A DNA stretch of 64,000 nt from Gemmatimonadota bacterium. Lineage in GTDB: Bacteria > JBHIER01 > G020348925. A program made the position numbers and the translations under genes. Location of the stretch: NCBI GenBank assembly GCA_020348925.1, contig CP070758.1:4386548-4450547 (forward strand), written 5' to 3'. Positions 1 to 64,000 of the stretch are shown one piece after another. The notes below the pieces were generated by a model, which was not told the DNA's origin, searched no databases, and saw nothing but the letters and a program-made list of their open reading frames with translations. Numbering within the stretch: position 1 is the stretch's first letter; each line of letters begins with the position of its first letter.

Positions 1-1
1 C

Positions 2-571
2 ACTCAATGTCCTCTCACATTGGATTACGGCATCATTCTCAATTTTCTGGATCAGGTGGAAATCGGGATTATCGAGGACGGTACGGCCATCGGTATGGCC
101 ATTGCCACGTGCATCAACCGGTTACGAGATTCCGATGCCAAGAGCAAAGTGGTAATCCTGCTTACGGACGGGATCAACAATCGTGGTGAGATCGACCCGA
201 TCACGGCCGCCAAGACGGCCCAGGCCATGGACGTTAAGATCTACACCATTGGGGCGGGCAAACGTGGTAATGCTCTCTATCCTGTTGATGATCCCATCTT
301 TGGCCGGCGCTACGTCCGCATGCCGGTTGAGATCGACGAGGAGACCCTCCAGGAGATCGCACGCTTGACTGATGCAAAGTACTATCGCGCCACAGACGGT
401 CAAGCTCTGGCTCAAATTTACAAGGAAATCGGTGAAATGGAAAAGACGGAGATCAAAACCAAGGAGTACGTCAGATATACGGAACTGTTCTGGTTCTTCC
501 TCCTCCCGGCCATAGCCCTCCTTGGTTGTGAGATTGTTTTAGCCAATACACGTTTTCGAAAGATCCCGTGA
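2..571 (+). CDS. batA: BatA-like VWA-domain membrane protein (5' truncated)
   Basis: This is the C-terminal part of a von Willebrand factor A protein; the start lies upstream of the window, and the frame is open from base 2. Visible are the second half of a VWA fold, with QCPLTLDYG, the MIDAS threonine in EDGTAIG and the following LLTDG, and one C-terminal membrane segment (ELFWFFLLPAIALLG) with a short basic tail. In BatA proteins the VWA domain faces the periplasm between membrane anchors and binds a divalent metal. The stop is 7 nt before the next VWA gene, so the two are clearly co-transcribed. Bat operons usually begin with a MoxR ATPase and a DUF58 protein, which would lie to the left. 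The role is envelope stress tolerance or assembly by family inference; the exact substrate is unknown. Confidence 0.9.
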   Translation, partial: TQCPLTLDYGIILNFLDQVEIGIIEDGTAIGMAIATCINRLRDSDAKSKVVILLTDGINNRGEIDPITAAKTAQAMDVKIYTIGAGKRGNALYPVDDPIFGRRYVRMPVEIDEETLQEIARLTDAKYYRATDGQALAQIYKEIGEMEKTEIKTKEYVRYTELFWFFLLPAIALLGCEIVLANTRFRKIP

Positions 572-578
572 GGTTTAG

Positions 579-1607
579 ATGCGTTTTGCTTACTCACAGT
601 ACCTGAATTTGCTGCTTCTTCTCCCAATCTTCGTGGCATTTTACATTGTCGTTTTCAAGCAGAAACGGAAAGCATTGGAGCGCTTCGGCAACCTCGATCT
701 CGTCACCAAGATGACGGCCTCGGTGAGCAGAAAAAGACAGGTGTTTAAAGTCTTTCTTATTTTAGTCAGTCTCTTCTTTCTCGTCCTGACCTTTGCCCGT
801 CCCCAGTTCGGAGAGCGCTTGCAGATCATGAAGCGCCAGGGTATCGATCTCATGATTGCCCTCGATACATCCCTCAGCATGCTGGCCGAGGACATCAAGC
901 CCAACCGGATGGAGCGGGCCAAACATGAGATCGCCAGTCTTATCGACAAGCTGCGGGGTGATCGGGTTGGGATCTTGGCCTTTGCCGGGGACGGCTTCGT
1001 CCAATGTCCGCTGACGACTGACTATGGTGCGGCGAAGATGTTTCTCGATGCCATGGACACGGATATGATTCCGGAACCCGGAACGGCCATCGGCACAGCC
1101 ATTGAAAAGGCCCTCGAGGCCTTTGTCAAGCAGGAGCGAAAGCACAAGGTTCTTCTCCTTCTCACGGACGGCGAGGATCATGTCAGCGATCCCATCGGCG
1201 CAGCCAAGAAGGCTGCGGAGCAGGGCGTCCGCATCTACCCCATAGGTCTCGGCACTCGCAAGGGGGAGCCTATTCCCATTCGGGACTCTCGAGGCAATGT
1301 GGAGGAGTACAAGCGGGATCGGAAGGGAGAGGTCGTGATGACGAAGCTGGACGAGTCGACATTACAGAAAATAGCGCTCCAGACCGATGGCAAATATTAT
1401 CGCTCCACCATGGGCGAGGGTGAGCTGGATAAAATCTACGAGGACATCTCGAAGCTCGAAAAGAAGGAGTTCGAGGCAAAGGAGTTTACTCAATATGAAG
1501 ATCGCTATCAATACTTTCTCATCTTTGCCATCGTTCTGTTGAGTTTGGAGGCTATTCTCACGGATCGGAGGAGAGTAAAAAAAGAATGGGGAGGACGGTT
1601 TGAATAG
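579..1607 (+). CDS. batB: BatB-like VWA-domain membrane protein
   Basis: A 342-aa protein with two N-terminal membrane segments (about residues 7-26 and 57-73), a VWA domain (about 88-290) and a C-terminal membrane helix (about 311-330). The MIDAS motif is complete: DTSLS at 96-100, Thr169 in EPGTAIG, and TDGED at 196-200. The ATG is preceded by GAGG. It is a paralogue of the gene upstream, which is the usual BatA/BatB arrangement. The stop overlaps the start region of the TPR gene that follows by 8 nt if that gene starts at TTG 1600. Family knowledge places it in a membrane complex with the other Bat proteins; metal-dependent ligand binding is inferred from the intact MIDAS. Confidence 0.93.
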   Translation: MRFAYSQYLNLLLLLPIFVAFYIVVFKQKRKALERFGNLDLVTKMTASVSRKRQVFKVFLILVSLFFLVLTFARPQFGERLQIMKRQGIDLMIALDTSLSMLAEDIKPNRMERAKHEIASLIDKLRGDRVGILAFAGDGFVQCPLTTDYGAAKMFLDAMDTDMIPEPGTAIGTAIEKALEAFVKQERKHKVLLLLTDGEDHVSDPIGAAKKAAEQGVRIYPIGLGTRKGEPIPIRDSRGNVEEYKRDRKGEVVMTKLDESTLQKIALQTDGKYYRSTMGEGELDKIYEDISKLEKKEFEAKEFTQYEDRYQYFLIFAIVLLSLEAILTDRRRVKKEWGGRFE

Positions 1608-2385
1608 AACCATGTTACATGTTTCGTGTTCCTCGATCGGAACACTATGTGCCCAGATCCTTTTTTTTCTGCTGATTGCCCATGGGGTTTCGGCTGATGA
1701 GGTCGTAAAGAAAAACAGGGAAGGGATCGAGTTCTTCACCCAGGAGAAATATGAAGAAGCATTGGGAGCCTATCGCGACGCTCAATTGGAAGTACCGGAA
1801 TCTCCTGAGCTCCATTTCAACATCGGCGATGTCCTGTATAAGCAGAAAAAGTACGAAGAGGCTCAAGAGGAATACTTGAAAGCACTCCTGACAGAGGATG
1901 CCCTGCTGCAATCGCAAGTCTTTTATAATATAGGCAATTGTCAATTTCGATTGAATAAGCTGGTTGAGTCCATCGATTCCTACAAGAAAACCCTCGAAAT
2001 CAATCCGGACGATATGGATGCCAAACACAATCTGGAGTTCGTCCGGAATAAGTTGAAGGAGATGGCCGAGCAACAGCAGCAACAGGCCCAGCAGCAGCAA
2101 CAACAACAGCAAGGGGATGAGCAACAGCAACAGGAGCAACAGAACCAGCAGCAGCAGCAACAGGAAGGGCAGGAGCAACAAGAACAACAGCAACAACTGG
2201 GAGAGGAGCAACAGGAGGAGGGAGAAGAACAACAGCAGCAGCAAGCCCAAAAAATTGAGGGTGAGATGACCGAGGAAGAAGCCCAGCGTATCCTGGATGC
2301 CCTCAAGGATGATGAGGAGGAGGTACAGAAAGAGATTCGGAGAAAGCAGAGCTCCGGGAAGAAACGAGTGGAGAAGGACTGGTGA
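1600..2385 (+). CDS. batC: BatC-like TPR protein with a glutamine-rich tail
   Basis: A 261-aa exported protein. It has a signal peptide (LFFLLIAHGVSA), then three TPR-like units (about residues 35-150), a Gln/Glu-rich low-complexity stretch (about 155-217) and an acidic-to-basic C-terminus. The TPR-plus-low-complexity layout and the place between BatB and BatD fit BatC. The start is uncertain: TTG 1600 has GAGG 5 nt upstream and overlaps batB, whereas ATG 1612 has poor spacing; both keep the signal peptide. The Q tract is encoded by mixed CAG/CAA codons. TPRs probably hold partners of the Bat complex in the periplasm, which is inference. Confidence 0.85.
   Translation: MNRTMLHVSCSSIGTLCAQILFFLLIAHGVSADEVVKKNREGIEFFTQEKYEEALGAYRDAQLEVPESPELHFNIGDVLYKQKKYEEAQEEYLKALLTEDALLQSQVFYNIGNCQFRLNKLVESIDSYKKTLEINPDDMDAKHNLEFVRNKLKEMAEQQQQQAQQQQQQQQGDEQQQQEQQNQQQQQQEGQEQQEQQQQLGEEQQEEGEEQQQQQAQKIEGEMTEEEAQRILDALKDDEEEVQKEIRRKQSSGKKRVEKDW
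2071..2250 (+). repeat. CAR (CAG/CAA) codon-repeat tract in batC
   Basis: About 180 bp of nearly uninterrupted CAG and CAA codons with scattered GAG/GAA, encoding the Gln/Glu-rich segment of the BatC-like protein. The repeat is imperfect, with CAG and CAA mixed, which lowers slippage compared with a pure triplet run. It explains the long Leu-rich and Cys-rich open frames on the opposite strand, which are not genes. Confidence 0.9.
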
Positions 2386-2457
2386 GTCGGTTAGACGAAT
2401 ACGTTTTTGGGGTTTTTCACTTTTCGATTATTAGATATTTTGACTCTTAAGATTCTG

Positions 2458-4281
2458 ATGAAGCGAACATTACTAACATTGTTGTCCATACACTTGTTGA
2501 CCGTATCAATCGTATTTGGAGAGGATCTCTCGCTGACGGCTTCCGTCGACAGAACGAGAGTGGGCGTTGAGGACCAGTTGATTCTGACCATTTCCGCCAG
2601 CGGAAGTGGTTTTGATCAGTTATCCGAACCTGAGCTTCCAGCAATGGATAATTTCGTAATCGTCGGCTCTCACGAATCCAGTTCCTCCCAGTTCAGCATA
2701 GTCAACGGCAAGGTTTCCTCGACGAAAACGATAGATTTTATCTATTATCTTTCACCTCGCCAGCCCGGAACATGGAAGATCGGTTCGGCAAAGCTCAAGT
2801 ACAAGGGCAAGATATACACCACCGAGAGGATTGATATCGAGGTTGTGACAGGTTCTGTCCAGCAGAGGCGCCAGACCAGGCAACAACCAACATGTCGATC
2901 ACCCCGGTCACAGCAGGGACAGAAGGTTGACATAAGTGGCAAACTCTTTGTCAAGGCAATCGTTGAAAAAGAAGAGGCCTTTGTCGGCGAACAGATCACT
3001 GTGACTTTCAATCTCTATAAGCGTATCGGACTGTCTGACGTCAGCTATCAAAGTATACCTTCCTTCACAAACTTTTGGGTGGAGAACCTCTACGATGCAA
3101 AACAGCTCAAGTTTAATGCCGAAGTCGTCCAAGGCGTTCGCTATGATGTGGCAACCTTAAAGAGATTGGCCCTGTTCCCAACCACAGATGGGACCTTCAC
3201 CGTAGAGCCTCTGTCCCTCTCGTGTGAGGTGCAGGTGCGAAGCCACGACATCTTTAACCGTTTCTTCGGTCGAGCACAACCGGTCACGATCAAGACCGAT
3301 CCCATATCCATAACAGTCCAACCTCTCCCCCCAGATCCCCCTCCCGGTTTCGCAGGGGCAGTCGGAGATTTCAACATCTCAGCTTCGGTGGACAAAATTC
3401 AGGTGAAGGCCAACCAGCCCATAACCCTGATTGTGCGGATTTCAGGTACAGGAAATATCAGGACGTTGCCCAATCCAACATTGCCTCCGTTATCGGACTT
3501 CAAAAGATTCGATTCCGAAAGTACCGAGAACACCTCATCCACCCAGAACATACTGAAGGGCTCGAAAACATTTAAATACGTTCTTATTCCGAGAGCGGAG
3601 GGCAAATACACGATCGATCCTGTTTCTCTCACCTTTTTTGATCCGAAGGCGAAGAGTTATCGATCCGTCAAAACACGTCCTCTAACAATAATAGCCACTC
3701 CCGGGGAAGCCGAAGAGGAGCCGGTCGCCTACGGTTTGTCCAGATCCGAGATTGAGGTTGTGGGAACGGACATTCGTTACATCAAACCCAACATGGCAAG
3801 TCTCGAGAATCAGGGAAGATTCCTGTATCAGAGTACGTGGTTTCAACTCATACAGCTAATGCCACTCTTTGCAATTGCCCTTGCACTCATCTACAGAAGG
3901 CACGCGGATCGCATCAACCAGGATGTCCGGTACGCTCGGTTGCGTCGGGCACATCGCAGGGCTCAGCAGCGTTTGAAGGAGGCCAGCGGTCTCATAGAGA
4001 AAGAGTCTCCGGAGGCGTTCTACGCTTGTGTGTCAAAAGCTGTGACTGATTATGTTGGCGATAAGCTCAATATCTCAGCCACAGGAACTACGACGGACCA
4101 GATTGCCGAGGAGCTGGAAAAGAAGGGTGTGTCCGAAGAGGTGAAGCAGGGGTTGATCTCATGTCTCAAAGAGTGCGATTTCTACCGGTTCGCCCCTTCG
4201 GATCGCTCGGTGAACGACATCCGCGAAGTGCTGAATTCGGCCCAAACAGTGATCAAGATGATGGAAAAAGAGAAGGTCTAA
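2458..4281 (+). CDS. batD: BatD-like oxygen-tolerance family membrane protein
   Basis: A 607-aa protein of the BatD family. It has a signal peptide (MKRTLLTLLSIHLLTVSIVFG), a large beta-rich periplasmic region with immunoglobulin-like folds (GVEDQLILTISASG and later VKANQPITLIVRISG), one membrane helix near residue 465 (LIQLMPLFAIALALIY) and a cytoplasmic helical tail of about 130 residues. ATG 2458 is chosen because it directly opens a good signal peptide; an in-frame TTG at 2407 would add 17 residues with no export logic. The stop codon overlaps the next start as TAATG, implying translational coupling. BatD proteins anchor the Bat complex in the membrane; no enzymatic motif is visible. Confidence 0.9.
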   Translation: MKRTLLTLLSIHLLTVSIVFGEDLSLTASVDRTRVGVEDQLILTISASGSGFDQLSEPELPAMDNFVIVGSHESSSSQFSIVNGKVSSTKTIDFIYYLSPRQPGTWKIGSAKLKYKGKIYTTERIDIEVVTGSVQQRRQTRQQPTCRSPRSQQGQKVDISGKLFVKAIVEKEEAFVGEQITVTFNLYKRIGLSDVSYQSIPSFTNFWVENLYDAKQLKFNAEVVQGVRYDVATLKRLALFPTTDGTFTVEPLSLSCEVQVRSHDIFNRFFGRAQPVTIKTDPISITVQPLPPDPPPGFAGAVGDFNISASVDKIQVKANQPITLIVRISGTGNIRTLPNPTLPPLSDFKRFDSESTENTSSTQNILKGSKTFKYVLIPRAEGKYTIDPVSLTFFDPKAKSYRSVKTRPLTIIATPGEAEEEPVAYGLSRSEIEVVGTDIRYIKPNMASLENQGRFLYQSTWFQLIQLMPLFAIALALIYRRHADRINQDVRYARLRRAHRRAQQRLKEASGLIEKESPEAFYACVSKAVTDYVGDKLNISATGTTTDQIAEELEKKGVSEEVKQGLISCLKECDFYRFAPSDRSVNDIREVLNSAQTVIKMMEKEKV

Positions 4282-5108
4282 TGGAGACGACGAAGACGGT
4301 GCACCTTTATTCCATACCTCTCCGAAAGAATATCGTATCTCTCCTCTTCATCAATACTCTCTTCACATTTGTAACCATCCTCATTTCCCTCAATTCCACC
4401 TATGCCGAAACGGCGGCTACCCGGTTATTCAACAAGGCCAATCAACTCTATGAGGAGGGAAAGTACGAGGAGGCTATTGTCGAATACGAGCGGATCACTG
4501 GGTCAGGCATAGAGAATGGGTATGTCTATTACAACCTCGGTAATGCTTATTTTAACAATAAGCAGTTGGGACGGGCCATTCTCTCTTTCGAGCGGGCCAG
4601 GCGGCTCCTGCCCAGGGATGAGGACATCAAAGCCAACCTGGAGCACGTCAAACTGTTGACAGTGGACAAGATTGAGACGCCCAAGCCGGGCTGGATCGCA
4701 CAACTCATCATAGGTCTTCACAATCTCTTCAGCCTCGTGGAGGTCACCGTCATCGTCTGGATTCTATACATAACTCTCTGTCTCATGATCGTCCTTTTCA
4801 TCTTGTCACAAAGCCCCAGAATGAGAAGCACACTACTTCACACAGGGGCTGTAGCTCTTGCCTTGCTTATTCTGACCGGTGGTTCTCTTTTCTTCAAGGT
4901 ACGAGCAGCCGAGTCAACGGAGATTGCGGTTGTTATGGCCCCCAAGGTTGATGCGCGGAGCGGACCTGGGGACGAGTACACCAAGATGTTTACGCTTCAT
5001 GAGGGGACCAAAGTGAAAATCCGGCAGAGCCGTGAGGGCTGGCATCTCATCAGCATCCCCGGCGGGACGGGCGGGTGGATCGAGGCGGAGACGGTTGAGA
5101 GGATTTAA
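4281..5108 (+). CDS. batE: BatE-like TPR and SH3b-domain membrane protein
   Basis: A 275-aa protein ending the Bat operon. In order: an N-terminal hydrophobic signal/anchor, a TPR pair (about residues 45-115; LFNKANQLYEEGKYEEA), two membrane helices (about 145-170 and 185-205), and a bacterial SH3-like domain at the C-terminus (VDARSGPGDEYTKMF and GWIEAETVERI). ATG 4281 shares a base with the batD stop; a longer in-frame start at 4161 would overlap batD by 120 nt and lacks support. TPR plus SH3b at the end of a batABCD cluster is the standard BatE layout. The SH3b domain suggests contact with the cell wall or another periplasmic ligand, which is inferred. Confidence 0.9.
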   Translation: METTKTVHLYSIPLRKNIVSLLFINTLFTFVTILISLNSTYAETAATRLFNKANQLYEEGKYEEAIVEYERITGSGIENGYVYYNLGNAYFNNKQLGRAILSFERARRLLPRDEDIKANLEHVKLLTVDKIETPKPGWIAQLIIGLHNLFSLVEVTVIVWILYITLCLMIVLFILSQSPRMRSTLLHTGAVALALLILTGGSLFFKVRAAESTEIAVVMAPKVDARSGPGDEYTKMFTLHEGTKVKIRQSREGWHLISIPGGTGGWIEAETVERI

Positions 5109-5190
5109 TCTTTACGGTATAATTTTGATTCTCCAGTCATCTTCGAATATTTTTTACTCATCCCTCAATACGATCCTGATATCTCATGCT

Positions 5191-5343
5191 GTCATTGCGA
5201 GCCCTGAATCGCATTTGATTCGTGTTGAATCCTGACCTCAATTATTCAGGGCGTGGCAATCTCCAATTCATAAAAATATCTTTCTCTCGCTCCCAAACTC
5301 ACATTTGGGGAACGGACGTTGACCAGGAAACTCCGTTTCCCGA
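5191..5343. repeat. Two-module palindromic intergenic repeat, copy A
   Basis: Module 1 (5191-5263) runs from GTCATTGCGAG to GTGGCAATCTC and encloses a stem of GCCCTGAAT paired with ATTCAGGGC. Module 2 (5285-5343) carries CTCCCAAACTC and GGAAACTCCGTTTCCC. Both modules recur at 10658-10820 and 12924-13083, where module 1 reads in the opposite orientation and has a different stem sequence but the same ends. This is a REP-like dispersed element filling the gap between the Bat operon and the convergent DUF819 gene; it may act as a transcript-end hairpin. No gene is visible in 5109-5385. Confidence 0.75.
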
Positions 5344-5385
5344 TATCTTTTTGTTTCTAAATTCCACAAATAATGTGATGTTGTA

Positions 5386-6570
5386 CTACCCGGCCACGAA
5401 GGCGCAGAGTTGGGCGCAGAGCAGAGCGGCGTACGTTCCGATCAACATGCCCAGGACCGCCATGAGGAGACCGACCGGAGCCAGGGCCGACTGGTAGACC
5501 GAGGCCGTAATGGGACCGGTCGACGTGCCGCCGATGTTGGCCATGGAGCCGGTGGCGAAAAAGAAGACCGGTGCACGCAGAAGCCGGGCTGCGGCCGCCA
5601 GGAACAAGGCGTGGATGACTATCCAGACGATCCCGGCGGCGAAAAAAACCGGCGCGTCGAGCACGGCCCGCATGTCGGCGCGTGCGCCAATGGAGGCCAA
5701 GACAATATAAATCCCCATATACCCCAACCGGGATGCCCCACCCTCCTCGAGCCTTCTGAAAGGAGTGAAGGAGAGCATCATACCGATGGCAGTCACCAAA
5801 ATTATGGTCCAGGTAAAGGAGCCTATGATCTGACCCATTTCCGGAAACAGATCACCCAACCACAAACACAGGCGACCGAGGCCAAAGGCCACGGCCAGTA
5901 TATAGGCCAGATCGCGGACGGTTATGGGACGGCTGTGCTCCTTGCGGATGGTATCCAACCGGGTGTTAAGAGCATCTATGAAGGATCGATCGGAGGAGAG
6001 ACGGCGGTCGATGGCATCCTGAAAGGTCGAGAGGTAAATCAGGAATCCGAACCAGGCGTAGCCGACCACTGTATCGACGACGATGAGGGGGGCCAGAAGG
6101 TCCGGCGGCGTCCCGATCCCCTCGGCCACGGCCATCATGTTGACGCTGCCGCCTATCCAGCTTCCGGCTAAGGCTCCCAGGCCTTTCCACGCCCCTTCGG
6201 GAAGCCACCTCTGGAACAACCACAGGGTGACCGGCCCGCCGATGATGATTCCGACGCTGCCTGCCAACATCATCGTGATCGCTTTTCCCCCCAACCTCAG
6301 GATCGCCGGAATATCTGTGACCATGATAAGCAGCAACAAGCTGGCCGGTAAAAGATTGTGCGTGATCCAGGTGTAAGCCGGGGACGAGCTGGGAAGGATG
6401 CCTGCGGTGGAGCAGATCATGGGCAGGAAGTAGGCCCAGGATATGGGCGGAATGTAGCGGAACACTCCGGCCAGGCGTCGGAGCCCGGCGAGGAAGAAGA
6501 TCAGACCGATAAGTACGACGAGGGCGGTTGCAACTCCAGTCGGGTCGTCCAGGAACCGCAATTGAGACAT
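5386..6570 (-). CDS. DUF819 family integral membrane protein
   Basis: A 394-aa polytopic membrane protein with ten or more hydrophobic helices, including the motifs GSWIGGSVNMMAVAE and GSMANIGGTSTGPITASVYQ that mark the DUF819 (YjcL-like) family. The start at 6570 is preceded by GAAAGG at good spacing; the longer frame would begin at a TTG inside that ribosome site. The duplicated Gly-rich GGS/GGT motifs resemble the core of anion:sodium transporters, so a transport role is likely, but the substrate is not known for the family. It stands alone, convergent with the Bat operon, and its 5' side abuts a MITE-like repeat. Many antisense frames over this GC-rich gene are shadows. Confidence 0.88.
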   Translation of the reverse strand: MSQLRFLDDPTGVATALVVLIGLIFFLAGLRRLAGVFRYIPPISWAYFLPMICSTAGILPSSSPAYTWITHNLLPASLLLLIMVTDIPAILRLGGKAITMMLAGSVGIIIGGPVTLWLFQRWLPEGAWKGLGALAGSWIGGSVNMMAVAEGIGTPPDLLAPLIVVDTVVGYAWFGFLIYLSTFQDAIDRRLSSDRSFIDALNTRLDTIRKEHSRPITVRDLAYILAVAFGLGRLCLWLGDLFPEMGQIIGSFTWTIILVTAIGMMLSFTPFRRLEEGGASRLGYMGIYIVLASIGARADMRAVLDAPVFFAAGIVWIVIHALFLAAAARLLRAPVFFFATGSMANIGGTSTGPITASVYQSALAPVGLLMAVLGMLIGTYAALLCAQLCAFVAG

Positions 6571-6593
6571 CGGGTAACCTTTCAAAGAAAGCT

Positions 6594-6696
6594 ACACACA
6601 AGGGGACACCTTACCAATTTCATTTCAACTTCCATGAATCAAAACTAACCGAACACATTCACAGAGCCAAGAAATAAATATGGTATCCCTGTGTTT
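6594..6696. mobile_element. MITE-like element, copy 1
   Basis: About 100 bp bounded by imperfect inverted ends: AAGGGGACACCTTACCAATTT on the left and, reverse-complemented, ACAGGGATACCATATTTATTT on the right. The interior (TCAAAACTAACC, CAGAGCCAAGAAATAA) is nearly the same as in copy 2 at 8239-8337. The end sequence, of the type GGGGACACCATACTTATTT, recalls palindromes mobilised by REP-associated IS200-like transposases; that link is recalled family knowledge, not shown here. It lies between the DUF819 and serine-hydrolase genes, both on the - strand. Confidence 0.65.
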
Positions 6697-6706
6697 TCAG
6701 TATTAT

Positions 6707-8194
6707 TTAATTTCTACGGGTTGATCCCAAGCTTGACGTACTGGTTCGTTCGCCCGAGATCCTCCAGGCAGGGCTTGCATTCAGGGTGATTCCTATGGGA
6801 CGGGCCCGATCGTCCAATTCGAACAAAACCGGAATCTCCATGTCCTCCACGAGAAACTCCGTCGGTGAACGAGGGATGAGATAGAACTTTTGACCGAGGT
6901 TGTCGATCATGAGTAGTCGGCGTCGGTCCACCTCGATCCGCACCCTCTGTCCGATCATGTCTCCGATGACATAGGGAATGGTGCTCGCGAAGATCTCTTC
7001 GTTGTCGAATCGGAACGATTCTTCATAATCCTCGAAGCTAATGGGAAAGTCCGGCTCAGCCATAGGCCTGTCCGGTTGAATCTGAAGGGGAACGAGGTGG
7101 GGCTGTGGACTGGGCGGTGAGTCTTTCGCCTCCAGGATCGCGTCGATGAGTTGGAGAAGCCTGGTCCTGTCCGTACCCTCTCCCAGGTAGGTATTGGACC
7201 GGTTCACGAAAACCATGTTCTCTTTAGGCAGGACAGCGATCATGTGTCCGCCGTAGCCCAGAGCTGAGTACATGCCGAACTTTCTGTCCCTCTCGTCGAC
7301 GTTCACCCACCACATGTAGCCGTAGCCCTCTCCTTCCCTCTGGGGCACCTTCGAGTATGCGCGCCGGCTCGCGCCCACCCATTTTTCCGGGATAATAGAC
7401 AGGTTCTTCCATCTTCCGTTTCGAAGAAAGAGCAGTCCGAAACGGGCCATATCGCGGGCCGACATCCGGAAAGGATAGGCCGGAAGGATGGAGAGCTGTT
7501 TTTCCAGATGGTAGTACGTGTCCATGAGCCGGAAATCTTCCATCCTTAGTGGATCGGCTATGCGCCTTTTAAACTCCGCAAACATACCCGCTCTGGTTTC
7601 CTGTTCGAAGATCGTGCAGAGCGTATTGAAATCCCAGTTGTTGTAGTACCAGAATTCGCCCGGTTTCTTGCTGCCCCGCTCAGGTCGCTGCTCTTTCATC
7701 TTGGGTGTTTCATAGGCTGCGGCGTGGTAGACCCCGGATCGCGACTGAAGCAGGTCGATGATACGGGCCTGCTTTTCATCTTTCGTCAGGGGTGGTTCGT
7801 CGTCGATGTTCAGCTCCTCGAGGGTTTTTTCAAGATCGATCCGCCCCTCGTTAACGTGTATGCCGATGAGGGCGCTGAGAAAGCTCTTGCGGACCGAGTG
7901 GCACATGTAGCGCCTTGAGATGTCGCCCCAGGCGACGAGGACGGCACCGTCGTACACGACGAGGAACGCGTCGGAGTCGCTCTCGTCGTAAAGCTCCTTC
8001 GCCTTAGAGAGCTTAAACGAGGACCATCCGGCCTCTTCCGCCGTGGTGTACATCCCCCATGTGGTGCCGGGGAATCGCGCCTCTTTGCTTGTCCGGACGA
8101 CGCACGAGACCAGTATCGAGAAAGCGAGTGTGATGAGAAGGCTGATGTAGTATAGTCGGCGAAGGGGCGTTTCTCTGTTTTGGGACTTCTTCAT
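6707..8194 (-). CDS. Serine hydrolase lipoprotein of the beta-lactamase/class C fold
   Basis: A 495-aa protein of the beta-lactamase-related (class C, PF00144) group. A lipoprotein signal ends in LVSC with the lipidated Cys at 31. The active-site SxxK is SVRK at 100-103 (CHSVRKSFLSAL), and the second motif YxN is Y184-N-N186 within WYYNNWDFN. A C-terminal region of about 140 residues follows the catalytic fold, with the beta-rich features usual in secreted esterase/peptidase members. It probably sits in the periplasm or on the surface, cleaving an ester or D-amino-acid amide; beta-lactam hydrolysis is not implied. Its stop lies only about 10 bp from the MITE copy 1 boundary. No operon partner is evident. 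Confidence 0.88.
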   Translation of the reverse strand: MKKSQNRETPLRRLYYISLLITLAFSILVSCVVRTSKEARFPGTTWGMYTTAEEAGWSSFKLSKAKELYDESDSDAFLVVYDGAVLVAWGDISRRYMCHSVRKSFLSALIGIHVNEGRIDLEKTLEELNIDDEPPLTKDEKQARIIDLLQSRSGVYHAAAYETPKMKEQRPERGSKKPGEFWYYNNWDFNTLCTIFEQETRAGMFAEFKRRIADPLRMEDFRLMDTYYHLEKQLSILPAYPFRMSARDMARFGLLFLRNGRWKNLSIIPEKWVGASRRAYSKVPQREGEGYGYMWWVNVDERDRKFGMYSALGYGGHMIAVLPKENMVFVNRSNTYLGEGTDRTRLLQLIDAILEAKDSPPSPQPHLVPLQIQPDRPMAEPDFPISFEDYEESFRFDNEEIFASTIPYVIGDMIGQRVRIEVDRRRLLMIDNLGQKFYLIPRSPTEFLVEDMEIPVLFELDDRARPIGITLNASPAWRISGERTSTSSLGSTRRN

Positions 8195-8238
8195 GTATAC
8201 CTCTTCGAAGACAAAATGAGAGTTATTGCCTCACACTA

Positions 8239-8337
8239 TGAAATATAAAGACACCTCTTTTTCCATCTTCCAAGAGTCAAAACTAACCCAACAACTTCTC
8301 AGAGCCAAGAAATAAGTATGGTATCCCCATATTTTCA
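8239..8337. mobile_element. MITE-like element, copy 2
   Basis: About 99 bp with inverted ends TGAAATATAAAGACACC and, reverse-complemented, TGAAAATATGGGGATACC. Its interior (GTCAAAACTAACCCAAC, CAGAGCCAAGAAATAAG) matches copy 1 closely in the same orientation. Its right part overlaps and encodes the C-terminal 17 residues and stop codon of the small gene at 8283-8531, so this insertion probably replaced the original 3' end of that gene. Confidence 0.65.
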
Positions 8338-8531
8338 ATAAGCTCACAGATGCTTCTCCCCTTACAAATGATATTAGCCCCTAAACCATGCTCAGGGCAA
8401 CGAAGTGCCTCCAGTTTCATTATTTTTTTCTTTATATCATCTGCTATATTTTCTTTTAATATTTGTGCCGATGAATCGGTAGTGTAAATTAAAGTTCGCA
8501 ATTTTAGTTCTTTGAAAAGAGCAAAGGCCAT
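8283..8531 (-). CDS. Hypothetical 82-aa protein with a MITE-derived C-terminus
   Basis: Not recognised. The ATG at 8531 has AGGAG six bases upstream, which argues for translation. The first 65 residues are soluble and mixed alpha/beta (MAFALFKELKLRTLIYTT), with two cysteines in RCPEHG and IICKG. The last 17 residues (ENMGIPYLFLGSEKLLG) are encoded by the end of MITE copy 2, so the original C-terminus is probably lost. It is divergent from the IS256 remnant, with only about 45 bp between start codons. It could be a broken gene rather than a working one. Confidence 0.5.
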   Translation of the reverse strand: MAFALFKELKLRTLIYTTDSSAQILKENIADDIKKKIMKLEALRCPEHGLGANIICKGRSICELIENMGIPYLFLGSEKLLG

Positions 8532-8575
8532 CGTAAACTCCTATGGTTAAGCAAAACCTTGAAAGGAGGTTACTA

Positions 8576-8767
8576 ATGACCCTGCCACAGCAAGTTACGA
8601 AATTTTTCCAGTCGAAGGTAGCAGAATTTTTCTGTAGTGAAGATCCCATGTATGAGATGCTCTCCTGGTTACTGTACCAGTTTATGAAGGCTGAGGCTGA
8701 GTCAAAGGTTGGTGCTGAGAAAAACCAGCGCAGTATAGGGCGTAAAACCTACTTCAGTGGCTATAAA
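8576..8767 (+). pseudogene. IS256-family (mutator) transposase, N-terminal remnant
   Basis: The frame starts at ATG 8576 after AAAGGAGG and encodes about 64 residues that match the N-terminus of IS256-type transposases: a helical start, then AEAESKVGAEKNQRS and RKTYFSGYK, equivalent to the conserved KIGAERYERTEERKGYRNGYR stretch. The match ends exactly where MITE copy 3 begins, after which the frame reads through repeat sequence to an unrelated stop at 8986. The catalytic DDE region, more than 300 residues, is absent. An insertion-sequence fragment, inactive. Confidence 0.8.
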
Positions 8768-8875
8768 ATAAGGGAACACCATACCTATTTTATGTATGCT
8801 TCTTCTTTCTCCCAACCTTTAAACGAAACGTACAGCGAACCAACGTTAAAAAATAAGTATGTTGTCCCCTTATTT
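8766..8875. mobile_element. MITE-like element, copy 3 (shared ends, different core)
   Basis: About 110 bp with long imperfect inverted ends: AAATAAGGGAACACCATACC on the left, and AAATAAGGGGACAACATACT on the right when reverse-complemented. The ends match those of copies 1 and 2, but the core (TTCTTCTTTCTCCCAACC) differs, so it is a relative rather than a sister copy. It sits precisely at the break of the IS256 remnant and about 10 bp from the 3' end of the higA gene. Confidence 0.7.
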
Positions 8876-8886
8876 CCATTTTTCTA

Positions 8887-9993
8887 TCAACTCCGATGTT
8901 TCCATGTATATCGGGAGCGGAGATCATTGTGCCACGAGTTTTTAAATTGCTTATCATGCTGCAACCGTCCGACAATAATGCCATGATCAATGCCTAAGTG
9001 GTCCGCAAAACTTCGGATATCCCGGGAAGAATAAGAACCGTTTTCAAGGAATCCCGCGTAATCATTCGGTGGAATTAAAATATCTGCGGCGAATTGATCG
9101 GCTTCTTCCTCCTGCTTGCCCAATTTCATGTCAGTGTCTTCACCTTCAATGAAAACCATATTCTTGCCATGATAGAGTAGATGACAGAGTTCATGGAAAA
9201 GGCTAAACCAAAAAATATCAGCCCAACTGCCGCGGATTGTCAACATAAGGACTGCTTTCTTTTGGCCCAACCAGAATGTAGCGCCGTGGGCATAGGTCTT
9301 CGGTAAATGGGAACATAAGACCAGCACCACACCGGCATCCGAAAGCGTACCACGCAAATCTGCTTCAAATTTTTCTGGGGACTGTCGTGTCATGTGACGG
9401 AGAGTTGGGAGGGTATTTTCCAACTTGTGTTTATTAAATGGCGCACATTCGGTCTTCTGACCTTGAAGCTCTCCAATTCTCAACCAGGCGGCAACTGCCT
9501 CCGGTGATCGCTTTACTTTACCATGTCGCCCGTGACGAAATACCACTTGATAACGCTTCAAGGCTGGAACATTCTTTAGTGAAGTAACACCAAAAAATCG
9601 CTGCAATTCCTGAACTTTATCTGTAGGTTTTGTTCTTTTTGCAATATAGCCCAACGCAGCCAATTTTGCATAACAAAATTTTGTGATCAGCCTGCTTTCA
9701 TCCCTCAGTCGCTGTAGTTCCCTAATTTCTTGCTGGCGGGCTAAAGCCAAACGATATTCAGCTTCCAAACCTGTCCAGATATGTGCCGGGACACCGACAA
9801 CCTTTTCTAACTGAAGGGCGGTATCTGGAGTTATAGCCTTATTACCCGTAAAGATGGCACTCAGCTTCGGGGCAGGCCGGTTCATGCGCCGGGCCAGCTC
9901 GTCTTTGGTCATACCCAATTCACTTATGACTTCTTCAAGGTACTCGCCGGGAGGAATCGCTACATCAGAATGAATATCCTTTTTAATCATCAT
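8887..9993 (-). CDS. higA: HigA-type antitoxin with ImmA/IrrE metallopeptidase domain
   Basis: A 368-aa protein. Its first 80 residues are a HigA/XRE helix-turn-helix (GEYLEEVISELGMTKDELA, MNRPAPKLSAIFTG). A linker follows, then an ImmA/IrrE-like zinc peptidase with HELCH at 267-271 and the third ligand in EEEADQFAADILIP near residue 297. ATG 9993 lies inside the end of the upstream toxin gene (11-nt overlap), so the pair is translationally coupled. In this fused class the N-domain binds toxin-gene operators. The peptidase is often proposed to control antitoxin or repressor turnover; that role is not proven here. Confidence 0.88.
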   Translation of the reverse strand: MMIKKDIHSDVAIPPGEYLEEVISELGMTKDELARRMNRPAPKLSAIFTGNKAITPDTALQLEKVVGVPAHIWTGLEAEYRLALARQQEIRELQRLRDESRLITKFCYAKLAALGYIAKRTKPTDKVQELQRFFGVTSLKNVPALKRYQVVFRHGRHGKVKRSPEAVAAWLRIGELQGQKTECAPFNKHKLENTLPTLRHMTRQSPEKFEADLRGTLSDAGVVLVLCSHLPKTYAHGATFWLGQKKAVLMLTIRGSWADIFWFSLFHELCHLLYHGKNMVFIEGEDTDMKLGKQEEEADQFAADILIPPNDYAGFLENGSYSSRDIRSFADHLGIDHGIIVGRLQHDKQFKNSWHNDLRSRYTWKHRS

Positions 9994-10285
9994 AATGCTT
10001 ACTCACCTCCTCAATGCATGCTATTTCCAGAAGCTCGCCCTCAAGTTTGAAGATTAACCTATAAAACCCTGTCAGTTTTATCGACCATTCTCCCTGTCGA
10101 TCTCCTTTCAAGGCATGGCAGTGTAAACCAGGCAAGGAAGAGAGTTCCTTAATATCATGAGCTTGTTTTATAATATTGATACGCTCAATATACTTACGTG
10201 CTAAGTCTCGTCCGTAGGCTTTTTCTGCCTCACGAAATTTCTCATACTGTTTCTGAAGTTTTCTTGTTCTGAAACGAACTTCCAC
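9983..10285 (-). CDS. higB: HigB/RelE-type mRNA-interferase toxin
   Basis: A 100-aa RelE/ParE-superfamily toxin: basic N-terminal helices (RFRTRKLQKQYEKF), then LPGLHCHALKGDRQGEWSIK, and the closing strand YRLIFKLEGELLEIACIEEV, typical of HigB proteins that cut mRNA on the ribosome. It starts with GTG 10285; the ribosome site is weak. It precedes and overlaps the antitoxin gene, the toxin-first order usual for higBA. A palindrome-rich control region lies just upstream. The pair is complete and probably functional. Confidence 0.85.
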   Translation of the reverse strand: MEVRFRTRKLQKQYEKFREAEKAYGRDLARKYIERINIIKQAHDIKELSSLPGLHCHALKGDRQGEWSIKLTGFYRLIFKLEGELLEIACIEEVSKHYDD

Positions 10286-10317
10286 CCGAATTTCCCGTTT
10301 CTAATCCTCAGTTCATC

Positions 10318-10390
10318 TTTACCGGTAAGTTAAAATATATAATGAACATCTTGAAATATCAAGTAATTTCTTTACCTTTTAGGTAAAGAA
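10318..10390. promoter_or_regulatory. Putative higBA operators: palindromes with half-site TTTACC
   Basis: Upstream of higB there are two inverted repeats built on the same half-site. TTACCGGTAA lies at about 10319-10328, and a longer one at 10368-10390 has arms TTCTTTACC and GGTAAAGAA around a 5-nt spacer. Between them is a third palindrome, CTTGA-N4-TCAAG, at 10350-10363. Repeated operators ahead of a TA operon whose antitoxin carries an HTH suggest autoregulation. The interval 10391-10657 holds no gene that I can support and is AT-rich. Confidence 0.6.
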
Positions 10391-10657
10391 TATCAGTATG
10401 TAAAAAGAGGAGAGTGACTACTCTCTTCAATTATTTCATCACACACTGAAATTGAAAAATAGAGTATTTATCTTTTCCTATACCCTAAGAACCAGTTGGA
10501 ATTTTCGACCAACTTATTCATTACTTTTTAGGTCGTGCGAGAAGATTTTATTTTCCGGCTTTGAAGATAAAACAGGCGAAACGATGTAGCAAGTGAAAAT
10601 TATGAATAATAAGGGCTTGCAAAAAATTGTAACTTTATGGGTTTGCTTTGATGGATT

Positions 10658-10820
10658 GAGATCGCCACGCCATGAACCTCAACAGTTCATACTGCGCAAT
10701 GACATATTGTGTTCGTCGGCTATTTCTCTTCTTCCCAAATCCCATGTTGGGAACAAACATTATTTGGGAAATAGAGTTTCTAGTTCATTATGCTCCCAAA
10801 CGGAGATTGGAAACGAGGAG
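10658..10820. repeat. Two-module palindromic intergenic repeat, copy B
   Basis: Module 1 (10658-10704) reads GAGATCGCCACG, stem CATGAAC with GTTCAT, then GCAATGACATATTGTGTTC. The last 19 bases are identical in copy C. Module 2 (10731-10820) carries TTGGGAACAAACATTATTTG and CTCCCAAACGGAGATTGG, degraded relative to copy C. Its right edge lies about 20 bp from the nitrilase remnant. The open frames across it on the + strand are not genes. Confidence 0.75.
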
Positions 10821-10840
10821 AGCTCGCCGAGGGGGAAGGC

Positions 10841-10983
10841 CCAATTTTATGAATCCTCAGACCGTATCCGCCTCCCTGAGCCCAAACCAATCGCTCTTCG
10901 TAGGTGGGTACCAGTTTTCGATGCACCGATTTGATCTGTCCCTGTCGGTTGATACAGATCGACGAACAGTATACGCTGTGACC
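10841..10983 (-). pseudogene. Nitrilase gene fragment
   Basis: Read on the - strand, this stretch gives GGHSVYCSSICINRQ, then GQIKSVHRKLVPTYEERL, then VWAQGGGYGLRIHKIG. It is collinear with residues 120-168 of the intact nitrilase at 13102-14073, including the catalytic Lys of HRKLVPT. Both flanks are gone: homology stops before the catalytic Cys motif, where copy B repeat sequence takes over, and the N-terminal side degenerates with a frameshift near 10983-11010. A relic of a second nitrilase copy. Confidence 0.82.
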
Positions 10984-11016
10984 TCCGCAAACCGCCGCAT
11001 TGAATCGGTGCCAGCG

Positions 11017-12279
11017 TCATCTCATGACAACTATTTTTATGTCTTCCGTCCGAGGATCACGATCCACTGAAAACCTGCAGAAATATATCCCACTGGCGAC
11101 CTCAAGTCCTGCCTGATTCTTTCCATCCCAGGCCACAGTATACATTCCCGATTCTTTTTCCTCATCCAACAACGTGAGTACCTCTTGTCCCAAAATATTA
11201 AATACCCTCAGCGATGCATGAACAGGAAATCTTCTTTCTCCTATCTGGAATGTGATATTCGTGGTTGAATTAAACGGGTTGGGATAATTCTGGTATATTG
11301 CAAAACCACAAGGTGCGGTCGGTATCTCGGTGACACCCGTCGGCGAACCCATGTCATAATACAACGAAAATTGACTGTTCTCATCTGTTTCGAATTCATT
11401 CAAAGTCGGTGAATACGTTTTGACTCTGATCTCGTTGTTGTCAGGAGAGAACTCCATGATCCTCAGCCAACCATCGCCTCCGTTTCTCCGGCCCTGATAA
11501 TCGGAAACCAGTGAATAAACGGTGTTTCCATCGTATGTTTCCTGTCCGCGCCATTCCTCTGTACCCCAGTGACCGCAAAGCATTAAAAAAAAGTTTGAAT
11601 GATGCTTCAATGCTTCATAGATAATCTCACCTTTTTCCGTGGGAGGGTGCCCCTCTCCGATAGCCGCTGAGTGATGTACGACCAAAGCCCGTCGAACGCT
11701 GTAAGTGTTGAGAAGACTGTCGGCCCAGCTCAATACCGGAGAGCCGGAGGTAATGGTGTATTCGAAAAATATGACAATGAAACTCAGGCCACTAACGCTG
11801 AAAAGTGCAAAGTGATTGTTGTTGTCATACCCGAAGTGACCACCATAATAGTGGCGTCCTGAAAAACGCCCTGTTCCAAAATATTGGTTGTACAATTTGA
11901 ACGGTTGATCGTGATTTCCCACTGCTATCCCGTAAGGTATTCCATCGGCCAACCCTGTTGTGTGAGGATTTTCCAGAATACGCATGGCTTCGTCGGCCCG
12001 CCTCCATTCCGTTGACCGAAAACCGAACTCGACAACATCCCCCAGGTGAGCGACAAGGACGATGTTCAGGGAATCTACGTGATCGACAATCCACCGGGTC
12101 TGAGCTTGAAAGATATCAGGATTGCCTCCAAAGAGATTGCCGGTGTAATACTGAGTATCGGGCAGACCGATGATGGTAAAATCCCGGGCTGAAACCGGAC
12201 AGGAGATGAGGATGTATAGTAAAAGTATTGCTGCCAGTCTTTGGTGTCCTCGAGTCGGTATATCTGTGGAAAGAGACAT
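11017..12279 (-). CDS. Secreted calcineurin-like metallophosphoesterase with FlgD/T9SS-type C-terminal domain
   Basis: A 420-aa exported protein. A signal peptide (ILLLYILISCPVSA) is followed by a metallophosphoesterase domain (about residues 33-285) with the metal-binding motifs GLPDTQYY, HLGDVVE, GNHDQP, VHHSAAIGEG and CGHWG. About 90 C-terminal residues form a FlgD-Ig-like domain (YQNYPNPFNS, NILGQEV, SGIYFCRF), the kind used for type IX secretion sorting or surface attachment in FCB bacteria. ATG 12279 has GGGGGAG upstream. It probably hydrolyses phosphoesters outside the cell; the substrate is unknown. The same C-terminal domain ends the 1305-aa protein at 25497, so both likely share an export route. 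Confidence 0.9.
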   Translation of the reverse strand: MSLSTDIPTRGHQRLAAILLLYILISCPVSARDFTIIGLPDTQYYTGNLFGGNPDIFQAQTRWIVDHVDSLNIVLVAHLGDVVEFGFRSTEWRRADEAMRILENPHTTGLADGIPYGIAVGNHDQPFKLYNQYFGTGRFSGRHYYGGHFGYDNNNHFALFSVSGLSFIVIFFEYTITSGSPVLSWADSLLNTYSVRRALVVHHSAAIGEGHPPTEKGEIIYEALKHHSNFFLMLCGHWGTEEWRGQETYDGNTVYSLVSDYQGRRNGGDGWLRIMEFSPDNNEIRVKTYSPTLNEFETDENSQFSLYYDMGSPTGVTEIPTAPCGFAIYQNYPNPFNSTTNITFQIGERRFPVHASLRVFNILGQEVLTLLDEEKESGMYTVAWDGKNQAGLEVASGIYFCRFSVDRDPRTEDIKIVVMR

Positions 12280-12404
12280 GTGGTTTTACACTCCCCCAAA
12301 TCTCCCTTTGAGAAGGGGACTTTTCAGTGGAGCATGTTTTCCGGGCATTGTATCTTTTCTGATGCCTGACCTCGATACGACGATGGTAAGGCATAGACCA
12401 CTGA

Positions 12405-12644
12405 TTATTCTACTTCACCAAAATGCTTCCTGAATAACTCTTCCGAACGTTTGGCACCTTCATCCGTCAGCGCGACGGATTTTGCCTTGCTCTTTGGATC
12501 GTAGATGTATCCTTTTTCGAAGAGCCTGTCCATTGCACCCCAGTCCATACCCTTCCACGCTCTTAACTGTCTATGATCCTCAAAGGTGGTTAAAAACAGA
12601 AGGGCGAGAACCATCTCATCGACTTTATCTTTGTCATATTCCAT
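12405..12644 (-). CDS. DUF6429 family small protein
   Basis: A 79-aa protein starting at ATG 12644 (MEYDKDKVDEMVLALL). It matches the DUF6429 pattern as I recall it: AWKGMDWGAMDRL, then GYIYDPKSKAKSVALT and a C-terminal ELFRKHF. The fold looks like a small winged helix (helices followed by a hairpin around YDPKSKAKSVAL), but DNA binding is a guess. The frame could be extended to a TTG at 12656, with no better ribosome site. It is a stand-alone gene in the accessory zone. Confidence 0.75.
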   Translation of the reverse strand: MEYDKDKVDEMVLALLFLTTFEDHRQLRAWKGMDWGAMDRLFEKGYIYDPKSKAKSVALTDEGAKRSEELFRKHFGEVE

Positions 12645-12660
12645 GGTTTGTCTCAAAAAG

Positions 12661-12901
12661 TTAATGTTTCATGCAATCAATAAACGCATTCCCTTTCTTT
12701 TTAATGAGAAGAAGCGGCAGGAGAATTTCCCGCAAGTCCTCGATGGCAGCGCTTTCCTGTCCCCTTTTTGTGATACACCCTGATCTGTGGCTGCCCAAAT
12801 CTCGATGTGTCATAAAATCTGTATTTTCGCTTCAAAATCTTCATGGCGCCACCCTGTTCCTTATCATTAATCACCAGCAACAATTCTCGTGTGATTTGCA
12901 A
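12661..12901 (-). pseudogene. Possible frameshifted small gene of unknown family
   Basis: One - strand frame gives VINDKEQGGAMKILKRK and FYDTSRFGQPQIRVYHKKG. A different frame then continues as IEDLREILLPLLLIKKKGN and NAFIDCMKH before a stop at 12661-12663. Together they look like the C-terminal half of one protein broken by a frameshift at about 12740-12765, with a faint resemblance to LAGLIDADG-type endonuclease tails. The resemblance is weak and the family is not established. Confidence 0.3.
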
Positions 12902-12923
12902 AACGAACTACTTTGATTGGTAT

Positions 12924-13083
12924 GAGATTGCCACGACATGAACATCAATGGTTCATGACTCGCAATGACATATTGTGTTCAGAGATTTCTTCTCACACTC
13001 TTTCGCGCCAGTTTGGGAGCGGACATTATTTAGGAAACGGAGTTTCCCATTCATTGCGTTCCCAAACAGAGTTTGGGAACGAG
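12924..13083. repeat. Two-module palindromic intergenic repeat, copy C
   Basis: Module 1 (12924-12970) reads GAGATTGCCACG, stem ACATGAAC with GGTTCATGA, then CTCGCAATGACA. Module 2 (13011-13083) carries GTTTGGGAGCGGACATTATT, GGAAACGGAGTTTCC and a terminal hairpin GTTCCCAAAC with GTTTGGGAAC. This is the best-preserved copy and gives the clearest consensus. It ends 18 bp from the stop codon of the intact nitrilase and could end its transcript. Confidence 0.8.
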
Positions 13084-13101
13084 TCTGAAAAGAGCATCTA
13101 T

Positions 13102-14073
13102 TCACTCCGTGATTTTTAAAATCGTCTGCCGCTTCCTATTGACGACAAGCCGGGTGACATCCGGGCGGGAATAGTGACCGGAGGGATCGAAGTTCTGGCG
13201 CTCCTGTTTCACCTTTTCATGGTCGATAGTGGCGACGAGCAACTCCTCACGGTCGGCGACTGGCTCAATGATCCATTTTCCGTCAGGCCCTGCCAGGCAC
13301 GATCCGCCGTCGGCAATGATGTCTGTGCACTGAGACAAGATTTTCGCGGCATGAGGGACGTCTGTTGGAATATCATCTTTCCTTAAAAGACCGGAAACGG
13401 ACATGACGTAAGAACGGGATTCCACGGCAATGAACCGTGTAATATCCTGCGTATTGCGAACGCTGCCGGGCCAGAGTGCTATGTGTAAGTCTTCGCCTTG
13501 AGCATAAAGAGCAGTGCGAACCAACGGCATCCAGTTCTCCCAGCAGTTGAGCCCGCCAATCGTGAAGGACCCGAGTTTATGGACTCTCAGACCGTGTCCG
13601 TCACCCTGAGCCCAGGTCAACCGCTCCTCATAGGTCGGCACGAGCTTGCGATGGACGGATTTGATCTGTCCCCGCTGGTCGATGGACACCAGGGAACAAT
13701 ATATACTGTGACCGCCACGATCCCCGGCTCTTTCGACAGTGCCCAAAATAACAGCAATGGCCCTTTTGGCTGACATTTCACAAATGGAATCCAAATCACC
13801 CGATCCAATATGAACAGCTTGATTCATATAATAGGCATGCAACTCCTTTTGTACGGATGAATTGAAACGAGCCCCATCAGTGCGCTCGATCCAGAAAGGA
13901 TATCCAGGCAGCACGGCTTCTCCGAAAGCCACGAGCTGGCAATCCTCGTCCGCCGCTTTTTCAATAGAGTTCACAATTTTAGCGGTTGTCTTTTCACGGT
14001 TGAGCCACACAGGGGCGATCTGAGCCAAACCGACCCTCAACGTGTTCGAGATATGAGCCACTTCACGCTTCAT
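13102..14073 (-). CDS. Nitrilase-superfamily hydrolase (aliphatic nitrilase/cyanide hydratase type)
   Basis: A 323-aa carbon-nitrogen hydrolase with the full catalytic triad: Glu52 (FGEAVLPGYP), Lys143 (HRKLVPTYEE) and Cys177 (GGLNCWENWMPL). HRKL-PT and NCWEN are the signatures of true nitrilases that convert nitriles to acids and ammonia, as opposed to amidase members. Length fits this branch, although the C-terminal tail is short. ATG 14073 starts the frame. It has no obvious operon partners. A decayed fragment of a close paralogue lies 2.2 kb away beside the same type of repeat, pointing to a past local duplication. The physiological substrate is unknown; cytoplasmic. Confidence 0.9.
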   Translation of the reverse strand: MKREVAHISNTLRVGLAQIAPVWLNREKTTAKIVNSIEKAADEDCQLVAFGEAVLPGYPFWIERTDGARFNSSVQKELHAYYMNQAVHIGSGDLDSICEMSAKRAIAVILGTVERAGDRGGHSIYCSLVSIDQRGQIKSVHRKLVPTYEERLTWAQGDGHGLRVHKLGSFTIGGLNCWENWMPLVRTALYAQGEDLHIALWPGSVRNTQDITRFIAVESRSYVMSVSGLLRKDDIPTDVPHAAKILSQCTDIIADGGSCLAGPDGKWIIEPVADREELLVATIDHEKVKQERQNFDPSGHYSRPDVTRLVVNRKRQTILKITE

Positions 14074-14122
14074 AATACTTTATCCTGTTTTCCTAAGGAA
14101 CAATGATTTCGAAATTCACCAT

Positions 14123-14401
14123 CTATATCGGCTTTTTAGAGATGTTCCGTTTTTGTCCTATCCTCAGGATAACGACATCTTGCTCCATGATCGTAAAAAC
14201 AATACGATAGTTCCCAAATCCATACCTCCGGAGTCCCTTGAACTGGCCGTTCATAGCAGGGTAAGCATCAGCATTATCCGCCAGATCTTTTTCGAGTTGA
14301 TCCATAAGTGCAAGCTGGTCGATGAGTCGGAGAGCGCCGCCCTTACTCAGTTTCTCGAGATCGCGAAGAACGGATTCTTTGTATGCGATTTTATATGCCA
14401 A
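14123..14401 (-). CDS. relE: RelE/ParE-family toxin
   Basis: A 92-aa RelE-superfamily protein: YKIAYKESVLRDLEKL, then FKGLRRYGFGNYRIVFTI and the final strand VVILRIGQKRNISKK. The core strand RRYGFGNYRIVF is characteristic of mRNA-interferase toxins. ATG 14401 lies inside the 3' end of the antitoxin gene (11-nt overlap), ensuring coupled translation. Antitoxin-first order is typical of relBE. The gene is intact; function by family inference. Confidence 0.88.
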   Translation of the reverse strand: MAYKIAYKESVLRDLEKLSKGGALRLIDQLALMDQLEKDLADNADAYPAMNGQFKGLRRYGFGNYRIVFTIMEQDVVILRIGQKRNISKKPI

Positions 14402-14609
14402 GGGACTCCTTCAACTTTTTGCCGGATATTATGGGGTCAGTTGTATCGTGTATCCTGTCAAAGGCAATTTGAAGATCGGCATAATCTGCAAGATAGGCCT
14501 CTAAAGCCTTCTGAATGATGTAAGACCTCGGTCTTTCCGTCTCCTTGGCAACACTATCGAGTTGTCTGACAAGATCTTCCGGGATTCTTACTGATATGGC
14601 TAAAGTCAT
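14391..14609 (-). CDS. relB: RelB/CopG-type ribbon-helix-helix antitoxin
   Basis: A 72-aa protein. ATG 14609 has GGAGG upstream and opens a ribbon-helix-helix DNA-binding domain (LAISVRIPEDLVRQLDSVAK, RPRSYIIQKALEAYL), with a C-terminal toxin-binding tail. The frame extends further upstream but without a start that has a ribosome site. It overlaps the relE-like toxin gene downstream and probably represses its own promoter through the palindrome just upstream. Confidence 0.88.
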   Translation of the reverse strand: MTLAISVRIPEDLVRQLDSVAKETERPRSYIIQKALEAYLADYADLQIAFDRIHDTTDPIISGKKLKESLGI

Positions 14610-14636
14610 TGTAACCTCCTGCAACGTTTGTATTAC

Positions 14637-14659
14637 AATGTATACATTCATCACATGAA
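14637..14659 (-). promoter_or_regulatory. Promoter and operator of the relBE-like pair
   Basis: On the - strand TTGCAT (14654-14659) and TACATT (14637-14642) stand 11 bp apart, with TATACA an alternative -10. The perfect 12-bp palindrome AATGTATACATT at 14637-14648 overlaps the -10 region, where a dimeric RHH repressor would block transcription. The ribosome site and antitoxin ATG follow about 25 bp downstream. Confidence 0.45.
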
Positions 14660-14997
14660 ATGCAACGATTTTTATCAGGAAAACCGGGTGAAGGAATCTC
14701 ATAATGGTACTTCAGATTATTATCTTACCTGTCAAATCAAGGTTTTTAATTAATAATTATATGTTTTATTTAAATTTATGAAACACGCTCGCATACTACT
14801 CGAGACGCGAGAGAAACCACCGCAAATTATTGATCACGACTCCCTCAAGCTTCTCCATTCGGCCACTTGTTGTCAAAGCACAAATAACTCAGCAATGAAA
14901 CATATCAGGAGTCGGACATTCTAACTGCAGCAAAGAATAAGTACTGGCTCTGTATCCTCCGAGGAATACAGCCGATTTTAGAATGTTCTTAATGGCT

Positions 14998-16362
14998 TCA
15001 GTGTTTTTCAATGTATTCGAAAATCTTCATGAGAGCCGGATCTTTACGGTGAAAGTACTCTTCGGAACGCGCTTGATGCTGAATATGTGGCTCGATCCAC
15101 GTGCGGTCGTCCCACGGATAGCGAGTATTCATCCAATACCACTTTGACACCATCAGATTGAATCGACTGTTTGGCAAGGGGATAAATTCAGGATCTGCAT
15201 AGTGGTTTGGAGGAGCACCGGTCGGCTCCCCGACAAAGATAGGGTCGCAATGTTTTTCCAGCCAGGCAATGCATTGTACGGCCGCACTGACGTTCTTGCG
15301 CCCTGTGAGAACAAAGAAATGCCCCTTCCTGTTGATACGGTCATGTTTGATCACACCATGTATGAGCGGCTCTAAATATGTGTTTGTCCCTCCAAGGTTA
15401 TGCCTCATATCAATGATGAGTCGATCGACCGGATTCGCCTCAATATAAGACCATAATCTCGAATTAACATCGGCAAAGCTCTCACTTTCATCGTTCGCGC
15501 ACTGATTGAAACACATATACACTGTTTTATATTCCTCCAAATATTCAAACCAGTATGGAGAGTCGAAATGCTTTATATATAACGGAAGACCTTCTGACTG
15601 ATCTGAAAATATTGAGACGTATGTATCTGTCGGAACGGCATGCTGAAGCCAGTACCATGAATAGAATTCATCTGAATCAAATGGCTCGGCTTCCAGGCTC
15701 AATTCGATGCGCTCTCCATTTTTGTCTTCCACAAGAAGATATAAGATCTGTTCGTCCTCAACAATATGAAGTCCATTCATAACAGATGACATCATGAAAA
15801 ACAGGGGGGCAAAATAGATTTGCGAATATACGTTATCGCCGGAGGTGATGCTTTGCACTTTTTCGAAAGCATCCCCCGCCGTGAGATTTCCTATTTGAAG
15901 AACCTTGCACCCATAGGCACCGGAATACTTCGTCGAAACGGCTGTGACGAAGAGTCCGTCTGAGAATTTCTCGACCCGAACGGGGAACCATCCATCCGTC
16001 AGATGAGGGCTGATGAGCCTTGTATGCCAATCTCCGATGAGTGCGGCGATTCGCAACAGACCAGCGCGTATTTCATTTCCGGTGAGATAAGGTATGTTTT
16101 CGTAAAATGCATCCACCTCTGCAAAGAAAGTTGCGTCGCCTATTTTAAAAAAGAGATTGGGATGCAATGCTTCCATTTTTTCAACCATGAATCGGAGATC
16201 CTCTCTCCATTGTTGGGTTGATAGTTGCGTTGCATCCCTTCCCCAGATCGATTGATTTAAAATGAAAACAGATATGATAAGCATACCTATAGAAGTGTGC
16301 ACAACTGCTCCTATTTTCTGCTGACATGCTCTGTTTGGTGACAATCCTGAGAGTTTCAACAT
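14998..16362 (-). CDS. Exported S41-like (tail-specific protease related) protein
   Basis: A 454-aa protein with an N-terminal hydrophobic segment (GMLIISVFILNQSIWG), probably a signal peptide or anchor, followed by a region like the N-terminal part of the S41 family (WREDLRFMVEKMEALHPNLFF, IGDWHTRLI). Residues about 325-390 carry the C-terminal processing peptidase core: LIIDMRHNLGGTN, and FFVLTGRKNVSAAVQ, where the catalytic Ser is expected. No clear PDZ domain is visible. It most resembles uncharacterised S41 members of FCB genomes. The preceding 295-bp gap (14703-14997) is AT-rich and holds nothing recognisable. Confidence 0.8.
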   Translation of the reverse strand: MLKLSGLSPNRACQQKIGAVVHTSIGMLIISVFILNQSIWGRDATQLSTQQWREDLRFMVEKMEALHPNLFFKIGDATFFAEVDAFYENIPYLTGNEIRAGLLRIAALIGDWHTRLISPHLTDGWFPVRVEKFSDGLFVTAVSTKYSGAYGCKVLQIGNLTAGDAFEKVQSITSGDNVYSQIYFAPLFFMMSSVMNGLHIVEDEQILYLLVEDKNGERIELSLEAEPFDSDEFYSWYWLQHAVPTDTYVSIFSDQSEGLPLYIKHFDSPYWFEYLEEYKTVYMCFNQCANDESESFADVNSRLWSYIEANPVDRLIIDMRHNLGGTNTYLEPLIHGVIKHDRINRKGHFFVLTGRKNVSAAVQCIAWLEKHCDPIFVGEPTGAPPNHYADPEFIPLPNSRFNLMVSKWYWMNTRYPWDDRTWIEPHIQHQARSEEYFHRKDPALMKIFEYIEKH

Positions 16363-16565
16363 TGCTGTACACCATCCGCGTTCAAATCATCTTCCGAAAA
16401 ATAAACTGAAACGGATCTTCTTTTGCGTTTGGAAAGAACGAGGTCGGCTTGCTTGTGATTTCAAAGGGATGAGAAAGAGATTGGCGCATTCATAATTATT
16501 ACGATTCACCATACAAATGAAAAATTTCAATGGAGATATACACATTTTCATTCATCCGTGCGATA

Positions 16566-17267
16566 TCACCAATCGATGAGCCGGCCGCTCATGATATCGT
16601 GAAACCCACAAAGAGTCTCACCATCAACCTGATCGATCCAATCCGCCAGCGCAGTTGCCGCATCACGAGGATCGGTGTCGGCATCGGGTGCTCCCACTTC
16701 GGTCTTCAATCTCCCAGGATGAACGGCGAGGACTCTGATGCCCTGTTTGCGAAGCTCTTGATCCAAACATGCCGTGAGCATGTTCTGGGCGCACTTGGCA
16801 ATGGGGTAGGAGTAAATGGTGCTCCCTTTACCGGACATGACCCTTGCAATCGAGCCAAACCGAGAGGAGATGTTAACAACAGCGGGTTTTTCCGATTTTT
16901 TCAGGTAGGGAAGCGCTGTCTTCGTGCACCGTAATACTCCACTGCAGTGAACTCGAAACAGATCCTCGAGATCCTCGGGATACGTCTGTCCTAATCCCCT
17001 AAGTTTTTTAACATTTCCTGCATTGTTGATGAGGACATCCAAGGAATTGCAATACGATTCAAGAATCCTGCTTATTTCGTGTTCCGCGCGCGGGGCGGCA
17101 ACATCCGCTACAATCGGATGACAAGTCGCCTCCGTTGAAGCTTGGAGTTGTGAGGCGACAACAGGATTTCTGACCAGGGGAAAGATCGTCCATCGACGCT
17201 GGGCATAGATTTCGAACAATTCGCGACCAAATCCTCTGCTGGCACCGGTGATCAATACAGAAGGCAT
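16566..17267 (-). CDS. Short-chain dehydrogenase/reductase (SDR) family oxidoreductase
   Basis: A 233-aa classical SDR with the nucleotide-binding GASRGFG (8-14), NNAG (81-84), catalytic Ser134/135 (VNISSRFG) and the YxxxK pair Tyr154-Lys158 (YPIAK). The C-terminal loop has VHPGRLKTEVG, the usual PG motif. It should be a soluble NAD(P)-dependent reductase; the substrate cannot be told from the sequence. It is a single gene on the - strand, with about 200 bp to each neighbour on the left and 390 bp on the right. Confidence 0.9.
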   Translation of the reverse strand: MPSVLITGASRGFGRELFEIYAQRRWTIFPLVRNPVVASQLQASTEATCHPIVADVAAPRAEHEISRILESYCNSLDVLINNAGNVKKLRGLGQTYPEDLEDLFRVHCSGVLRCTKTALPYLKKSEKPAVVNISSRFGSIARVMSGKGSTIYSYPIAKCAQNMLTACLDQELRKQGIRVLAVHPGRLKTEVGAPDADTDPRDAATALADWIDQVDGETLCGFHDIMSGRLIDW

Positions 17268-17658
17268 CTCTCTTTGTCTTTCCTGTTTCGCGTTTTCGCC
17301 CGGATTATTCTGAGCGCAGCATTGCTGCGATCAAAAGATCAAACGATCCGGTTTCCATGCATTACCACACCATTCCGTTACAGATCACTGATGCCCGTTC
17401 ATGGCTGACGATGCTCGAAGCTTCCTTCTTTTGACCATCAGTGCTTTCGCCCGCCGAGTTTCCGTTGATGAATATCGAATTTCGATGGCGATAAACCGGC
17501 TTTTCCGACGCAAGAGTTGTTGGGTAGAATAAAAAACTTCGCTCAAAAAACTAACTTTCATGAGGCACTCTAACATCAATTTGAATGCCAGCCACATGGG
17601 GCGCTTCCATTCCCTTACGATGGTTAGAGTAAGTTTCAAGACCCCGCAACCTGACCTA
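17268..17658. other. Intergenic region, no gene supported
   Basis: The 391-bp gap lies between the end of the sigma-54 activator gene and the start of the SDR gene, both on the - strand. One 84-aa - strand frame (17385-17639) lacks a convincing ribosome site and has a basic, low-information composition; I do not count it as a gene. No clear terminator hairpin with a T tract is seen. Confidence 0.5.
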
Positions 17659-19020
17659 CTACAGATTGTATTTCTTTACCTTATATCTCATCGTCCTCAA
17701 ACTGATCCCCAACAGCTTTGCCGCTTTTGTCCGGTTTCCATCCATTTTCTTGAGGGCATTCTGGATGATTGTTTTCTCGGCCACGTCCATCTGTTCATTA
17801 TACGAGTCATTCGAATTATGCAAGGTAGCGGTCTCCCCGTTTTTCGTTGTGCCTGAAAAGATGTTGAACGGGAGATGTTCTTGTAATATTGTATCCCCTT
17901 CGCCCATGACCACGGCATTTTCGATTGCATGTTCCAGCTCACGGACATTCCCGAACCATTCGTATCTCATGCAAATATCGATGACTTCTTTCGATATCTT
18001 CTTCGGTGGAATGTTGGTATCCTCTGAATACACATTTACAAAATGCTGGATCAAGAGAGGAATATCCGCACACCTGTCTCTGAGCGGTGGAAGGAAGATG
18101 GGAATAACATTGAGTCTGTAATACAGGTCCTCACGAAACGTTCCCTCTCTGAGTCCCTTCTCCAGATCCTTATGTGTGCTGGCGATGACTCTTACGTCTA
18201 TGGGAATATCCTTTGTCCCGCCCAATCGGAGGATCGTTCGCTCCTCGAGGGCTCGCAAGAGTTTCGCCTGGACACCGGGTGGAATGTCCCCGATTTCATC
18301 GAGGAAGAGCGTCCCTCCATGAGCCACTTCAAACCTACCCATCTTGGTTCGAAATGCTCCTGTGAATGCCCCTTTTTCATATCCGAAGAGTTCGCTTTCC
18401 AAGAGGTTTTCCGGGAGTGATGCACAGTCAATGGTCACCAGCTGTCTATCCTTACGTTGACTGTTAAAATGGATGGCCTTCGCGATGAGCTCCTTCCCTG
18501 TGCCGCTTTCTCCTCTGATGAGGACTGTCGAGTTGCTGGACGAGACTTTGTTCACCTTCTTGAACACATCCTGCATCGGACCGCTATTTCCAATGATATT
18601 CTCAAAGCTGTACGCCTTTTGAACCTGGTCCCGGAGCATAATGTTCTCCCGAAGCAGATCCTGTCGGTTCAAAGCATTCTTAATAATGATCAGCAGCTCG
18701 TCCACTTCTATCGGTTTTGTGACATAGTCATAGACCCCTTCCTTCATAGCATCGACTGCTGTCTTGACCGTTCCAAAAGCTGTTACGACAATGGTTGCTA
18801 TTTCCGGGGAAATTCCCTTGATTTCTCTGTAAAGCTGCAGCCCATCGATCCCTGGTAGTTTTAAATCCGTGAGAAGCACATTATACTCATCCTGCCCGAT
18901 TTCCTCCAGAGCCGTTTCCCCGTCGCTCACAGCCTGAACGGCATAACCCTCATCTCGTAAAATGTGAGCCAGACCTTCTAAGGCATTTTGATCGTCTTCC
19001 ACTAACAATATCTTTGACAT
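17659..19020 (-). CDS. Sigma-54-dependent response regulator (NtrC family)
   Basis: A 453-aa protein starting at ATG 19020, preceded by GAGGGTGA; the longer frame to 19071 lacks such a site. Domains: receiver (1-120) with phospho-acceptor Asp52 in LLTDLKLPG; AAA+ sigma-54 interaction domain (about 140-375) with Walker A GESGTGKE (170-177), the sigma-54 contact loop GAFTGA (217-222) and Walker B LFLDEIGD; and a Fis-type HTH at the C-terminus (NRTKAAKLLGISLRTMRYK). It should activate sigma-54 promoters after phosphorylation by the kinase encoded 78 bp upstream. Targets are unknown; no clear -24/-12 site was found within the window. Confidence 0.95.
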   Translation of the reverse strand: MSKILLVEDDQNALEGLAHILRDEGYAVQAVSDGETALEEIGQDEYNVLLTDLKLPGIDGLQLYREIKGISPEIATIVVTAFGTVKTAVDAMKEGVYDYVTKPIEVDELLIIIKNALNRQDLLRENIMLRDQVQKAYSFENIIGNSGPMQDVFKKVNKVSSSNSTVLIRGESGTGKELIAKAIHFNSQRKDRQLVTIDCASLPENLLESELFGYEKGAFTGAFRTKMGRFEVAHGGTLFLDEIGDIPPGVQAKLLRALEERTILRLGGTKDIPIDVRVIASTHKDLEKGLREGTFREDLYYRLNVIPIFLPPLRDRCADIPLLIQHFVNVYSEDTNIPPKKISKEVIDICMRYEWFGNVRELEHAIENAVVMGEGDTILQEHLPFNIFSGTTKNGETATLHNSNDSYNEQMDVAEKTIIQNALKKMDGNRTKAAKLLGISLRTMRYKVKKYNL

Positions 19021-19098
19021 TTTTTCACCCTCATGGTTAATACTACTGCCGATATCATCTCGATCGGACAACGTTTGGATTGTGAGATATATGTACCA

Positions 19099-20892
19099 TT
19101 ACGCTCTTTCCATAGGAAGCGTTACCGTGAAGATCGATCCGCGTCCTACTTCGCTGTCTACAAACAATGTTCCGCCGTGTTCTTCGACAATCTGTTGGGC
19201 GATGGCCAGTCCCAGCCCTGTGCCTCCTTTTTTGGTGGAATAATAGAAGTCGAATATGGTCTCCCTCTCGTTCTTCGGTATTCCTACACCAGAATCTTTA
19301 AAGACGATCTCAACGCATCGTCTTTCCCTCGGTTCTTCGACTCCATCCCCCATTGTGCGGTCGATCTCAGATCGAGTAAAGACCTTCAATTGACCACCGG
19401 TGGGCATTGCTTCAAAAGCATTTATAACTATATTCAAAAAAACCTGTTTCAATTGATCTCTGTCGACACGGCATGAATTCACATCGGAATGAAAATCCCG
19501 CAGGATACGCACGTTCTGCTTCCGAGCTCTCGATTCTTGCGAGAGAAGGACTTCCTCCAAAATACTCGTAACGTTGCACATAGAAAGTTTGAGCTCTCGC
19601 GGACGTGCAATAAGGAGAAAGTTCCTGACCAGAGTATTGAGCCGATCAATTTCGGATGCGACAATATTGAGATACTTTTCCTGTTTCTCTCGGCTCCCTC
19701 CCCCCTTTTTCTGAAGTTCTCTCTGCAAGATTTGCATGTTGATAGCCATGGAGTTGAGAGGATTCCGAATCTCATGAGATACAATTGAAGCAAACTTACT
19801 CAAGGTTGCCAGACGCTCTGCTCTTCGAAGCTTCTTCTGGTTCTCAAGCAGACTGATAGCCATGGCGTCGAATTCCTTGGCTAAAGCCCCCAATTCATCG
19901 TTGCTCTCAGTCTGAATCCTATGCTCCAATTTCCCTCGAGAAAAAAGGTGCGCTCCTGAGACAAGCGTGTTAATGGGGCGTGTCAATTTTCGAGTAAAGA
20001 TAAGGGCTATGAGAGAAGCCATCAGTATGCTTCCCACAATGAGAAACAACACGTCCATTCTCATTCTGGCGGCGAGAAAAAACGCTTCCTCAGTCGGCTG
20101 TTGGATAATAAACCCCCAGCCCAACATGGGAACCGGAGCGTAGGACCCGATGACTTCCTCCCCGTCGAAATCGATATATATCTGAGTGCCTTCTTGTCCT
20201 TCAAGAACATTCTTAACGACTTCGAGAACACCGAAATCTTCTTGAGCGTAAACCCGTCTCTTTTCAGCATGGGCGATCAAAATACCGTTGGCTCCCACAA
20301 CATAAGCTCGGCCGCGCTGGCCCAGACCAATGCTGTCGACCAAGGCCCACATGCTCTTCAAATTTACATCAGCCACAAGCACACCCACGACACTGTTAAA
20401 TTTTAAAATGGGCTGCGAGACAGTAACTATGGGTAAACGATCCTCGGAAACGAAAACCGGTGAGATGTATTCGTCCCCTTTCAGCGTGCTGATGAAAAAA
20501 GGATAGGTATCATATGCCTGATGGAATTGGGTGAAAGAGGTACTAACGACTTCGTTGCCCTCTCGATCGAGGACAAATAATTTTTCGAAGATATCGCTTC
20601 GCCGTTTGGCATTGTTGATAATGATGTCTTGATTCCATCGATCCATACCGGTCATGCTGGGCACACTTGCCATCTCCCTCAGAATCCCCTGGGCATTTTG
20701 GACGTAAAGACCGATCTCATCGGCCGCTCTTTTTGCCAGCGTCAAGTTTCCCTCAGCCACCGAATTCTTAATCGACCTCTGGGCTGTGCCGATAAGAATC
20801 CAACCGACCACGAGTATAGGGACGGCGGCCAAAAAGATATGAGATACTAACAAGCGAGTGATCAGTCTGTTTTGGAACGGAATTTTCTGCAT
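19099..20892 (-). CDS. Membrane sensor histidine kinase (Cache-HAMP-HisKA-HATPase)
   Basis: A 597-aa kinase. Two membrane helices (about 15-35 and 280-300) flank a 240-residue periplasmic Cache-type sensor (VFVLDREGNEVVS-like strand, PIVTVSQPIL, GRAYVVGANGILIAH). A HAMP domain (RKLTRPINTLVSGAHLF), a HisKA box with phospho-His373 (SHEIRNPLNSM) and the ATPase with N box and DSGVGIP/GTGLGLAIAQ follow. It lies between a solute-binding protein gene (26 bp upstream) and its response regulator (78 bp downstream), so the three form one operon. The Cache domain presumably senses a small molecule, perhaps one bound by the partner protein. Confidence 0.93.
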   Translation of the reverse strand: MQKIPFQNRLITRLLVSHIFLAAVPILVVGWILIGTAQRSIKNSVAEGNLTLAKRAADEIGLYVQNAQGILREMASVPSMTGMDRWNQDIIINNAKRRSDIFEKLFVLDREGNEVVSTSFTQFHQAYDTYPFFISTLKGDEYISPVFVSEDRLPIVTVSQPILKFNSVVGVLVADVNLKSMWALVDSIGLGQRGRAYVVGANGILIAHAEKRRVYAQEDFGVLEVVKNVLEGQEGTQIYIDFDGEEVIGSYAPVPMLGWGFIIQQPTEEAFFLAARMRMDVLFLIVGSILMASLIALIFTRKLTRPINTLVSGAHLFSRGKLEHRIQTESNDELGALAKEFDAMAISLLENQKKLRRAERLATLSKFASIVSHEIRNPLNSMAINMQILQRELQKKGGGSREKQEKYLNIVASEIDRLNTLVRNFLLIARPRELKLSMCNVTSILEEVLLSQESRARKQNVRILRDFHSDVNSCRVDRDQLKQVFLNIVINAFEAMPTGGQLKVFTRSEIDRTMGDGVEEPRERRCVEIVFKDSGVGIPKNERETIFDFYYSTKKGGTGLGLAIAQQIVEEHGGTLFVDSEVGRGSIFTVTLPMERA

Positions 20893-20918
20893 GGAAATCC
20901 CCGATGACTTTTTGCCTC

Positions 20919-22607
20919 TCAGTATTTTTGCGCTTCCTCAGGGACCCACCACTCAGGAAACGGTTTCAATCCACCATTCGGGTGGCGGATGTTTTGAAAG
21001 CGCGTGTCCACGGCAGTATAAAAGAGCCACCTGAAAAAGAGAAAAGTGCACGATTGATCCTGCGCGATGAGAAGCTGCATCCTCTGGAACATGGGTTCAA
21101 GTCGATTGCGATCACTCACTTCGTAAGCAAGGTTGATCAATCTGTCGACCTCTCGGTTATAATAGTACATGACGTTGAGTCCTCGTCCTATGTTTGAGGA
21201 ATGGAACAACCGGTCGAAATTTTCAACTTTGGCTTCCGAGGGAAAGCTCATGAGCGCGGCATCGTAATCGCCCTCTTTCATTAATCTCATCATCTCTTTA
21301 TACTCAACTGGTTCAGGAATCACATCGACTCCGATCTCCTTCAGATCGAGTTTTACGATTCTGGCAATTCTTTCGAAAAGGCCAGAACCTCTGGCAAACA
21401 TGAGGGTAAACCGAAACTCCTGGTCACCGTTCTCCAAAACTCCATCCCTGTCAATGTCTGACCAACCTTCCTCATTCAGGAGTTCTAAAGCCTTTTTCGG
21501 ATTAAAATGATATTTGGGAAGGTTCGGGTAATAAGCCCATGAGTCTGAGTCTAAAGGACCATATGCGATGTTTCCCTTTCCTGAGAGGACTTCATCGATG
21601 ATGCCAACCCGATTTATCGCATAGGTCAAGGCTGTCCGGGTTGCTCCTTTGGAAAAAAGCTTTTTCGAAACATTGTAACTGATGCATTCAAACACCTTCT
21701 GATTCGAAACAAGAGTAACGAGTCGTATCCGTGGATTCGATCTCCAGACATCGCGAGCCGATGCTTCCTCTTCTATTCTGGCAAAATCAATTTCTCCGGT
21801 GACAAACGCAGCCTTGAGCAATTCCTCCGTGGCATGAAATTGTATACTGAGACCATTGAGGTAAGGACGACCCCGGTAGTAGAAAGGATTGGCCCTTAAA
21901 ACAATCTTTTCCCTGTCCTCCCATCGCGAGAAAATAAAAGGCCCGAGCCCGACAGGTGTTGAATGTAAAATGCTGTCACGCGTGGCCTCATAAGTCCCTG
22001 AATTGTAAATCTGACTGGGAAGAATTTGGAGTGTCGCAAGTTCAGGAAAGAATTTCTCATAAGGGCCTTGTAATTCAAATCGGACTCTCCGGTCTCCGTC
22101 TTCTATGACACGTTCGATTACGTCAAAATTTTTATTGTAAAAGTAATGAGAATCCGTTTTCACATTACGGTACAAATTGTAGGTGAAAACGACATCGCCA
22201 CTTTCTAAGGGTACATTATTATGAAAAAGAATTCCCTCTCGGAGTTGAAACGTCCAGATCGACCTGTCCTGACTATATTCCCAGGATTCTGCCAATCCTG
22301 GAACAGCGGTCCCTTGACGATCCAGGCTTATGAGCCCTTCTCCGTATATGTAATCTGCAATCTCTTTTTCTTGATCAAGGGTGTAAAAAATAGGATTGAG
22401 GTTCTTCAATCCATTGCCTATTTCCCCGATAACGAGGGTATCTCCGTAATTTGGAGAGCTTTCCTGACCAGAGAGAACTCCGCATGCTAGAATGCACCCC
22501 ACTCCTCCAGCCATGAGGAGAGCGAATCGCACGAGCCGGCAAAGACCCCTTACCCCCCATTTCAACAAGACAAGGATCTTACGATATCGAGCACAATCAT
22601 GCTGCAA
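20919..22607 (-). CDS. ABC-type extracellular solute-binding protein, family 5 (OppA-like)
   Basis: Up to 562 aa. An N-terminal hydrophobic segment (FALLMAGGVGCILACG) is a signal peptide, possibly a lipoprotein one. The rest is a family 5 binding protein: LNPIFYTLDQEKEIADYIYG, WTFQLREGILFHNN, VPLESGDVVFTYN, YEVSDRNRLEPMFQ. These bind peptides, nickel or oligosaccharides for ABC importers, yet no permease or ATPase gene is near. Instead it heads an operon with a sensor kinase and sigma-54 activator, so a role as a sensing co-receptor is plausible. The start is uncertain: the longest frame opens at TTG 22607, and TTG 22565 or a GTG near 22532 give better signal peptides. Confidence 0.85.
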   Translation of the reverse strand: MQHDCARYRKILVLLKWGVRGLCRLVRFALLMAGGVGCILACGVLSGQESSPNYGDTLVIGEIGNGLKNLNPIFYTLDQEKEIADYIYGEGLISLDRQGTAVPGLAESWEYSQDRSIWTFQLREGILFHNNVPLESGDVVFTYNLYRNVKTDSHYFYNKNFDVIERVIEDGDRRVRFELQGPYEKFFPELATLQILPSQIYNSGTYEATRDSILHSTPVGLGPFIFSRWEDREKIVLRANPFYYRGRPYLNGLSIQFHATEELLKAAFVTGEIDFARIEEEASARDVWRSNPRIRLVTLVSNQKVFECISYNVSKKLFSKGATRTALTYAINRVGIIDEVLSGKGNIAYGPLDSDSWAYYPNLPKYHFNPKKALELLNEEGWSDIDRDGVLENGDQEFRFTLMFARGSGLFERIARIVKLDLKEIGVDVIPEPVEYKEMMRLMKEGDYDAALMSFPSEAKVENFDRLFHSSNIGRGLNVMYYYNREVDRLINLAYEVSDRNRLEPMFQRMQLLIAQDQSCTFLFFRWLFYTAVDTRFQNIRHPNGGLKPFPEWWVPEEAQKY

Positions 22608-22893
22608 CAGCTGCTACCCCCTCCCTTCAGCATTTGCAGTTACCACACACCCTCATCCGAATGATCAAGGGCTTTACTTACATTGTAACATCAATTTAGA
22701 CAACGCTATTGTGATAAAGGTTTCTCTTTTTATCAAGGAAAAAATGGGTGATTTCACATAGCGGTGAACGGTCCAAGATGCAATATTTTTCACTCTTCTC
22801 TTTTTTGATTTGCATAGGTACATTTTTTTCTTATTATTGAGAGTATGGATTCCTATAAGATCGACATATTACCTTCATCTGCGAGACATTTTT

Positions 22894-24477
22894 ATGGAAC
22901 TGTTCACCTTAATTGATATTCTTTGGATGATCTTCTTTTTAAGCCTCATGATCGGTTGTGGAGTACTCTTTTACCGCCTCGGCAGACGTTCCGAGTCCGA
23001 TTTCTTCTTGGCCGGTCGTGGCTTACCCTGGTGGTTGCCAGCCGCCTCTGTATACGCTACCCACACGGCCACAGATACTCCCATGTGGGTTACGGGCGTG
23101 ATTTACAGGTATGGTATGCGGGGGATCTGGTACACCTTTTTCTCCGCCTGGTGCGCCATCAGCGCCTTTGTCTCCACAAGGATTTTCCGACGATCCCTGG
23201 CCTACACTCAGGCTGAATGGCAGAGTCTCCGATTCGGAGGGTTGGGGAGTGAACTCCTCCGGGGTTGGATGGCGGGATGGCAGATCTTTATGAACATGTT
23301 TATTCTGGGATGGGTTGGCATGGCCATGGGGAAACTGTGCAACTACGCCTTCGGCTGGCCCTTGTGGATCGGCTTGATGGGATTTTCCTGTGCCTGTGCC
23401 GTCTACGTCTTAGCTGCGGGCTACTGGGGTGTGGTTGTGGCCGACTTTCAACAGGGTATCATTGCTTTAGCAGTCATCATTATTACCTCCGTCTGGGGAA
23501 TCATCGCCGCCGGTGGCCCAGGGGCCATTGTTTCGAAGCTCGCTCTCATGGGGGAATCGTGGCGAGTCAATCCCTTCGCCTTCACCGGTATTTTTGGAGG
23601 AGAATTTCCCTTTGCCTGGTTCATCACAATGATGGTTATATCCATTATTGGAGGGTTTGGCATGGGTACGAGCATTGACTGGTATGTGGAGGCACAACGC
23701 ATCCAGTCGGCCAAGACCGTGCGTGACGCCTCCTACAGCATCTGGGCGGGCACGGCTCTTGTTCTCGTTCGCAACTCCCTGTGGGCCGTGGCCATTCTCG
23801 GTTTCTATGTGATGTTTCCCAACATACCATCCCAGGCCGAGTACGAGCTTGGCTGGTTTCGAATCGGGTTTGAATATTTGCCTGTGGGCATGGTCGGTTT
23901 CTTTTTCGCCGCCGTGCTGGCCATTCACCTCTCAACAATCTCCACCCACCTCAACCTGGGGGCCATGTATGCCACCCGTGACATCTACCACCATTATATC
24001 AACCCCAGGGCATCGGAGAGGAGGCTCGTCTGGGTGGGCCGGATCTCCACGGCCATTCTGCTCCTGGGATCATTTGTCTATGGTCTGATGATGGAGGAGA
24101 TCACGAAGTGGCTTATTTTTGCCCTGTGGATCATGGCCGCTGGGGTGTGGTTGCCCAATATCCTTCAGGTCATGTGGTGGCGGTTCAATGCCTGGGGTTA
24201 TCTCTCTTCCTGGATTGCCAATTTAGGTCTGAGCTGGTTGGTGGTTTGGGTCTTACCCGCTTTCGGCCTCATCCCCGATCTGCCTGACTACCTCCAATTT
24301 TGGGCATTGATGGTACTTGGGGCTTTAATCTATGTGCCGGTTACGTTTCTGACTCCGCCTGAAAAGATGGACCGTCTCGTGAAGTACTACGTCATGTCCC
24401 GTCCTCTCGGATGGTGGGGGCCTGTGCGGAAGGAGGCAGAATGGAGAGGATTACTGCATATGAAAGGAGAAGATTAA
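22894..24477 (+). CDS. Sodium:solute symporter (SSS) family transporter
   Basis: A 527-aa membrane protein with about 13 helices of the SSS family: LGRRSESDFFLAGRGLPWW after the first helix, then SVYATHTATDTPMWVTG in the substrate-pathway region, and FGMGTSIDWYVEAQRI. The start is ATG 22894, which opens directly into the first helix; the 28 upstream in-frame residues lack a ribosome site. It should import an organic solute with sodium; the substrate is not predictable. The stop overlaps the next start (TAATG). Three very small membrane proteins follow in the same transcript. It is divergent from the solute-binding-protein operon. Confidence 0.92.
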   Translation: MELFTLIDILWMIFFLSLMIGCGVLFYRLGRRSESDFFLAGRGLPWWLPAASVYATHTATDTPMWVTGVIYRYGMRGIWYTFFSAWCAISAFVSTRIFRRSLAYTQAEWQSLRFGGLGSELLRGWMAGWQIFMNMFILGWVGMAMGKLCNYAFGWPLWIGLMGFSCACAVYVLAAGYWGVVVADFQQGIIALAVIIITSVWGIIAAGGPGAIVSKLALMGESWRVNPFAFTGIFGGEFPFAWFITMMVISIIGGFGMGTSIDWYVEAQRIQSAKTVRDASYSIWAGTALVLVRNSLWAVAILGFYVMFPNIPSQAEYELGWFRIGFEYLPVGMVGFFFAAVLAIHLSTISTHLNLGAMYATRDIYHHYINPRASERRLVWVGRISTAILLLGSFVYGLMMEEITKWLIFALWIMAAGVWLPNILQVMWWRFNAWGYLSSWIANLGLSWLVVWVLPAFGLIPDLPDYLQFWALMVLGALIYVPVTFLTPPEKMDRLVKYYVMSRPLGWWGPVRKEAEWRGLLHMKGED

Positions 24478-24767
24478 TGGCCTGGATACGTCGTCACTGG
24501 ACACCTGAAGAAGCCGACGAGTGGCAAAAGGAGGATTGGATAGCCATCATTCTCTCGACATTCTCTTACATTGCTTTGACTATCGGTGTGGCGCTATCGC
24601 TTCTGATGCTCGCTGTCGGATTTATCGTTTTAATCCTGGGTATCGGATTGTCCGTACTTCTTTTTTTCGTTATCGATCCAAAATTGAAGGCTGTCTCCTC
24701 AGGATATGAAAAGAAACAAAAGGAATATTTGGAAGGTCTTGAACGTGTTCAGCGTTGGGAGGAGTAA
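24477..24767 (+). CDS. Small membrane protein in symporter operon (96 aa)
   Basis: Not recognised. The ATG overlaps the symporter stop codon, so translation is probably coupled. The protein begins with a polar, acidic amphipathic stretch (WTPEEADEWQKEDWI), has two closely spaced membrane helices (about residues 25-45 and 48-65) and ends in a charged helix (EKKQKEYLEGLERVQRWEE). The size and operon place suggest an accessory subunit or stabiliser of the symporter, which is inference. Confidence 0.75.
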   Translation: MAWIRRHWTPEEADEWQKEDWIAIILSTFSYIALTIGVALSLLMLAVGFIVLILGIGLSVLLFFVIDPKLKAVSSGYEKKQKEYLEGLERVQRWEE

Positions 24768-24768
24768 A

Positions 24769-24906
24769 ATGGACAAAGGGCTCACAGTCGTTATTGGCAT
24801 GTCAATAGCATATGTTGCCTCACTTCTGGGCATGTTTCTGGCCTACATCTCATACAAAAAGCACAGAAAAAACGAAACGGATACTTCGGAAAAAGAGACA
24901 CAATGA
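24769..24906 (+). CDS. Single-helix membrane microprotein (45 aa)
   Basis: Starts one base after the previous stop, with GGAGG-like GGAGG/GGAG sequence just upstream (TTGGGAGGAGTAAAATG). It encodes one membrane helix (VVIGMSIAYVASLLGMFLAYI) followed by a basic then acidic tail. Its length is below most gene-calling limits. The tight coupling on both sides supports translation. Function unknown; probably part of the symporter set. Confidence 0.65.
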   Translation: MDKGLTVVIGMSIAYVASLLGMFLAYISYKKHRKNETDTSEKETQ

Positions 24907-25058
24907 TACACTTATTCTTAGCGCAATCACAACGAATCGGTCATCCTGCCTTCGGTATCGTTATACCGGCTGTCATCTTTATTGTATCCTTCTTAGTGGC
25001 GTATTTTCTCTACCGACGATTTTCCAGAACAACCGAGAAAGACGACTCATCGGGTTGA
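24903..25058 (+). CDS. Single-helix membrane microprotein (51 aa)
   Basis: ATG 24903 overlaps the stop of the 45-aa gene as ATGA. The translation starts MIHLFLAQSQRIGHPAFG, has one strong membrane helix (IVIPAVIFIVSFLVAYFLY) and ends RRFSRTTEKDDSSG. It resembles its neighbour in size and in its helix-plus-polar-tail layout, but not in sequence. It is the last gene of the symporter operon. Confidence 0.65.
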   Translation: MIHLFLAQSQRIGHPAFGIVIPAVIFIVSFLVAYFLYRRFSRTTEKDDSSG

Positions 25059-25496
25059 GCTCTCCAAAACCTTCTATCCCATCTGCACAACGCATGTATC
25101 TTGCGAAAGCCTGAAAGTCACTAATCCTCTTTCTCCAACTTTGCATTGAGAACAGAATCTCATGCTGCGAGACTGTGGGGATAACCGCAACGAAGGCATT
25201 GACACGTTCATCGACTGACTTTATATTGGAATAAAAATATTTACCTTCGCAGCTTTGTCAGACTTCTTGGTCAGAACATAGGGGATTGGTTTATGCGGAC
25301 TAAGGCAACTCCGGAGATTGGGAGTGATGTAATGACGAGAGATTACGAAGCTCTCTTGTTTACCCCTGAGGGTAAGTAAGGGAGTTAATTATTTGGATTT
25401 TAATATTAAAGAAACCTCAAAGTAAAAAATTTATAAGGGAATCGTTCGAATCAGAGGGATGAATGAAATTACATAAACCGAAAGGAGGAAAAGCGA
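25059..25496. other. 438-bp leader/intergenic region, no gene
   Basis: No gene is supported. A small hairpin TTACCC-CTGA-GGGTAA lies near 25360-25377 without a T tract. The last 15 bases carry the strong ribosome site AAAGGAGG for the large secreted protein. The promoter of that gene must lie here, but no consensus pair stands out. Confidence 0.5.
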
Positions 25497-28400
25497 ATGA
25501 GAGCGCAACGGTACTGCCGTGTCATGTTGGGTGGATGTATAATCTGTTTGATTCTTGCCACCCATCTTGTTCATGCGACGGTGGTGCAGCTCACTCTTAA
25601 TGAGCGCATCACTCAAGCAAGTACGATATTGAAGGGTGCGGTGAAAGGTTCACATTCCTATTGGAAGGACGGAATCATTTACACCGACGTTACTCTTCGA
25701 GTGGATCGGTACCTCAAGGGTGAAAGCAACGGCGAGAACTTTATTCTGACCCTACCGGGAGGTCAGGTGGGCGGTATATGTCTGTCGGTTTCTGACGTAC
25801 CGTACTTTTTGGAGGGTGAAGAAGTCATCCTTTTCCTCCAGAAGGGCACTCTTATTCCTCTGGTAGGGTGCTTCCAGGGGAAACTCTCCCTTCATGAGCA
25901 GGCCTTAGTCGGTCTGGACATGAGGGTGATCGAACTCCAAAATAAAATAAACCGCCTTTCCGGATATCCGGAGGATTTTGCCGGCCTCACTCCCCGGGGA
26001 AAACCACTGTTTGTCACTGAGGATGTCCTCTCCCCGCCTATTGTCAAACCTCAAAAGAGGGGCCCCGGTGCCCTGCAACCCGGTATTACGGGTATTACCC
26101 CCAGCGTGGCCTCATCGGGCACCAATACCCAGGTGGTCATAAGCGGATCAGGCTTTGGCACAAATACCGGCCAGGCAAAGGTTGAATTTTACCACGGTCA
26201 GCCCGGGCTCCAGACGTATATTCAGGCCCAGATCATATCCTGGACGAGTACAAGTATCACCTGTGTCGTTCCCTCGGTTTTGCAGGGTTTCAACATTAAC
26301 TGTGCATCCAGCGGAAATGTTGTCGTGACCGACAATACCGGCGTCCAATCCCCAGGATTCATGTATACCATAACCTTCGGATATATGGGTGGGCAGTGGT
26401 CTGGTACTGCTCCCAATGTCGGATTTTTCATCAACGAAAACACCTCAGATTGCACTGGGGAAGGGCAGGCCATACAAAATGCCATGGCCACGTGGACGAA
26501 CTGTGGATCGAGCCTGAGTTTCTCCTATTCCGGTACAAGCACATCTACTGCAGCAGCCCAGGATGGCACAAACCTGATGTGCTGGGTTACGGGCACCGGT
26601 GCCGTTGCCTTGTGCTATCATTTCTTCAATCTCAACAACTGGCCGAACGCGACAATGCCTGAGGTCGATATTGTCTTCGATGATGGTTTCACCTGGACGA
26701 TCGCCTCGACCTCCCCACCACTGAACACGTATGATGTTGAGAGCGTCGCCCTCCATGAATTGGGACATGCTCTGGGATTGGACGACGATTGGACGGTGGT
26801 CGCAGGGGTTCCGAAAGTCTTGTATGCCTGGGGAACCCAACAGCAAATTCGGCGTACCCTTCACGCCTACGATATCAATGGAGCCCAGTGGATATATCCG
26901 GTGACGGGTGGGCAGATTACGGTCAACACAACTGCCTCGACCGGGACGGGATCTCTGGACTGGGCCATCACACAGGCAGAGGCCAATCCAGGACCGGACA
27001 ACATCGTCTTTGCCATCCCGGGGTCTGGCCCCCATACGATCCAGGCCCCGTCGGGGGGCTTCCCGCCACTCATAGATGCCGGGACAACCATTGACGGCTT
27101 TACCCAGCCAAACGCCTCACCCAACAACAATCCCTGGGGGCAGCCATCCAATGCTGCGTTGACGATCGAGATCGATGGCACGCCCATGAACGGGGGGATC
27201 GGTTTTCAGATCATAGGGAGCAATATTACCCTCCGCGGTCTGGCCATCAACAATTTCTACCATCCAGTGACACAATTTGGATGGGGCGTTTTCATGAACG
27301 GTGCCTCAAATTGTCAGATCTGCGGCTGCCACATCGGAACCAATATAACAGCAACAGCGCCTGCACCGAACGGTCTGGGCGTCTATATTAGCGAATACGC
27401 CCGGCTCAATACTATCGGAGGAACAACTCCGGGTGATTTGTGTATCATTTCCGGGAACGGCAGGGACGGAATATACATGGAATTGACCAGCCAAAACAGC
27501 ATCTCAAACTGTTTCATTGGTACGGATTTCACCGGTGCAGGACCACTTGGCAACGGCCAAAACGGTCTTTCCCTGGCCTGGGCTGCTAACACCAACACTA
27601 TCGGTCCCAACAACATAATCGCTTTCAACGGAGGAGACGGCATCAGAAATGACGACCAGGGAAGTCTCGGAACAGTATCCAACATGTTCACCCAGAATTC
27701 CATTCATACCAACACGGGGCTTGGTATCAGCAACATAAACGGCGGTAACGGTGCGATTGTGGCGCCCACGATCACGACCGTTGCAGGTACGTCGGTCAGC
27801 GGCACGACTGTTCCTAACGCCACAGTGGAGATTTTTACAGACCCTGTGGATGAGGGCCAGTGGTATCACGGCACCACGGTATCCGATGGGTCGGGGAATT
27901 TTACCTGGGCCGGTGCGCTCTCCGGACCTTTTGTAACGGCCACGGTGACAGACGGGGCAGGCAACACCTCCAACTTCTCCGCTCCGATGAGTAGCGGTGC
28001 TGTTCAGATAACGGTCACCACCTCACCCCACGGCTTGGGTATAACAGTGGACGGGACACCCTATAGTGCGCCGCAAACCTTCTGGTGGACCTCAGGATCA
28101 TCTCACTCCATTGGCGTCACGTCGCCTCAACCGGGTGGGACAGGAATCCAATACGTCTACAGTAGCTGGAGTAACGGTGGCGCCCAAACCCAGAGCATCA
28201 CGGTCCCCTCCAGTCCCACGACCTACACGGCCAATTTCTCCACTCAGTATCAGTTAACCGCCTCCGTCTTTCCGACTGCGACTCCCCCCTGCGGATCGAT
28301 CACGGCCAATCCGCCCGGACCCTGGTACTCCCCAGGCACGGTCGTAACACTCACGGCACACCCGGATGTAACAAATTATCCTGGGGTGTATTTGGCTTAC

Positions 28401-29414
28401 TGGAGTGGTGGTGCTGGTGGGACGACCAATCCGACCACTGTCACCGTGAATTCTCAACTGACCGTCACCGCCAATCTTACCACATGTCCAGGAAATCGTG
28501 TACGGGGGGATGCGAACGGCGACATGGTCGTTGATGTGGTGGATGTTTTAGCAGTTATCAACCATATTCTGGGTACAGCCCCTCTGACTGGGAATGCTCT
28601 CCTCTGGGCCGACTGCAACAACGACGGAACGATCAACATTTTGGATGCCCTGTTAATAGTAAATAGCATACTGGGCATTGGCAATTGCGCTCCCAAGTTA
28701 GGAGTCTCCACGGCCCAGGTTTGGGCACCGGAGATCTCTTTGAACCATACGAAGGGCTTTGAGCTGTCCCTGATTGTTGATACCAATATGGATATAGCCG
28801 GGGCTCAGATTTCGCTTGATTTTAATCCGGCTGAACTCAGAACAGGTATCCTGAAATTGAACGAGCGCAGTTGCGAAATGACTCTGGCTTCCCATAGCGA
28901 GAGCGGGCGATTGTCGATCGTTGTTTATAGCCTTGAGGGGAATACTATCCCGCCTGGCACTGACCCTATTCTCACCATACCTTTTGAGACGTCGGATCGC
29001 AGGGTTCGGATGTCAGATATTAAAATGAAGTTCGGTGAGGTTGTTGTGGCGGGTAGCTGCAATGAATTTATTCCTGTGGGGATATCGCCAATCACAATTA
29101 AGCCCGATGATTCGATGCCACTGAGCTTCAGCCTGTCTCAGAACTATCCCAATCCCTGCAATCCCTCATCAGATATTAAATATCGGATTGGAGATACCCG
29201 TTCCCCCGCCCACATCAGCCTGAAAATCTACAACATCCTTGGGCAGGAAGTGCGGACGCTGGTTGACAAGATGCAGGAACCAGGATATTATACAGCAACC
29301 TGGGATGGAAGGGATGGCACCGGCAGACAGGTTCCGAGTGGCGTGTATTTTTACACACTTTCAGCCTCCGATGGTCAGTGGTCGGATACAAAACGAATGG
29401 TCTTGCTGAAGTAA
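25497..29414 (+). CDS. Giant secreted metzincin protease with beta-helix, dockerin and FlgD/T9SS-type domains
   Basis: A 1305-aa exported protein. In order: signal peptide (about 1-27); an N-terminal domain (28-185); an IPT/TIG fold (ITPSVASSGTNTQVVISGSGFG); a matrixin-like zinc protease with H420-E421-L-G-H424 followed by ALGLDD, where Asp430 takes the place of the third ligand; a right-handed beta-helix of NosD type (about 480-760); InlB-like strand repeats (about 845-1000); a dockerin pair (DANGDMVVDVVDVLAVI, DCNNDGTINILDALLIV); a cohesin-like fold; and the FlgD/T9SS-type C-terminal domain (SQNYPNPCNPSSD, NILGQEV). AAAGGAGG precedes the ATG. It likely degrades or binds external protein or glycan; the target is unknown. 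Confidence 0.88.
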   Translation: MRAQRYCRVMLGGCIICLILATHLVHATVVQLTLNERITQASTILKGAVKGSHSYWKDGIIYTDVTLRVDRYLKGESNGENFILTLPGGQVGGICLSVSDVPYFLEGEEVILFLQKGTLIPLVGCFQGKLSLHEQALVGLDMRVIELQNKINRLSGYPEDFAGLTPRGKPLFVTEDVLSPPIVKPQKRGPGALQPGITGITPSVASSGTNTQVVISGSGFGTNTGQAKVEFYHGQPGLQTYIQAQIISWTSTSITCVVPSVLQGFNINCASSGNVVVTDNTGVQSPGFMYTITFGYMGGQWSGTAPNVGFFINENTSDCTGEGQAIQNAMATWTNCGSSLSFSYSGTSTSTAAAQDGTNLMCWVTGTGAVALCYHFFNLNNWPNATMPEVDIVFDDGFTWTIASTSPPLNTYDVESVALHELGHALGLDDDWTVVAGVPKVLYAWGTQQQIRRTLHAYDINGAQWIYPVTGGQITVNTTASTGTGSLDWAITQAEANPGPDNIVFAIPGSGPHTIQAPSGGFPPLIDAGTTIDGFTQPNASPNNNPWGQPSNAALTIEIDGTPMNGGIGFQIIGSNITLRGLAINNFYHPVTQFGWGVFMNGASNCQICGCHIGTNITATAPAPNGLGVYISEYARLNTIGGTTPGDLCIISGNGRDGIYMELTSQNSISNCFIGTDFTGAGPLGNGQNGLSLAWAANTNTIGPNNIIAFNGGDGIRNDDQGSLGTVSNMFTQNSIHTNTGLGISNINGGNGAIVAPTITTVAGTSVSGTTVPNATVEIFTDPVDEGQWYHGTTVSDGSGNFTWAGALSGPFVTATVTDGAGNTSNFSAPMSSGAVQITVTTSPHGLGITVDGTPYSAPQTFWWTSGSSHSIGVTSPQPGGTGIQYVYSSWSNGGAQTQSITVPSSPTTYTANFSTQYQLTASVFPTATPPCGSITANPPGPWYSPGTVVTLTAHPDVTNYPGVYLAYWSGGAGGTTNPTTVTVNSQLTVTANLTTCPGNRVRGDANGDMVVDVVDVLAVINHILGTAPLTGNALLWADCNNDGTINILDALLIVNSILGIGNCAPKLGVSTAQVWAPEISLNHTKGFELSLIVDTNMDIAGAQISLDFNPAELRTGILKLNERSCEMTLASHSESGRLSIVVYSLEGNTIPPGTDPILTIPFETSDRRVRMSDIKMKFGEVVVAGSCNEFIPVGISPITIKPDDSMPLSFSLSQNYPNPCNPSSDIKYRIGDTRSPAHISLKIYNILGQEVRTLVDKMQEPGYYTATWDGRDGTGRQVPSGVYFYTLSASDGQWSDTKRMVLLK

Positions 29415-29434
29415 TGTCCTGAAATTTTGAATGT

Positions 29435-29476
29435 ACTCAAAAACCCTCTTCAGAATATTCAGGAGGGTTTTTGAGT
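29435..29476 (+). terminator. Hairpin terminator after the giant protease gene
   Basis: Perfect 14-bp arms ACTCAAAAACCCTC and GAGGGTTTTTGAGT around a 14-nt loop, 20 bp after the stop codon. The T-rich 3' arm and symmetric A-rich 5' arm allow termination in both directions. Confidence 0.8.
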
Positions 29477-29561
29477 ATGTGTCAGTTTCAACTTGCCGTG
29501 GAACGGAAAAAGTCATAAGTTAAAAAGAAAGACCACAACCTGATTTCACACGGAGGTATAT

Positions 29562-32500
29562 ATGTCGAGACGCCAATCCGTTCTCTTCCTCCTTGTTCTT
29601 CTCGTGTCGATACATACAATGAATACCCTTGGTGTTGAAAGCAACGAAAGATTCATCGACGAATGGCTTGTTCTGGGAGCTTTCACATATGAACAAGAGC
29701 AGGAGCGCCTGGCTGTCGATTTCCTTCAGGGCGAACATAATGTCATTCCCTATGACGGTGCTGTCACTTCCGGTAAGATCTGGAAAAAATTGCGCATTGA
29801 TTACAAGGGCAAACTCGATTTTATCACGCAGGGCGACTTTGGCGACACAGAGAACACCGTCTGCTACGCGCACGCTTTTATACGGAGTCCGACGGAACAC
29901 AATGCCTTCCTTCTAGTCGGCAGCGACGATGCCGTAAGAATTTACGTCAACGGCATTGACGTCCATTATCACGAAATCCCTCGGGGTTGGAGGCCTGATC
30001 AGGATACGGTTATGGTTCGTCTCGGAATTGGTTGGAACCGGCTGACGGCCAAAGTAGCCAATGGTGTCGGAGATTTTGCTCTGTCGGTGCGATTGGTAGA
30101 CGAGCAATTCGAACCTCTCAGAGATATTCAGTCTCAGAGTGAAAATCCTGCGGGAAGAGGAGCATTTGAAATGATTTCTGTCAGTCCTCATCTTCGTATC
30201 ATGGACACGGGGTTTTCCGGTTTCTCGATGACCGGTCAAGATCTCCGCCTCGAACTGTTTGCCGACATTCTCAATCTCGGGACCGAAAAACCGGCGAAGG
30301 CTGATGTGCGACTGGAGGGCGCCTTTGGCGAAGCCCGGAAATACCGAATAGAGCGTCATCCATACGAGCGGATTTTGTTTCAATTCACACCGGTGGAAAT
30401 TGAACGTCTTGCGCATGGCGACAAGCGGTTGAAGATTGAACTTGTGTGGGATGGACACTTTGACTCGGAACAGCTGATCTTCGAACCGTGGGACGCTCTC
30501 AAGAGCCTGCTTGCGGGGATTGAGTTGCGAGGTTGGACATACTGCTCGGGTGATGTTGATGTGGCCACCACAGATTATCTCGAAGGGACGAAATGGGTGC
30601 CCTACACGCCTGATGGGGTTGTCGAAATACCAACGGGCGTAGTAACCTTTGCGAATCGTTTTATTCTGCCCCCTGAACTTATCGGTTTTCCGTTATCACT
30701 ATATATTCCTGAGAAATATGAACACTCGCAATTTTGGATAAACCGAAAAGAGCAGAAGGTGCAGGAGGGAAAATTGCACCTGGCACAAGCGGAGGAGAAC
30801 GCACACAGTATGTTCATCATCGCACGGATTGACTCTCTGAAGGGAAAACCGCCCTTCCTCTCAAAAATCAACCCAACAATGGACTCGTTCTCTCTCTTGA
30901 GTGCTGATGCGTACTGGGCGCCGGTCTTCACCGGCGGTCAGGTTGCTCTCATCGATGAAACCGCATCTGAATTGCTCATCGCCGCTTTACGAGAAGACAA
31001 ATCGGAGTTTTTCAACCTGGTCGACAGGGAAGCCCGTCGCTTTCATGACGTCTCCCCACGGATCAAAGAGAACACGATCAATGTCATCGGCAACGCCCAT
31101 ATCGACATGGCCTGGCTGTGGCCCTGGTCCGAGACCGTGGATGTGTGCCAGGTGACCTTTGAGCGCGCCCTGAAAAATATGGAACACTATCCGGATTTCC
31201 TGTACGCACAAAGTCAGGCTCAGGCCTATGCCTGGATGGAAGAACGCCATCCTGAGCTGTTTGAGAGAATAAGAAAACGAGTTGAGGAGGGAAGATGGAT
31301 CATCGTCGGCGGAACGTGGGTCGAGCCTGACAACAACCTGCCCAGCGGCGAATCACAGGTTCGACAGATTCTTTACGGCAAAAGGTATTTTAAAGAGAAA
31401 TTCGGCTTTGATGTGAATATCGGGTGGATACCCGATTCCTTCGGATATGCTTGGACCCTGCCCCAGATCTATCGAAAGTCCGGTTTCAAATACTTTGTTA
31501 CCCAGAAACTGACCTGGAACGATACCAACGAGTTCCCATACAAAGTCTTCCACTGGCAAAGCCCCGACGGCAGCCGGCTCTTTTGCTATTTTCCCTACAC
31601 ATATACTCATGACCTGGGTCCGAGGCGCCTGGCCGAGCAATTTCTTGACTATCATAAACGCACCGGATTGAAGGATCAACTTGTCCTCTACGGGACAGGG
31701 GACCATGGCGGCGGACCGTCGGAGCAGATGATCGACCGGGTCCAAACCCTCAATGAAATTGGCACGTTCCCCACCGTTCGCCAGGCGAACCCCCAGCGTT
31801 TCCTTGATAATCTTGAGCAACAGACGGAAGACCTTCCAGTCTGCAATGATGAGCTATACCTTGAATACCACCGCGGTTGTTATACAACCCAGGCTCTCAT
31901 CAAAGAGCGGAACCGGCGGTGTGAGATGCTTCTGGAGACAGCGGAGAAACTTGCCTCGTTTTCGCAGTTACCATATCCCGCCGAGGATCTCGAGAAGGCC
32001 TGGAAAAAGACCCTCTTCAACCAATTTCACGACATCCTGCCCGGGTCTTGCATCCCCCAGGTGGTGGTCGATGCCAACGTCGACTATGATTGGGTGGAGA
32101 AAAAACTGAATGGTATCATCTCAGGGTCTCTCGGGGATATAGCCGGACGAATTCATATACACAGCAGAAAAGGAATCCCGGACCGGACGGATATGAAAGA
32201 GACGATGGAGATTCCTGTCGTTGTATTCAATCCCTTCTCATGGTCTCGAAGCGATATTGTAAAAATTGTCCCTGACCTTTCTTCGCTGCAGAATTTCCAT
32301 ATATCCGATCAAAGTGGTATTGAATGTGTGCACCAGGAGTATGGTGATACACTTCTCTTTTTTGCCAAGGATGTTCCACCTCTTGGATATAAGACCTATT
32401 GGATCCTGGCCCCCTCGGCTCGCACTCCTCATAACATAACCAATGCGACTGGAAACAGTATTTCCAGTCAGTGGTTCCAACTTGACATCAATCCCCAAAC

Positions 32501-33485
32501 GGGCAACTGGGCTAGATTGTATGACAGGAAAAGGCAGGTGGATGTTCTGGAGCCTGGCATGGCGGGAAACGTATTGCAGGCTTTTGAGGATGTCCCTGAA
32601 GCCTGGGATGCCTGGAATATCGGCTACACCGGAAGGAGTTGGAATATCGAAGATGTGGAAAGTATCGAAATCATCGAACAAGGTCCTCTCCGCGCCAGGA
32701 TGCGTATCGTCCGGACCTTTGGAAAATCCCGTTTCATTCAGGATATCATTCTCTACAATGATATTGCCAGAATCGATGTTGAAAACCAGATCGACTGGCA
32801 TGAAGATCATATCCTCTTAAAGGCCGCCTTTCCCGTCAATGTGCGGAGCGACGTGGTCACCTGTGAAATACCCTATGGCACCATAGATCGGAAGACCATG
32901 CCTGTGACCTCTCAGGACAGTGCCAAATTTGAAATCTCGGCCCATAAGTGGATTGACATGTCCGATGGTTCATACGGTGTCGGGCTGTTGAACGATAGCA
33001 AATATGGCCATGATGTCAGGGGAAACATGATGCGCATCACCCTGCTCCGATCCCCCAAGTGGCCGGATCCCGGGGCTGATATGGGGCATCATTCTTTCAC
33101 CTATTCCCTCTATCCCCATGCCGGGGACTGGCGAGAAGCACAGACCCACCGCCGTGGCTACGAACTGAACTGTCCGCTGATCGCTCGCATTGAATCACCC
33201 CACACAGGCGAATTGCCGCCTCAACACTCCTTCGTTTCAATCGAACCGGAAAATGTCGTCCTGTCGGTCGCCAAGAAAGCCGAAGACAGTGAGAACCTCA
33301 TCGTGAGATTCTACGAGCTGTGTGGAACGGAAACACGAGCCGAAATCTCTCTTCCCCTTTCGTTTCGGGGAGCTCATGAAACAGATCTCCTGGAAAATCT
33401 CGGGAGTGAGCTTGAGGTTAAGGGAAACACAATTTATGTTCCCACCAAACCCTATGAGATCAAAACGATAACCGTCGAGTTTTAA
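29562..33485 (+). CDS. Secreted GH38 alpha-mannosidase
   Basis: A 1307-aa exported glycoside hydrolase. A signal peptide (SVLFLLVLLVSIHTMNTLG) is followed by about 480 residues of beta-rich N-terminal domains and then the GH38 catalytic domain from about residue 505. The zinc/sugar site is H513-I-D515 (NAHIDMAWLWPW), and the nucleophile is Asp625 in WIPDSFGYAWTLPQI. The long C-terminal half contains the usual beta-sandwich regions of GH38 enzymes. GGAGG lies 8 nt before the ATG. It should trim alpha-linked mannose from glycans or glycoproteins outside the cytoplasm. Together with the upstream dockerin-bearing protein it suggests glycoprotein or polysaccharide use. Confidence 0.93.
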   Translation: MSRRQSVLFLLVLLVSIHTMNTLGVESNERFIDEWLVLGAFTYEQEQERLAVDFLQGEHNVIPYDGAVTSGKIWKKLRIDYKGKLDFITQGDFGDTENTVCYAHAFIRSPTEHNAFLLVGSDDAVRIYVNGIDVHYHEIPRGWRPDQDTVMVRLGIGWNRLTAKVANGVGDFALSVRLVDEQFEPLRDIQSQSENPAGRGAFEMISVSPHLRIMDTGFSGFSMTGQDLRLELFADILNLGTEKPAKADVRLEGAFGEARKYRIERHPYERILFQFTPVEIERLAHGDKRLKIELVWDGHFDSEQLIFEPWDALKSLLAGIELRGWTYCSGDVDVATTDYLEGTKWVPYTPDGVVEIPTGVVTFANRFILPPELIGFPLSLYIPEKYEHSQFWINRKEQKVQEGKLHLAQAEENAHSMFIIARIDSLKGKPPFLSKINPTMDSFSLLSADAYWAPVFTGGQVALIDETASELLIAALREDKSEFFNLVDREARRFHDVSPRIKENTINVIGNAHIDMAWLWPWSETVDVCQVTFERALKNMEHYPDFLYAQSQAQAYAWMEERHPELFERIRKRVEEGRWIIVGGTWVEPDNNLPSGESQVRQILYGKRYFKEKFGFDVNIGWIPDSFGYAWTLPQIYRKSGFKYFVTQKLTWNDTNEFPYKVFHWQSPDGSRLFCYFPYTYTHDLGPRRLAEQFLDYHKRTGLKDQLVLYGTGDHGGGPSEQMIDRVQTLNEIGTFPTVRQANPQRFLDNLEQQTEDLPVCNDELYLEYHRGCYTTQALIKERNRRCEMLLETAEKLASFSQLPYPAEDLEKAWKKTLFNQFHDILPGSCIPQVVVDANVDYDWVEKKLNGIISGSLGDIAGRIHIHSRKGIPDRTDMKETMEIPVVVFNPFSWSRSDIVKIVPDLSSLQNFHISDQSGIECVHQEYGDTLLFFAKDVPPLGYKTYWILAPSARTPHNITNATGNSISSQWFQLDINPQTGNWARLYDRKRQVDVLEPGMAGNVLQAFEDVPEAWDAWNIGYTGRSWNIEDVESIEIIEQGPLRARMRIVRTFGKSRFIQDIILYNDIARIDVENQIDWHEDHILLKAAFPVNVRSDVVTCEIPYGTIDRKTMPVTSQDSAKFEISAHKWIDMSDGSYGVGLLNDSKYGHDVRGNMMRITLLRSPKWPDPGADMGHHSFTYSLYPHAGDWREAQTHRRGYELNCPLIARIESPHTGELPPQHSFVSIEPENVVLSVAKKAEDSENLIVRFYELCGTETRAEISLPLSFRGAHETDLLENLGSELEVKGNTIYVPTKPYEIKTITVEF

Positions 33486-33633
33486 AATGATTCCAATCTC
33501 AATAAAAAAACTTAAATCGATAGGATATTTTCTTGAAAGCGGAGCGCGATGAGAATATATTTGTTTCTGTTGCGATATTTTTTGAAAACTCCCAATGGAT
33601 TCTCTGAAACCTGCATGATTGACTGAGTATATA

Positions 33634-34896
33634 ATGAGCAGAGAGAGAGACGAAGAATACATTGAGGCCAAGTGGAAACTGGAAATGCAACTCCAGGAGG
33701 CCACGTCAAAATTGGAGGAGATGGTCAGAAACTGGTCTGACGAGCTGTTGAAAAAGCACCGGCTTTTAGCTGAGCAACAGGAGCGTGTCCGGGAAGCTTA
33801 CGAAGCACTCCAGGAAAAAGACCAAAAGCTCGAGGAATCTGAGCGAAAGTACAGGGCCATCGTCGAGAGTGCGGGAGATGCCATCATCTCACTGGATGCC
33901 GAGAATACGGTACTCTCCTGGAACGAAGGCGCTCATGAGGTATTCGGCTATTCACAAGATGAGGCGATCGGTAAGAATATCGATGAGCTCCTCATCAAAG
34001 AGGATATTAGAGATGAAGCGCTTCAACTGACTCGCAAAGCCCACGGCGGCGAGAAGATCATGACCTTCGAATCCGTTCGGTATGCGAAGGATGGCAGACC
34101 CAAGAACGTCCTCATCACCGCGACACCCCTGAAGGATCCTCAAGGACGCACATATGCAATCTCCCTCATTTACAAGGATATTACACAACTGAAAATTGCG
34201 CAGCAGCGCCTCATCCAATCCGAGAAGCAGGCGGCTTTGGGTCTTATTGCGGGCAGTATCGGCCACGAGTTGAACAACGCTGTGGGTGAAATGCTCATCT
34301 ACGCGAACCTGCTCAAGAAGAACCCGGAGGATGTCGAGCAGGTGAAGGAACTGATCGATACAATTGGTGAGATCGTGGAGAGGTGTTCCATCCACAGTCG
34401 CGACCTTCTGTCCCTTTCACGGCCGGCCGAACCTGAGATGAAAACCCTTTCTCTTGAGACAATCCTCGAGGATACAACCCAGACAATGGTCACGTGTGGT
34501 CTCCTGAAACGGTTCACCATTGTCCGAGACTATACTCCCAATCTCCCATCGGTCCTCGGTGACAGGAATCAGATTGAGCAGATCATCAGAAATCTTGAGA
34601 TCAATGGTGCTCACGCCATGGGTGATGAGGGAACGCTGACGATAGGGACAAGATGTTCGAAGGACGGGCAGTTTGTCGAATTCCTCATCAAAGATACAGG
34701 CCACGGAATGTCGCAGGAGATCCGGGAGAAAATCTTCGAACCCTTTTATACGACGAAATGCGACGGCGCAGGAACGGGATTAGGCATGCATGTTGTTAAA
34801 GGAATTGTGGAACAGCATAAGGGTTATATACGTATCGAAAGTGAGGTGGGCAAAGGGACGACAATGATTGTCGGCATTCCCACGAGGAAGAGATAA
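33634..34896 (+). CDS. Soluble PAS-domain histidine kinase
   Basis: A 420-aa cytoplasmic kinase with no membrane segment. Residues 1-65 form a charged coiled coil (EMQLQEATSKLEEMV, LAEQQERVREAYEALQ). A PAS domain follows (about 70-185; IVESAGDAIISLDAEN, VFGYSQDEAIG, plus a PAC tail), then a HisKA box with GSIGHELNNAVGEM, and a HATPase with N box NLEINGAHAMG, DTGHGM and GTGLGMHVVKG. The start ATG 33634 is preferred to an in-frame TTG at 33619; neither has a strong ribosome site. Its stop is 4 bp before the next start, so it is co-transcribed with the ThyX-like gene. No response regulator is adjacent. Confidence 0.88.
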   Translation: MSRERDEEYIEAKWKLEMQLQEATSKLEEMVRNWSDELLKKHRLLAEQQERVREAYEALQEKDQKLEESERKYRAIVESAGDAIISLDAENTVLSWNEGAHEVFGYSQDEAIGKNIDELLIKEDIRDEALQLTRKAHGGEKIMTFESVRYAKDGRPKNVLITATPLKDPQGRTYAISLIYKDITQLKIAQQRLIQSEKQAALGLIAGSIGHELNNAVGEMLIYANLLKKNPEDVEQVKELIDTIGEIVERCSIHSRDLLSLSRPAEPEMKTLSLETILEDTTQTMVTCGLLKRFTIVRDYTPNLPSVLGDRNQIEQIIRNLEINGAHAMGDEGTLTIGTRCSKDGQFVEFLIKDTGHGMSQEIREKIFEPFYTTKCDGAGTGLGMHVVKGIVEQHKGYIRIESEVGKGTTMIVGIPTRKR

Positions 34897-34900
34897 ACGA

Positions 34901-36400
34901 ATGGAAATTATCTTAGCCGGGTATAATATCGATACGGACGTTTTGCATGAGATGATGGTGAAAGCCGGTGACCGTCAGGATGCGACGCCGGAGACGCTTT
35001 CGGCGGCCTACGCCCGCATCAGCCGAAGTCCAGAACCGGTCAACGAGCTCCGTCGTGCTGCTCGGGAAGAGGTGGAGAAATCCAGAAAATCCAACCGAAA
35101 CATCATCTTCGGTATGGGCCATCATTCAGTGGCCGAGCATGCCGTCTTCAACTTCGACATCATGGGCGTCTCCCGACTGGCCATCGAGGAGATCGAGAAG
35201 TTCCGTCTCAATTCCTACACCGAGAAATCGCAGCGCTATATTACTCTCGGTGATGATTTTGTCATTCCCAAAGAGATACTCGACTCGCCGTTCAGAGACA
35301 TTTTTGTGGACACTGTCAAAAGTCAAAACCGGCTCTATCATAAATTGTACGAAACGCTAAAGACCCATGTGTTTGAAAAACATTCGGATATAGCTCAAGA
35401 GAAGAAGAACCGTTCAATCCTGGACGGTTGGGCCAAGGAGGATGCGCGCTACGTCACATCTTTGGCCACCGAAGGGCAATTGGGCGCAACCTTGAACGCC
35501 CGGAATCTGGAACTTCTCTTTCGGCGCTTCGCATCGCATGAACTTTCCGAGGTTCGGGAGATTGGCGAAAAGATGTTTCGCAAAGTGGAGAAGGTCGCAC
35601 CTTCGATCATCCTCTTCACTGAAGCCAACGACCACGATCAGAAAACCTATCCAGCCCTCAGAAATCTCGCGGTAGAAAGAATGGAGAGGGATCATTCCGA
35701 TTCCCAAAAATTTTTACCGGATGATGTCACCATGGTCAATCACACCGCCGACGCGGACAACATCAGCGTCGCGACACTGCTACACACCTCCACGCATCAA
35801 CCTTTTGCACAATGCCTTGACAGAACGAGGAAAATGAGCTTCGGTCAAAAGAGGGAAATGGTGAAGGCGGCGTGCCAGCATATGGAACTGTATGACAGCG
35901 CGCTGCGAGAATTCGAATACGTCGATGCGACCTTCGATCTCATCGTCTCCGCTTCCTGTTTTGCACAGTTGAAGCGCCATAGAATGGTTACTCTCACCTG
36001 TCAGGGATATGATCCGGAGTTACATGTAACCATCCCGGAGTCGATCACCGCCACAGGGATGGAAAAAGATTTTCTGGAACTTATTACAAAAACAGAGGAT
36101 GTGTATAAAATAATTCATCGTCAATTACCCGCAATCGCTCCATACATTCTGACAAACGCCCATCGGAAACGTGTTTTGCTCAAGGTCAATGCCAGGGAGC
36201 TTTACCACATGTCGCGGCTCCGCCAGGACGCCACGGCCCAGTGGGACATTCGGCAGTTGACGGGCAGAATTGTAGCTCAGGCCAAGGATGTTATGCCTCT
36301 CACGCTTCTTATTGCCGGCGGCAAGGACGAGTACCCGCAAATTTATGAAGACGTATACGGACATTCGCCAAAAGTCATGGAGGCGGAATTACCGACGTAG
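34901..36400 (+). CDS. thyX: Two-domain ThyX-like flavin-dependent thymidylate synthase protein
   Basis: A 499-aa protein, about twice the usual ThyX length, with two ThyX-like domains. Domain 1 (about 1-230) has GHHSVAEHAVFNF and SYTEKSQRY (105-113), the Ser side of the ThyX signature, but lacks RHR before it. Domain 2 (about 250-480) has THQPFAQCLDRTRKM, then KRHR at 358-361 but with LTCQGY instead of S-SQRY, and the FAD-site stretch VNARELYHMSRLRQD with AQWDIRQ (446-452). ThyX makes dTMP from dUMP with methylene-THF and NADPH using FAD. Whether this two-domain form keeps the reaction is not known from sequence. The ATG is 4 bp after the kinase stop. Confidence is high for the family, modest for activity. 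Confidence 0.85.
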   Translation: MEIILAGYNIDTDVLHEMMVKAGDRQDATPETLSAAYARISRSPEPVNELRRAAREEVEKSRKSNRNIIFGMGHHSVAEHAVFNFDIMGVSRLAIEEIEKFRLNSYTEKSQRYITLGDDFVIPKEILDSPFRDIFVDTVKSQNRLYHKLYETLKTHVFEKHSDIAQEKKNRSILDGWAKEDARYVTSLATEGQLGATLNARNLELLFRRFASHELSEVREIGEKMFRKVEKVAPSIILFTEANDHDQKTYPALRNLAVERMERDHSDSQKFLPDDVTMVNHTADADNISVATLLHTSTHQPFAQCLDRTRKMSFGQKREMVKAACQHMELYDSALREFEYVDATFDLIVSASCFAQLKRHRMVTLTCQGYDPELHVTIPESITATGMEKDFLELITKTEDVYKIIHRQLPAIAPYILTNAHRKRVLLKVNARELYHMSRLRQDATAQWDIRQLTGRIVAQAKDVMPLTLLIAGGKDEYPQIYEDVYGHSPKVMEAELPT

Positions 36401-36861
36401 ACTTTTTTTCTCTGCCCAATGTGAGGCGTCTCCGAATTATACGTCCTTTTCTGGGAAGAATGCAGAAAACGACCTCTGCAACGATGAAACCCTGCACTCC
36501 TCCTTTCTGACTCGTTGAATTCATTGAATAAATAAGCTGGCCCGGAGTGAAACGTTCTATCATTTTCGTTGTAACAACCTCGAAAAAACACTTGCCAAGA
36601 AGGGGTCGGATAACTATTCTTAATTTTATCGATGGCACATAGCCCTTCGATAGGATTGAAAAAGGAGGTGATCCTATTCCGATTTGTTAAAATTCTCCTG
36701 TTTCTCAAGAATTCTTGAAGACAGGATCATTTATTCTTTATCAGGAATATACTGCTCTGCGGGGGCAAGTATACCTATCCGCAGTCTTATGATGCCGTCC
36801 CCTGAAAGTGATGGAGGCGAACTTGCTCCCATTATCTCTACATACTGACGACATGGAATTT
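36401..36861. other. Intergenic region with a possible small RNA
   Basis: No protein gene of normal size is visible. A perfect Shine-Dalgarno-like AAAGGAGGTGATCC (about 36662-36675) is followed by only a 16-codon frame from an internal GTG. A perfect palindrome CAAGAATTCTTG occurs near 36709. From about 36755 there are pairing arms CTGCGG with CCGCAG and GATGGAG with CTCCCAT, ending at the terminator described next. These fit a short structured transcript, but none of the known RNA families is recognised. Confidence 0.4.
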
Positions 36862-36881
36862 ACCTCGTGAGAGGTTTTTTT
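36862..36881 (+). terminator. Rho-independent terminator
   Basis: Stem ACCTC-GTGA-GAGGT followed by a run of seven T. It is 460 bp beyond the thyX stop, so it may instead end a small transcript starting in the interval before it. Confidence 0.7.
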
Positions 36882-36994
36882 CTTTTTCCGCTGATATCTC
36901 TCAAAAGACATCTCCTGCCGGTATTTTTCGAACCGCATGAATGGGGAACTTCGAAATATTTCAGACTACGATTCTATTATCGATGATATAAATA

Positions 36995-37023
36995 TTGACA
37001 GGTATATGGATTTATAGTATATT
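36995..37023 (+). promoter_or_regulatory. Consensus sigma-70 promoter of the vapBC remnant
   Basis: TTGACA (36995-37000) and TATATT (37018-37023) separated by exactly 17 bp, with a GGAG ribosome site and ATG 30 bp downstream. It is one of the two best promoter matches in the window. Confidence 0.7.
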
Positions 37024-37053
37024 GCCGTTGTCAATAATAAAGGAGATGGGAAA

Positions 37054-37149
37054 ATGGAAGTGGTCGTTTCCCCAATGTATTCTGAGTTCCGTGGGGCCTC
37101 TATGGGAAGGGACGGTCCTCTCCACCGCGAGGCAGGGGATCGAGTATGA
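37054..37149 (+). pseudogene. vapB antitoxin remnant with internal deletion
   Basis: A 31-codon frame starts at ATG 37054 after AAAGGAGATGGG. It begins MEVVVSPMYS, the start of an AbrB-type VapB swapped hairpin, and ends HREAGDRV, the usual acidic C-terminus that contacts the toxin; the middle of about 40 residues is missing. Its stop overlaps the toxin ATG as ATGA, preserving the vapBC junction. The DNA-binding domain cannot fold, so it is non-functional as antitoxin-repressor. Confidence 0.6.
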
Positions 37150-37513
37150 TTTCAATCGACTCTTTCGGCTGGGTCGAATTCTTCATCGAAGGCTCACGCG
37201 CAGACCAGTATGACCTTACTTTCAGATTTCCTATGATGTTCTGACTCCCAGTGTCGTTTTATACGAAGTTTACAAGAAATTCGCAAGAGAGAAAAACGAA
37301 GAAAAGGCATTCTTGGTCGCGGCTCAGATGCCAGAAACAAGGAGCGTTCATCTCAAGACTGAAACTGTTCTGTCAGCAGCTGATTTGAACCTCATGTACG
37401 AGCTTCCTCTGACAGATAGCAGTCTTTATGCGACGGTGCAAAAAGAACAATGTCCAGCCGTTACGTCCGATCCGCATTATGAAGGACAGGATGACGTTTT
37501 CCCTAATCAATAG
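37146..37513 (+). pseudogene. vapC PIN-domain toxin, frameshifted
   Basis: The first frame (37146-37244) encodes MISIDSFGWVEFFIEGSRAD, the PIN N-terminus with the first catalytic Asp. A second frame (about 37232-37513) continues with YDVLTPSVVLYEVYKKF, with the conserved Glu, then LPLTDSSLYATV and TSDPHYEGQDDVF, the third and fourth acidic positions. A single frameshift at about 37225-37245 separates them; otherwise the toxin is full length. Its partner vapB is also damaged. Loss of toxin function is expected, which would make antitoxin decay harmless. Confidence 0.82.
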
Positions 37514-37557
37514 ACTGGACACGACTGCGGTATCTGAATTTTTCCCACAGGATCGCT

Positions 37558-38169
37558 ATGAACAAATCAGTAGAGGAGATTCTCGTTTTCCCGACCTCGT
37601 TATTCAAGGAGTTGGGTTATTTTCATGGATTCAGCCCTGATGTTGAAAGATTCATTCAGCCCATAACGGATGCCGCCCGTTTTGTCCCCCGACCTCCGGC
37701 CGAGGAGGATCCCTCCCTGAAGCAGATTATTCCCTATGTCATGATACGTCACAGGGACCATATTTTCCGGTATAAGCGAACCCGCAGAGGTGAGGAGGAG
37801 CGGCTTCATACCAAGTATTCGGTCGGCGTGGGCGGTCACATCAATCCCTTTGACAAATTCGACCTGTTCGCCGCCACAAAGTCCGTTATCGAAATGGGTA
37901 TGGAACGGGAAGTGGCTGAAGAAGTCATAATAGGTATACCCTACACCGCCCAGTGTGTGGGATTGTTGAATGACGATTCGAATGACGTCGGTAAAGTCCA
38001 CTTCGGGATCGTCTATCAGCTCGATGTGGCTGAACCGAAAGTCGAAATTCGGGAAAGGGGGGCCTTCACCCAGGGAAGTTTCGTTCGGGCTGATGATCTC
38101 CGCCGCGATTTCGATTTCTTCGAGACGTGGTCTCAGATTTTGATCGAATCGTATGTATCGAAATCGTAA
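37558..38169 (+). CDS. Nudix-like predicted phosphoesterase (COG4112 type)
   Basis: A 203-aa soluble protein. Residues about 60-185 form a Nudix fold: YVMIRHRDHIFRYKRTRRG, then GVGGHINPFD and the Nudix helix MEREVAEEV, which keeps the metal-binding RE..EE core although the box is longer than the canonical spacing. This pattern fits the predicted MutT-like phosphoesterases of COG4112. AGGATC precedes the ATG. The substrate is unknown; probably a nucleotide or phosphosugar derivative. It is 21 bp upstream of the transglutaminase-TPR gene and may share its transcript. Confidence 0.8.
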   Translation: MNKSVEEILVFPTSLFKELGYFHGFSPDVERFIQPITDAARFVPRPPAEEDPSLKQIIPYVMIRHRDHIFRYKRTRRGEEERLHTKYSVGVGGHINPFDKFDLFAATKSVIEMGMEREVAEEVIIGIPYTAQCVGLLNDDSNDVGKVHFGIVYQLDVAEPKVEIRERGAFTQGSFVRADDLRRDFDFFETWSQILIESYVSKS

Positions 38170-38190
38170 CATTTACAGGGGAAATATGTT

Positions 38191-40914
38191 ATGAATCACT
38201 TTTCACATGTTCTCTTCTCTCTGCTTTCGATTGTTTTACTTTTTCAGAGCCCTCGGGTGAATGGTGTCGAGGATGAAGAAGTGAAAGGTGTTTCGGGGAA
38301 AAAGCTCGTCGAGGAAACCTGGATGAGCACCTTTGTGAACGATGTTCAGGTCGGCTATTCCCACATGAAGACATACACCATCAAATACCATGGTCATGAC
38401 GCGCTTCAGTTCGTATCCGACCGCTTGATGAGAGCCAAAATTCGCGGCCACAAGTACGAAACATCCGGTTCGACAACGCTCATTGTCAGTCCCAAGTATG
38501 AACCCCTCTATTTCAAAGTGGTGAGAGGGTCCGGGCGACACGAAATGTCTGCAGAGGGTTCCAGGGACGAAGATATGATGATTGCCGAGAAACACTCACC
38601 GTGGACGTCGAGTCAGGTGAACATTCCTCTGGAACCGAACGTCTTTTTCCCGGGGCATGAGTTGAAAGCCATGGAGGACACCGAAATCGAGCTCGGGGTC
38701 AAGTATATTTTTAAAATTATTGATATTGAGGATCTTCAAGTGAAAGAGTGGCCGATGATGCTCCTGGAGCGCAGACCGTTTGAACCCGACAGCATTCTTA
38801 TCTTTCCCGAGGCGGAGGGACCACTCCATGTCGAGAAATGGTCTGTGGGCGACAACATCATCCAGTATTGGAAAGACGGCACAGGAGCGACATGGCGGAG
38901 AGAGGAAGGAAATCAATTCAGCCTTCGAACGACCCAAGAGAAGGCGATCGATTTTGCTCCCGAACTGGATATCTGGGAGAACATCGCCTTCAAGAGTGAC
39001 AAGGTGATTCTCAACTCGAAAAAGACATCTGAAATGAAGATCCAGTTTAAAGTCAAAGGTATTGCCTGTGGAAATATCTTCGGGGAGGATGAAAGATTGC
39101 GCGTCGTTGAAACCACGGAGAAAGAGGACACCTGTATCGTTGTTGTCCATTCAACGGTTCCTGCTCTCAGTGAGAGTGCAGCCGTCGATCTCCCTGTCGA
39201 TGAATCTGATTTTGAAGCGTATCTTGGGGCGACACCATATATTCAATCGGACGATACGACCATCGTAAACTTAGCCCAAGAGATTGTTGGGGAGGAGCGA
39301 AATGCCTACAAGGTTGCCGTGAAGCTGTGCGAATGGGTCCACTTCAATATTGATTACCGTTTTCTGTTCTCCAATGTGACCGCCCGGGATGTCCTGAAAA
39401 CCAAGTCCGGCGACTGCAGCGAGTTCTCCCTCCTGTACACGGCTATGGCCAGAGCCGCAGGTGTTCCCACCAGAGAATGTCAGGGGATCGTTTACGGGAG
39501 TGACGGGAAGTTTTACCGCCACGCCTGGATCGAAAGTTGGGTCGGCGAGTGGGTCACCATGGACCCCACGTGGAACGAACTCATCGCCGATGCCACTCAC
39601 CTCAAGTTTGGTGAAATGTACGAAAGTACGCCGAAGTCGATTACACCCGTGGATATTCGAGTGTTGGATTATGCGTTTGAGACGGAGCGTCATACAGTGC
39701 GGATGAGTGACATTGACCTGAACCTTGGTTTCGATTATAACGATTCCCTTTCGAAAAAATACAGTTCTCTAAAAAAGAAGCTGATTGAACTCAAAAAAAG
39801 TACTGGCAGTGGAACGACATCGATTGAGAGATTCAACGCCTATCGACAGGAATTGTCCGATTTTATTTCCAGATACTCCATGAGCATATCCGCGGTGAAT
39901 GCACGACACGACATAGCAGAGACATACTTCTTCACAGAGGACTATGACAAAGCCATCGCAGAATTGGAAGCCTTTATTGATGCCTACTATTATCTCAACG
40001 AAGAGCTGACAGGTTCTTCACTCCATAGAATCGGTGAGTGTTACCTTCGTATGAAGAGATACGACGAGGCTCTGAGTACATTCAGAGAAGTCAAGGAGCG
40101 GTACCCCCAGAGCAGAGCCGTTGACAACATGGTCATTGACGTCGAAGAGATAGCCCATTACCTCTGGGACCGGAGCCGATACCCTGAGGCGATTGAACAA
40201 TATGAGGAAATGATGAATCTCTTCCCGTCACGAAAGACAGTCTACCAGGAAAAATTGGCTGACATCTATTACAGTCAGGGAGAGTACGATAAGGCCCTTA
40301 ACCAGTATGATGATATGATTGCCCTCTACCCTGATCGCAAAACGATTTACAATGAACAGATTGCCCTTCTCTATCGCCGTCTGGGTCGCATCGAAGATGC
40401 CGTCTCGAAATTTGAAGAAATGATTGAGCTCTTTCCTGAAAGAGAGATGATCTATCGGGAGCAGATTGCGGATACGTACAACAAGGCAAAACGTTTTGAT
40501 GAAGCCGTCGTCACCTACGAAGAGCTTGCCAGACTTTTTCCTGAAAGGGAAACAATCTATTTTGGACAGATCGCCAAAATATTCCAGAACCAGGGGAATT
40601 ATCAGAGAGCCATCACTCAGTACGAACAATTGGCGAAACTCCATCCCGTGAAGACTAAGATTTGCTATGAGCAGATTGCAAAACTGTATCTTGGGCAGCA
40701 GATGTACGCTGAAGCAATTGCCCAATACGAATATTTAATCGAGCTGTTTCCCGAGCGTAAGATGATCTATCAGGAACGCATAGCTTCCGTCTATGAGAAG
40801 GAACAAGCATACGATAAAGCCATATCTCAGTATCAGGAGCTCATCCGCAATTATCCCGAGCGGGAGAAAATATACACGGATAAAATCGAAAAGCTTTCAC
40901 ACCAGGAACCCTGA
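38191..40914 (+). CDS. Exported transglutaminase-like protein with C-terminal TPR array
   Basis: A 907-aa protein with a signal peptide (FSLLSIVLLFQSPRVNG), a beta-rich N-terminal domain (about 35-320), a transglutaminase-like cysteine-protease fold with Cys409 (SGDCSEFSLLY), His444 (YRHAWIES) and Asp458 (TMDPTWNE), and a TPR array. The last seven units are about 35 residues each with the same pattern (QYEEMI-LFPERK-IY-EQIA). ATG 38191 has AGGGGA upstream. Such proteins are thought to work in the periplasm on peptide bonds or cross-links; substrate unknown. The TPRs probably dock a partner. The triad is intact, so it should be an enzyme. Confidence 0.88.
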   Translation: MNHFSHVLFSLLSIVLLFQSPRVNGVEDEEVKGVSGKKLVEETWMSTFVNDVQVGYSHMKTYTIKYHGHDALQFVSDRLMRAKIRGHKYETSGSTTLIVSPKYEPLYFKVVRGSGRHEMSAEGSRDEDMMIAEKHSPWTSSQVNIPLEPNVFFPGHELKAMEDTEIELGVKYIFKIIDIEDLQVKEWPMMLLERRPFEPDSILIFPEAEGPLHVEKWSVGDNIIQYWKDGTGATWRREEGNQFSLRTTQEKAIDFAPELDIWENIAFKSDKVILNSKKTSEMKIQFKVKGIACGNIFGEDERLRVVETTEKEDTCIVVVHSTVPALSESAAVDLPVDESDFEAYLGATPYIQSDDTTIVNLAQEIVGEERNAYKVAVKLCEWVHFNIDYRFLFSNVTARDVLKTKSGDCSEFSLLYTAMARAAGVPTRECQGIVYGSDGKFYRHAWIESWVGEWVTMDPTWNELIADATHLKFGEMYESTPKSITPVDIRVLDYAFETERHTVRMSDIDLNLGFDYNDSLSKKYSSLKKKLIELKKSTGSGTTSIERFNAYRQELSDFISRYSMSISAVNARHDIAETYFFTEDYDKAIAELEAFIDAYYYLNEELTGSSLHRIGECYLRMKRYDEALSTFREVKERYPQSRAVDNMVIDVEEIAHYLWDRSRYPEAIEQYEEMMNLFPSRKTVYQEKLADIYYSQGEYDKALNQYDDMIALYPDRKTIYNEQIALLYRRLGRIEDAVSKFEEMIELFPEREMIYREQIADTYNKAKRFDEAVVTYEELARLFPERETIYFGQIAKIFQNQGNYQRAITQYEQLAKLHPVKTKICYEQIAKLYLGQQMYAEAIAQYEYLIELFPERKMIYQERIASVYEKEQAYDKAISQYQELIRNYPEREKIYTDKIEKLSHQEP

Positions 40915-41064
40915 TCCGCCTGGCGGATGGGCCTCTGCTTCGCACCGCAGCTGACTTGAAACTTCCTCTTCAAGTGCCCCAAACTTGAGATCTGAGTCCT
41001 GTATATGAAACCTCCGACGTGAACTTCGAGAACCGAGACAAAATTCAGCGATCTGCAATCATAT

Positions 41065-42300
41065 ATGGAAACAACAGTGAAACAGATACGTGACTGCATT
41101 AACGAATTGAAGGACGAAATCGTCGAGTTCACAAGCCGCATGATCAGCATCCCGACCGTCAATCCACCAGGTAAAAATTATGGGGAGATCGTCCGGCTAT
41201 TCAGTGAGAAGCTCTCGCGCATGGGGATCGACTGGCAGGAGATCCATGTCCCAAAGGAAAGATTGGGAGAGCTTGCACCCAAGGGAGAGGATCTGCCGAG
41301 ATCCTCCATCGTGGGCCACTGGGGTGAGGGTGAAAAGGAGGTGCACCTTCACGGCCATTACGATGTCGTGCCGGCTGCCTCCGCCGAACAATTTCACCCT
41401 CGTGTATCAAACGGCAGATTGTACGGACGCGGAGCCGCTGACATGAAGGGAGGGCTGGCCGTCATCCTGTTTACGCTTCAGACACTCATGAAGTGCGAAA
41501 CAAAACTCAACGGTACTCTCTCGTTCTCCTTCACCCCGGACGAAGAGACGGGAGGTACGGCAGGATTGAAGTACCTTCTTGATGAAGGACACATTAACCG
41601 GAACATAATGGGTGTCCTTGATCCCGAACCCTCCGGCGGTGATATCATAAACGGCAGCAGGGGGGCTCTCTCTTTTGATGTCGTTTTTAAGGGCAGGCCA
41701 AGCCACGTCATGCTACAACACTTGGGAGTGAACGCATTCGAAAAAATGATCGAGGTTGCCGATGCTTTCAAGGTTTTGAGGCAAGAGATAGAGGGCAGGA
41801 GGACGGCGTACAGAACAAAGCCTCCGGAGGCGAACCGTTCGACGCTACTGCTTGGTGGACTCAGTGGGGGTGGGACGAACTTCAATATTGTTCCGGACCG
41901 GGCCTTCTTTACCGTGGACCGAAGATTCAATCCGGAAGAGAAAATAGAGGATGTTAAGAAAGAGCTCGAGGAACGGTTGTCATTTTTTCGACAAGAGGGC
42001 ATCGAAATCGAAACGCACGTCTTCCAGGAGGGCAGTGCATCCTATACGAATGAAGATGAGCCCCTGTGTCAAATTCTATCACAGGTCGTAGGAAGCGTAA
42101 AAGGAAGGAAGCCTGAATTTTTTCTATGTCCGGGATTACTGGAAACTCGGTTTTTTGTGGAGACGGGAATTCCTGCTGTGATATTCGGACCTGGTCTTCT
42201 GGAGGAGGCTCACGGTCCGAATGAGTTCGTCTCAATTGATGACATCTTTGACTGTATTGAGATTTTTGCTCTGACCGCTCTCGAGCTTTTGGGGAGGTAG
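41065..42300 (+). CDS. M20 family metallopeptidase (ArgE/DapE/CPG2-like)
   Basis: A 411-aa soluble amidohydrolase with the M20 metal site: His98-Tyr-Asp100 (HLHGHYDVVP), bridging Asp127 (GAADMKGGLAV), Glu160-Glu161 (FTPDEETGGT), Asp185 or so (GVLDPEPSG) and a C-terminal His (EEAHGPNEFVS). The dimerisation domain lies between (GRPSHVMLQHLGVNAF). It should remove an acyl or amino-acid group from a small amide, as in deacylation of acetylornithine or succinyl-DAP; the exact substrate is open. The ribosome site before ATG 41065 is weak. The gap before it (40915-41064) has a small GC hairpin near 40914-40934 without T tract. Confidence 0.9.
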   Translation: METTVKQIRDCINELKDEIVEFTSRMISIPTVNPPGKNYGEIVRLFSEKLSRMGIDWQEIHVPKERLGELAPKGEDLPRSSIVGHWGEGEKEVHLHGHYDVVPAASAEQFHPRVSNGRLYGRGAADMKGGLAVILFTLQTLMKCETKLNGTLSFSFTPDEETGGTAGLKYLLDEGHINRNIMGVLDPEPSGGDIINGSRGALSFDVVFKGRPSHVMLQHLGVNAFEKMIEVADAFKVLRQEIEGRRTAYRTKPPEANRSTLLLGGLSGGGTNFNIVPDRAFFTVDRRFNPEEKIEDVKKELEERLSFFRQEGIEIETHVFQEGSASYTNEDEPLCQILSQVVGSVKGRKPEFFLCPGLLETRFFVETGIPAVIFGPGLLEEAHGPNEFVSIDDIFDCIEIFALTALELLGR

Positions 42301-42315
42301 GATCCCCCACTGAAA

Positions 42316-42735
42316 TTAGTGAAAACTGTCGACTGCTTTGCCGGACGAATCGAAAATCTCAAAGACCGTGTTCAACTTTGTAATCTGAAGATAATATTTC
42401 ACTTTGTCCGACGGGCTGGCAAATTTCATATTGCCACCCATGCGGCGAAGGGTAGTAAAACAGCCCATAATAACTCCGATTCCGGCACTGTTTATCCAAG
42501 TCACCTTCCCAAAGTCCATCACAATCTTCATGATCCCTTCGTTCATGAGCTGGCGCAGAGTATCGCATAATGTCGTTGTCTCATCCCCTCCCATAATTTT
42601 CCCCTCGGGATGGACAACGACGATGTCCTTTTCAATCCGCTCGACCATCTCGATGGATCCTGATGTCCCATTGCACTCAGGACTTTCAACTGAGTCTTTG
42701 GCCGCCTCTCCCTCTTGTCTCTTTTTAAACCACAT
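42316..42735 (-). CDS. STAS-domain anti-sigma-factor antagonist-like protein
   Basis: A 139-aa protein. ATG 42735 has GGAAGTG upstream and is preferred over a TTG at 42750. A 35-residue polar N-terminal extension is followed by a STAS domain (IVVVHPEGKIMGGDE, KIVMDFGKVTWINSAGIGVI). The phospho-acceptor Ser of the family lies in INSAG. It resembles the STAS protein encoded 77 bp upstream, so the two probably arose by duplication and work together. No SpoIIAB/RsbW-type kinase or sigma factor is nearby. It converges on the M20 peptidase gene with 15 bp between stops. Confidence 0.88.
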   Translation of the reverse strand: MWFKKRQEGEAAKDSVESPECNGTSGSIEMVERIEKDIVVVHPEGKIMGGDETTTLCDTLRQLMNEGIMKIVMDFGKVTWINSAGIGVIMGCFTTLRRMGGNMKFASPSDKVKYYLQITKLNTVFEIFDSSGKAVDSFH

Positions 42736-42827
42736 GGAATTCACTTCCAAATGTCAAGATTGAAAGTGTCATAAGGGCAAACGTTATGTCCCACGCCCTA
42801 ATATTGCTGAAAGCCGGTAAGTGGTCA

Positions 42828-43169
42828 TTACTTCATAAAACTGCCCACCGCTTTATCAGTGCTTTCGTACGTTTCAAAAATAGTAATCAGCTTGGTGATC
42901 ATGAAAAGGCTCTGAATGCGATCGCTGACGTTTGCCAGTTTCATATCGCCCTCAGCGCTTTTCATTGTCGTCATGCTCCCCATCAGCACTCCCAGGCCGG
43001 AACTGTTGATCCACTTGACCCCGCCGAGGTCAATGACGAGTTTTTTATGGCCTTTCCCAACGATCTCTCGCACCTTATCATGCACGGCCGTTGTCTCAGG
43101 ACCGCCCATCAAATTACCGCTCACACTGATAATGGCGACGTCTCCATCAAATTTTTCCTTAACCGACAT
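42828..43169 (-). CDS. STAS-domain protein (SpoIIAA/RsbV-like)
   Basis: A 113-aa single STAS domain: VAIISVSGNLMGGPE, then KLVIDLGGVKWINSSGLGVLMG with the candidate phospho-acceptor Ser56, and a C-terminal helix (LITIFETYESTDKAV). GAAGGAGG precedes ATG 43169. It lies just upstream of a second STAS gene and about 60 bp downstream of an outer-membrane protein gene, all on the - strand. Family members switch partner proteins by phosphorylation; the partner is not encoded here. Confidence 0.9.
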   Translation of the reverse strand: MSVKEKFDGDVAIISVSGNLMGGPETTAVHDKVREIVGKGHKKLVIDLGGVKWINSSGLGVLMGSMTTMKSAEGDMKLANVSDRIQSLFMITKLITIFETYESTDKAVGSFMK

Positions 43170-43229
43170 GCGATCCTCCTTCCGTCTTACGTTTTTATTT
43201 TCCTCGAATTCAAACGTTCAAAGATGAAC

Positions 43230-43787
43230 TTATTTGCCCAATAAAAATGTGATTCCTGCAAAGATTCCGAAATAGTCCGCTCCGTTTACGTGATATTTTG
43301 CCTCAGCGATGCCCTTCATGGTCGGTGAGAGTGGATATTCCAGGCCTCCTACAAAGTGTAACCCAAAATCAGTATCAGAGGCTGAATCATCGTAATTCTC
43401 GGTCTCCCACTTCGAACGACCGATTGTGAGTCCTAATCCCCCACCGGCATAAGGTTCGATTATTGATTTTGTCTTGAAAAAGTATTTGGCGGTAGCCCCT
43501 ATGATAATTTCCGTCCAATTCCACTCCGCCTTACCGTACAGCGGAGTTCCAGAATCGTAGGATTTTCTCCAATAATCAATCAAGGCGCTCAAGTGTATAT
43601 CTTTTGTGATCTGACCTAAATCCGCATGAACCCCAAGTCCGAAAGTGCTTTCAATGGGGTCCTCCGGCATGACAAGACCGATTTTTCCTCCGATGCTATA
43701 CAACCCGATATTGCTCCCCGCCATAACAGCAGATCCAAAAGACAGGCTCAGTAGAACAACAACCGTACAAAAGAACAATACTCGCAT
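43230..43787 (-). CDS. Small outer-membrane beta-barrel protein
   Basis: A 185-aa exported protein. A signal peptide (VVVLLSLSFGSAVMA) is followed by alternating amphipathic strands with a final HVNGADYFGIFAGITFLLG that ends in an alternating hydrophobic terminus, fitting an 8-stranded OmpX/OmpA-type barrel (GIYSIGGKIGL, AKYFFKTKSIIEPYAGGGLGL). GAGGAGGGG precedes the ATG. No catalytic motif. Probably a porin-like or stress-related surface protein. Confidence 0.78.
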   Translation of the reverse strand: MRVLFFCTVVVLLSLSFGSAVMAGSNIGLYSIGGKIGLVMPEDPIESTFGLGVHADLGQITKDIHLSALIDYWRKSYDSGTPLYGKAEWNWTEIIIGATAKYFFKTKSIIEPYAGGGLGLTIGRSKWETENYDDSASDTDFGLHFVGGLEYPLSPTMKGIAEAKYHVNGADYFGIFAGITFLLGK

Positions 43788-43994
43788 CGCCCCTCCTCGT
43801 GTTTAAACCATTGATGGTTATACAGGCAAATTGTAATAACACGTCATAAGTATAATTTGTCCTTGCAGTTCTGTCAAGGAAAAACTTTAAGACAGAAGGG
43901 GAAAGTGGATTCAACGGCCATGCTTCTCAATTTTAATACAGTGAGAGCGTTGTATCTTCGCTCCGCCTCCTCATGTGAATTTCAAGGATATACC

Positions 43995-44834
43995 TCACCA
44001 CAGGGTAAGTGATGCCTGATGCGTCAATCCCAGAACGGAATGTGAGGAGAAGGCGTAGTCCAAACGGTACCGACTGAAGTAGAATCCAATCCCAGTTGTG
44101 AAATCCGTAGGATTCGTCTGCAATCCGATTCGCAGAGCGAATACGTTTGAGAATCGATACTCCTGACCAGCGTGAAATTGAACTCCGGACCTTGATTCCG
44201 ACTGTACCTCAGCAGTGAGAATGAGTCTACCCGTGGAACTGCTCCGAAGCCCGATACTGATGAGATTCGGTATATGTTCATGGACTTTACCGATATGGGG
44301 ATTGGTCACATTTGTGATAAAAAATCCTCCGTACAATTGGCGCCCTAATTCGAGGAGGCAGCCCAGATCGATCCCGTATGCGAAAGTTGAACCGTATCGG
44401 TCGATTGTGAGATTGAAGATCTTAAGCGTTGCTCCTAAACAGAGTCCTCCTGAGAGTGTCCTGCTGTGACACAGACCGAAGGTATTTTCTCTGTAGACTT
44501 TTGTTCCGAATGTTTTCAGCCCTACCCCCCACCTGCCCCATGGGGTAGGTTGTGTATATCCCGCAGAGCCGAGAGTTAGTTCTTTTATTCCGAACGGACG
44601 AGAGACAAAGGTGCTGAACATTCGTCCCGAAACTTGCTCCAAACCTGCCGGATTCCAAAAAAGAGCTTCAGGATCATCAGCCAATGCAACATAAGCCCCG
44701 CCCATTCCTGCCGGACGTGCTCCAATCATCATATGTTCGAAAGCACTCCAGCCGCATGAGGTGCATGATACGGTGAGGGTCATGACCAAAAGCGAGCGAT
44801 AGGGCCCAAGGAAACCATGAATCATTAGCCTCAT
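43995..44834 (-). CDS. PorV/UPF0164-like outer-membrane protein
   Basis: About 279 aa from ATG 44834; a GTG at 44867 is an alternative with no ribosome site. A signal segment (SLLVMTLTVSCTSCGWS) leads to the hallmark GARPAGMGGAYVALADD and PEALFWNPAGL of the PorV/PorQ/UPF0164 group, followed by beta-strands to an aromatic end (LTHQASLTLW). PorV acts as a shuttle in type IX secretion; other members are FadL-like barrels of unknown role. With FlgD/T9SS-type C-terminal domains on two proteins in this window, a secretion link is possible but not shown. Confidence 0.8.
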   Translation of the reverse strand: MRLMIHGFLGPYRSLLVMTLTVSCTSCGWSAFEHMMIGARPAGMGGAYVALADDPEALFWNPAGLEQVSGRMFSTFVSRPFGIKELTLGSAGYTQPTPWGRWGVGLKTFGTKVYRENTFGLCHSRTLSGGLCLGATLKIFNLTIDRYGSTFAYGIDLGCLLELGRQLYGGFFITNVTNPHIGKVHEHIPNLISIGLRSSSTGRLILTAEVQSESRSGVQFHAGQEYRFSNVFALRIGLQTNPTDFTTGIGFYFSRYRLDYAFSSHSVLGLTHQASLTLW

Positions 44835-45024
44835 ACCTTTCCGCTCAGCCGATATGAAAATGCTCACAGTATTGCTATGAATCAGGAATTTTGGGGTAGG
44901 CTTTCACTCCAAGGAGTTAAACGGTCACTCCGGTAATTCCTGTCTCTAAAATTCTCAAGCCTTACTGTATACGTTTTCCTGATGAAAAAAGACGAAACGC
45001 CTAACAATTCAAAACAGTTCGATG

Positions 45025-45897
45025 CTATTGAGGAACCATTTCTCGGTGTTGTTCCTGCATCTCCTGAATTCTGTTCTGTAATGTCTTCTGTTGTCTCTCT
45101 AGAGTCAACAATTCTGGGTCCGGTTCAATCTTTTCGCTCTTTTTGCTCTCAATGTTCCTTCGAATTACACCGGCTTTTTCCTGAATTCGGATGGCAATGA
45201 TCCGAACTTTCGCCGGTTCTCCTCCAGTCCTCTGGAGGTCCAAGGCCAAGGCATCCAAGTCGGCAGCCCGCTGTTCCATTACGGCCTTTTTTACCGTCCA
45301 AATTTCTCTTTCGATCGATGATGATCCAACAGTCTGAGCCTCTGAGTGGATTTGAGTCCGAAGACCTTCGGCCTGATTCTTCAAATCAGTGGCAATGATG
45401 CGTATCTGTGTGGGCGTTTTAAAAACTTGACGCAATGTATTGCCTAAATTTTCAATTTCATTGGCGTGATTCTCCAACATTTGGAGTATTTGGACTCGAG
45501 TTTTTTTCCTCTGGCTCTCCTCTTTTTGTAACTCAACGATCCTTCCCTGAATCTCTTTCAATTTTTGCTGGAGATCCTTTATCGCCTGACTCAGTTCTTC
45601 GCGTCGACGCGTCCGACTTTCCGTTTGTCCCGCTTTAGGGGTACTAGACCCTTGCGCAGTCTGGGCCTGCTGAGGTTGCTCTTTCGTCGCCACGGGCGGT
45701 GGTGCTTTTGGCTCCTCTCTCGATTCTACAACAGGATTTGCTTCTGATTCTACAATTCCCACATACTCCTCGGATGTTTGAGAAACAGAAGAGAGTTTTT
45801 GTCTGCGACTCCACTCGCTTACGATCACAAAGGCGGCGATCACAACAGTAATTCCGATAATGATTACTACTGTGTGTCTCTTACAAAAATTAACCAT
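45025..45897 (-). CDS. Membrane-anchored coiled-coil protein
   Basis: Not recognised. A 290-aa protein with an N-terminal anchor helix (TVVIIIGITVVIAAFVIV), a Pro/Ala/Gln-rich spacer (about 60-95) and long helical heptad regions (ELSQAIKDLQQKLKEIQ, then REIWTVKKAVMEQRAADLDAL). GAGGG precedes the ATG. The topology suggests a periplasmic or cytoplasmic coiled coil tethered to the inner membrane, perhaps a structural scaffold. The two neighbouring genes on either side are separate transcription units by spacing. Confidence 0.7.
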   Translation of the reverse strand: MVNFCKRHTVVIIIGITVVIAAFVIVSEWSRRQKLSSVSQTSEEYVGIVESEANPVVESREEPKAPPPVATKEQPQQAQTAQGSSTPKAGQTESRTRRREELSQAIKDLQQKLKEIQGRIVELQKEESQRKKTRVQILQMLENHANEIENLGNTLRQVFKTPTQIRIIATDLKNQAEGLRTQIHSEAQTVGSSSIEREIWTVKKAVMEQRAADLDALALDLQRTGGEPAKVRIIAIRIQEKAGVIRRNIESKKSEKIEPDPELLTLERQQKTLQNRIQEMQEQHREMVPQ

Positions 45898-46104
45898 TCA
45901 GTTTAACCCTCTGTATAATCATGTTCCTGATTTCTACCATGATCCCAAAATTTCTTAGGACATCTTCAATCGTCTATAGTATAATACTTTCTTTGGAAAG
46001 AGTCAACTCAAAAGGGAATTGAAACCGGTGGTGGGGCATCAATATTTTATCCGCATCCCTTTTTTGTGGGAAGGAATTCGTTGTTCGACCCATTATCGTA
46101 ACCA

Positions 46105-47640
46105 CTAAGTGATAACCCTAAAAACATTTACATCGAATTTATCGGGATGGAGACACTTTAAGATCGTACGCACAAATGTCCCTGTTTCAGCCTCTCTCTC
46201 GCTCAAGTCCACAGTTTTCCCTTTTATTTCATTACCGCTTTTATCAGCGATCACTTTCACGATAGGTCTATCTAAAAAGGTCGGATTTCCATGGGTCTGC
46301 ACAACCACGGCCAATTCTCCACTGTCAAGAACAACGAATGATCCAATAGGGTATAATCCGACCGCATTGATGAACAGCTTCATCAAGACCGGGTCAAAAT
46401 CTTTTCCGCTTTTTTCTATCATTTCCAAAAGAACACAATCCGGCGTTTCCTTTTGAGATTGATCGGGTTGGGGTGTTGTTGCGACATCGAAATGATCGGC
46501 AATGGCGATAATTCTGCTGAAGAGATCGAGTTCCTTTCTCGGTGACAGGTTGGGATAGCCTGAGATGTCGAACTTCAAATGATGTTCCAAAATTGCCTTC
46601 ATCGCCCTCACAGGAAGTTCTCCGAGACTCTTCATCTCCATCAACATCTCGACACCGTACTGTGGGTGTTTCTCAGTCAGCTCTTTTCCCTCTTCTGAGG
46701 AGAGAGCGTCCTTTGAATCGAACTCCGTAGGATGAGGTATTTTTCCTAAATCATGGAAAAGAGCCGCTAAGCCCAATTCTCGAAGGGCGTTCTTTTCCAA
46801 TCCCACTTTCTGACCAAGGGCTACTGCCAAGATGCAGACATTGACCGAATGATTTAGAATATATTTATCGTAGTGCTTCATCGTTGTCAAACCGATTAAA
46901 TACGATTCGTCTTCCGCTATAAGATCAACAAGGGATTGGACAAGCCGCTTGACTCTTCTTATGCCAATTTTCTGTTCCGATTTGCCCTTAAACATAATTC
47001 CCTTGAGATTGTAAATGCATTCGAAAAAGGTCTTCTTCGCCTGGCGACGAATCCCCATGAGATGCTCTTCCGCCGATCGTTTCGACGCAGCGGAGAACTT
47101 ATGTATTGAGATCCGTTCGATATTCTCGGTTCTGAATTGATTTTGAAATTCTTCAAAGGTGATATTTTGGCGCTCCTCATGGGCTAAAAGTTGAAGAAAG
47201 CAACCGAGCTCCTCTTTTGTCAAACCATAATCGAAAAAAACCCCTTCAGTATTTCGTCTCTTCAGAGCGTCGATGATGAATTTCGTGTGCATGTAATTCT
47301 GAAACTCTGTTTTTATCTTGACCCGGTTGAAGAATAGGCAGTGCATGTAAACTTCAAGGGAGACAACATCCTCATTTTGAAAGAGTGACGCGAAGGTGGT
47401 CATTAATTTATCGATCTGTTTTTGAAATCCATCGTTGTCGGAATCATACAACTTTCTCGCCTTGATTGCCGTATGAAGCTGATTAATGAGAAGGTTCCCC
47501 TCTCTCAAATGTGCCTTTTCATCGAAATCAAGCAGGTCCAAATGTAAACCTCCTGCTTCGTACTGTTTCTGGTCGGTTTTTGCTATCATCGGATACTCCA
47601 TCTCTCCTGGCGATATTGTGGGTGCGGTCTTCTCTTTCAT
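46105..47640 (-). CDS. HD-GYP domain cyclic-di-GMP phosphodiesterase-like protein
   Basis: A 511-aa soluble protein. Residues about 45-180 form a helical-beta module that is shared with the adjacent HEAT protein. An HD-GYP domain follows (about 255-430) with FHDLGKIPHP, EKHPQYGVEML, and LEHHLKFDISGYP, which holds the conserved HH and GYP. A C-terminal beta-domain (PIGSFVVLDSGELAVVVQ) is typical of this group. HD-GYP enzymes hydrolyse cyclic-di-GMP. ATG 47640 is 2 bp after the HEAT-gene stop, so translation is coupled. No GGDEF enzyme lies in the window. Confidence 0.9.
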   Translation of the reverse strand: MKEKTAPTISPGEMEYPMIAKTDQKQYEAGGLHLDLLDFDEKAHLREGNLLINQLHTAIKARKLYDSDNDGFQKQIDKLMTTFASLFQNEDVVSLEVYMHCLFFNRVKIKTEFQNYMHTKFIIDALKRRNTEGVFFDYGLTKEELGCFLQLLAHEERQNITFEEFQNQFRTENIERISIHKFSAASKRSAEEHLMGIRRQAKKTFFECIYNLKGIMFKGKSEQKIGIRRVKRLVQSLVDLIAEDESYLIGLTTMKHYDKYILNHSVNVCILAVALGQKVGLEKNALRELGLAALFHDLGKIPHPTEFDSKDALSSEEGKELTEKHPQYGVEMLMEMKSLGELPVRAMKAILEHHLKFDISGYPNLSPRKELDLFSRIIAIADHFDVATTPQPDQSQKETPDCVLLEMIEKSGKDFDPVLMKLFINAVGLYPIGSFVVLDSGELAVVVQTHGNPTFLDRPIVKVIADKSGNEIKGKTVDLSEREAETGTFVRTILKCLHPDKFDVNVFRVIT

Positions 47641-47642
47641 GA

Positions 47643-49391
47643 TTATTGCTGAGCTTCCTGAAGTGCGGTCATACAGGCACTTTTTATCAGATACGAAGAA
47701 TCATGGCTGTATTTATTCAAAAGGTGATAGGTTATATCAGAATAGTGTGGACCAAGGGCCAAAGCTGCACATATACGAGTTTCACTATGTCTTTTTCGAT
47801 GGATAACGAACTTTTTCTTCATAAACGCCTCCAGAATTTGAACGCATTGTTGGGAACCGACGCTCCCCAGTATCGATAACAACGCTTTTTTCTCTCTGAA
47901 GCGCCTGGCATGGAACGTTTTTCTTCGGATGACATCTAAAAGGGGTTCAATATTATGGCCGTCACTAATGGACTCAAGGCTTTCGGCAGCCAACGCGCGA
48001 ACCTCATGATCTTTATCCGTCAAGAAATCTATTAACACTTTTTGAGCCTTTTCATTTGCGATATGCTTCAAGGCCAGAATTGTTTCTTCCCTGACTCCCT
48101 TGAGATTGTGCTTTCTAAACGTTTGGAGAAGCTCAGGTCCATTTTCATCCCCTGTTTTCCCCAAAACAGATACAAGTTGTCTGGCCACCGTCTCCGAGGC
48201 ATTCTCAATGGGCCGAATCAAACGCGGTGCCTGTTCTCGTGCCAACGTCTCAAGCCCTTGACAGATCGTCGCTCGTATTTTCGAAGATTTGATCTCCTCA
48301 AGAAGGAAACATATCGAGCCGATCGCCGTGGGACGAAGTTCGGCAACGAACGTACAGAGATCATGGGATTCACAGGGAAGTTGAGCCTTCAAACCAAACC
48401 GGAATAAATTCATTTTCTCCCCCTCTGAGAACCCTCGTAACAAGACTTCAGCAAACCGAGCTTTCGATGGAAAACTCCTTTCATGTTCCTCTGAAAATTT
48501 CGAAAGCTGCTTTATGATGACGTTCAAGGGAGCATAAACACACTTGGTTAACAACTCATCAGAATACTCCTCCATGAGCTTAAATACCGGCATATATCGA
48601 TCTTCATCATCTTCGAGGCGCAACACATCGAAAATAATAGCCACGAGTTCCTCCTCGGCATTGAAGCATTTACCGTGTTTCAATACTCCAAGAAGATCTT
48701 CGATTTCTTCGTCTTTAAATGCTTTCAATCGAGACAGAATCATGGAATTGAGTCTTTGCTCCTTCAAATCAAAATCCGAAAGGCATTCTTCAATCCCTGA
48801 TCGCCTCTCAAGAACAGCATCCGTTTCGTCCTGAGAATCAAACACAGATTTTTGAGAATCGAAATCGGAGAGAGCATGTTCAACACTTTCAATCTCTTGG
48901 TCTGGGATTTCATCGATAGCATAATAATGGATGTGGTCAAAATCTCTTGCCCAGAAAAGGCTCACAATATCTCTCTCCGTTTGAGGCAAACCGGCATTGA
49001 TTTTTAAGGCCTCGAGAAAGCCTCTGATCTCCTGGTAGGTGAGTCCCTTTTCAAACCTGATTTCGCGGATGCCGTCATTGAAGAGCATAAAAATGAGACT
49101 GCTCCGCTTATCTTCCTCTCGATAGATAGATTCGCCTTGAAAGACTATTTCAGATTCGGTCAACCGAATATCCAGTTGATCGTAGACCTCGAAAAACTCG
49201 TCAAACGTTTTATTGAGATTGAGAAGGGTGTTCTGAAAAAGAGGGTGGTCCGGTGTATACGTCCTCATGGCAGAAAAGGCTTTGTACAACAGAAAAATAA
49301 GTACTTCGACACTTAACTCAACAGCCCCTACCTGTTTTTTCACCTTAAGCTGAGACGCCGGCACTGGCTTTTCCGCAACAATGTTGCTCAT
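47643..49391 (-). CDS. HEAT-repeat protein sharing an N-terminal module with the HD-GYP neighbour
   Basis: A 582-aa protein. Residues about 25-135 make a module with the pattern TYTPDHPLFQNTLLNLNKTF, then LTESEIVFQGESIY and DGIREIRFEKGLTYQEIRGFLEAL, similar to the N-terminal part of the HD-GYP protein downstream. An acidic middle follows, then HEAT repeats from about 385 (LLQTFRKHNLKGVREETILAL, DKDHEVRALAAESLESI). No enzyme motif. It probably binds a partner and relays or localises the HD-GYP protein. The first gene of a two-gene operon. Confidence 0.8.
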   Translation of the reverse strand: MSNIVAEKPVPASQLKVKKQVGAVELSVEVLIFLLYKAFSAMRTYTPDHPLFQNTLLNLNKTFDEFFEVYDQLDIRLTESEIVFQGESIYREEDKRSSLIFMLFNDGIREIRFEKGLTYQEIRGFLEALKINAGLPQTERDIVSLFWARDFDHIHYYAIDEIPDQEIESVEHALSDFDSQKSVFDSQDETDAVLERRSGIEECLSDFDLKEQRLNSMILSRLKAFKDEEIEDLLGVLKHGKCFNAEEELVAIIFDVLRLEDDEDRYMPVFKLMEEYSDELLTKCVYAPLNVIIKQLSKFSEEHERSFPSKARFAEVLLRGFSEGEKMNLFRFGLKAQLPCESHDLCTFVAELRPTAIGSICFLLEEIKSSKIRATICQGLETLAREQAPRLIRPIENASETVARQLVSVLGKTGDENGPELLQTFRKHNLKGVREETILALKHIANEKAQKVLIDFLTDKDHEVRALAAESLESISDGHNIEPLLDVIRRKTFHARRFREKKALLSILGSVGSQQCVQILEAFMKKKFVIHRKRHSETRICAALALGPHYSDITYHLLNKYSHDSSYLIKSACMTALQEAQQ

Positions 49392-49972
49392 GGAATGAAG
49401 CCCTTTCTCATAGCTCGATATTCTCCCTACAATAAGGACAAGGGCATGAATTATCCCTTCTCCCTCATCAGACTCACACTAGGATTCCCCACTGAGAGAG
49501 TATTTTTGTACAACGTCCAAACGAATACTATCGTACTCTTTCTATTCAATTTGCAATCTTCGTGCCAAAGGGTGAAAGATCTTGTAAGTATTCTCCAAGT
49601 ATCTCATCGATGCATTCTTATTGTCTTTTTATTAGAAAAGACCGAATGTTTCTTGTCTCCTGTATGTTCGAACATGGCCGTTATGCAACTGATTTTATAT
49701 TGAAATCAAAATATAACTTCTTGATTAGTAAAATATTAGTAGTGTGTACCTTTTTTTTACATCAAAAAGATGGCGGGGATTGTTTAACATTCGGGCTTGA
49801 CATACGTGAGAGTAAAATTTCTTTTTTGTTATACAAGAGGGTTTGCAATTGAAATTCTTGTTGGAGAATGTTGAACACATTGTTCTGAAAAATGGGGGAT
49901 ATAACCCATGCAGAGCGTGATATAGTCTTTCGGGGGAATTGGAGCCTGGTACTGTTCTATGTGTCGGATAGT
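49392..49972. other. 581-bp AT-rich intergenic region, no gene supported
   Basis: Frames here are short, low in information and without ribosome sites. TTGACA occurs at 49796-49801 but lacks a -10 at the right distance. The region separates the HEAT/HD-GYP operon start from the 3' end of the VTT gene, so it should contain the promoter of the former on the - strand. Confidence 0.5.
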
Positions 49973-50560
49973 TTATTCGTTGAGATCGAGCGTTTTTCTA
50001 CGTGCCCTAAGTTTTTCGACGATTTTCCTGCGGAGAATACCGGCGTAACTCACTATTCGATTGTAATTCTTTACGACGGAGATGGCAAGAAGAACGACAA
50101 AGGCCCCGACTAGTATCCAGGTTGGTACGGGGACCAAAGCCCCAAAGGCCGCCAAAAGGTAGTATCTTGAACCTCTGCCCACAAAGATCGCCACGACGTA
50201 CTTCAGTTTACTATAATTCGTCGTAATGGCCATAAAGCGGAAGGGATCGAAGGGAATGGGAGTGAAAGCGGCCGTGATCATACTGACGAAGGCGACCTTG
50301 TTGAAAAATTTTCTGAAACTTTGAAATGTCTTCGTCTCTTTAATACGAGCGACCTTCTTATATTTGAGAAGCTGGGAGAAAACGATATAGTCGATAAGCC
50401 CCGCCACGCATGAACCAGCGGCCCCTATGAGAGCCACGATCCACGATGGATAATTTTGACCCATGTAAATGACGGTGGGTGGGGTGGGAAGAGGAAAAAA
50501 CGTGCAGGCCACCATCATATAGAAGAAGTAATAGAGCAAACCGTGTTCAGTCAGGTCCAT
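49973..50560 (-). CDS. VTT-domain (DedA/YqaA-like) membrane protein
   Basis: A 195-aa protein with about five hydrophobic segments. FFPLPTPPTVIYMGQNYP near the start, AFTPIPFDPFRFMA in the centre and the re-entrant loop FVGRGSRYYLLAAFGA match the YqaA branch of the VTT/DedA family. These proteins are linked to phospholipid or polyprenyl-carrier flipping across the inner membrane. AGGGA lies upstream of the ATG. It is separated by about 60 bp from the DUF362 gene and could be the last gene of a PAP2-DUF362-VTT run, all on the - strand. Confidence 0.82.
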   Translation of the reverse strand: MDLTEHGLLYYFFYMMVACTFFPLPTPPTVIYMGQNYPSWIVALIGAAGSCVAGLIDYIVFSQLLKYKKVARIKETKTFQSFRKFFNKVAFVSMITAAFTPIPFDPFRFMAITTNYSKLKYVVAIFVGRGSRYYLLAAFGALVPVPTWILVGAFVVLLAISVVKNYNRIVSYAGILRRKIVEKLRARRKTLDLNE

Positions 50561-50618
50561 TCTCTATTTTTTCCCTGAGGTACTTATCGCGCTCCCCGTG
50601 ATTTTTATCGAGGTATGT

Positions 50619-51782
50619 TTATGCCGAAAAGAGCTTCAATATTGTCGCCGGCTTCCTCGAAGGACGCAGAGCCTTGACCGGACAATGCTGGACGCAGCGC
50701 AGACACTTGGTGCACCGTGTATAATCGAACCTGGGATAACTGTCAATGGTAACAGCACCTGTTGGACACGTCTCCACACACAGCCCACAAATATCACAGA
50801 GGTTTTTTGTGAGTTGAGGCTTCGTGACATAGATATCGGAGACACTCTTGAGAAAACCTCTGATGTCATAGTTGAACCGATTGAGGAGAAACGTTCCCAA
50901 CCGGTACTGGTTAGCCGCCCAGACCTCAATCACCTTCGAACCAAAAGAGCGTTTGAAGGCTCTGACAACGCTTTCCAGCTCTTCGCCCAGGATTTCTATC
51001 TCGTTGAGATCGTGAATCCCCAATCCCTGTTCGCCCGCCAGTTCCAGGTGTTTTACCTCCTGAGGTTGAAATCCCATGACATAGGACCCGACCGTGTCCA
51101 CTGCCACGACATCTTCGCCGGCCAGGATGAGATTCATCTCCACCGGACTCCCGATGGTTGGCCCGAAGCCCTCCATGCCGACGACACCATCGACGATAAC
51201 AAAGCCCGGCTTGGCAATGCGATTGAGATCAACAAGCGCTTGATGAAGTCCGCTCATATGCATTTTCCACTTCTCTCGCTGAGGCAGAACTCCCATCATG
51301 TTCTTCATTCCAATAGTAGTCGAAGTCGTCATGTGCGTCTTCAGCAACGGCAGACCTATGATGAGATCAGCTTCGAGGACCGTTCGGGCCACTCCCACCT
51401 CTTTGAGCGCTATGGCGTCATCGTTCTTGATGGTGACAATTTCATCCTGATCGAGATCCATTACAGTGACATCTCCCAAAGCTTCCCGCAAACCCAGGGT
51501 GCGATAGATGTATTCCGTATCGTATTGATTGCCAGAGGCTTCAGCCACCGTCGGAACACCTCCAGCCTCTTTGACCAAAGCCACTGTGGCCTTTATCACT
51601 TCGATATTGGTCGTCGTGCCCACATGCGAGGGTTCCTCACGAATAAAGTTGGGTTTGATGAGCACCTTGTCACCCTGAGAGATACGCGGTGCGAGTCCGC
51701 CCACAAGGTCGACCGCTTTCCGAACGGTTTCGTTAATGTCCTTTTCGATTCTTACAATTGAAACCGATGTTTTCTTACTCAT
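50619..51782 (-). CDS. DUF362 domain protein with two 4Fe-4S clusters
   Basis: A 387-aa protein. ATG 51782 follows GGAGGTGA, which decides the start over an ATG at 51797. Residues 1-270 are a DUF362 fold (GDKVLIKPNFIREEP, LPLLKTHMTTSTTIGMKNMMG), and the C-terminus is a bacterial ferredoxin with CDICGLCVETCPTGAV and CTKCLRCVQHCPVKAL, eight cysteines for two clusters. It should be a cytoplasmic electron-transfer protein; its reaction is unknown. It lies 26 bp downstream of the PAP2 gene. The long + strand frame across it is a shadow. Confidence 0.9.
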   Translation of the reverse strand: MSKKTSVSIVRIEKDINETVRKAVDLVGGLAPRISQGDKVLIKPNFIREEPSHVGTTTNIEVIKATVALVKEAGGVPTVAEASGNQYDTEYIYRTLGLREALGDVTVMDLDQDEIVTIKNDDAIALKEVGVARTVLEADLIIGLPLLKTHMTTSTTIGMKNMMGVLPQREKWKMHMSGLHQALVDLNRIAKPGFVIVDGVVGMEGFGPTIGSPVEMNLILAGEDVVAVDTVGSYVMGFQPQEVKHLELAGEQGLGIHDLNEIEILGEELESVVRAFKRSFGSKVIEVWAANQYRLGTFLLNRFNYDIRGFLKSVSDIYVTKPQLTKNLCDICGLCVETCPTGAVTIDSYPRFDYTRCTKCLRCVQHCPVKALRPSRKPATILKLFSA

Positions 51783-51808
51783 TTCACCTCCACACATTCA
51801 ATCTGTAT

Positions 51809-52702
51809 TTAGATCTGAAAAGCTGCTCTCCTCTCCCACCACTGCTCAATCCTCGCACCTAAAAAGGCACAGGCAACACCGATGGCAATTCCGGCTATCA
51901 CATCGGCCACGTAATGGTACCGACCATACACGGTCGAGACGGACATACACAGAAAAATCGGAAGAAGCGTGTAGAAAAGGTTTCGATACTCTGTGAATGT
52001 GCCCGTAAGTACAGCGAACGCCACCGTAATGTGGGAACTTGGGAATGCCCCACCAGGTATGGTGCCGTGTTGTTCGATCAGATTGGCGAGGTGATGAAAA
52101 AACCCTCCTTCTAAGGGAACGGTTTGAAGATGCTTGAGCGTTACCCACGGTCCCTCAGCCGGGAAAAGAATAAACCCGGCGAACGACAAATAAAAAGCGA
52201 AACCGGCTTTGAATAATAGACTTCGAAACAAACTCCTTTTTTTCGCAACAAAATAAACATACGCTCCGACCACGTAAAAAATAAAGTAATACGAAACGAA
52301 AGAGAGCTGCATAAACTCCGTCAGCCACGGATGAACCGTCTGCTCCAATAAAACCGTAGGGTGTGTCCCAAAGAGCCACTGATCGAAGGCAATGAAGGCA
52401 CCATTGACCCAATCGTGACCGAGGATGCGGATGAGGCCCCCCATCTCCTCAAACATGGGAACGAAGAGGAAGAGCATGTACCAATCCCGGATGCCTGAGA
52501 GTATGCTCCATCCCGTTCTTCGTGTCGACCAAACCAAAAAGACCACCCCGCCAATCGTCACCAAGTGAGCCAGAATATAAAAGATCCAACCCTCCACCCT
52601 CTGGTGGAAAATAAGGATAAGGATACTCAAAACAAAAAGATAACAAATGGTGAGGGCTTCCAAAGGACGGACTGCCCTCCACCGAGACCAGAGACTAATC
52701 AT
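51809..52702 (-). CDS. PAP2-superfamily membrane phosphatase
   Basis: A 297-aa membrane protein of six or more helices. The PAP2 catalytic motifs are GGAFPSSHITVA and VYGRYHYVADVIAG, giving the nucleophilic and acid His residues; the first basic motif is poorly visible. The group is close to Aur1/Ipt1-like inositol-phosphotransferase members. GGAGG precedes the ATG. It probably removes phosphate from a lipid or isoprenoid carrier at the outer face of the inner membrane; together with the VTT gene this suggests lipid-carrier recycling, an inference from gene content. Confidence 0.87.
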   Translation of the reverse strand: MISLWSRWRAVRPLEALTICYLFVLSILILIFHQRVEGWIFYILAHLVTIGGVVFLVWSTRRTGWSILSGIRDWYMLFLFVPMFEEMGGLIRILGHDWVNGAFIAFDQWLFGTHPTVLLEQTVHPWLTEFMQLSFVSYYFIFYVVGAYVYFVAKKRSLFRSLLFKAGFAFYLSFAGFILFPAEGPWVTLKHLQTVPLEGGFFHHLANLIEQHGTIPGGAFPSSHITVAFAVLTGTFTEYRNLFYTLLPIFLCMSVSTVYGRYHYVADVIAGIAIGVACAFLGARIEQWWERRAAFQI

Positions 52703-52846
52703 AGACCTCCCAAGAAAGTGGTTTAAAAAGTCTTTTTAAGCTAAACGTTTCCCCATCTCATGTCAACATGTTTATCATGTTTCTGCGACCGCATACTCAT
52801 TTTCACTCAATGATACGAGTCCGAGAACGTCATGAGAAATTATGTG

Positions 52847-52875
52847 TTGACATTGAATGATTCGATATGTATACT
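52847..52875 (+). promoter_or_regulatory. Consensus sigma-70 promoter
   Basis: TTGACA (52847-52852) and TATACT (52870-52875) with a 17-bp spacer. Transcription should start near 52882, some 356 bp before the next start codon, leaving a long leader. Confidence 0.75.
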
Positions 52876-52881
52876 AATTTC

Positions 52882-53200
52882 ACATCTCGGACATTCTGCG
52901 AATTGCCGAGATAAGGCCTTAGTTTGAAGTCCCGCACACCTCGGGATTCAACTGGAACAGGCAAGCGATCCGGGTCCCGATGGAAAATCGGCAGATTGCG
53001 AATGGCTATAAGCCTAATGAGGCCTTATGGAGAAATTGGCGACCAAAGGGAGCTCAGTGCTAACGCGTTGAAGCTGCAACCGGAAGTCTGTCAATGTGCT
53101 TCCGGACTCGAGCAGGGGGGAAGCCACCTCCTCGTTACAGCAAAAACGCCAAGCCCAGGATACCCCGTAATGACTCTCTCTTTCGAATGTTTTAAATTAA
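52882..53200 (+). ncRNA. Candidate structured leader RNA upstream of the aminotransferase gene
   Basis: This GC-rich stretch contains at least five hairpins in series and almost no protein-coding signal. Paired arms are ATCTCGG with CCGAGAT (about 52886-52914), a stem of TCCCG with CGGGA (about 52932-52949), CCGAT with ATCGG (about 52978-52992), ATAAG-CCT with AGGCCTTAT (about 53008-53029) and CCGGAAG with CTTCCGG (about 53079-53105). It does not match the tmRNA, RNase P, 6S, SRP, lysine, glycine, cobalamin, TPP or T-box signatures that I know. It could be a cis-regulatory leader of the aminotransferase or a free RNA. Confidence 0.5.
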
Positions 53201-53237
53201 CGATGTGCTTAGCAATCCCCAAGGAAAGGCGTTGCTT

Positions 53238-54416
53238 ATGAAAAACCCGAAGCTCTTCATCGGGGCGAAACGGCTGGCGCAGCTGCCGCCCTATCTTTTT
53301 GCTGAACTTGACAGAAAGAAACGGCAAGCCGTCCGGTCAGGGCGTGATGTTATCGATCTTGGAGTGGGTGATCCGGATATGGCCACACCCTCCCTCATCA
53401 TTCAGCGCTTACGCCTTGAGGCTGCCCGAAAGGAAACGCATAGATACCCATCGTACAACGGACTGCAGGAATTTCGGGAAGTCATCGCCGACTGGTTTGA
53501 GAGTCGATTCTCCGTTCCTCTCGATCCGAACCGTGAGGTACTCGTATTGATCGGTTCCAAGGAAGGGCTCGGCCATCTTCCCTGGGCACTTCTCGACCCC
53601 GGTGAGACGGCCATTATCCCTAATCCGGCCTACCCCGTCTATGAGAACGGAACCCTTTTGGCCGGAGGAAAACCTTTCAGGATTCCCCTGCTGGAAGAGG
53701 ACAGGTATCTTCCGGATCTTGAGGCTATCGCTCCGAACATGGCCGACGCGGCGAAGCTCCTCTATCTCAATTATCCCAACAATCCCACGGGCGCAGTAGC
53801 CGATGCCGATTTCTTTCAAAGTGTTGTCGACTGGGCGGTACGGTACAATGTTGTCATCTGCCACGATGCTGCCTACACCGAGATTGCTTTTAATGGGTAT
53901 CGTCCCCCCAGTCTCCTTTCAGTCGCCGGAGCAAAAAAGGTTGGAGTGGAGTTTCATTCTCTGTCAAAGACGTTCAATATGACTGGCTGGCGGGTCGGCT
54001 TCGCCGTCGGCAATGCTGACGTTATCAAAGCTTTAGGCGAAATCAAGAAAAACGTAGATTCCGGTGTCTTCGGTGCCGTCCAATACGCCGGAATCGAAGC
54101 TCTCGACCATTACTCGGAGCTGATTGACGATATTCGTATGGTCTATCAAGATCGCCGTGATGTGCTGGTGGAGGGACTTACGAGGCTTGGCTGGAAGTTA
54201 CATAAAACAGAGGCGACCTTTTATGTGTGGGCGCGTCCTCCTGTGGAAAGGTCATCCACCCAATTGGCCGAACGACTCCTCGAGGAAACCGCCATAGCTG
54301 TCGCTCCCGGGGTTGGATTCGGCACCTTAGGTGAGGGGTATATCCGGTTTTCCCTCACCAACGAAAAGAGCCGGATTGAGGAGGCGGTGGATCGAATAAA
54401 GAAAGTAGGATTTTAA
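53238..54416 (+). CDS. dapL: PLP aminotransferase class I/II, LL-diaminopimelate aminotransferase-like
   Basis: A 392-aa fold-type I aminotransferase. Visible are DLGVGDPDMATP, YPSYNGLQEFREVIADW, NYPNNPTGA (179-187), Asp210 with Tyr213 (CHDAAYTEI), Lys244 binding PLP (HSLSKTFNMTGWRVGF), and the C-terminal Arg motif GYIRFSLT. The pattern YP.YNG and AAYTEIAFNG fit the LL-DAP aminotransferase group, which makes LL-DAP from tetrahydrodipicolinate for lysine and peptidoglycan. Other specificity within the family cannot be excluded. ATG 53238 is preferred because it has GGAAAGG upstream; the frame extends to 53205. A long structured leader precedes it. Confidence 0.87.
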   Translation: MKNPKLFIGAKRLAQLPPYLFAELDRKKRQAVRSGRDVIDLGVGDPDMATPSLIIQRLRLEAARKETHRYPSYNGLQEFREVIADWFESRFSVPLDPNREVLVLIGSKEGLGHLPWALLDPGETAIIPNPAYPVYENGTLLAGGKPFRIPLLEEDRYLPDLEAIAPNMADAAKLLYLNYPNNPTGAVADADFFQSVVDWAVRYNVVICHDAAYTEIAFNGYRPPSLLSVAGAKKVGVEFHSLSKTFNMTGWRVGFAVGNADVIKALGEIKKNVDSGVFGAVQYAGIEALDHYSELIDDIRMVYQDRRDVLVEGLTRLGWKLHKTEATFYVWARPPVERSSTQLAERLLEETAIAVAPGVGFGTLGEGYIRFSLTNEKSRIEEAVDRIKKVGF

Positions 54417-54464
54417 TGAAACAATTGCTTCCATTTTTCCGTCTCAAATAAAAAAAAGGGGATC

Positions 54465-55481
54465 ATGATGAGTTCGCGTTATATCGCTTTTATTACGGTT
54501 TCTATGCTGTTGTTGTTTCTCTTTCAGTCACCCTCCTCCTACGCCGATCGCGAGGTGAAGGAGACAGAAGAGAAAGCTTTTAAAATGGAACCCGGAGGGA
54601 CCATAAAGATTACGGCGGACGAGGGATACGTTCGCATCAGCTCCTGGGATCGGTCGGAAGTTGAGATACGGCTGACGAAATACGCCAGGGGCAAGAACAG
54701 GCGTGAAGCCGGGCGCCTTCTCGAGCAGATTGAGGTCGATATGGAACAGACTGGCAATCGCCTCATCATCCGAGAATTGGAGACTGACGATGAGTCATAT
54801 TCTCTCATTGACCTCTTTGACCCCAACACGTGGAATAGGATGGGTGGCCGCAGCACGTGGGTCAATTTTGATGTGACTGTACCCCGTGAGACCAATCTTG
54901 ATATCATTACGGACGAAGGGGATATAATCATCTCCTCTGCCGATGGGAAAGTTGAGGTCGATACGGACGAAGGGAATATTGAATTGTATGAGATTCGATC
55001 TCATGAGATCTCCGTCATTACGGATGAAGGAGACATGCTGCTCGAGCATATTCGTGCACCCGCATCCGCATCATCGAGCCGTCTGTTGGTTGATACGGAT
55101 GAAGGCAATACGGAGTTGGCGGACGTGGAGATCGAACGCGTAAAGATCGAAAGCGACGAGGGCAACGTTACGGCTGATATGCTCCGCTGTGAACGTTTTG
55201 ATTTTTACTCCGATGAAGGCAGCATCGAGGCCGACCTGGCTATTCTTCCCGGAGGCGATTATCGCTGTCGGACCGATGAAGGCGAAATAATTCTTTTTCT
55301 CCCCCGCGATGCCTCATTCTCAATTACTGCCAGAAGTCAAGAGGGAGAGATTCGTTCAGATTTTCCCATTGAGGTCAAAGAAATCGGGGACGGCGAACGT
55401 ATTGACGATGTGGTGGGAGACGGTGGTGCTGATATCTATCTCTTCGTCGACGAGGGAAGGATTCGGCTCCGCGAGAAATAA
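54465..55481 (+). CDS. Exported DUF4097-like protein with repeated DEG motifs
   Basis: A 338-aa protein with a signal peptide (SMLLLFLFQSPSSYA). The rest is a beta-strand repeat protein of the DUF4097 (putative adhesin) type, in which each turn carries an acidic DEG triplet: 52-54, 150-152, 168-170, 187-189, 212-214, 231-233, 250-252, 271-273 and 329-331, plus QEG at 292-294, most 18-25 residues apart. A stacked beta-solenoid with a ladder of Asp/Glu on one face is expected, able to bind calcium or a basic ligand. AGGGG precedes the ATG. It is 260 bp upstream of the bactofilin/Omp85-like gene and probably works with it on the surface. Confidence 0.8.
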   Translation: MMSSRYIAFITVSMLLLFLFQSPSSYADREVKETEEKAFKMEPGGTIKITADEGYVRISSWDRSEVEIRLTKYARGKNRREAGRLLEQIEVDMEQTGNRLIIRELETDDESYSLIDLFDPNTWNRMGGRSTWVNFDVTVPRETNLDIITDEGDIIISSADGKVEVDTDEGNIELYEIRSHEISVITDEGDMLLEHIRAPASASSSRLLVDTDEGNTELADVEIERVKIESDEGNVTADMLRCERFDFYSDEGSIEADLAILPGGDYRCRTDEGEIILFLPRDASFSITARSQEGEIRSDFPIEVKEIGDGERIDDVVGDGGADIYLFVDEGRIRLREK

Positions 55482-55742
55482 TATTGTTGCCTCTGACATA
55501 ATTCGTCGATACAGAACGCATACGAGCCTGTTTCATAAGGCAAGATCTAAAAATGTATGTCACCTTTTCGTGCCGATATGAAACCGTGTTGCTTGGAAAT
55601 TCGAATTCCGAAATGCGAAGTTCCAGCACCATCACTCTTCACTGGCTTTATGCTTTGTCGGTTTGCCCTTGCCGGGGCTTGGGAGGTGAGGTTTCGCCAA
55701 TCAGGATAAAATAATCACTTTGCCTGGGAAAGGAGAAATAAG

Positions 55743-57302
55743 GTGTGTACAGAAAGAACACGAAAGCTCTCTCTCCTCCCTCTTCTTTTTGCTCTCGCTT
55801 GTATGTGCCTTCACTCATCGGCAACGTCTCAGACCGGATACCAGGATACGCTCGGGGAGCGACAATATCGTTATCATGCTCGGGACATCGTCCGCTTTCT
55901 CGGGGATGTCCACATTGCCGAGGATGAGGAGATTGACGGGGACGTGGTGACCATCGGTGGATCGATCAAAGTGAGGGGACGGATCGACGGTGATGCCGTC
56001 GCCGTCTTTGGGTCCATTGTAATGGCTCCTTTCAGCACCGTCGAGGGCGACGCAGTGAGTGTCATCGGGCGCGTTCGCATGGCACAAGGTGCTGAGGTTT
56101 ACGGTGACATTGTCGATGGAGGATGGAAATGGGGAGGACGGAGAGAGTATGAGTGGGACGATGAAGAGTGGGATTGGGATGATGAGGATTGGGATGATGA
56201 GTACCACTATCGTTATAAAAATTGGTCATGGTTCTCCAGGGAAAATATGTTCGATAATATTCGGTACAATCGTGTTGAGGGTCTGTTTCTGGGATGGGGA
56301 TTTGGTGGCGATCGCTATGGAACATCAGGAATTCAATTTTTCGGTAATGGCGGTTACGGTTTCAAGAATGATGCCTGGCGTTACCAGTTGGGTTTAAGTC
56401 GATGGTGGGGTAACCAATACAGGATTGAGATAGGAGTGAAAGCCTATGATCTGACCGATTCCGACGACCGTTGGCTTATACCCACTCTGGAGAACAGTTT
56501 AGCAGCCTTCTTTTTCCGGGAGGACTTTCAAGACTACTTCCGCAGATACGGAGCAACGGCTTTTATCAAACAGAATATCACCCCTTATTTTCGTCTTTCT
56601 GCGGAGTACCGCGCCGATACATACGAAAATATGGAGCGGAAAGCAAACTGGGCGCTTTTCGGGGGTGACAAGATCTTTCGAACCAATCCTGACATTTTGC
56701 CTCCTGACGCCGAGGAAGATGAAATGCGCTCTATTATTGCCGGATTTGATGTGGATACGCGGGACGACTACGAGAGCCCTTCCCAGGGTTGGTTCGTCCG
56801 TGGCGAATACGAATACGCCGGTCGGAGTTTGCAAGGGGATTTTGAGTTCGATCGGTTCATGACTGACATTCGGCGATATCAGCGAATCACTCGTGATGAG
56901 TACATCGATGCCAGAATACGAGTCGGGTCGGTGAAACGAAAAACGGATGTCATACCAAATAATAAGCTTTTCGATCTTGGTGGAATAGGCACACTCAGAG
57001 GTTTCCGATTTAAGGAATTTACCGATTTGACAAAGATGGTGCTGGGAAATCTTGAATACCGAATTCGGGGCGACAAGTTCGGTACCTTCGACAATTGGCT
57101 CTTTGAAGATTTTACAATTTCCTTTTTCGGAGATGCCGGCTGGGCCGGGCATACATTTGAAGACATAGACTTCGAAAATTTCAAAACAGATATCGGTGTC
57201 GGCTTATCTAATGACGATCAGGATTGGCGCATCGATTTTGCCAAGCGCTTAGACCGGAAGGAATCCGTCGTCGTCACCTTCCGTATCAATCGGACATTTT
57301 AA
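55743..57302 (+). CDS. Bactofilin-like/Omp85-like outer-membrane fusion protein
   Basis: A 519-aa protein starting at GTG 55743 after AAAGGAG. A signal peptide is followed by a bactofilin-like beta-helical segment (about 45-125; HIAEDEEIDGDVVTIGGS, RIDGDAVAVFGSIVM, EGDAVSVIGRVRM). A short Asp/Glu/Trp-rich linker (about 128-165) leads to an Omp85-type beta-barrel (about 170-519), with a GGIGTLRGFRF loop like the conserved RGF motif of Omp85/FhaC barrels and an aromatic C-terminus (FRINRTF). This fusion of a polymer-forming fold with an outer-membrane barrel is uncommon. It may anchor or export a surface structure; role unknown. Confidence 0.8.
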   Translation: MCTERTRKLSLLPLLFALACMCLHSSATSQTGYQDTLGERQYRYHARDIVRFLGDVHIAEDEEIDGDVVTIGGSIKVRGRIDGDAVAVFGSIVMAPFSTVEGDAVSVIGRVRMAQGAEVYGDIVDGGWKWGGRREYEWDDEEWDWDDEDWDDEYHYRYKNWSWFSRENMFDNIRYNRVEGLFLGWGFGGDRYGTSGIQFFGNGGYGFKNDAWRYQLGLSRWWGNQYRIEIGVKAYDLTDSDDRWLIPTLENSLAAFFFREDFQDYFRRYGATAFIKQNITPYFRLSAEYRADTYENMERKANWALFGGDKIFRTNPDILPPDAEEDEMRSIIAGFDVDTRDDYESPSQGWFVRGEYEYAGRSLQGDFEFDRFMTDIRRYQRITRDEYIDARIRVGSVKRKTDVIPNNKLFDLGGIGTLRGFRFKEFTDLTKMVLGNLEYRIRGDKFGTFDNWLFEDFTISFFGDAGWAGHTFEDIDFENFKTDIGVGLSNDDQDWRIDFAKRLDRKESVVVTFRINRTF

Positions 57303-57787
57303 ATTAAGGATTCCTTGTAAAAGAACGTTGACAATAGAGGAGCGCCACAAGTAAGTGCTGCTTCCCATTGCTGTTGTCTGTTCGATCCGGAAAAAGCCCA
57401 ACCGGACTGAATAAAGATTTTATCGCTTAACATCTTGTTTTCAAAGAAAAAACCCTTTAGGCTTCTACCCTTCATACCGCATTGGGTTCTCCTCAGTCAT
57501 TCAGATTGCCTTTTATCGGCACTATTGTCCACATCTTCGAGCAGTTGGTCTGTTTCCCCGTGAGTCGGGTTGTTGTCGGGGAGTTGTTCGAAGAGTAATT
57601 CCTTCATTACGGATCTGGATTCCGAATATGTTTTTTCGAGCAAGATCCCTTTGATCGGCTCTGATCCCAGGTGGACTTCGCGTCCGATTTTTCTTGATTT
57701 TCGATCAATTTTATACTAAACTAACTGTTCATTTTATATTGATGAGGACCGTCCTGCCCCCATCCTCCTCAGAACGAAAGGATTTCT
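57303..57787. other. 485-bp intergenic region, no gene
   Basis: No frame with a ribosome site and coding pattern was found. The last 15 bases carry AAAGGA before the DUF1015 start. The promoter for the serine operon should be here; TTTTATACTAAACT near 57709-57722 could hold a -10, but no good -35 was matched. Confidence 0.5.
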
Positions 57788-59056
57788 ATGATGATAGTAA
57801 ACCCTTTTCGGGGAGTACGACCGATTCCGGGTAAGGTCAAAGAGATTGTATCTCCACCCTATGACGTACTCGATTCGGATGAAGCCAGAAAGGTTGCTAA
57901 AGATAATTCCCTCTCCTTTCTTCGGATCATCAAACCGGAGATTGAATTCGATGTGTCCATCAATCCCTATGATGTTCAGGTGTATCAAAAAGGTGCGGAA
58001 AATCTCAACCGTCTCATCTCTCAGGGCATGCTGGTGCAGGACGAAGAACCCCGCTATTACATATACAAGCTGCGGATGGGCCGACATCAGCAAGCAGGGC
58101 TGGTGGCCGTCGCCGGCATAGAGGATTATGAGCAGAATAGAATCAAAAAACATGAGCACACCCGCCCTGAAAAAGAGATAGATCGGGCCAACCATATCAA
58201 CGAACTCAACGCTCAAACCGGTCCTGTTTTTTTAACATATCGCTCTTCTGCAGGAATCGATGATCTCATTGAAAAAGCAATGGAAAGGGAGCCGGTCTAC
58301 GATTTCATCGGTGATCACGATGTCCGACACACCTTCTACGTAATACATGAAGAGCAACGTATTCAAAGGATAAAGAGTGCGTTTTCTCGACTCAAAGCCC
58401 TCTACGTAGCTGATGGTCATCATCGCTCCGCTGCTGCTGTCAGGGTCCGCGATACAAGGATGACGAGCAATCCGAAACACACGGGACAGGAACCTTACAA
58501 CTTTTTCCTTTCGGTTCTTTTTCCCCATAACCAACTTCGCATTCTGGACTACAACCGTTTCGTGACGGATTTAGGAGGGATGTCGGTAAAACTGTTTCTG
58601 GAAAACATTGAGAAAGAGGGGAAGTTTGATCTGAAACCCTATGCTCCGAGTCGGTCCAACGATGAGAGGTTCTTTCGACCCCGAAGGGAACACACCTTTG
58701 GGATGTACCTGGATGGTCAGTGGTACAGCCTGACAGCCGCTCCCGGGACCTTTGAGGCGAACGACCTTATCGATCGGCTGGATGTCTCGATTCTACAGAA
58801 AAATCTGTTGTCTCCTCTTTTGAGCGTTCAGGATCCCCGGACGGACAAGCGGATTCATTTTGTTGGTGGAATCCGAGGGATGGAAGAACTGGAAAGACTC
58901 GTCGACAGTCAAGCTGATAGCGTGGCATTTTCCTTGTATCCAACTGGTATCGAACATCTGATGCAGGTGGCAGATGCCGGAAAGGTCATGCCTCCAAAAT
59001 CGACCTGGTTCGAGCCCAAGTTGGGCAGTGGCATTATTCTCCATATGTTGAGTTGA
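57788..59056 (+). CDS. DUF1015 family protein in the serine-biosynthesis operon
   Basis: A 422-aa soluble protein of the DUF1015 family: VNPFRGVRPIPGKVKEIVSPPYDVL at the N-terminus, the GDHDVRHTFYV stretch, and the hallmark LYVADGHHRSAAA. AAAGGA precedes the ATG. The family often stands beside serA and serC, as it does here (38 bp gap to serA), and has been proposed to act with serine or phosphoserine metabolism; a phosphatase-like role for the missing SerB step is a guess. The conserved His pair in DGHHRS could be a metal or phosphate site. Confidence 0.87.
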   Translation: MMIVNPFRGVRPIPGKVKEIVSPPYDVLDSDEARKVAKDNSLSFLRIIKPEIEFDVSINPYDVQVYQKGAENLNRLISQGMLVQDEEPRYYIYKLRMGRHQQAGLVAVAGIEDYEQNRIKKHEHTRPEKEIDRANHINELNAQTGPVFLTYRSSAGIDDLIEKAMEREPVYDFIGDHDVRHTFYVIHEEQRIQRIKSAFSRLKALYVADGHHRSAAAVRVRDTRMTSNPKHTGQEPYNFFLSVLFPHNQLRILDYNRFVTDLGGMSVKLFLENIEKEGKFDLKPYAPSRSNDERFFRPRREHTFGMYLDGQWYSLTAAPGTFEANDLIDRLDVSILQKNLLSPLLSVQDPRTDKRIHFVGGIRGMEELERLVDSQADSVAFSLYPTGIEHLMQVADAGKVMPPKSTWFEPKLGSGIILHMLS

Positions 59057-59094
59057 ACCTGAGAACAGACGGACAGGATGAAAGGAAGGATAGT

Positions 59095-59979
59095 ATGAAA
59101 ATTCTCATTTCCGACGCTTTTGATCCTTCATTACCCCAGCGACTGAAGGCGTTTGGTGATGTAACCGATGATACATCGCAATTGCCGGAGGCCGATGTCG
59201 TACTCGTACGGAGTAAGACAAAATGCACCAAGGAGTATATTGAGCGGGCACCCAACCTGAAGCTCATCATTCGCGGTGGCGTTGGTCTCGATAACGTGGA
59301 TTTGGAATACGCCACATCGAAGGGTATCGAAGTTCGAAACACACCCGAAGCCTCGAGTGTGGCGGTGGCCGAACTGGCCTTTGCACTGATGCTGGCTGTA
59401 TCCAACAGGATTGTGGAAGCCCACAACAGTATGGTCACGGGTGAGTGGGCGAAAAAACAGATGAAGCGGTCGGAGCTGATGGGCAAGACTCTGGGACTTA
59501 TCGGTGTCGGCCGTATCGGAACCGTGGTGGCGAACAGGGCCCGTGCTTTCGGCATGTACGTTATCGGTTACGACTGTTACGTCGAGTATTCCGATCTCGT
59601 CGAGCTCAAATCCCTGGATGAGGTCCTCGCCAGTTCGGATTACATCTCGCTCCACGTTCCATTATGCCTGGATACTGAGGGCATGATCAACAAGGAAACC
59701 ATCGCCAAAATGAAGGACGGGGTAATCATCATCAATACCGGTCGGGGCAAGTGTGTGGTGGAGGATGATCTGGCTGCGGCACTGGAGAGCGGAAAAGTGC
59801 GGGCCTATGCCACCGATGTGTGGTACTCGGATCCACCAGCGGAGGATTGCCCGCTCCTGAAGGCGCCCAATGTTATCATGACGCCGCATATCGGTGCCTC
59901 GACGAAGGAGAACCTCCTTCGAATCGGAGACCAGATCGTTGAAATATTAAAGGAGCATCAACAGAAACAAGGAGCTTAG
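59095..59979 (+). CDS. serA: D-3-phosphoglycerate dehydrogenase-like 2-hydroxyacid dehydrogenase
   Basis: A 294-aa NAD-dependent D-2-hydroxyacid dehydrogenase without a C-terminal ACT domain. The start is ATG 59095 after AGGAAGG. Visible are GGVGLDNVDL, the Rossmann GVGRIG (137-142), the substrate Arg217 (NTGRGKC) and His265 (PHIGAST). The position that is usually the catalytic Glu reads Asp246 (WYSDPP). Context with SerC and DUF1015 supports conversion of 3-phosphoglycerate to 3-phosphohydroxypyruvate. Lacking ACT/ASB domains, it should not be inhibited allosterically by serine in the classic way. The stop is 2 bp before serC. Confidence 0.88.
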   Translation: MKILISDAFDPSLPQRLKAFGDVTDDTSQLPEADVVLVRSKTKCTKEYIERAPNLKLIIRGGVGLDNVDLEYATSKGIEVRNTPEASSVAVAELAFALMLAVSNRIVEAHNSMVTGEWAKKQMKRSELMGKTLGLIGVGRIGTVVANRARAFGMYVIGYDCYVEYSDLVELKSLDEVLASSDYISLHVPLCLDTEGMINKETIAKMKDGVIIINTGRGKCVVEDDLAAALESGKVRAYATDVWYSDPPAEDCPLLKAPNVIMTPHIGASTKENLLRIGDQIVEILKEHQQKQGA

Positions 59980-59981
59980 AA

Positions 59982-61070
59982 ATGGCCACACGAATTTGGA
60001 ACTTCAATCCGGGTCCTGCCACCCTTCCTCTTCCTGTTCTGGAAAAAATCAAAGAGGAGATACCCGATTACGGCGGGACCGGTATGGCTGTGATGGAACT
60101 CAGTCATCGGTCGAAGCCATACGCTGCGATCCATGCGGAGACCAAGAACCTTCTGGTCCAACTCCTCGGAATCCCGGAGAATTTCAGCATACTTTTTTTG
60201 CAGGGAGGTGCCAGTCTGCAGTTCGCCATGGTTCCCATGAACCTCTTGGGTAACGGGAAATCAGCCGATTACGTCATTACCGGAGCGTGGTCCAAAAAGG
60301 CCCTGAAGGAAGCGAAAATTCTCGGTTCCGCGAAAGTGGCCGGTTCCTCCGAGGATACGAATTTCAACAGAATCCCGGAGCAGAGCGAGTTGACGCTGGA
60401 TCCGGATACGGTTTATGTCCACATCACGTCCAATAACACAATTGCCGGGACGCAGTGGATGACGTTTCCTGATACCGGCGATATCCCTATCGTTTCGGAC
60501 ATGTCCAGCGATATTCTCTCCCGACAGTTGGATTTCAGTCGGTTCGGACTTATCTACGCCGGTGCTCAGAAAAACCTCGGTCCGTCCGGAGTCACGGTGG
60601 TCATTATCCGGAACGATCTGGCGGAACAGAGCAGAGAGGATATTCCTACCTTACTCAGGTATGCCACCCATGTGGATAAGGATTCGCTTTTCAACACGCC
60701 GCCCACCTTTGCCATTTACATCGTCAAGCTTGTCCTGGAATGGATGAAGGATCAGGGGGGGCTTGAGGCTGTTGAAAAGATAAACCAAGAAAAGGGGAAG
60801 CTCCTTTACAATACCATAGACGTCCATAATGAGTTCTATCGCGGAACGGTAGAACCCGATAGTAGGTCCCTGATGAACGCCACCTTTCGGCTGCCTACCG
60901 AGGAGCTTGAGGGTAAATTCATCGCGGAAGGACTGGAAAGCGGGTTTGGCGGATTGAAGGGACATCGCTCCGTCGGCGGTATTCGTGTCTCAATGTATAA
61001 TGCCATGCCGCTTGAAGGCATTAAAGCCCTGACCGATTTCATGGTCAACTTTGTAAAGAATAACGGGTAA
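59982..61070 (+). CDS. serC: Phosphoserine aminotransferase
   Basis: A 362-aa SerC. FNPGPATLPLPVLE at the start, LQGGASLQFAMVPMNLL, HITSNNTIAGTQW, SDMSSDILSR and the PLP Lys197 in YAGAQKNLGPSG are diagnostic, and the length is standard. It converts 3-phosphohydroxypyruvate and glutamate to phosphoserine. The ribosome site AAGGAG overlaps the end of serA, so translation is coupled. A palindromic hairpin follows 47 bp after the stop. With serA and DUF1015 it forms a three-gene serine operon in which no classical SerB is seen. Confidence 0.95.
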   Translation: MATRIWNFNPGPATLPLPVLEKIKEEIPDYGGTGMAVMELSHRSKPYAAIHAETKNLLVQLLGIPENFSILFLQGGASLQFAMVPMNLLGNGKSADYVITGAWSKKALKEAKILGSAKVAGSSEDTNFNRIPEQSELTLDPDTVYVHITSNNTIAGTQWMTFPDTGDIPIVSDMSSDILSRQLDFSRFGLIYAGAQKNLGPSGVTVVIIRNDLAEQSREDIPTLLRYATHVDKDSLFNTPPTFAIYIVKLVLEWMKDQGGLEAVEKINQEKGKLLYNTIDVHNEFYRGTVEPDSRSLMNATFRLPTEELEGKFIAEGLESGFGGLKGHRSVGGIRVSMYNAMPLEGIKALTDFMVNFVKNNG

Positions 61071-61116
61071 CTAACATCTTCGAATCCATCCACAACACCA
61101 AATAAACCGAACCTAT

Positions 61117-61144
61117 TTGGGGGAAAGGATATCCTTTCCCCCAA
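61117..61144. terminator. Perfect 28-bp palindrome after serC
   Basis: TTGGGGGAAAGGAT and its exact reverse complement ATCCTTTCCCCCAA form a 14-bp stem with no designed loop. It is not followed by a T tract, so it may be a factor-assisted terminator, an mRNA stabiliser or a protein-binding site. Confidence 0.55.
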
Positions 61145-61218
61145 GAACAATAAACCTCGAACATTATGAACTACCAAGATCAATTGCCTGGAATAATCTT
61201 ATGTGGGACTGACCAAAC

Positions 61219-62343
61219 ATGAAGCATCGTCTCGTCGCACTGGATTGGATGCGTGGCATTGTCATGATTCTGATGGCTCTTGACCACGCATCGGCAGCCT
61301 TCAACAAAGGCCGGCTTGTCACCGACTCATTCTTTCTGTATCAGGTCGGCATGGCTCTCCGCGACGCTCAGTTCTGGACCCGTTGGATCACCCATATTTG
61401 TGCACCGACCTTCCTTTTTCTGGCAGGGACTGCCCTGGCCCTGAGTATTGAACGGCGAGTCAAGGCCGGGGAGAATCCTTGGATTATTGACCGACATCTC
61501 CTTATACGGGGTTTCATTATCGCCATATTTGATATTGCACTTATTTCCTGGTTTTGGTATCCGGGATCAGTTCTCCTGCAAGTCCTTTATGCCATAGGTC
61601 TTTCGATTATTCTCATGATCCCACTTCGACGGTTATCAAGCCGCTGGCTTCTTGGTATAGGCATCGGTTATTTCCTTCTCAACGATTTGCTTATAGGTCT
61701 TGTTCTGAGCATAACCGAGAATCAGCTCACTGTAGTTGGAGGACTTTTCCTCCACGGTGGAATATTCTCAGGACTCATAATTGGTTATCCTCTATTTCCC
61801 TGGCTTGCTATGATGATAGTGGGCTGGGTTTTCGGAAGGTATTTGATTGGGATGCGGGAGGTGGAATCACCCCGTTGGTCACCCAAGAAAGTACTTGTGT
61901 TGAGTGGCCTGGCGGCTTTGGGTCTGTTCGTAATAGTCAGAGGATTAAACAGCTATGGAAATATGCTGCTTCTTCGCGAGGACGATTCCCTTATCCAGTG
62001 GCTGCATGTGAGTAAATATCCGCCGAGTTTATCTTTTGCTGCACTGGAAATCGGGCTGATGTGCATCATCCTCGGTCTGTTAGTGAAACTTCAGGGTAAA
62101 ATTGGTGAGAACGTAAGGCGAAACAATCCAATCCTCGTTTTTGGACAGACGGCGTTGTTTTTCTACTTACTTCATATCGTCATTCTGGAACTGTCAGCGC
62201 ATGCGTTGGGTATGCATATGAAAATGGGATTGGGAGCCACGTATGTGGCGACCGGGGCGGTTTTGATTCTGCTTTATCCCCTTTGTCGCTGGTATCGAAG
62301 TTACAAAACTGCACATCCCCGTTCTTGGGTGAGATATATATAG
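61219..62343 (+). CDS. DUF1624/heparan-alpha-glucosaminide acetyltransferase-like membrane protein
   Basis: A 374-aa membrane protein with about ten helices. The N-terminus RLVALDWMRGIVMILMALDHAS is the hallmark of the DUF1624/HGSNAT-like group; further features are FLAGTALALSIERR, GWVFGRY and the late FFYLLHIVILEL. Relatives transfer acetyl groups across the membrane to a sugar, and the conserved D-H pair in LDHAS would carry the activity. Its ribosome site is weak. It converges with the TPR fragment downstream. Probably surface-glycan modification, inferred. Confidence 0.83.
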   Translation: MKHRLVALDWMRGIVMILMALDHASAAFNKGRLVTDSFFLYQVGMALRDAQFWTRWITHICAPTFLFLAGTALALSIERRVKAGENPWIIDRHLLIRGFIIAIFDIALISWFWYPGSVLLQVLYAIGLSIILMIPLRRLSSRWLLGIGIGYFLLNDLLIGLVLSITENQLTVVGGLFLHGGIFSGLIIGYPLFPWLAMMIVGWVFGRYLIGMREVESPRWSPKKVLVLSGLAALGLFVIVRGLNSYGNMLLLREDDSLIQWLHVSKYPPSLSFAALEIGLMCIILGLLVKLQGKIGENVRRNNPILVFGQTALFFYLLHIVILELSAHALGMHMKMGLGATYVATGAVLILLYPLCRWYRSYKTAHPRSWVRYI

Positions 62344-62395
62344 TGAGGGACAATTCATGAATCTCCCCTATAGTCTTTGTCACTTATTTCTCCCT

Positions 62396-63052
62396 TTAAA
62401 CACTGTATTTCGATAGAAGCTCTCGAAACCTTGGATCGCCATGAATCGATTCCAAATCAGGATTGGTTTTGATGAATTCAATTATATTCATCACCCCCGT
62501 TTCGAGGGCTGCTTCCAAAAAAGTGAATGCATCTTCCTTTTTCCCCAGTAGTGCATATGTACCTGCGCAGTTATGAAGAGCAAGCCCGTCATTTGGATCT
62601 ATCTCCATCACTCTCTTTATCGCGTCCAGGGCTTTCTTACTCTCACCCTTTCTCGCATACGTTTCAGCCATTCGACTCAGTGTTATTACATCGTTTGGAT
62701 TCACTTCAATTTTACGTGCTCCGAGTTCAATGATCTTATTTTCTGCTTCCTGAGCAGCTTTTACATCTCCTTTTATTTGATACGTGAGACGGAGCCATTC
62801 CCATGGTTCTTCACTATATGGCTTGATTGATGCACAAACTTTATAGCAGTTAATACCAGCATCATAATCTTTAAGGATGTTCGACATGACACCCAACCAG
62901 TAATAAGCAGGATAAAAATCTTTTTTATAACGAATCACTTTTTCAAAACATTTTTTTGCTTGTTCATATCTCTTTTGATGAAAGTAAATCATGCCGATAC
63001 CGTATTGAGCCTCGATTAAATCAGGATCGAGGCTCAGGGCTTTTTCATTCAT
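62396..63052 (-). pseudogene. TPR C-terminal half of the split kinase-TolB-TPR protein
   Basis: A 218-aa TPR segment (KALSLDPDLIEAQYGIGMIY, KKALDAIKRVMEIDPND). It is in the same frame as the gene immediately upstream, separated by a single TAA codon at 63053-63055 followed directly by ATG. The joint reads WLEKMM, stop, MNEKALSLDPDL, which is the usual continuous linker between the TolB-like domain and TPRs in this family. It may be made by reinitiation at that ATG, by readthrough, or not at all. Confidence 0.65.
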
Positions 63053-64000
63053 TTACATCATTTTTTCCAGCCAGGCACGATCGCCACTATAGAAGAGATA
63101 ATTGAAGGAATACGCTTCAGCCAAGGCTATATATGCCAGAGAGAAATCAGAATCGATTGATAAGGCGTGTTCAAACATCTGAATAGCTGTAAGACGATCC
63201 CTGTGCCCACGCCGCAATAGGAATTCACTGCCACGCATATAAAAATCATAGGCCCGCAGATCATCCGTTGGCTTTTTCGCCAGAGACTGCTTTTCGGATT
63301 CGGTGAGGGAGACCTTTAACGCTTCGGCGATGTTCTCGGAGACCTCCATCTGAACGTCAAAAATATCCTCGATAAGCCGGTCGTATCTTTCGGCCCAAAC
63401 CTGGAAACCGCTTCTCACATCAATCAATTGTGCCGTTATACGCATCTTGTTGGCACCTTTGCGAACACTTCCTTCAAGAATGTACTGTACTCTGAGGGTC
63501 TCACCAACCTGTCGGGTGTTGACTTCTTTGTTGCGGTATGGTAAAATATCAGAGCGAGGAATCACTTTGATCCCTTGAATCTTCGATAAATCGATAATGA
63601 GATCTTCGGTCATACCTGCACAAAAGTATTCATTCTCTTTATCGGAGCTCATATTTTCAAAATAGAGGACAGCCAAAGACTTTTTTTCAACTTTAGGTGA
63701 CTTTTTTGGTGGATGTACCTTCAATTGATCAATAATCTCTTTCGCGGAAGCCATACGATTGTTGGAATCTTTTTGTAAAATTTTTGAAGTAAGTTCGATA
63801 ATGTTATCAGGAACGTCAGATCGAAATCCCTGAATGGCTTTGGGTTCATCATTTAATATTGAATAGATAATAGCCGCTTCATACTCTCCTTGAAACGGAA
63901 GTTGCCCCGTAAGCATTTCGTACAACAGAACACCGAACGACCAGAGATCTGTACGATGATCCACTTCTGAAGCTTGAATCTGTTCCGGAGACATATAACT
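63053..64000 (-). CDS. Ser/Thr kinase with TolB-like domain, 5' truncated and ending at an in-frame TAA
   Basis: The 5' end lies outside the window. It begins in the kinase C-lobe (SYMSPEQ, then DLWSFGVLLYEMLTGQLPFQG, RMASAKEIIDQL), followed by a TolB-like/FlgO-like domain (LAVLYFENMSSDKENEYFC, GMTEDLIIDLSKI, LEGSVRKGANKMRITAQLIDV, WAERYDR) and the first TPR. Such proteins are abundant in candidate FCB genomes as cytoplasmic or membrane-linked regulators. The reading frame then meets TAA and resumes as the TPR segment. The catalytic loop is outside the window, so kinase activity cannot be judged. Confidence 0.82.
   Translation of the reverse strand, partial: SYMSPEQIQASEVDHRTDLWSFGVLLYEMLTGQLPFQGEYEAAIIYSILNDEPKAIQGFRSDVPDNIIELTSKILQKDSNNRMASAKEIIDQLKVHPPKKSPKVEKKSLAVLYFENMSSDKENEYFCAGMTEDLIIDLSKIQGIKVIPRSDILPYRNKEVNTRQVGETLRVQYILEGSVRKGANKMRITAQLIDVRSGFQVWAERYDRLIEDIFDVQMEVSENIAEALKVSLTESEKQSLAKKPTDDLRAYDFYMRGSEFLLRRGHRDRLTAIQMFEHALSIDSDFSLAYIALAEAYSFNYLFYSGDRAWLEKMM

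What the first reader, a model, noticed from the sequence alone, without database searches (positions are those of the whole stretch)
52847..53237. Unannotated structured RNA leader ahead of a DapL-type aminotransferase
A consensus promoter (TTGACA, 17 bp, TATACT) opens a leader of about 355 nt with at least five well-paired hairpins and no credible reading frame. Such a long structured leader on an amino-acid gene suggests a riboswitch or other cis-regulator. It matches none of the RNA classes I can recall in detail. The alternative is a free-standing RNA whose 3' end lies near 53140-53200.
Basis: partly seen in the sequence, partly recalled or inferred. Interest (0 to 1): 0.75.

Follow-up and report, generated by a model that had tools for sequence, protein, structure and literature searches.

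The report
New dispersed structured RNA element family
The folded stretch in front of this amino-acid gene is not a gene-specific switch: it is an old, promoter-bearing copy of a previously undescribed small mobile element, scattered about 30 times through this genome and found in at least four bacterial phyla, whose folded shape evolution has preserved base pair by base pair.

Summary
In detail: a TTGACA-17-TATACT promoter opens a ~356-nt structured leader ahead of a DapL-like aminotransferase, with no Rfam match. The interpretation changes. Bases 52878-53060 are a diverged member (82-102 bits) of an uncatalogued ~170-nt structured element with about 30 copies in this genome and 2-26 in genomes of at least four phyla. 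Five helices are supported by very strong covariation (47 of 50 pairs with compensatory double changes; score 0.507 against at most 0.155 with slid partners). Copies lie between unrelated genes, in both orientations, sometimes in frame inside protein genes (a nucleotidyltransferase, an O-antigen ligase); none was found near 80 other dapL genes. So it is not a dapL riboswitch but a non-autonomous, REP/RPE-like mobile structured element that happens to form part of the dapL 5' UTR. Most striking: in one genus all 10 copies sit just behind tRNA genes; each carries a 9-14-nt complement of that very tRNA's T-arm, and nearly all end in a clear second copy of its 3' end, so the target sequence is built into each copy. 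The enzyme that moves it is unknown; no IscB or TnpB gene was found here. The leader's 3' half (53059-53154) is unique and unexplained.

The parts
52847..52875 (+). sigma-70-type promoter TTGACA-17-TATACT; start expected near 52882, at the first bases of the element
   Evidence: 11 of 12 consensus positions; only two other copies examined, L155 and L185, have a site of 10/12 ending 5-7 nt before the element
52878..53060 (+). structured mobile-element copy (the family unit), five helices H1-H5
   Evidence: CM hits 102.1 bits (R1), 94.3 (R2), 82.0 (R3); 52-64% identical to the other copies
52884..52912 (+). H1: ATCTCGG (52884-52890) with CCGAGAT (52906-52912)
   Evidence: all 11 pairs of helix 1 covary in A4; positions
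52924..52951 (+). H2: TTGAA+TCCCG (52924-52934, one bulged G) with CGGGA+TTCAA (52942-52951); other copies have TTGAAGGGGG/CCCCCTTCAA
   Evidence: all 11 pairs of helix 2 covary; positions
52954..52960 (+). conserved single-stranded linker GGAACAG (family GGUGACAG/GGUAACAG)
   Evidence: alignments A3 and A4
52965..52999 (+). H3: GCGATC with GATTGC; this copy has a small extra hairpin CCGAT/ATCGG in the loop
   Evidence: 7 of 7 pairs covary; length varies greatly among copies
53006..53030 (+). H4: CTATAAGCCT with AGG-C-CTTATGG (one bulge); other copies CCAGAGGGTC/GACCCTCTGG
   Evidence: 7 of 10 pairs covary
53034..53060 (+). H5 with the GC-GA-NN-AAA-NN-GA-GC apical motif (GCGACCAAAGGGAGC at 53039-53053)
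   Evidence: exact 15-mer at five places in the genome; 9 of 9 pairs covary
53059..53154 (+). unique 3' leader domain, predicted three-way junction (GCGTT/AACGC, GCTG/CAGC, CCGGAAG/CTTCCGG)
   Evidence: z -2.04; not a second copy of the element (best 0.4 bits); no clear homologue in G000 or the 97 other genomes
53211..53236 (+). hairpin AGCAA/TTGCT holding the likely Shine-Dalgarno AAGGA (53221-53225)
   Evidence: fold of 53058-53237 and direct reading; no comparative support
53238..54416 (+). DapL-type aminotransferase gene downstream
   Evidence: NCBIfam PRK09276 573 bits; nearest relatives in genome contigs 58% identical

Best explanation
Bases 52878-53060 are a diverged, structurally intact copy of a previously undescribed family of small (120-210 nt) non-autonomous mobile elements that act as a folded single strand (RNA, or one strand of DNA). 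SHOWN by computation: ~30 dispersed copies in this genome in three sequence subfamilies; the same fold in genomes of at least four phyla; strong base-pair covariation; insertion inside protein genes; and, in one genus, copies directly behind tRNA genes with direct repeats of the tRNA 3' end and an orthologous tRNA locus without the element. INFERRED: the copies spread by transposition-like insertion carried out in trans by an enzyme not yet identified, which recognises the folded element (conserved GGUGACAG and CGCCA linkers, the H4 hairpin and H5). At dapL an old copy landed upstream; its start coincides with a good promoter, so it is now probably transcribed as the first half of the dapL 5' UTR. 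Any effect on dapL (spacing, mRNA stability, processing) is local co-option, not the function of the family.
For: CM search of own genome: 30 placed loci at E <= 2e-4, subfamilies A, B and C. Covariation: A3 score 0.373 against at most 0.137 slid; A4 0.507 against at most 0.155, 47/50 pairs with double changes, 484 cells. Family in 10 of 385 other genomes at up to 177 bits, an Omnitrophota MAG at 109 bits, and 5 of 6 genomes of G093's phylum with 2-12 copies each. Insertion in genes: L254 lies in frame in a nucleotidyltransferase, where PDB 8x7s aligns to residues 1-64 and 114-273 at abutting positions; L190 and L191 in frame, antisense, in an O-antigen ligase. tRNA type: all 8 copies of G226 and both of G085 directly follow tRNAs; complement to own T-arm 9-14 nt in the ten (15 in L203) against 5.7 expected in shuffles; orthologous tRNA-Gln in G085 without the element. 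Both orientations to neighbouring genes. G.U pairs exceed A.C mismatches 122:44.
Against: No mobilising enzyme identified; TnpB (PF07282) and RRXRR/IscB (PF14239) searches of the own genome were empty, the latter uninformative because its controls were silent too. No clear target-site duplication outside the tRNA type. The window copy is strongly diverged from every other copy (52-64% identity) yet keeps its fold and a near-consensus promoter, which a dead relic would not need. Elements at orthologous positions in sister genomes (L178/L179) are about as conserved as the neighbouring gene while the flank differs, hinting at function in place. The G.U/A.C asymmetry is not significant in the structure-blind alignment A1 (48:37).
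Confidence: 0.75

Rival explanations
1. The window copy is the active source gene: a free-standing or leader ncRNA transcribed from the 52847 promoter, with a host function, of which the dispersed copies are SINE-like offspring.
For: Best promoter of the copies examined, ending 2-3 nt before the unit; fold kept by compensatory changes; an extra, well-formed 3' domain; the single-copy element of G206 (L185) also has a 10/12 promoter at its start.
Against: Only 52-64% identical to the other copies, so it is not the template of the recent subfamily B; the best subfamily-A representatives (L146, L147; 178-196 bits) lie elsewhere.
Confidence: 0.15
2. A cis-regulatory RNA (riboswitch, protein-binding leader or attenuator) of amino-acid genes.
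For: Position in a 5' UTR with a promoter; several copies in other genomes lie just upstream of genes in sense, such as rpsF (L178, L179) and an aspartokinase-like gene (L189).
Against: Unrelated neighbours (clpB, a ferric reductase-like gene, rpsF, tRNAs), both orientations and copies inside ORFs; absent from the stretches held around 80 dapL homologues; ~30 copies per genome.
Confidence: 0.06
3. A purely DNA-level repeat (palindrome cluster, recombination or transposase-binding site) whose structure matters only as cruciform or double-stranded DNA.
For: Loops such as GCGAAGC and GCGAAAGC also form very stable DNA hairpins (general knowledge); dispersed REP-type repeats act as DNA.
Against: G.U pairs outnumber A.C mismatches 122 to 44 in the sense strand, which a double-stranded cruciform would not produce, though single-stranded DNA of one polarity could; conserved unpaired linkers and tandem G.A motifs look like RNA.
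Confidence: 0.25
4. Stand-alone omegaRNA (guide RNA) copies of an IscB- or TnpB-type nuclease.
For: Many dispersed structured RNAs without an ORF resemble the stand-alone omegaRNAs of some genomes (recalled, not tested).
Against: No Rfam hit, although Rfam holds HEARO as far as I recall; no OrfB zinc-ribbon protein in the genome; RRXRR empty but uninformative; no conserved guide position at the non-tRNA copies.
Confidence: 0.03

Closest known systems
Mobile/repeat sequence candidates (MRSC), e.g. MRSC-65-2 (Narunsky et al. 2024, PMC11109978)
   Same: Covarying structured motif in dozens of copies per genome, inconsistent orientation, several phyla; inferred selfish element.
   Different: MRSC-65-2 is one long stem with UYCCGG repeats and is sometimes next to a transposase; this family has five helices, conserved linkers and a tRNA-targeting branch. 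I could not compare it with all 250 MRSC motifs of that paper.
Rickettsia palindromic elements (RPE; from my own knowledge)
   Same: Small structured repeats, dispersed, tolerated in frame inside protein genes.
   Different: Other phyla, other sequence, five-helix architecture, strong covariation across phyla, tRNA-tailored copies.
REP/BIME/REPIN (PMC3116915, PMC3733652) and ERIC (from memory)
   Same: Intergenic, dispersed, hairpin-rich, non-autonomous.
   Different: REPs are 20-40 bp palindromes tagged GTAG or CGTC; here ~170 nt with five distinct helices. A RAYT transposase was not searched for.
HEARO/IscB omegaRNA and IS110 bridge RNA (from my own knowledge)
   Same: Transposon-linked structured RNAs; the tRNA-type copies contain a segment complementary to their site.
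   Different: No linked ORF, no Rfam match; the complementary segment differs from copy to copy and fits only its own site.
Integrative elements at tRNA 3' ends (tyrosine recombinases; from my own knowledge)
   Same: Intact tRNA on one side and a duplicated tRNA 3' end on the other, with the junction in the T-loop.
   Different: About 200 bp and no integrase gene; each of ten copies carries the 3' end of its own tRNA, plus an antisense T-arm segment.

Membership tests
riboswitch / amino-acid leader | consistent association with one gene class or pathway | tested here: not met
   ~30 copies beside unrelated genes; none in the stretches around 80 dapL homologues
riboswitch / amino-acid leader | conserved sense orientation in 5' UTRs | tested here: not met
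   both orientations, convergent sites and insertions inside ORFs
riboswitch / amino-acid leader | ligand-dependent expression switch | not testable with these tools
   needs in-line probing and reporter assays
any Rfam 15 family | match to a covariance model | tested here: not met
   only tRNAs and chance hits
dispersed mobile structured repeat (MRSC/RPE/REPIN-like kind) | many copies per genome, dispersed | tested here: met
   ~30 loci in G000; 2-26 in others
dispersed mobile structured repeat (MRSC/RPE/REPIN-like kind) | evidence of insertion (interrupted gene or empty site) | tested here: met
   in-frame in a nucleotidyltransferase and an O-antigen ligase; tRNA-Gln locus without the element in a sister genome
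dispersed mobile structured repeat (MRSC/RPE/REPIN-like kind) | covarying secondary structure | tested here: met
   47/50 pairs
dispersed mobile structured repeat (MRSC/RPE/REPIN-like kind) | identified mobilising transposase or related enzyme | not tested
   only the OrfB zinc ribbon and RRXRR were sought, both empty
REP/REPIN | 20-40 bp palindrome with GTAG or CGTC tag | tested here: not met
   ~170-nt five-helix unit
stand-alone omegaRNA (IscB/TnpB) | cognate nuclease in the genome | tested here: inconclusive
   PF07282 absent with working controls; PF14239 empty but controls silent
tyrosine-recombinase element at tRNA | direct repeat of the tRNA 3' end flanking the insert | tested here: met
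   for the tRNA-type copies; weak for L208
tyrosine-recombinase element at tRNA | element-borne integrase | tested here: not met
   inserts are about 200 bp without room for an integrase gene

The most novel reading that the evidence does not exclude
The family is a bacterial SINE-like mobile RNA whose insertion is steered by base pairing: in the tRNA branch each copy holds a 9-15-nt segment perfectly complementary to the T-arm of the very tRNA it sits behind and usually ends in a fresh copy of that tRNA's 3' end, so the target match is made or selected at each insertion. The window copy would be an old member of the same system that became a promoter-driven leader.
Probability: 0.15. Interest if true: 0.9.

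Novelty: new variant of a known kind. Interest (0 to 1): 0.62.

Why it matters
An abundant structured-RNA class with very strong covariation has no Rfam entry that detects it, although it occurs in at least four phyla. It shows that long structured leaders in single genomes can be repeats rather than riboswitches. The tRNA branch, with a segment matched to each copy's own tRNA, gives a concrete, testable puzzle about how small non-autonomous elements find and remodel their target. The alignments made here are enough to build a family model.

Tried and rejected
Rfam at gathering and lax thresholds on the window and on representative copies: nothing. DapL homologues of 80 genomes as a source of homologous leaders: none within the stretches held. 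IscB and TnpB partners: none. Viral contigs, plasmids and phages: no match to the core or to one copy. A second, tandem copy in the 3' half of the leader: rejected (0.4 bits). An intron reading, first suggested by L197 (in-frame stop inside, apparent ORF on both sides), was dropped: the upstream gene ends at the element start and the downstream gene can start right after it. Literature searches for a matching repeat found only related concepts.

Full report
OBSERVATION. The promoter (TTGACA 52847-52852, TATACT 52870-52875, 17-bp spacer) and the ~356-nt leader before the ATG at 53238 are as described. The downstream protein is a DapL-type aminotransferase. Folding energy is not decisive: z -0.39 for the whole leader and -2.02 for its first 181 nt. 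No Rfam 15 family matches.

THE LEADER CONTAINS A REPEAT. Comparing 52860-53240 with 98 whole genomes found short but significant matches within the window's own genome. Reading those places showed a ~166-nt repeat present many times. A MAFFT alignment of 12 copies plus the window showed that the window's first ~180 nt are collinear with it from end to end: H1 TTTCGG../..CCGAAA, H2 TTGAAGGGGG../..CCCCCTTCAA, H3 GCGATCC../..GGATCGC, H4 CCAGAGGGTC../..GACCCTCTGG, H5 around GCGACCAAAGGGAGC. The window keeps these helices with different bases: H1 ATCTCGG/CCGAGAT, H2 TTGAA(G)TCCCG/CGGGATTCAA, H4 CTATAAGCCT/AGG-C-CTTATGG. Its identity to the other copies is only 52-64%.

COVARIATION. On the plain MAFFT alignment A1 the structure has covariation score 0.200 against at most 0.124 when partners are slid. 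A covariance model from A1 found 30 placed loci in the genome at E <= 2e-4, including two further subfamilies with almost unrelated stem sequences but the same shape. On A3 (19 own copies) the score is 0.373 against at most 0.137; on A4 (51 rows, several phyla) 0.507 against at most 0.155, with compensatory double changes at 47 of 50 pairs and 91% of cells paired. A3 and A4 were fitted to the structure, which favours it, but the slid controls and the A1 result cannot be explained that way. In A4, G.U pairs outnumber A.C mismatches 122 to 44; in A1 the difference is not significant (48 to 37). This suggests that the sense single strand, most simply RNA, is what folds.

DISTRIBUTION. The model hit 10 of 385 other genomes, none from the window's phylum, with up to 177 bits; both hits of G419, a Candidatus Omnitrophota MAG, score about 108 bits (named). 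In G093's phylum 5 of 6 held genomes carry 2-12 copies. The window's phylum, that of G093 (one family only), that of G226, and the Omnitrophota make at least four, as far as the tool's groupings allow. Pattern counts of the H4 core give 6-26 sites in most positive genomes, with a tandem array in G286. The invariant parts are GGUGACAG between H2 and H3, CGCCA between H3 and H4, and the H4 hairpin; H1, H3 and H5 vary freely in sequence and H3 nearly vanishes in some copies.

NOT A dapL SWITCH. Copies lie next to clpB, a ferric reductase-like gene, rpsF, an aspartokinase-like gene, V-ATPase-like genes, tRNAs and others, in both orientations. None is found in the stretches held around 80 DapL homologues from other phyla.

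INSERTION. In L254 the element lies in frame and in sense inside a nucleotidyltransferase: the PDB relative 8x7s aligns to residues 1-64 and 114-273 at adjoining positions, leaving about 49 extra residues encoded by the element. In L190 and L191 it lies in frame and antisense inside an O-antigen ligase. L187 interrupts the 5' end of a DUF5615-like gene; its flanks were not joined. Genes thus tolerate the element as they tolerate Rickettsia palindromic elements (my own knowledge).

tRNA BRANCH. In G226 all eight copies lie directly behind a tRNA gene on the same strand (Gln, Gln, Ser, Ser, Leu, Leu, Leu, Cys); in its genus-mate G085 both do (Phe, Cys). Each contains a 9-14-nt perfect complement of the T-arm of its own tRNA, and L203 (Nitrospirae, tRNA-Gly) 15 nt; shuffled sequences average 5.7 and reach 9 in 1.2% of trials; other tRNAs match as well only when they share the same T-arm. 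Nearly all end in a second copy of the tRNA 3' end (exact stretches of 9-25 nt; weak in L208); in L203 the direct repeat reads as about 42 nt. The orthologous tRNA-Gln of G085 has no element. Intrinsic-terminator-like hairpins lie between tRNA and element in L255 and L199, so pairing within one transcript is not an obvious purpose. An integrase model explains the duplicated 3' end but not why one family carries the right 3' end and complement for many different tRNAs; these must arise at or after each insertion. This is the least explained and most interesting part.

THE WINDOW COPY. It is diverged but intact, and the promoter ends 2-3 nt before the unit, so it is probably transcribed as the first half of the dapL leader. 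Of the 46 copies examined only L155 and L185 have comparable sites so placed. The second half, 53059-53154, can form a three-way junction, is not another copy and has no clear homologue in the genomes searched. The Shine-Dalgarno region can fold into a weak hairpin. Whether the leader regulates dapL cannot be told from sequence.

RELATION TO KNOWN SYSTEMS. By behaviour it belongs with mobile/repeat sequence candidates (PMC11109978), REPINs (PMC3116915) and RPEs, but it is not a REP (20-40 bp, tagged; PMC3733652), and no IscB or TnpB partner was found (the TnpB test is valid, the IscB one lacked positive controls). I know of no published family with these features, but the literature search covered open-access papers only.

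LIMITS.

Noticed in passing
L160, L164, L167, L175 (own genome): Subfamily C copies sit inside another dispersed inverted repeat (..CTGGTCTTTCTTTTTGCTTC / TTCTTGGCCAGCAAAGAAAAAG..), as if nested in or travelling with it.
   Followed up: no
L065:1400-1540 (G000:C1:2786590): A different dispersed-looking repeat shares only the tip motif GAGCGACCAAAGGGAGCGAAGGATCTTG, resembling widespread GAGCGAAGCGAAGGATCT-type intergenic repeats.
   Followed up: no
window 53059-53154: Unique three-way-junction-like domain in the second half of the dapL leader, without homologue in the searched genomes.
   Followed up: partly
G286:C39:5158-5424 (L242, L250): Tandem array of short forms of the element, spaced 97 and 159 bp.
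   Followed up: partly
L178 and L179, upstream of rpsF: The element lies exactly between an AGGAGG-like Shine-Dalgarno and the ATG of rpsF in two sister genomes and is far better conserved than the flank upstream.
   Followed up: partly
L255, L199: A terminator-like hairpin separates the tRNA from the element, so tRNA and element are probably not in one transcript.
   Followed up: no
window 54465-55481: LiaG-like protein rich in repeated DEG motifs directly after the aminotransferase gene.
   Followed up: no
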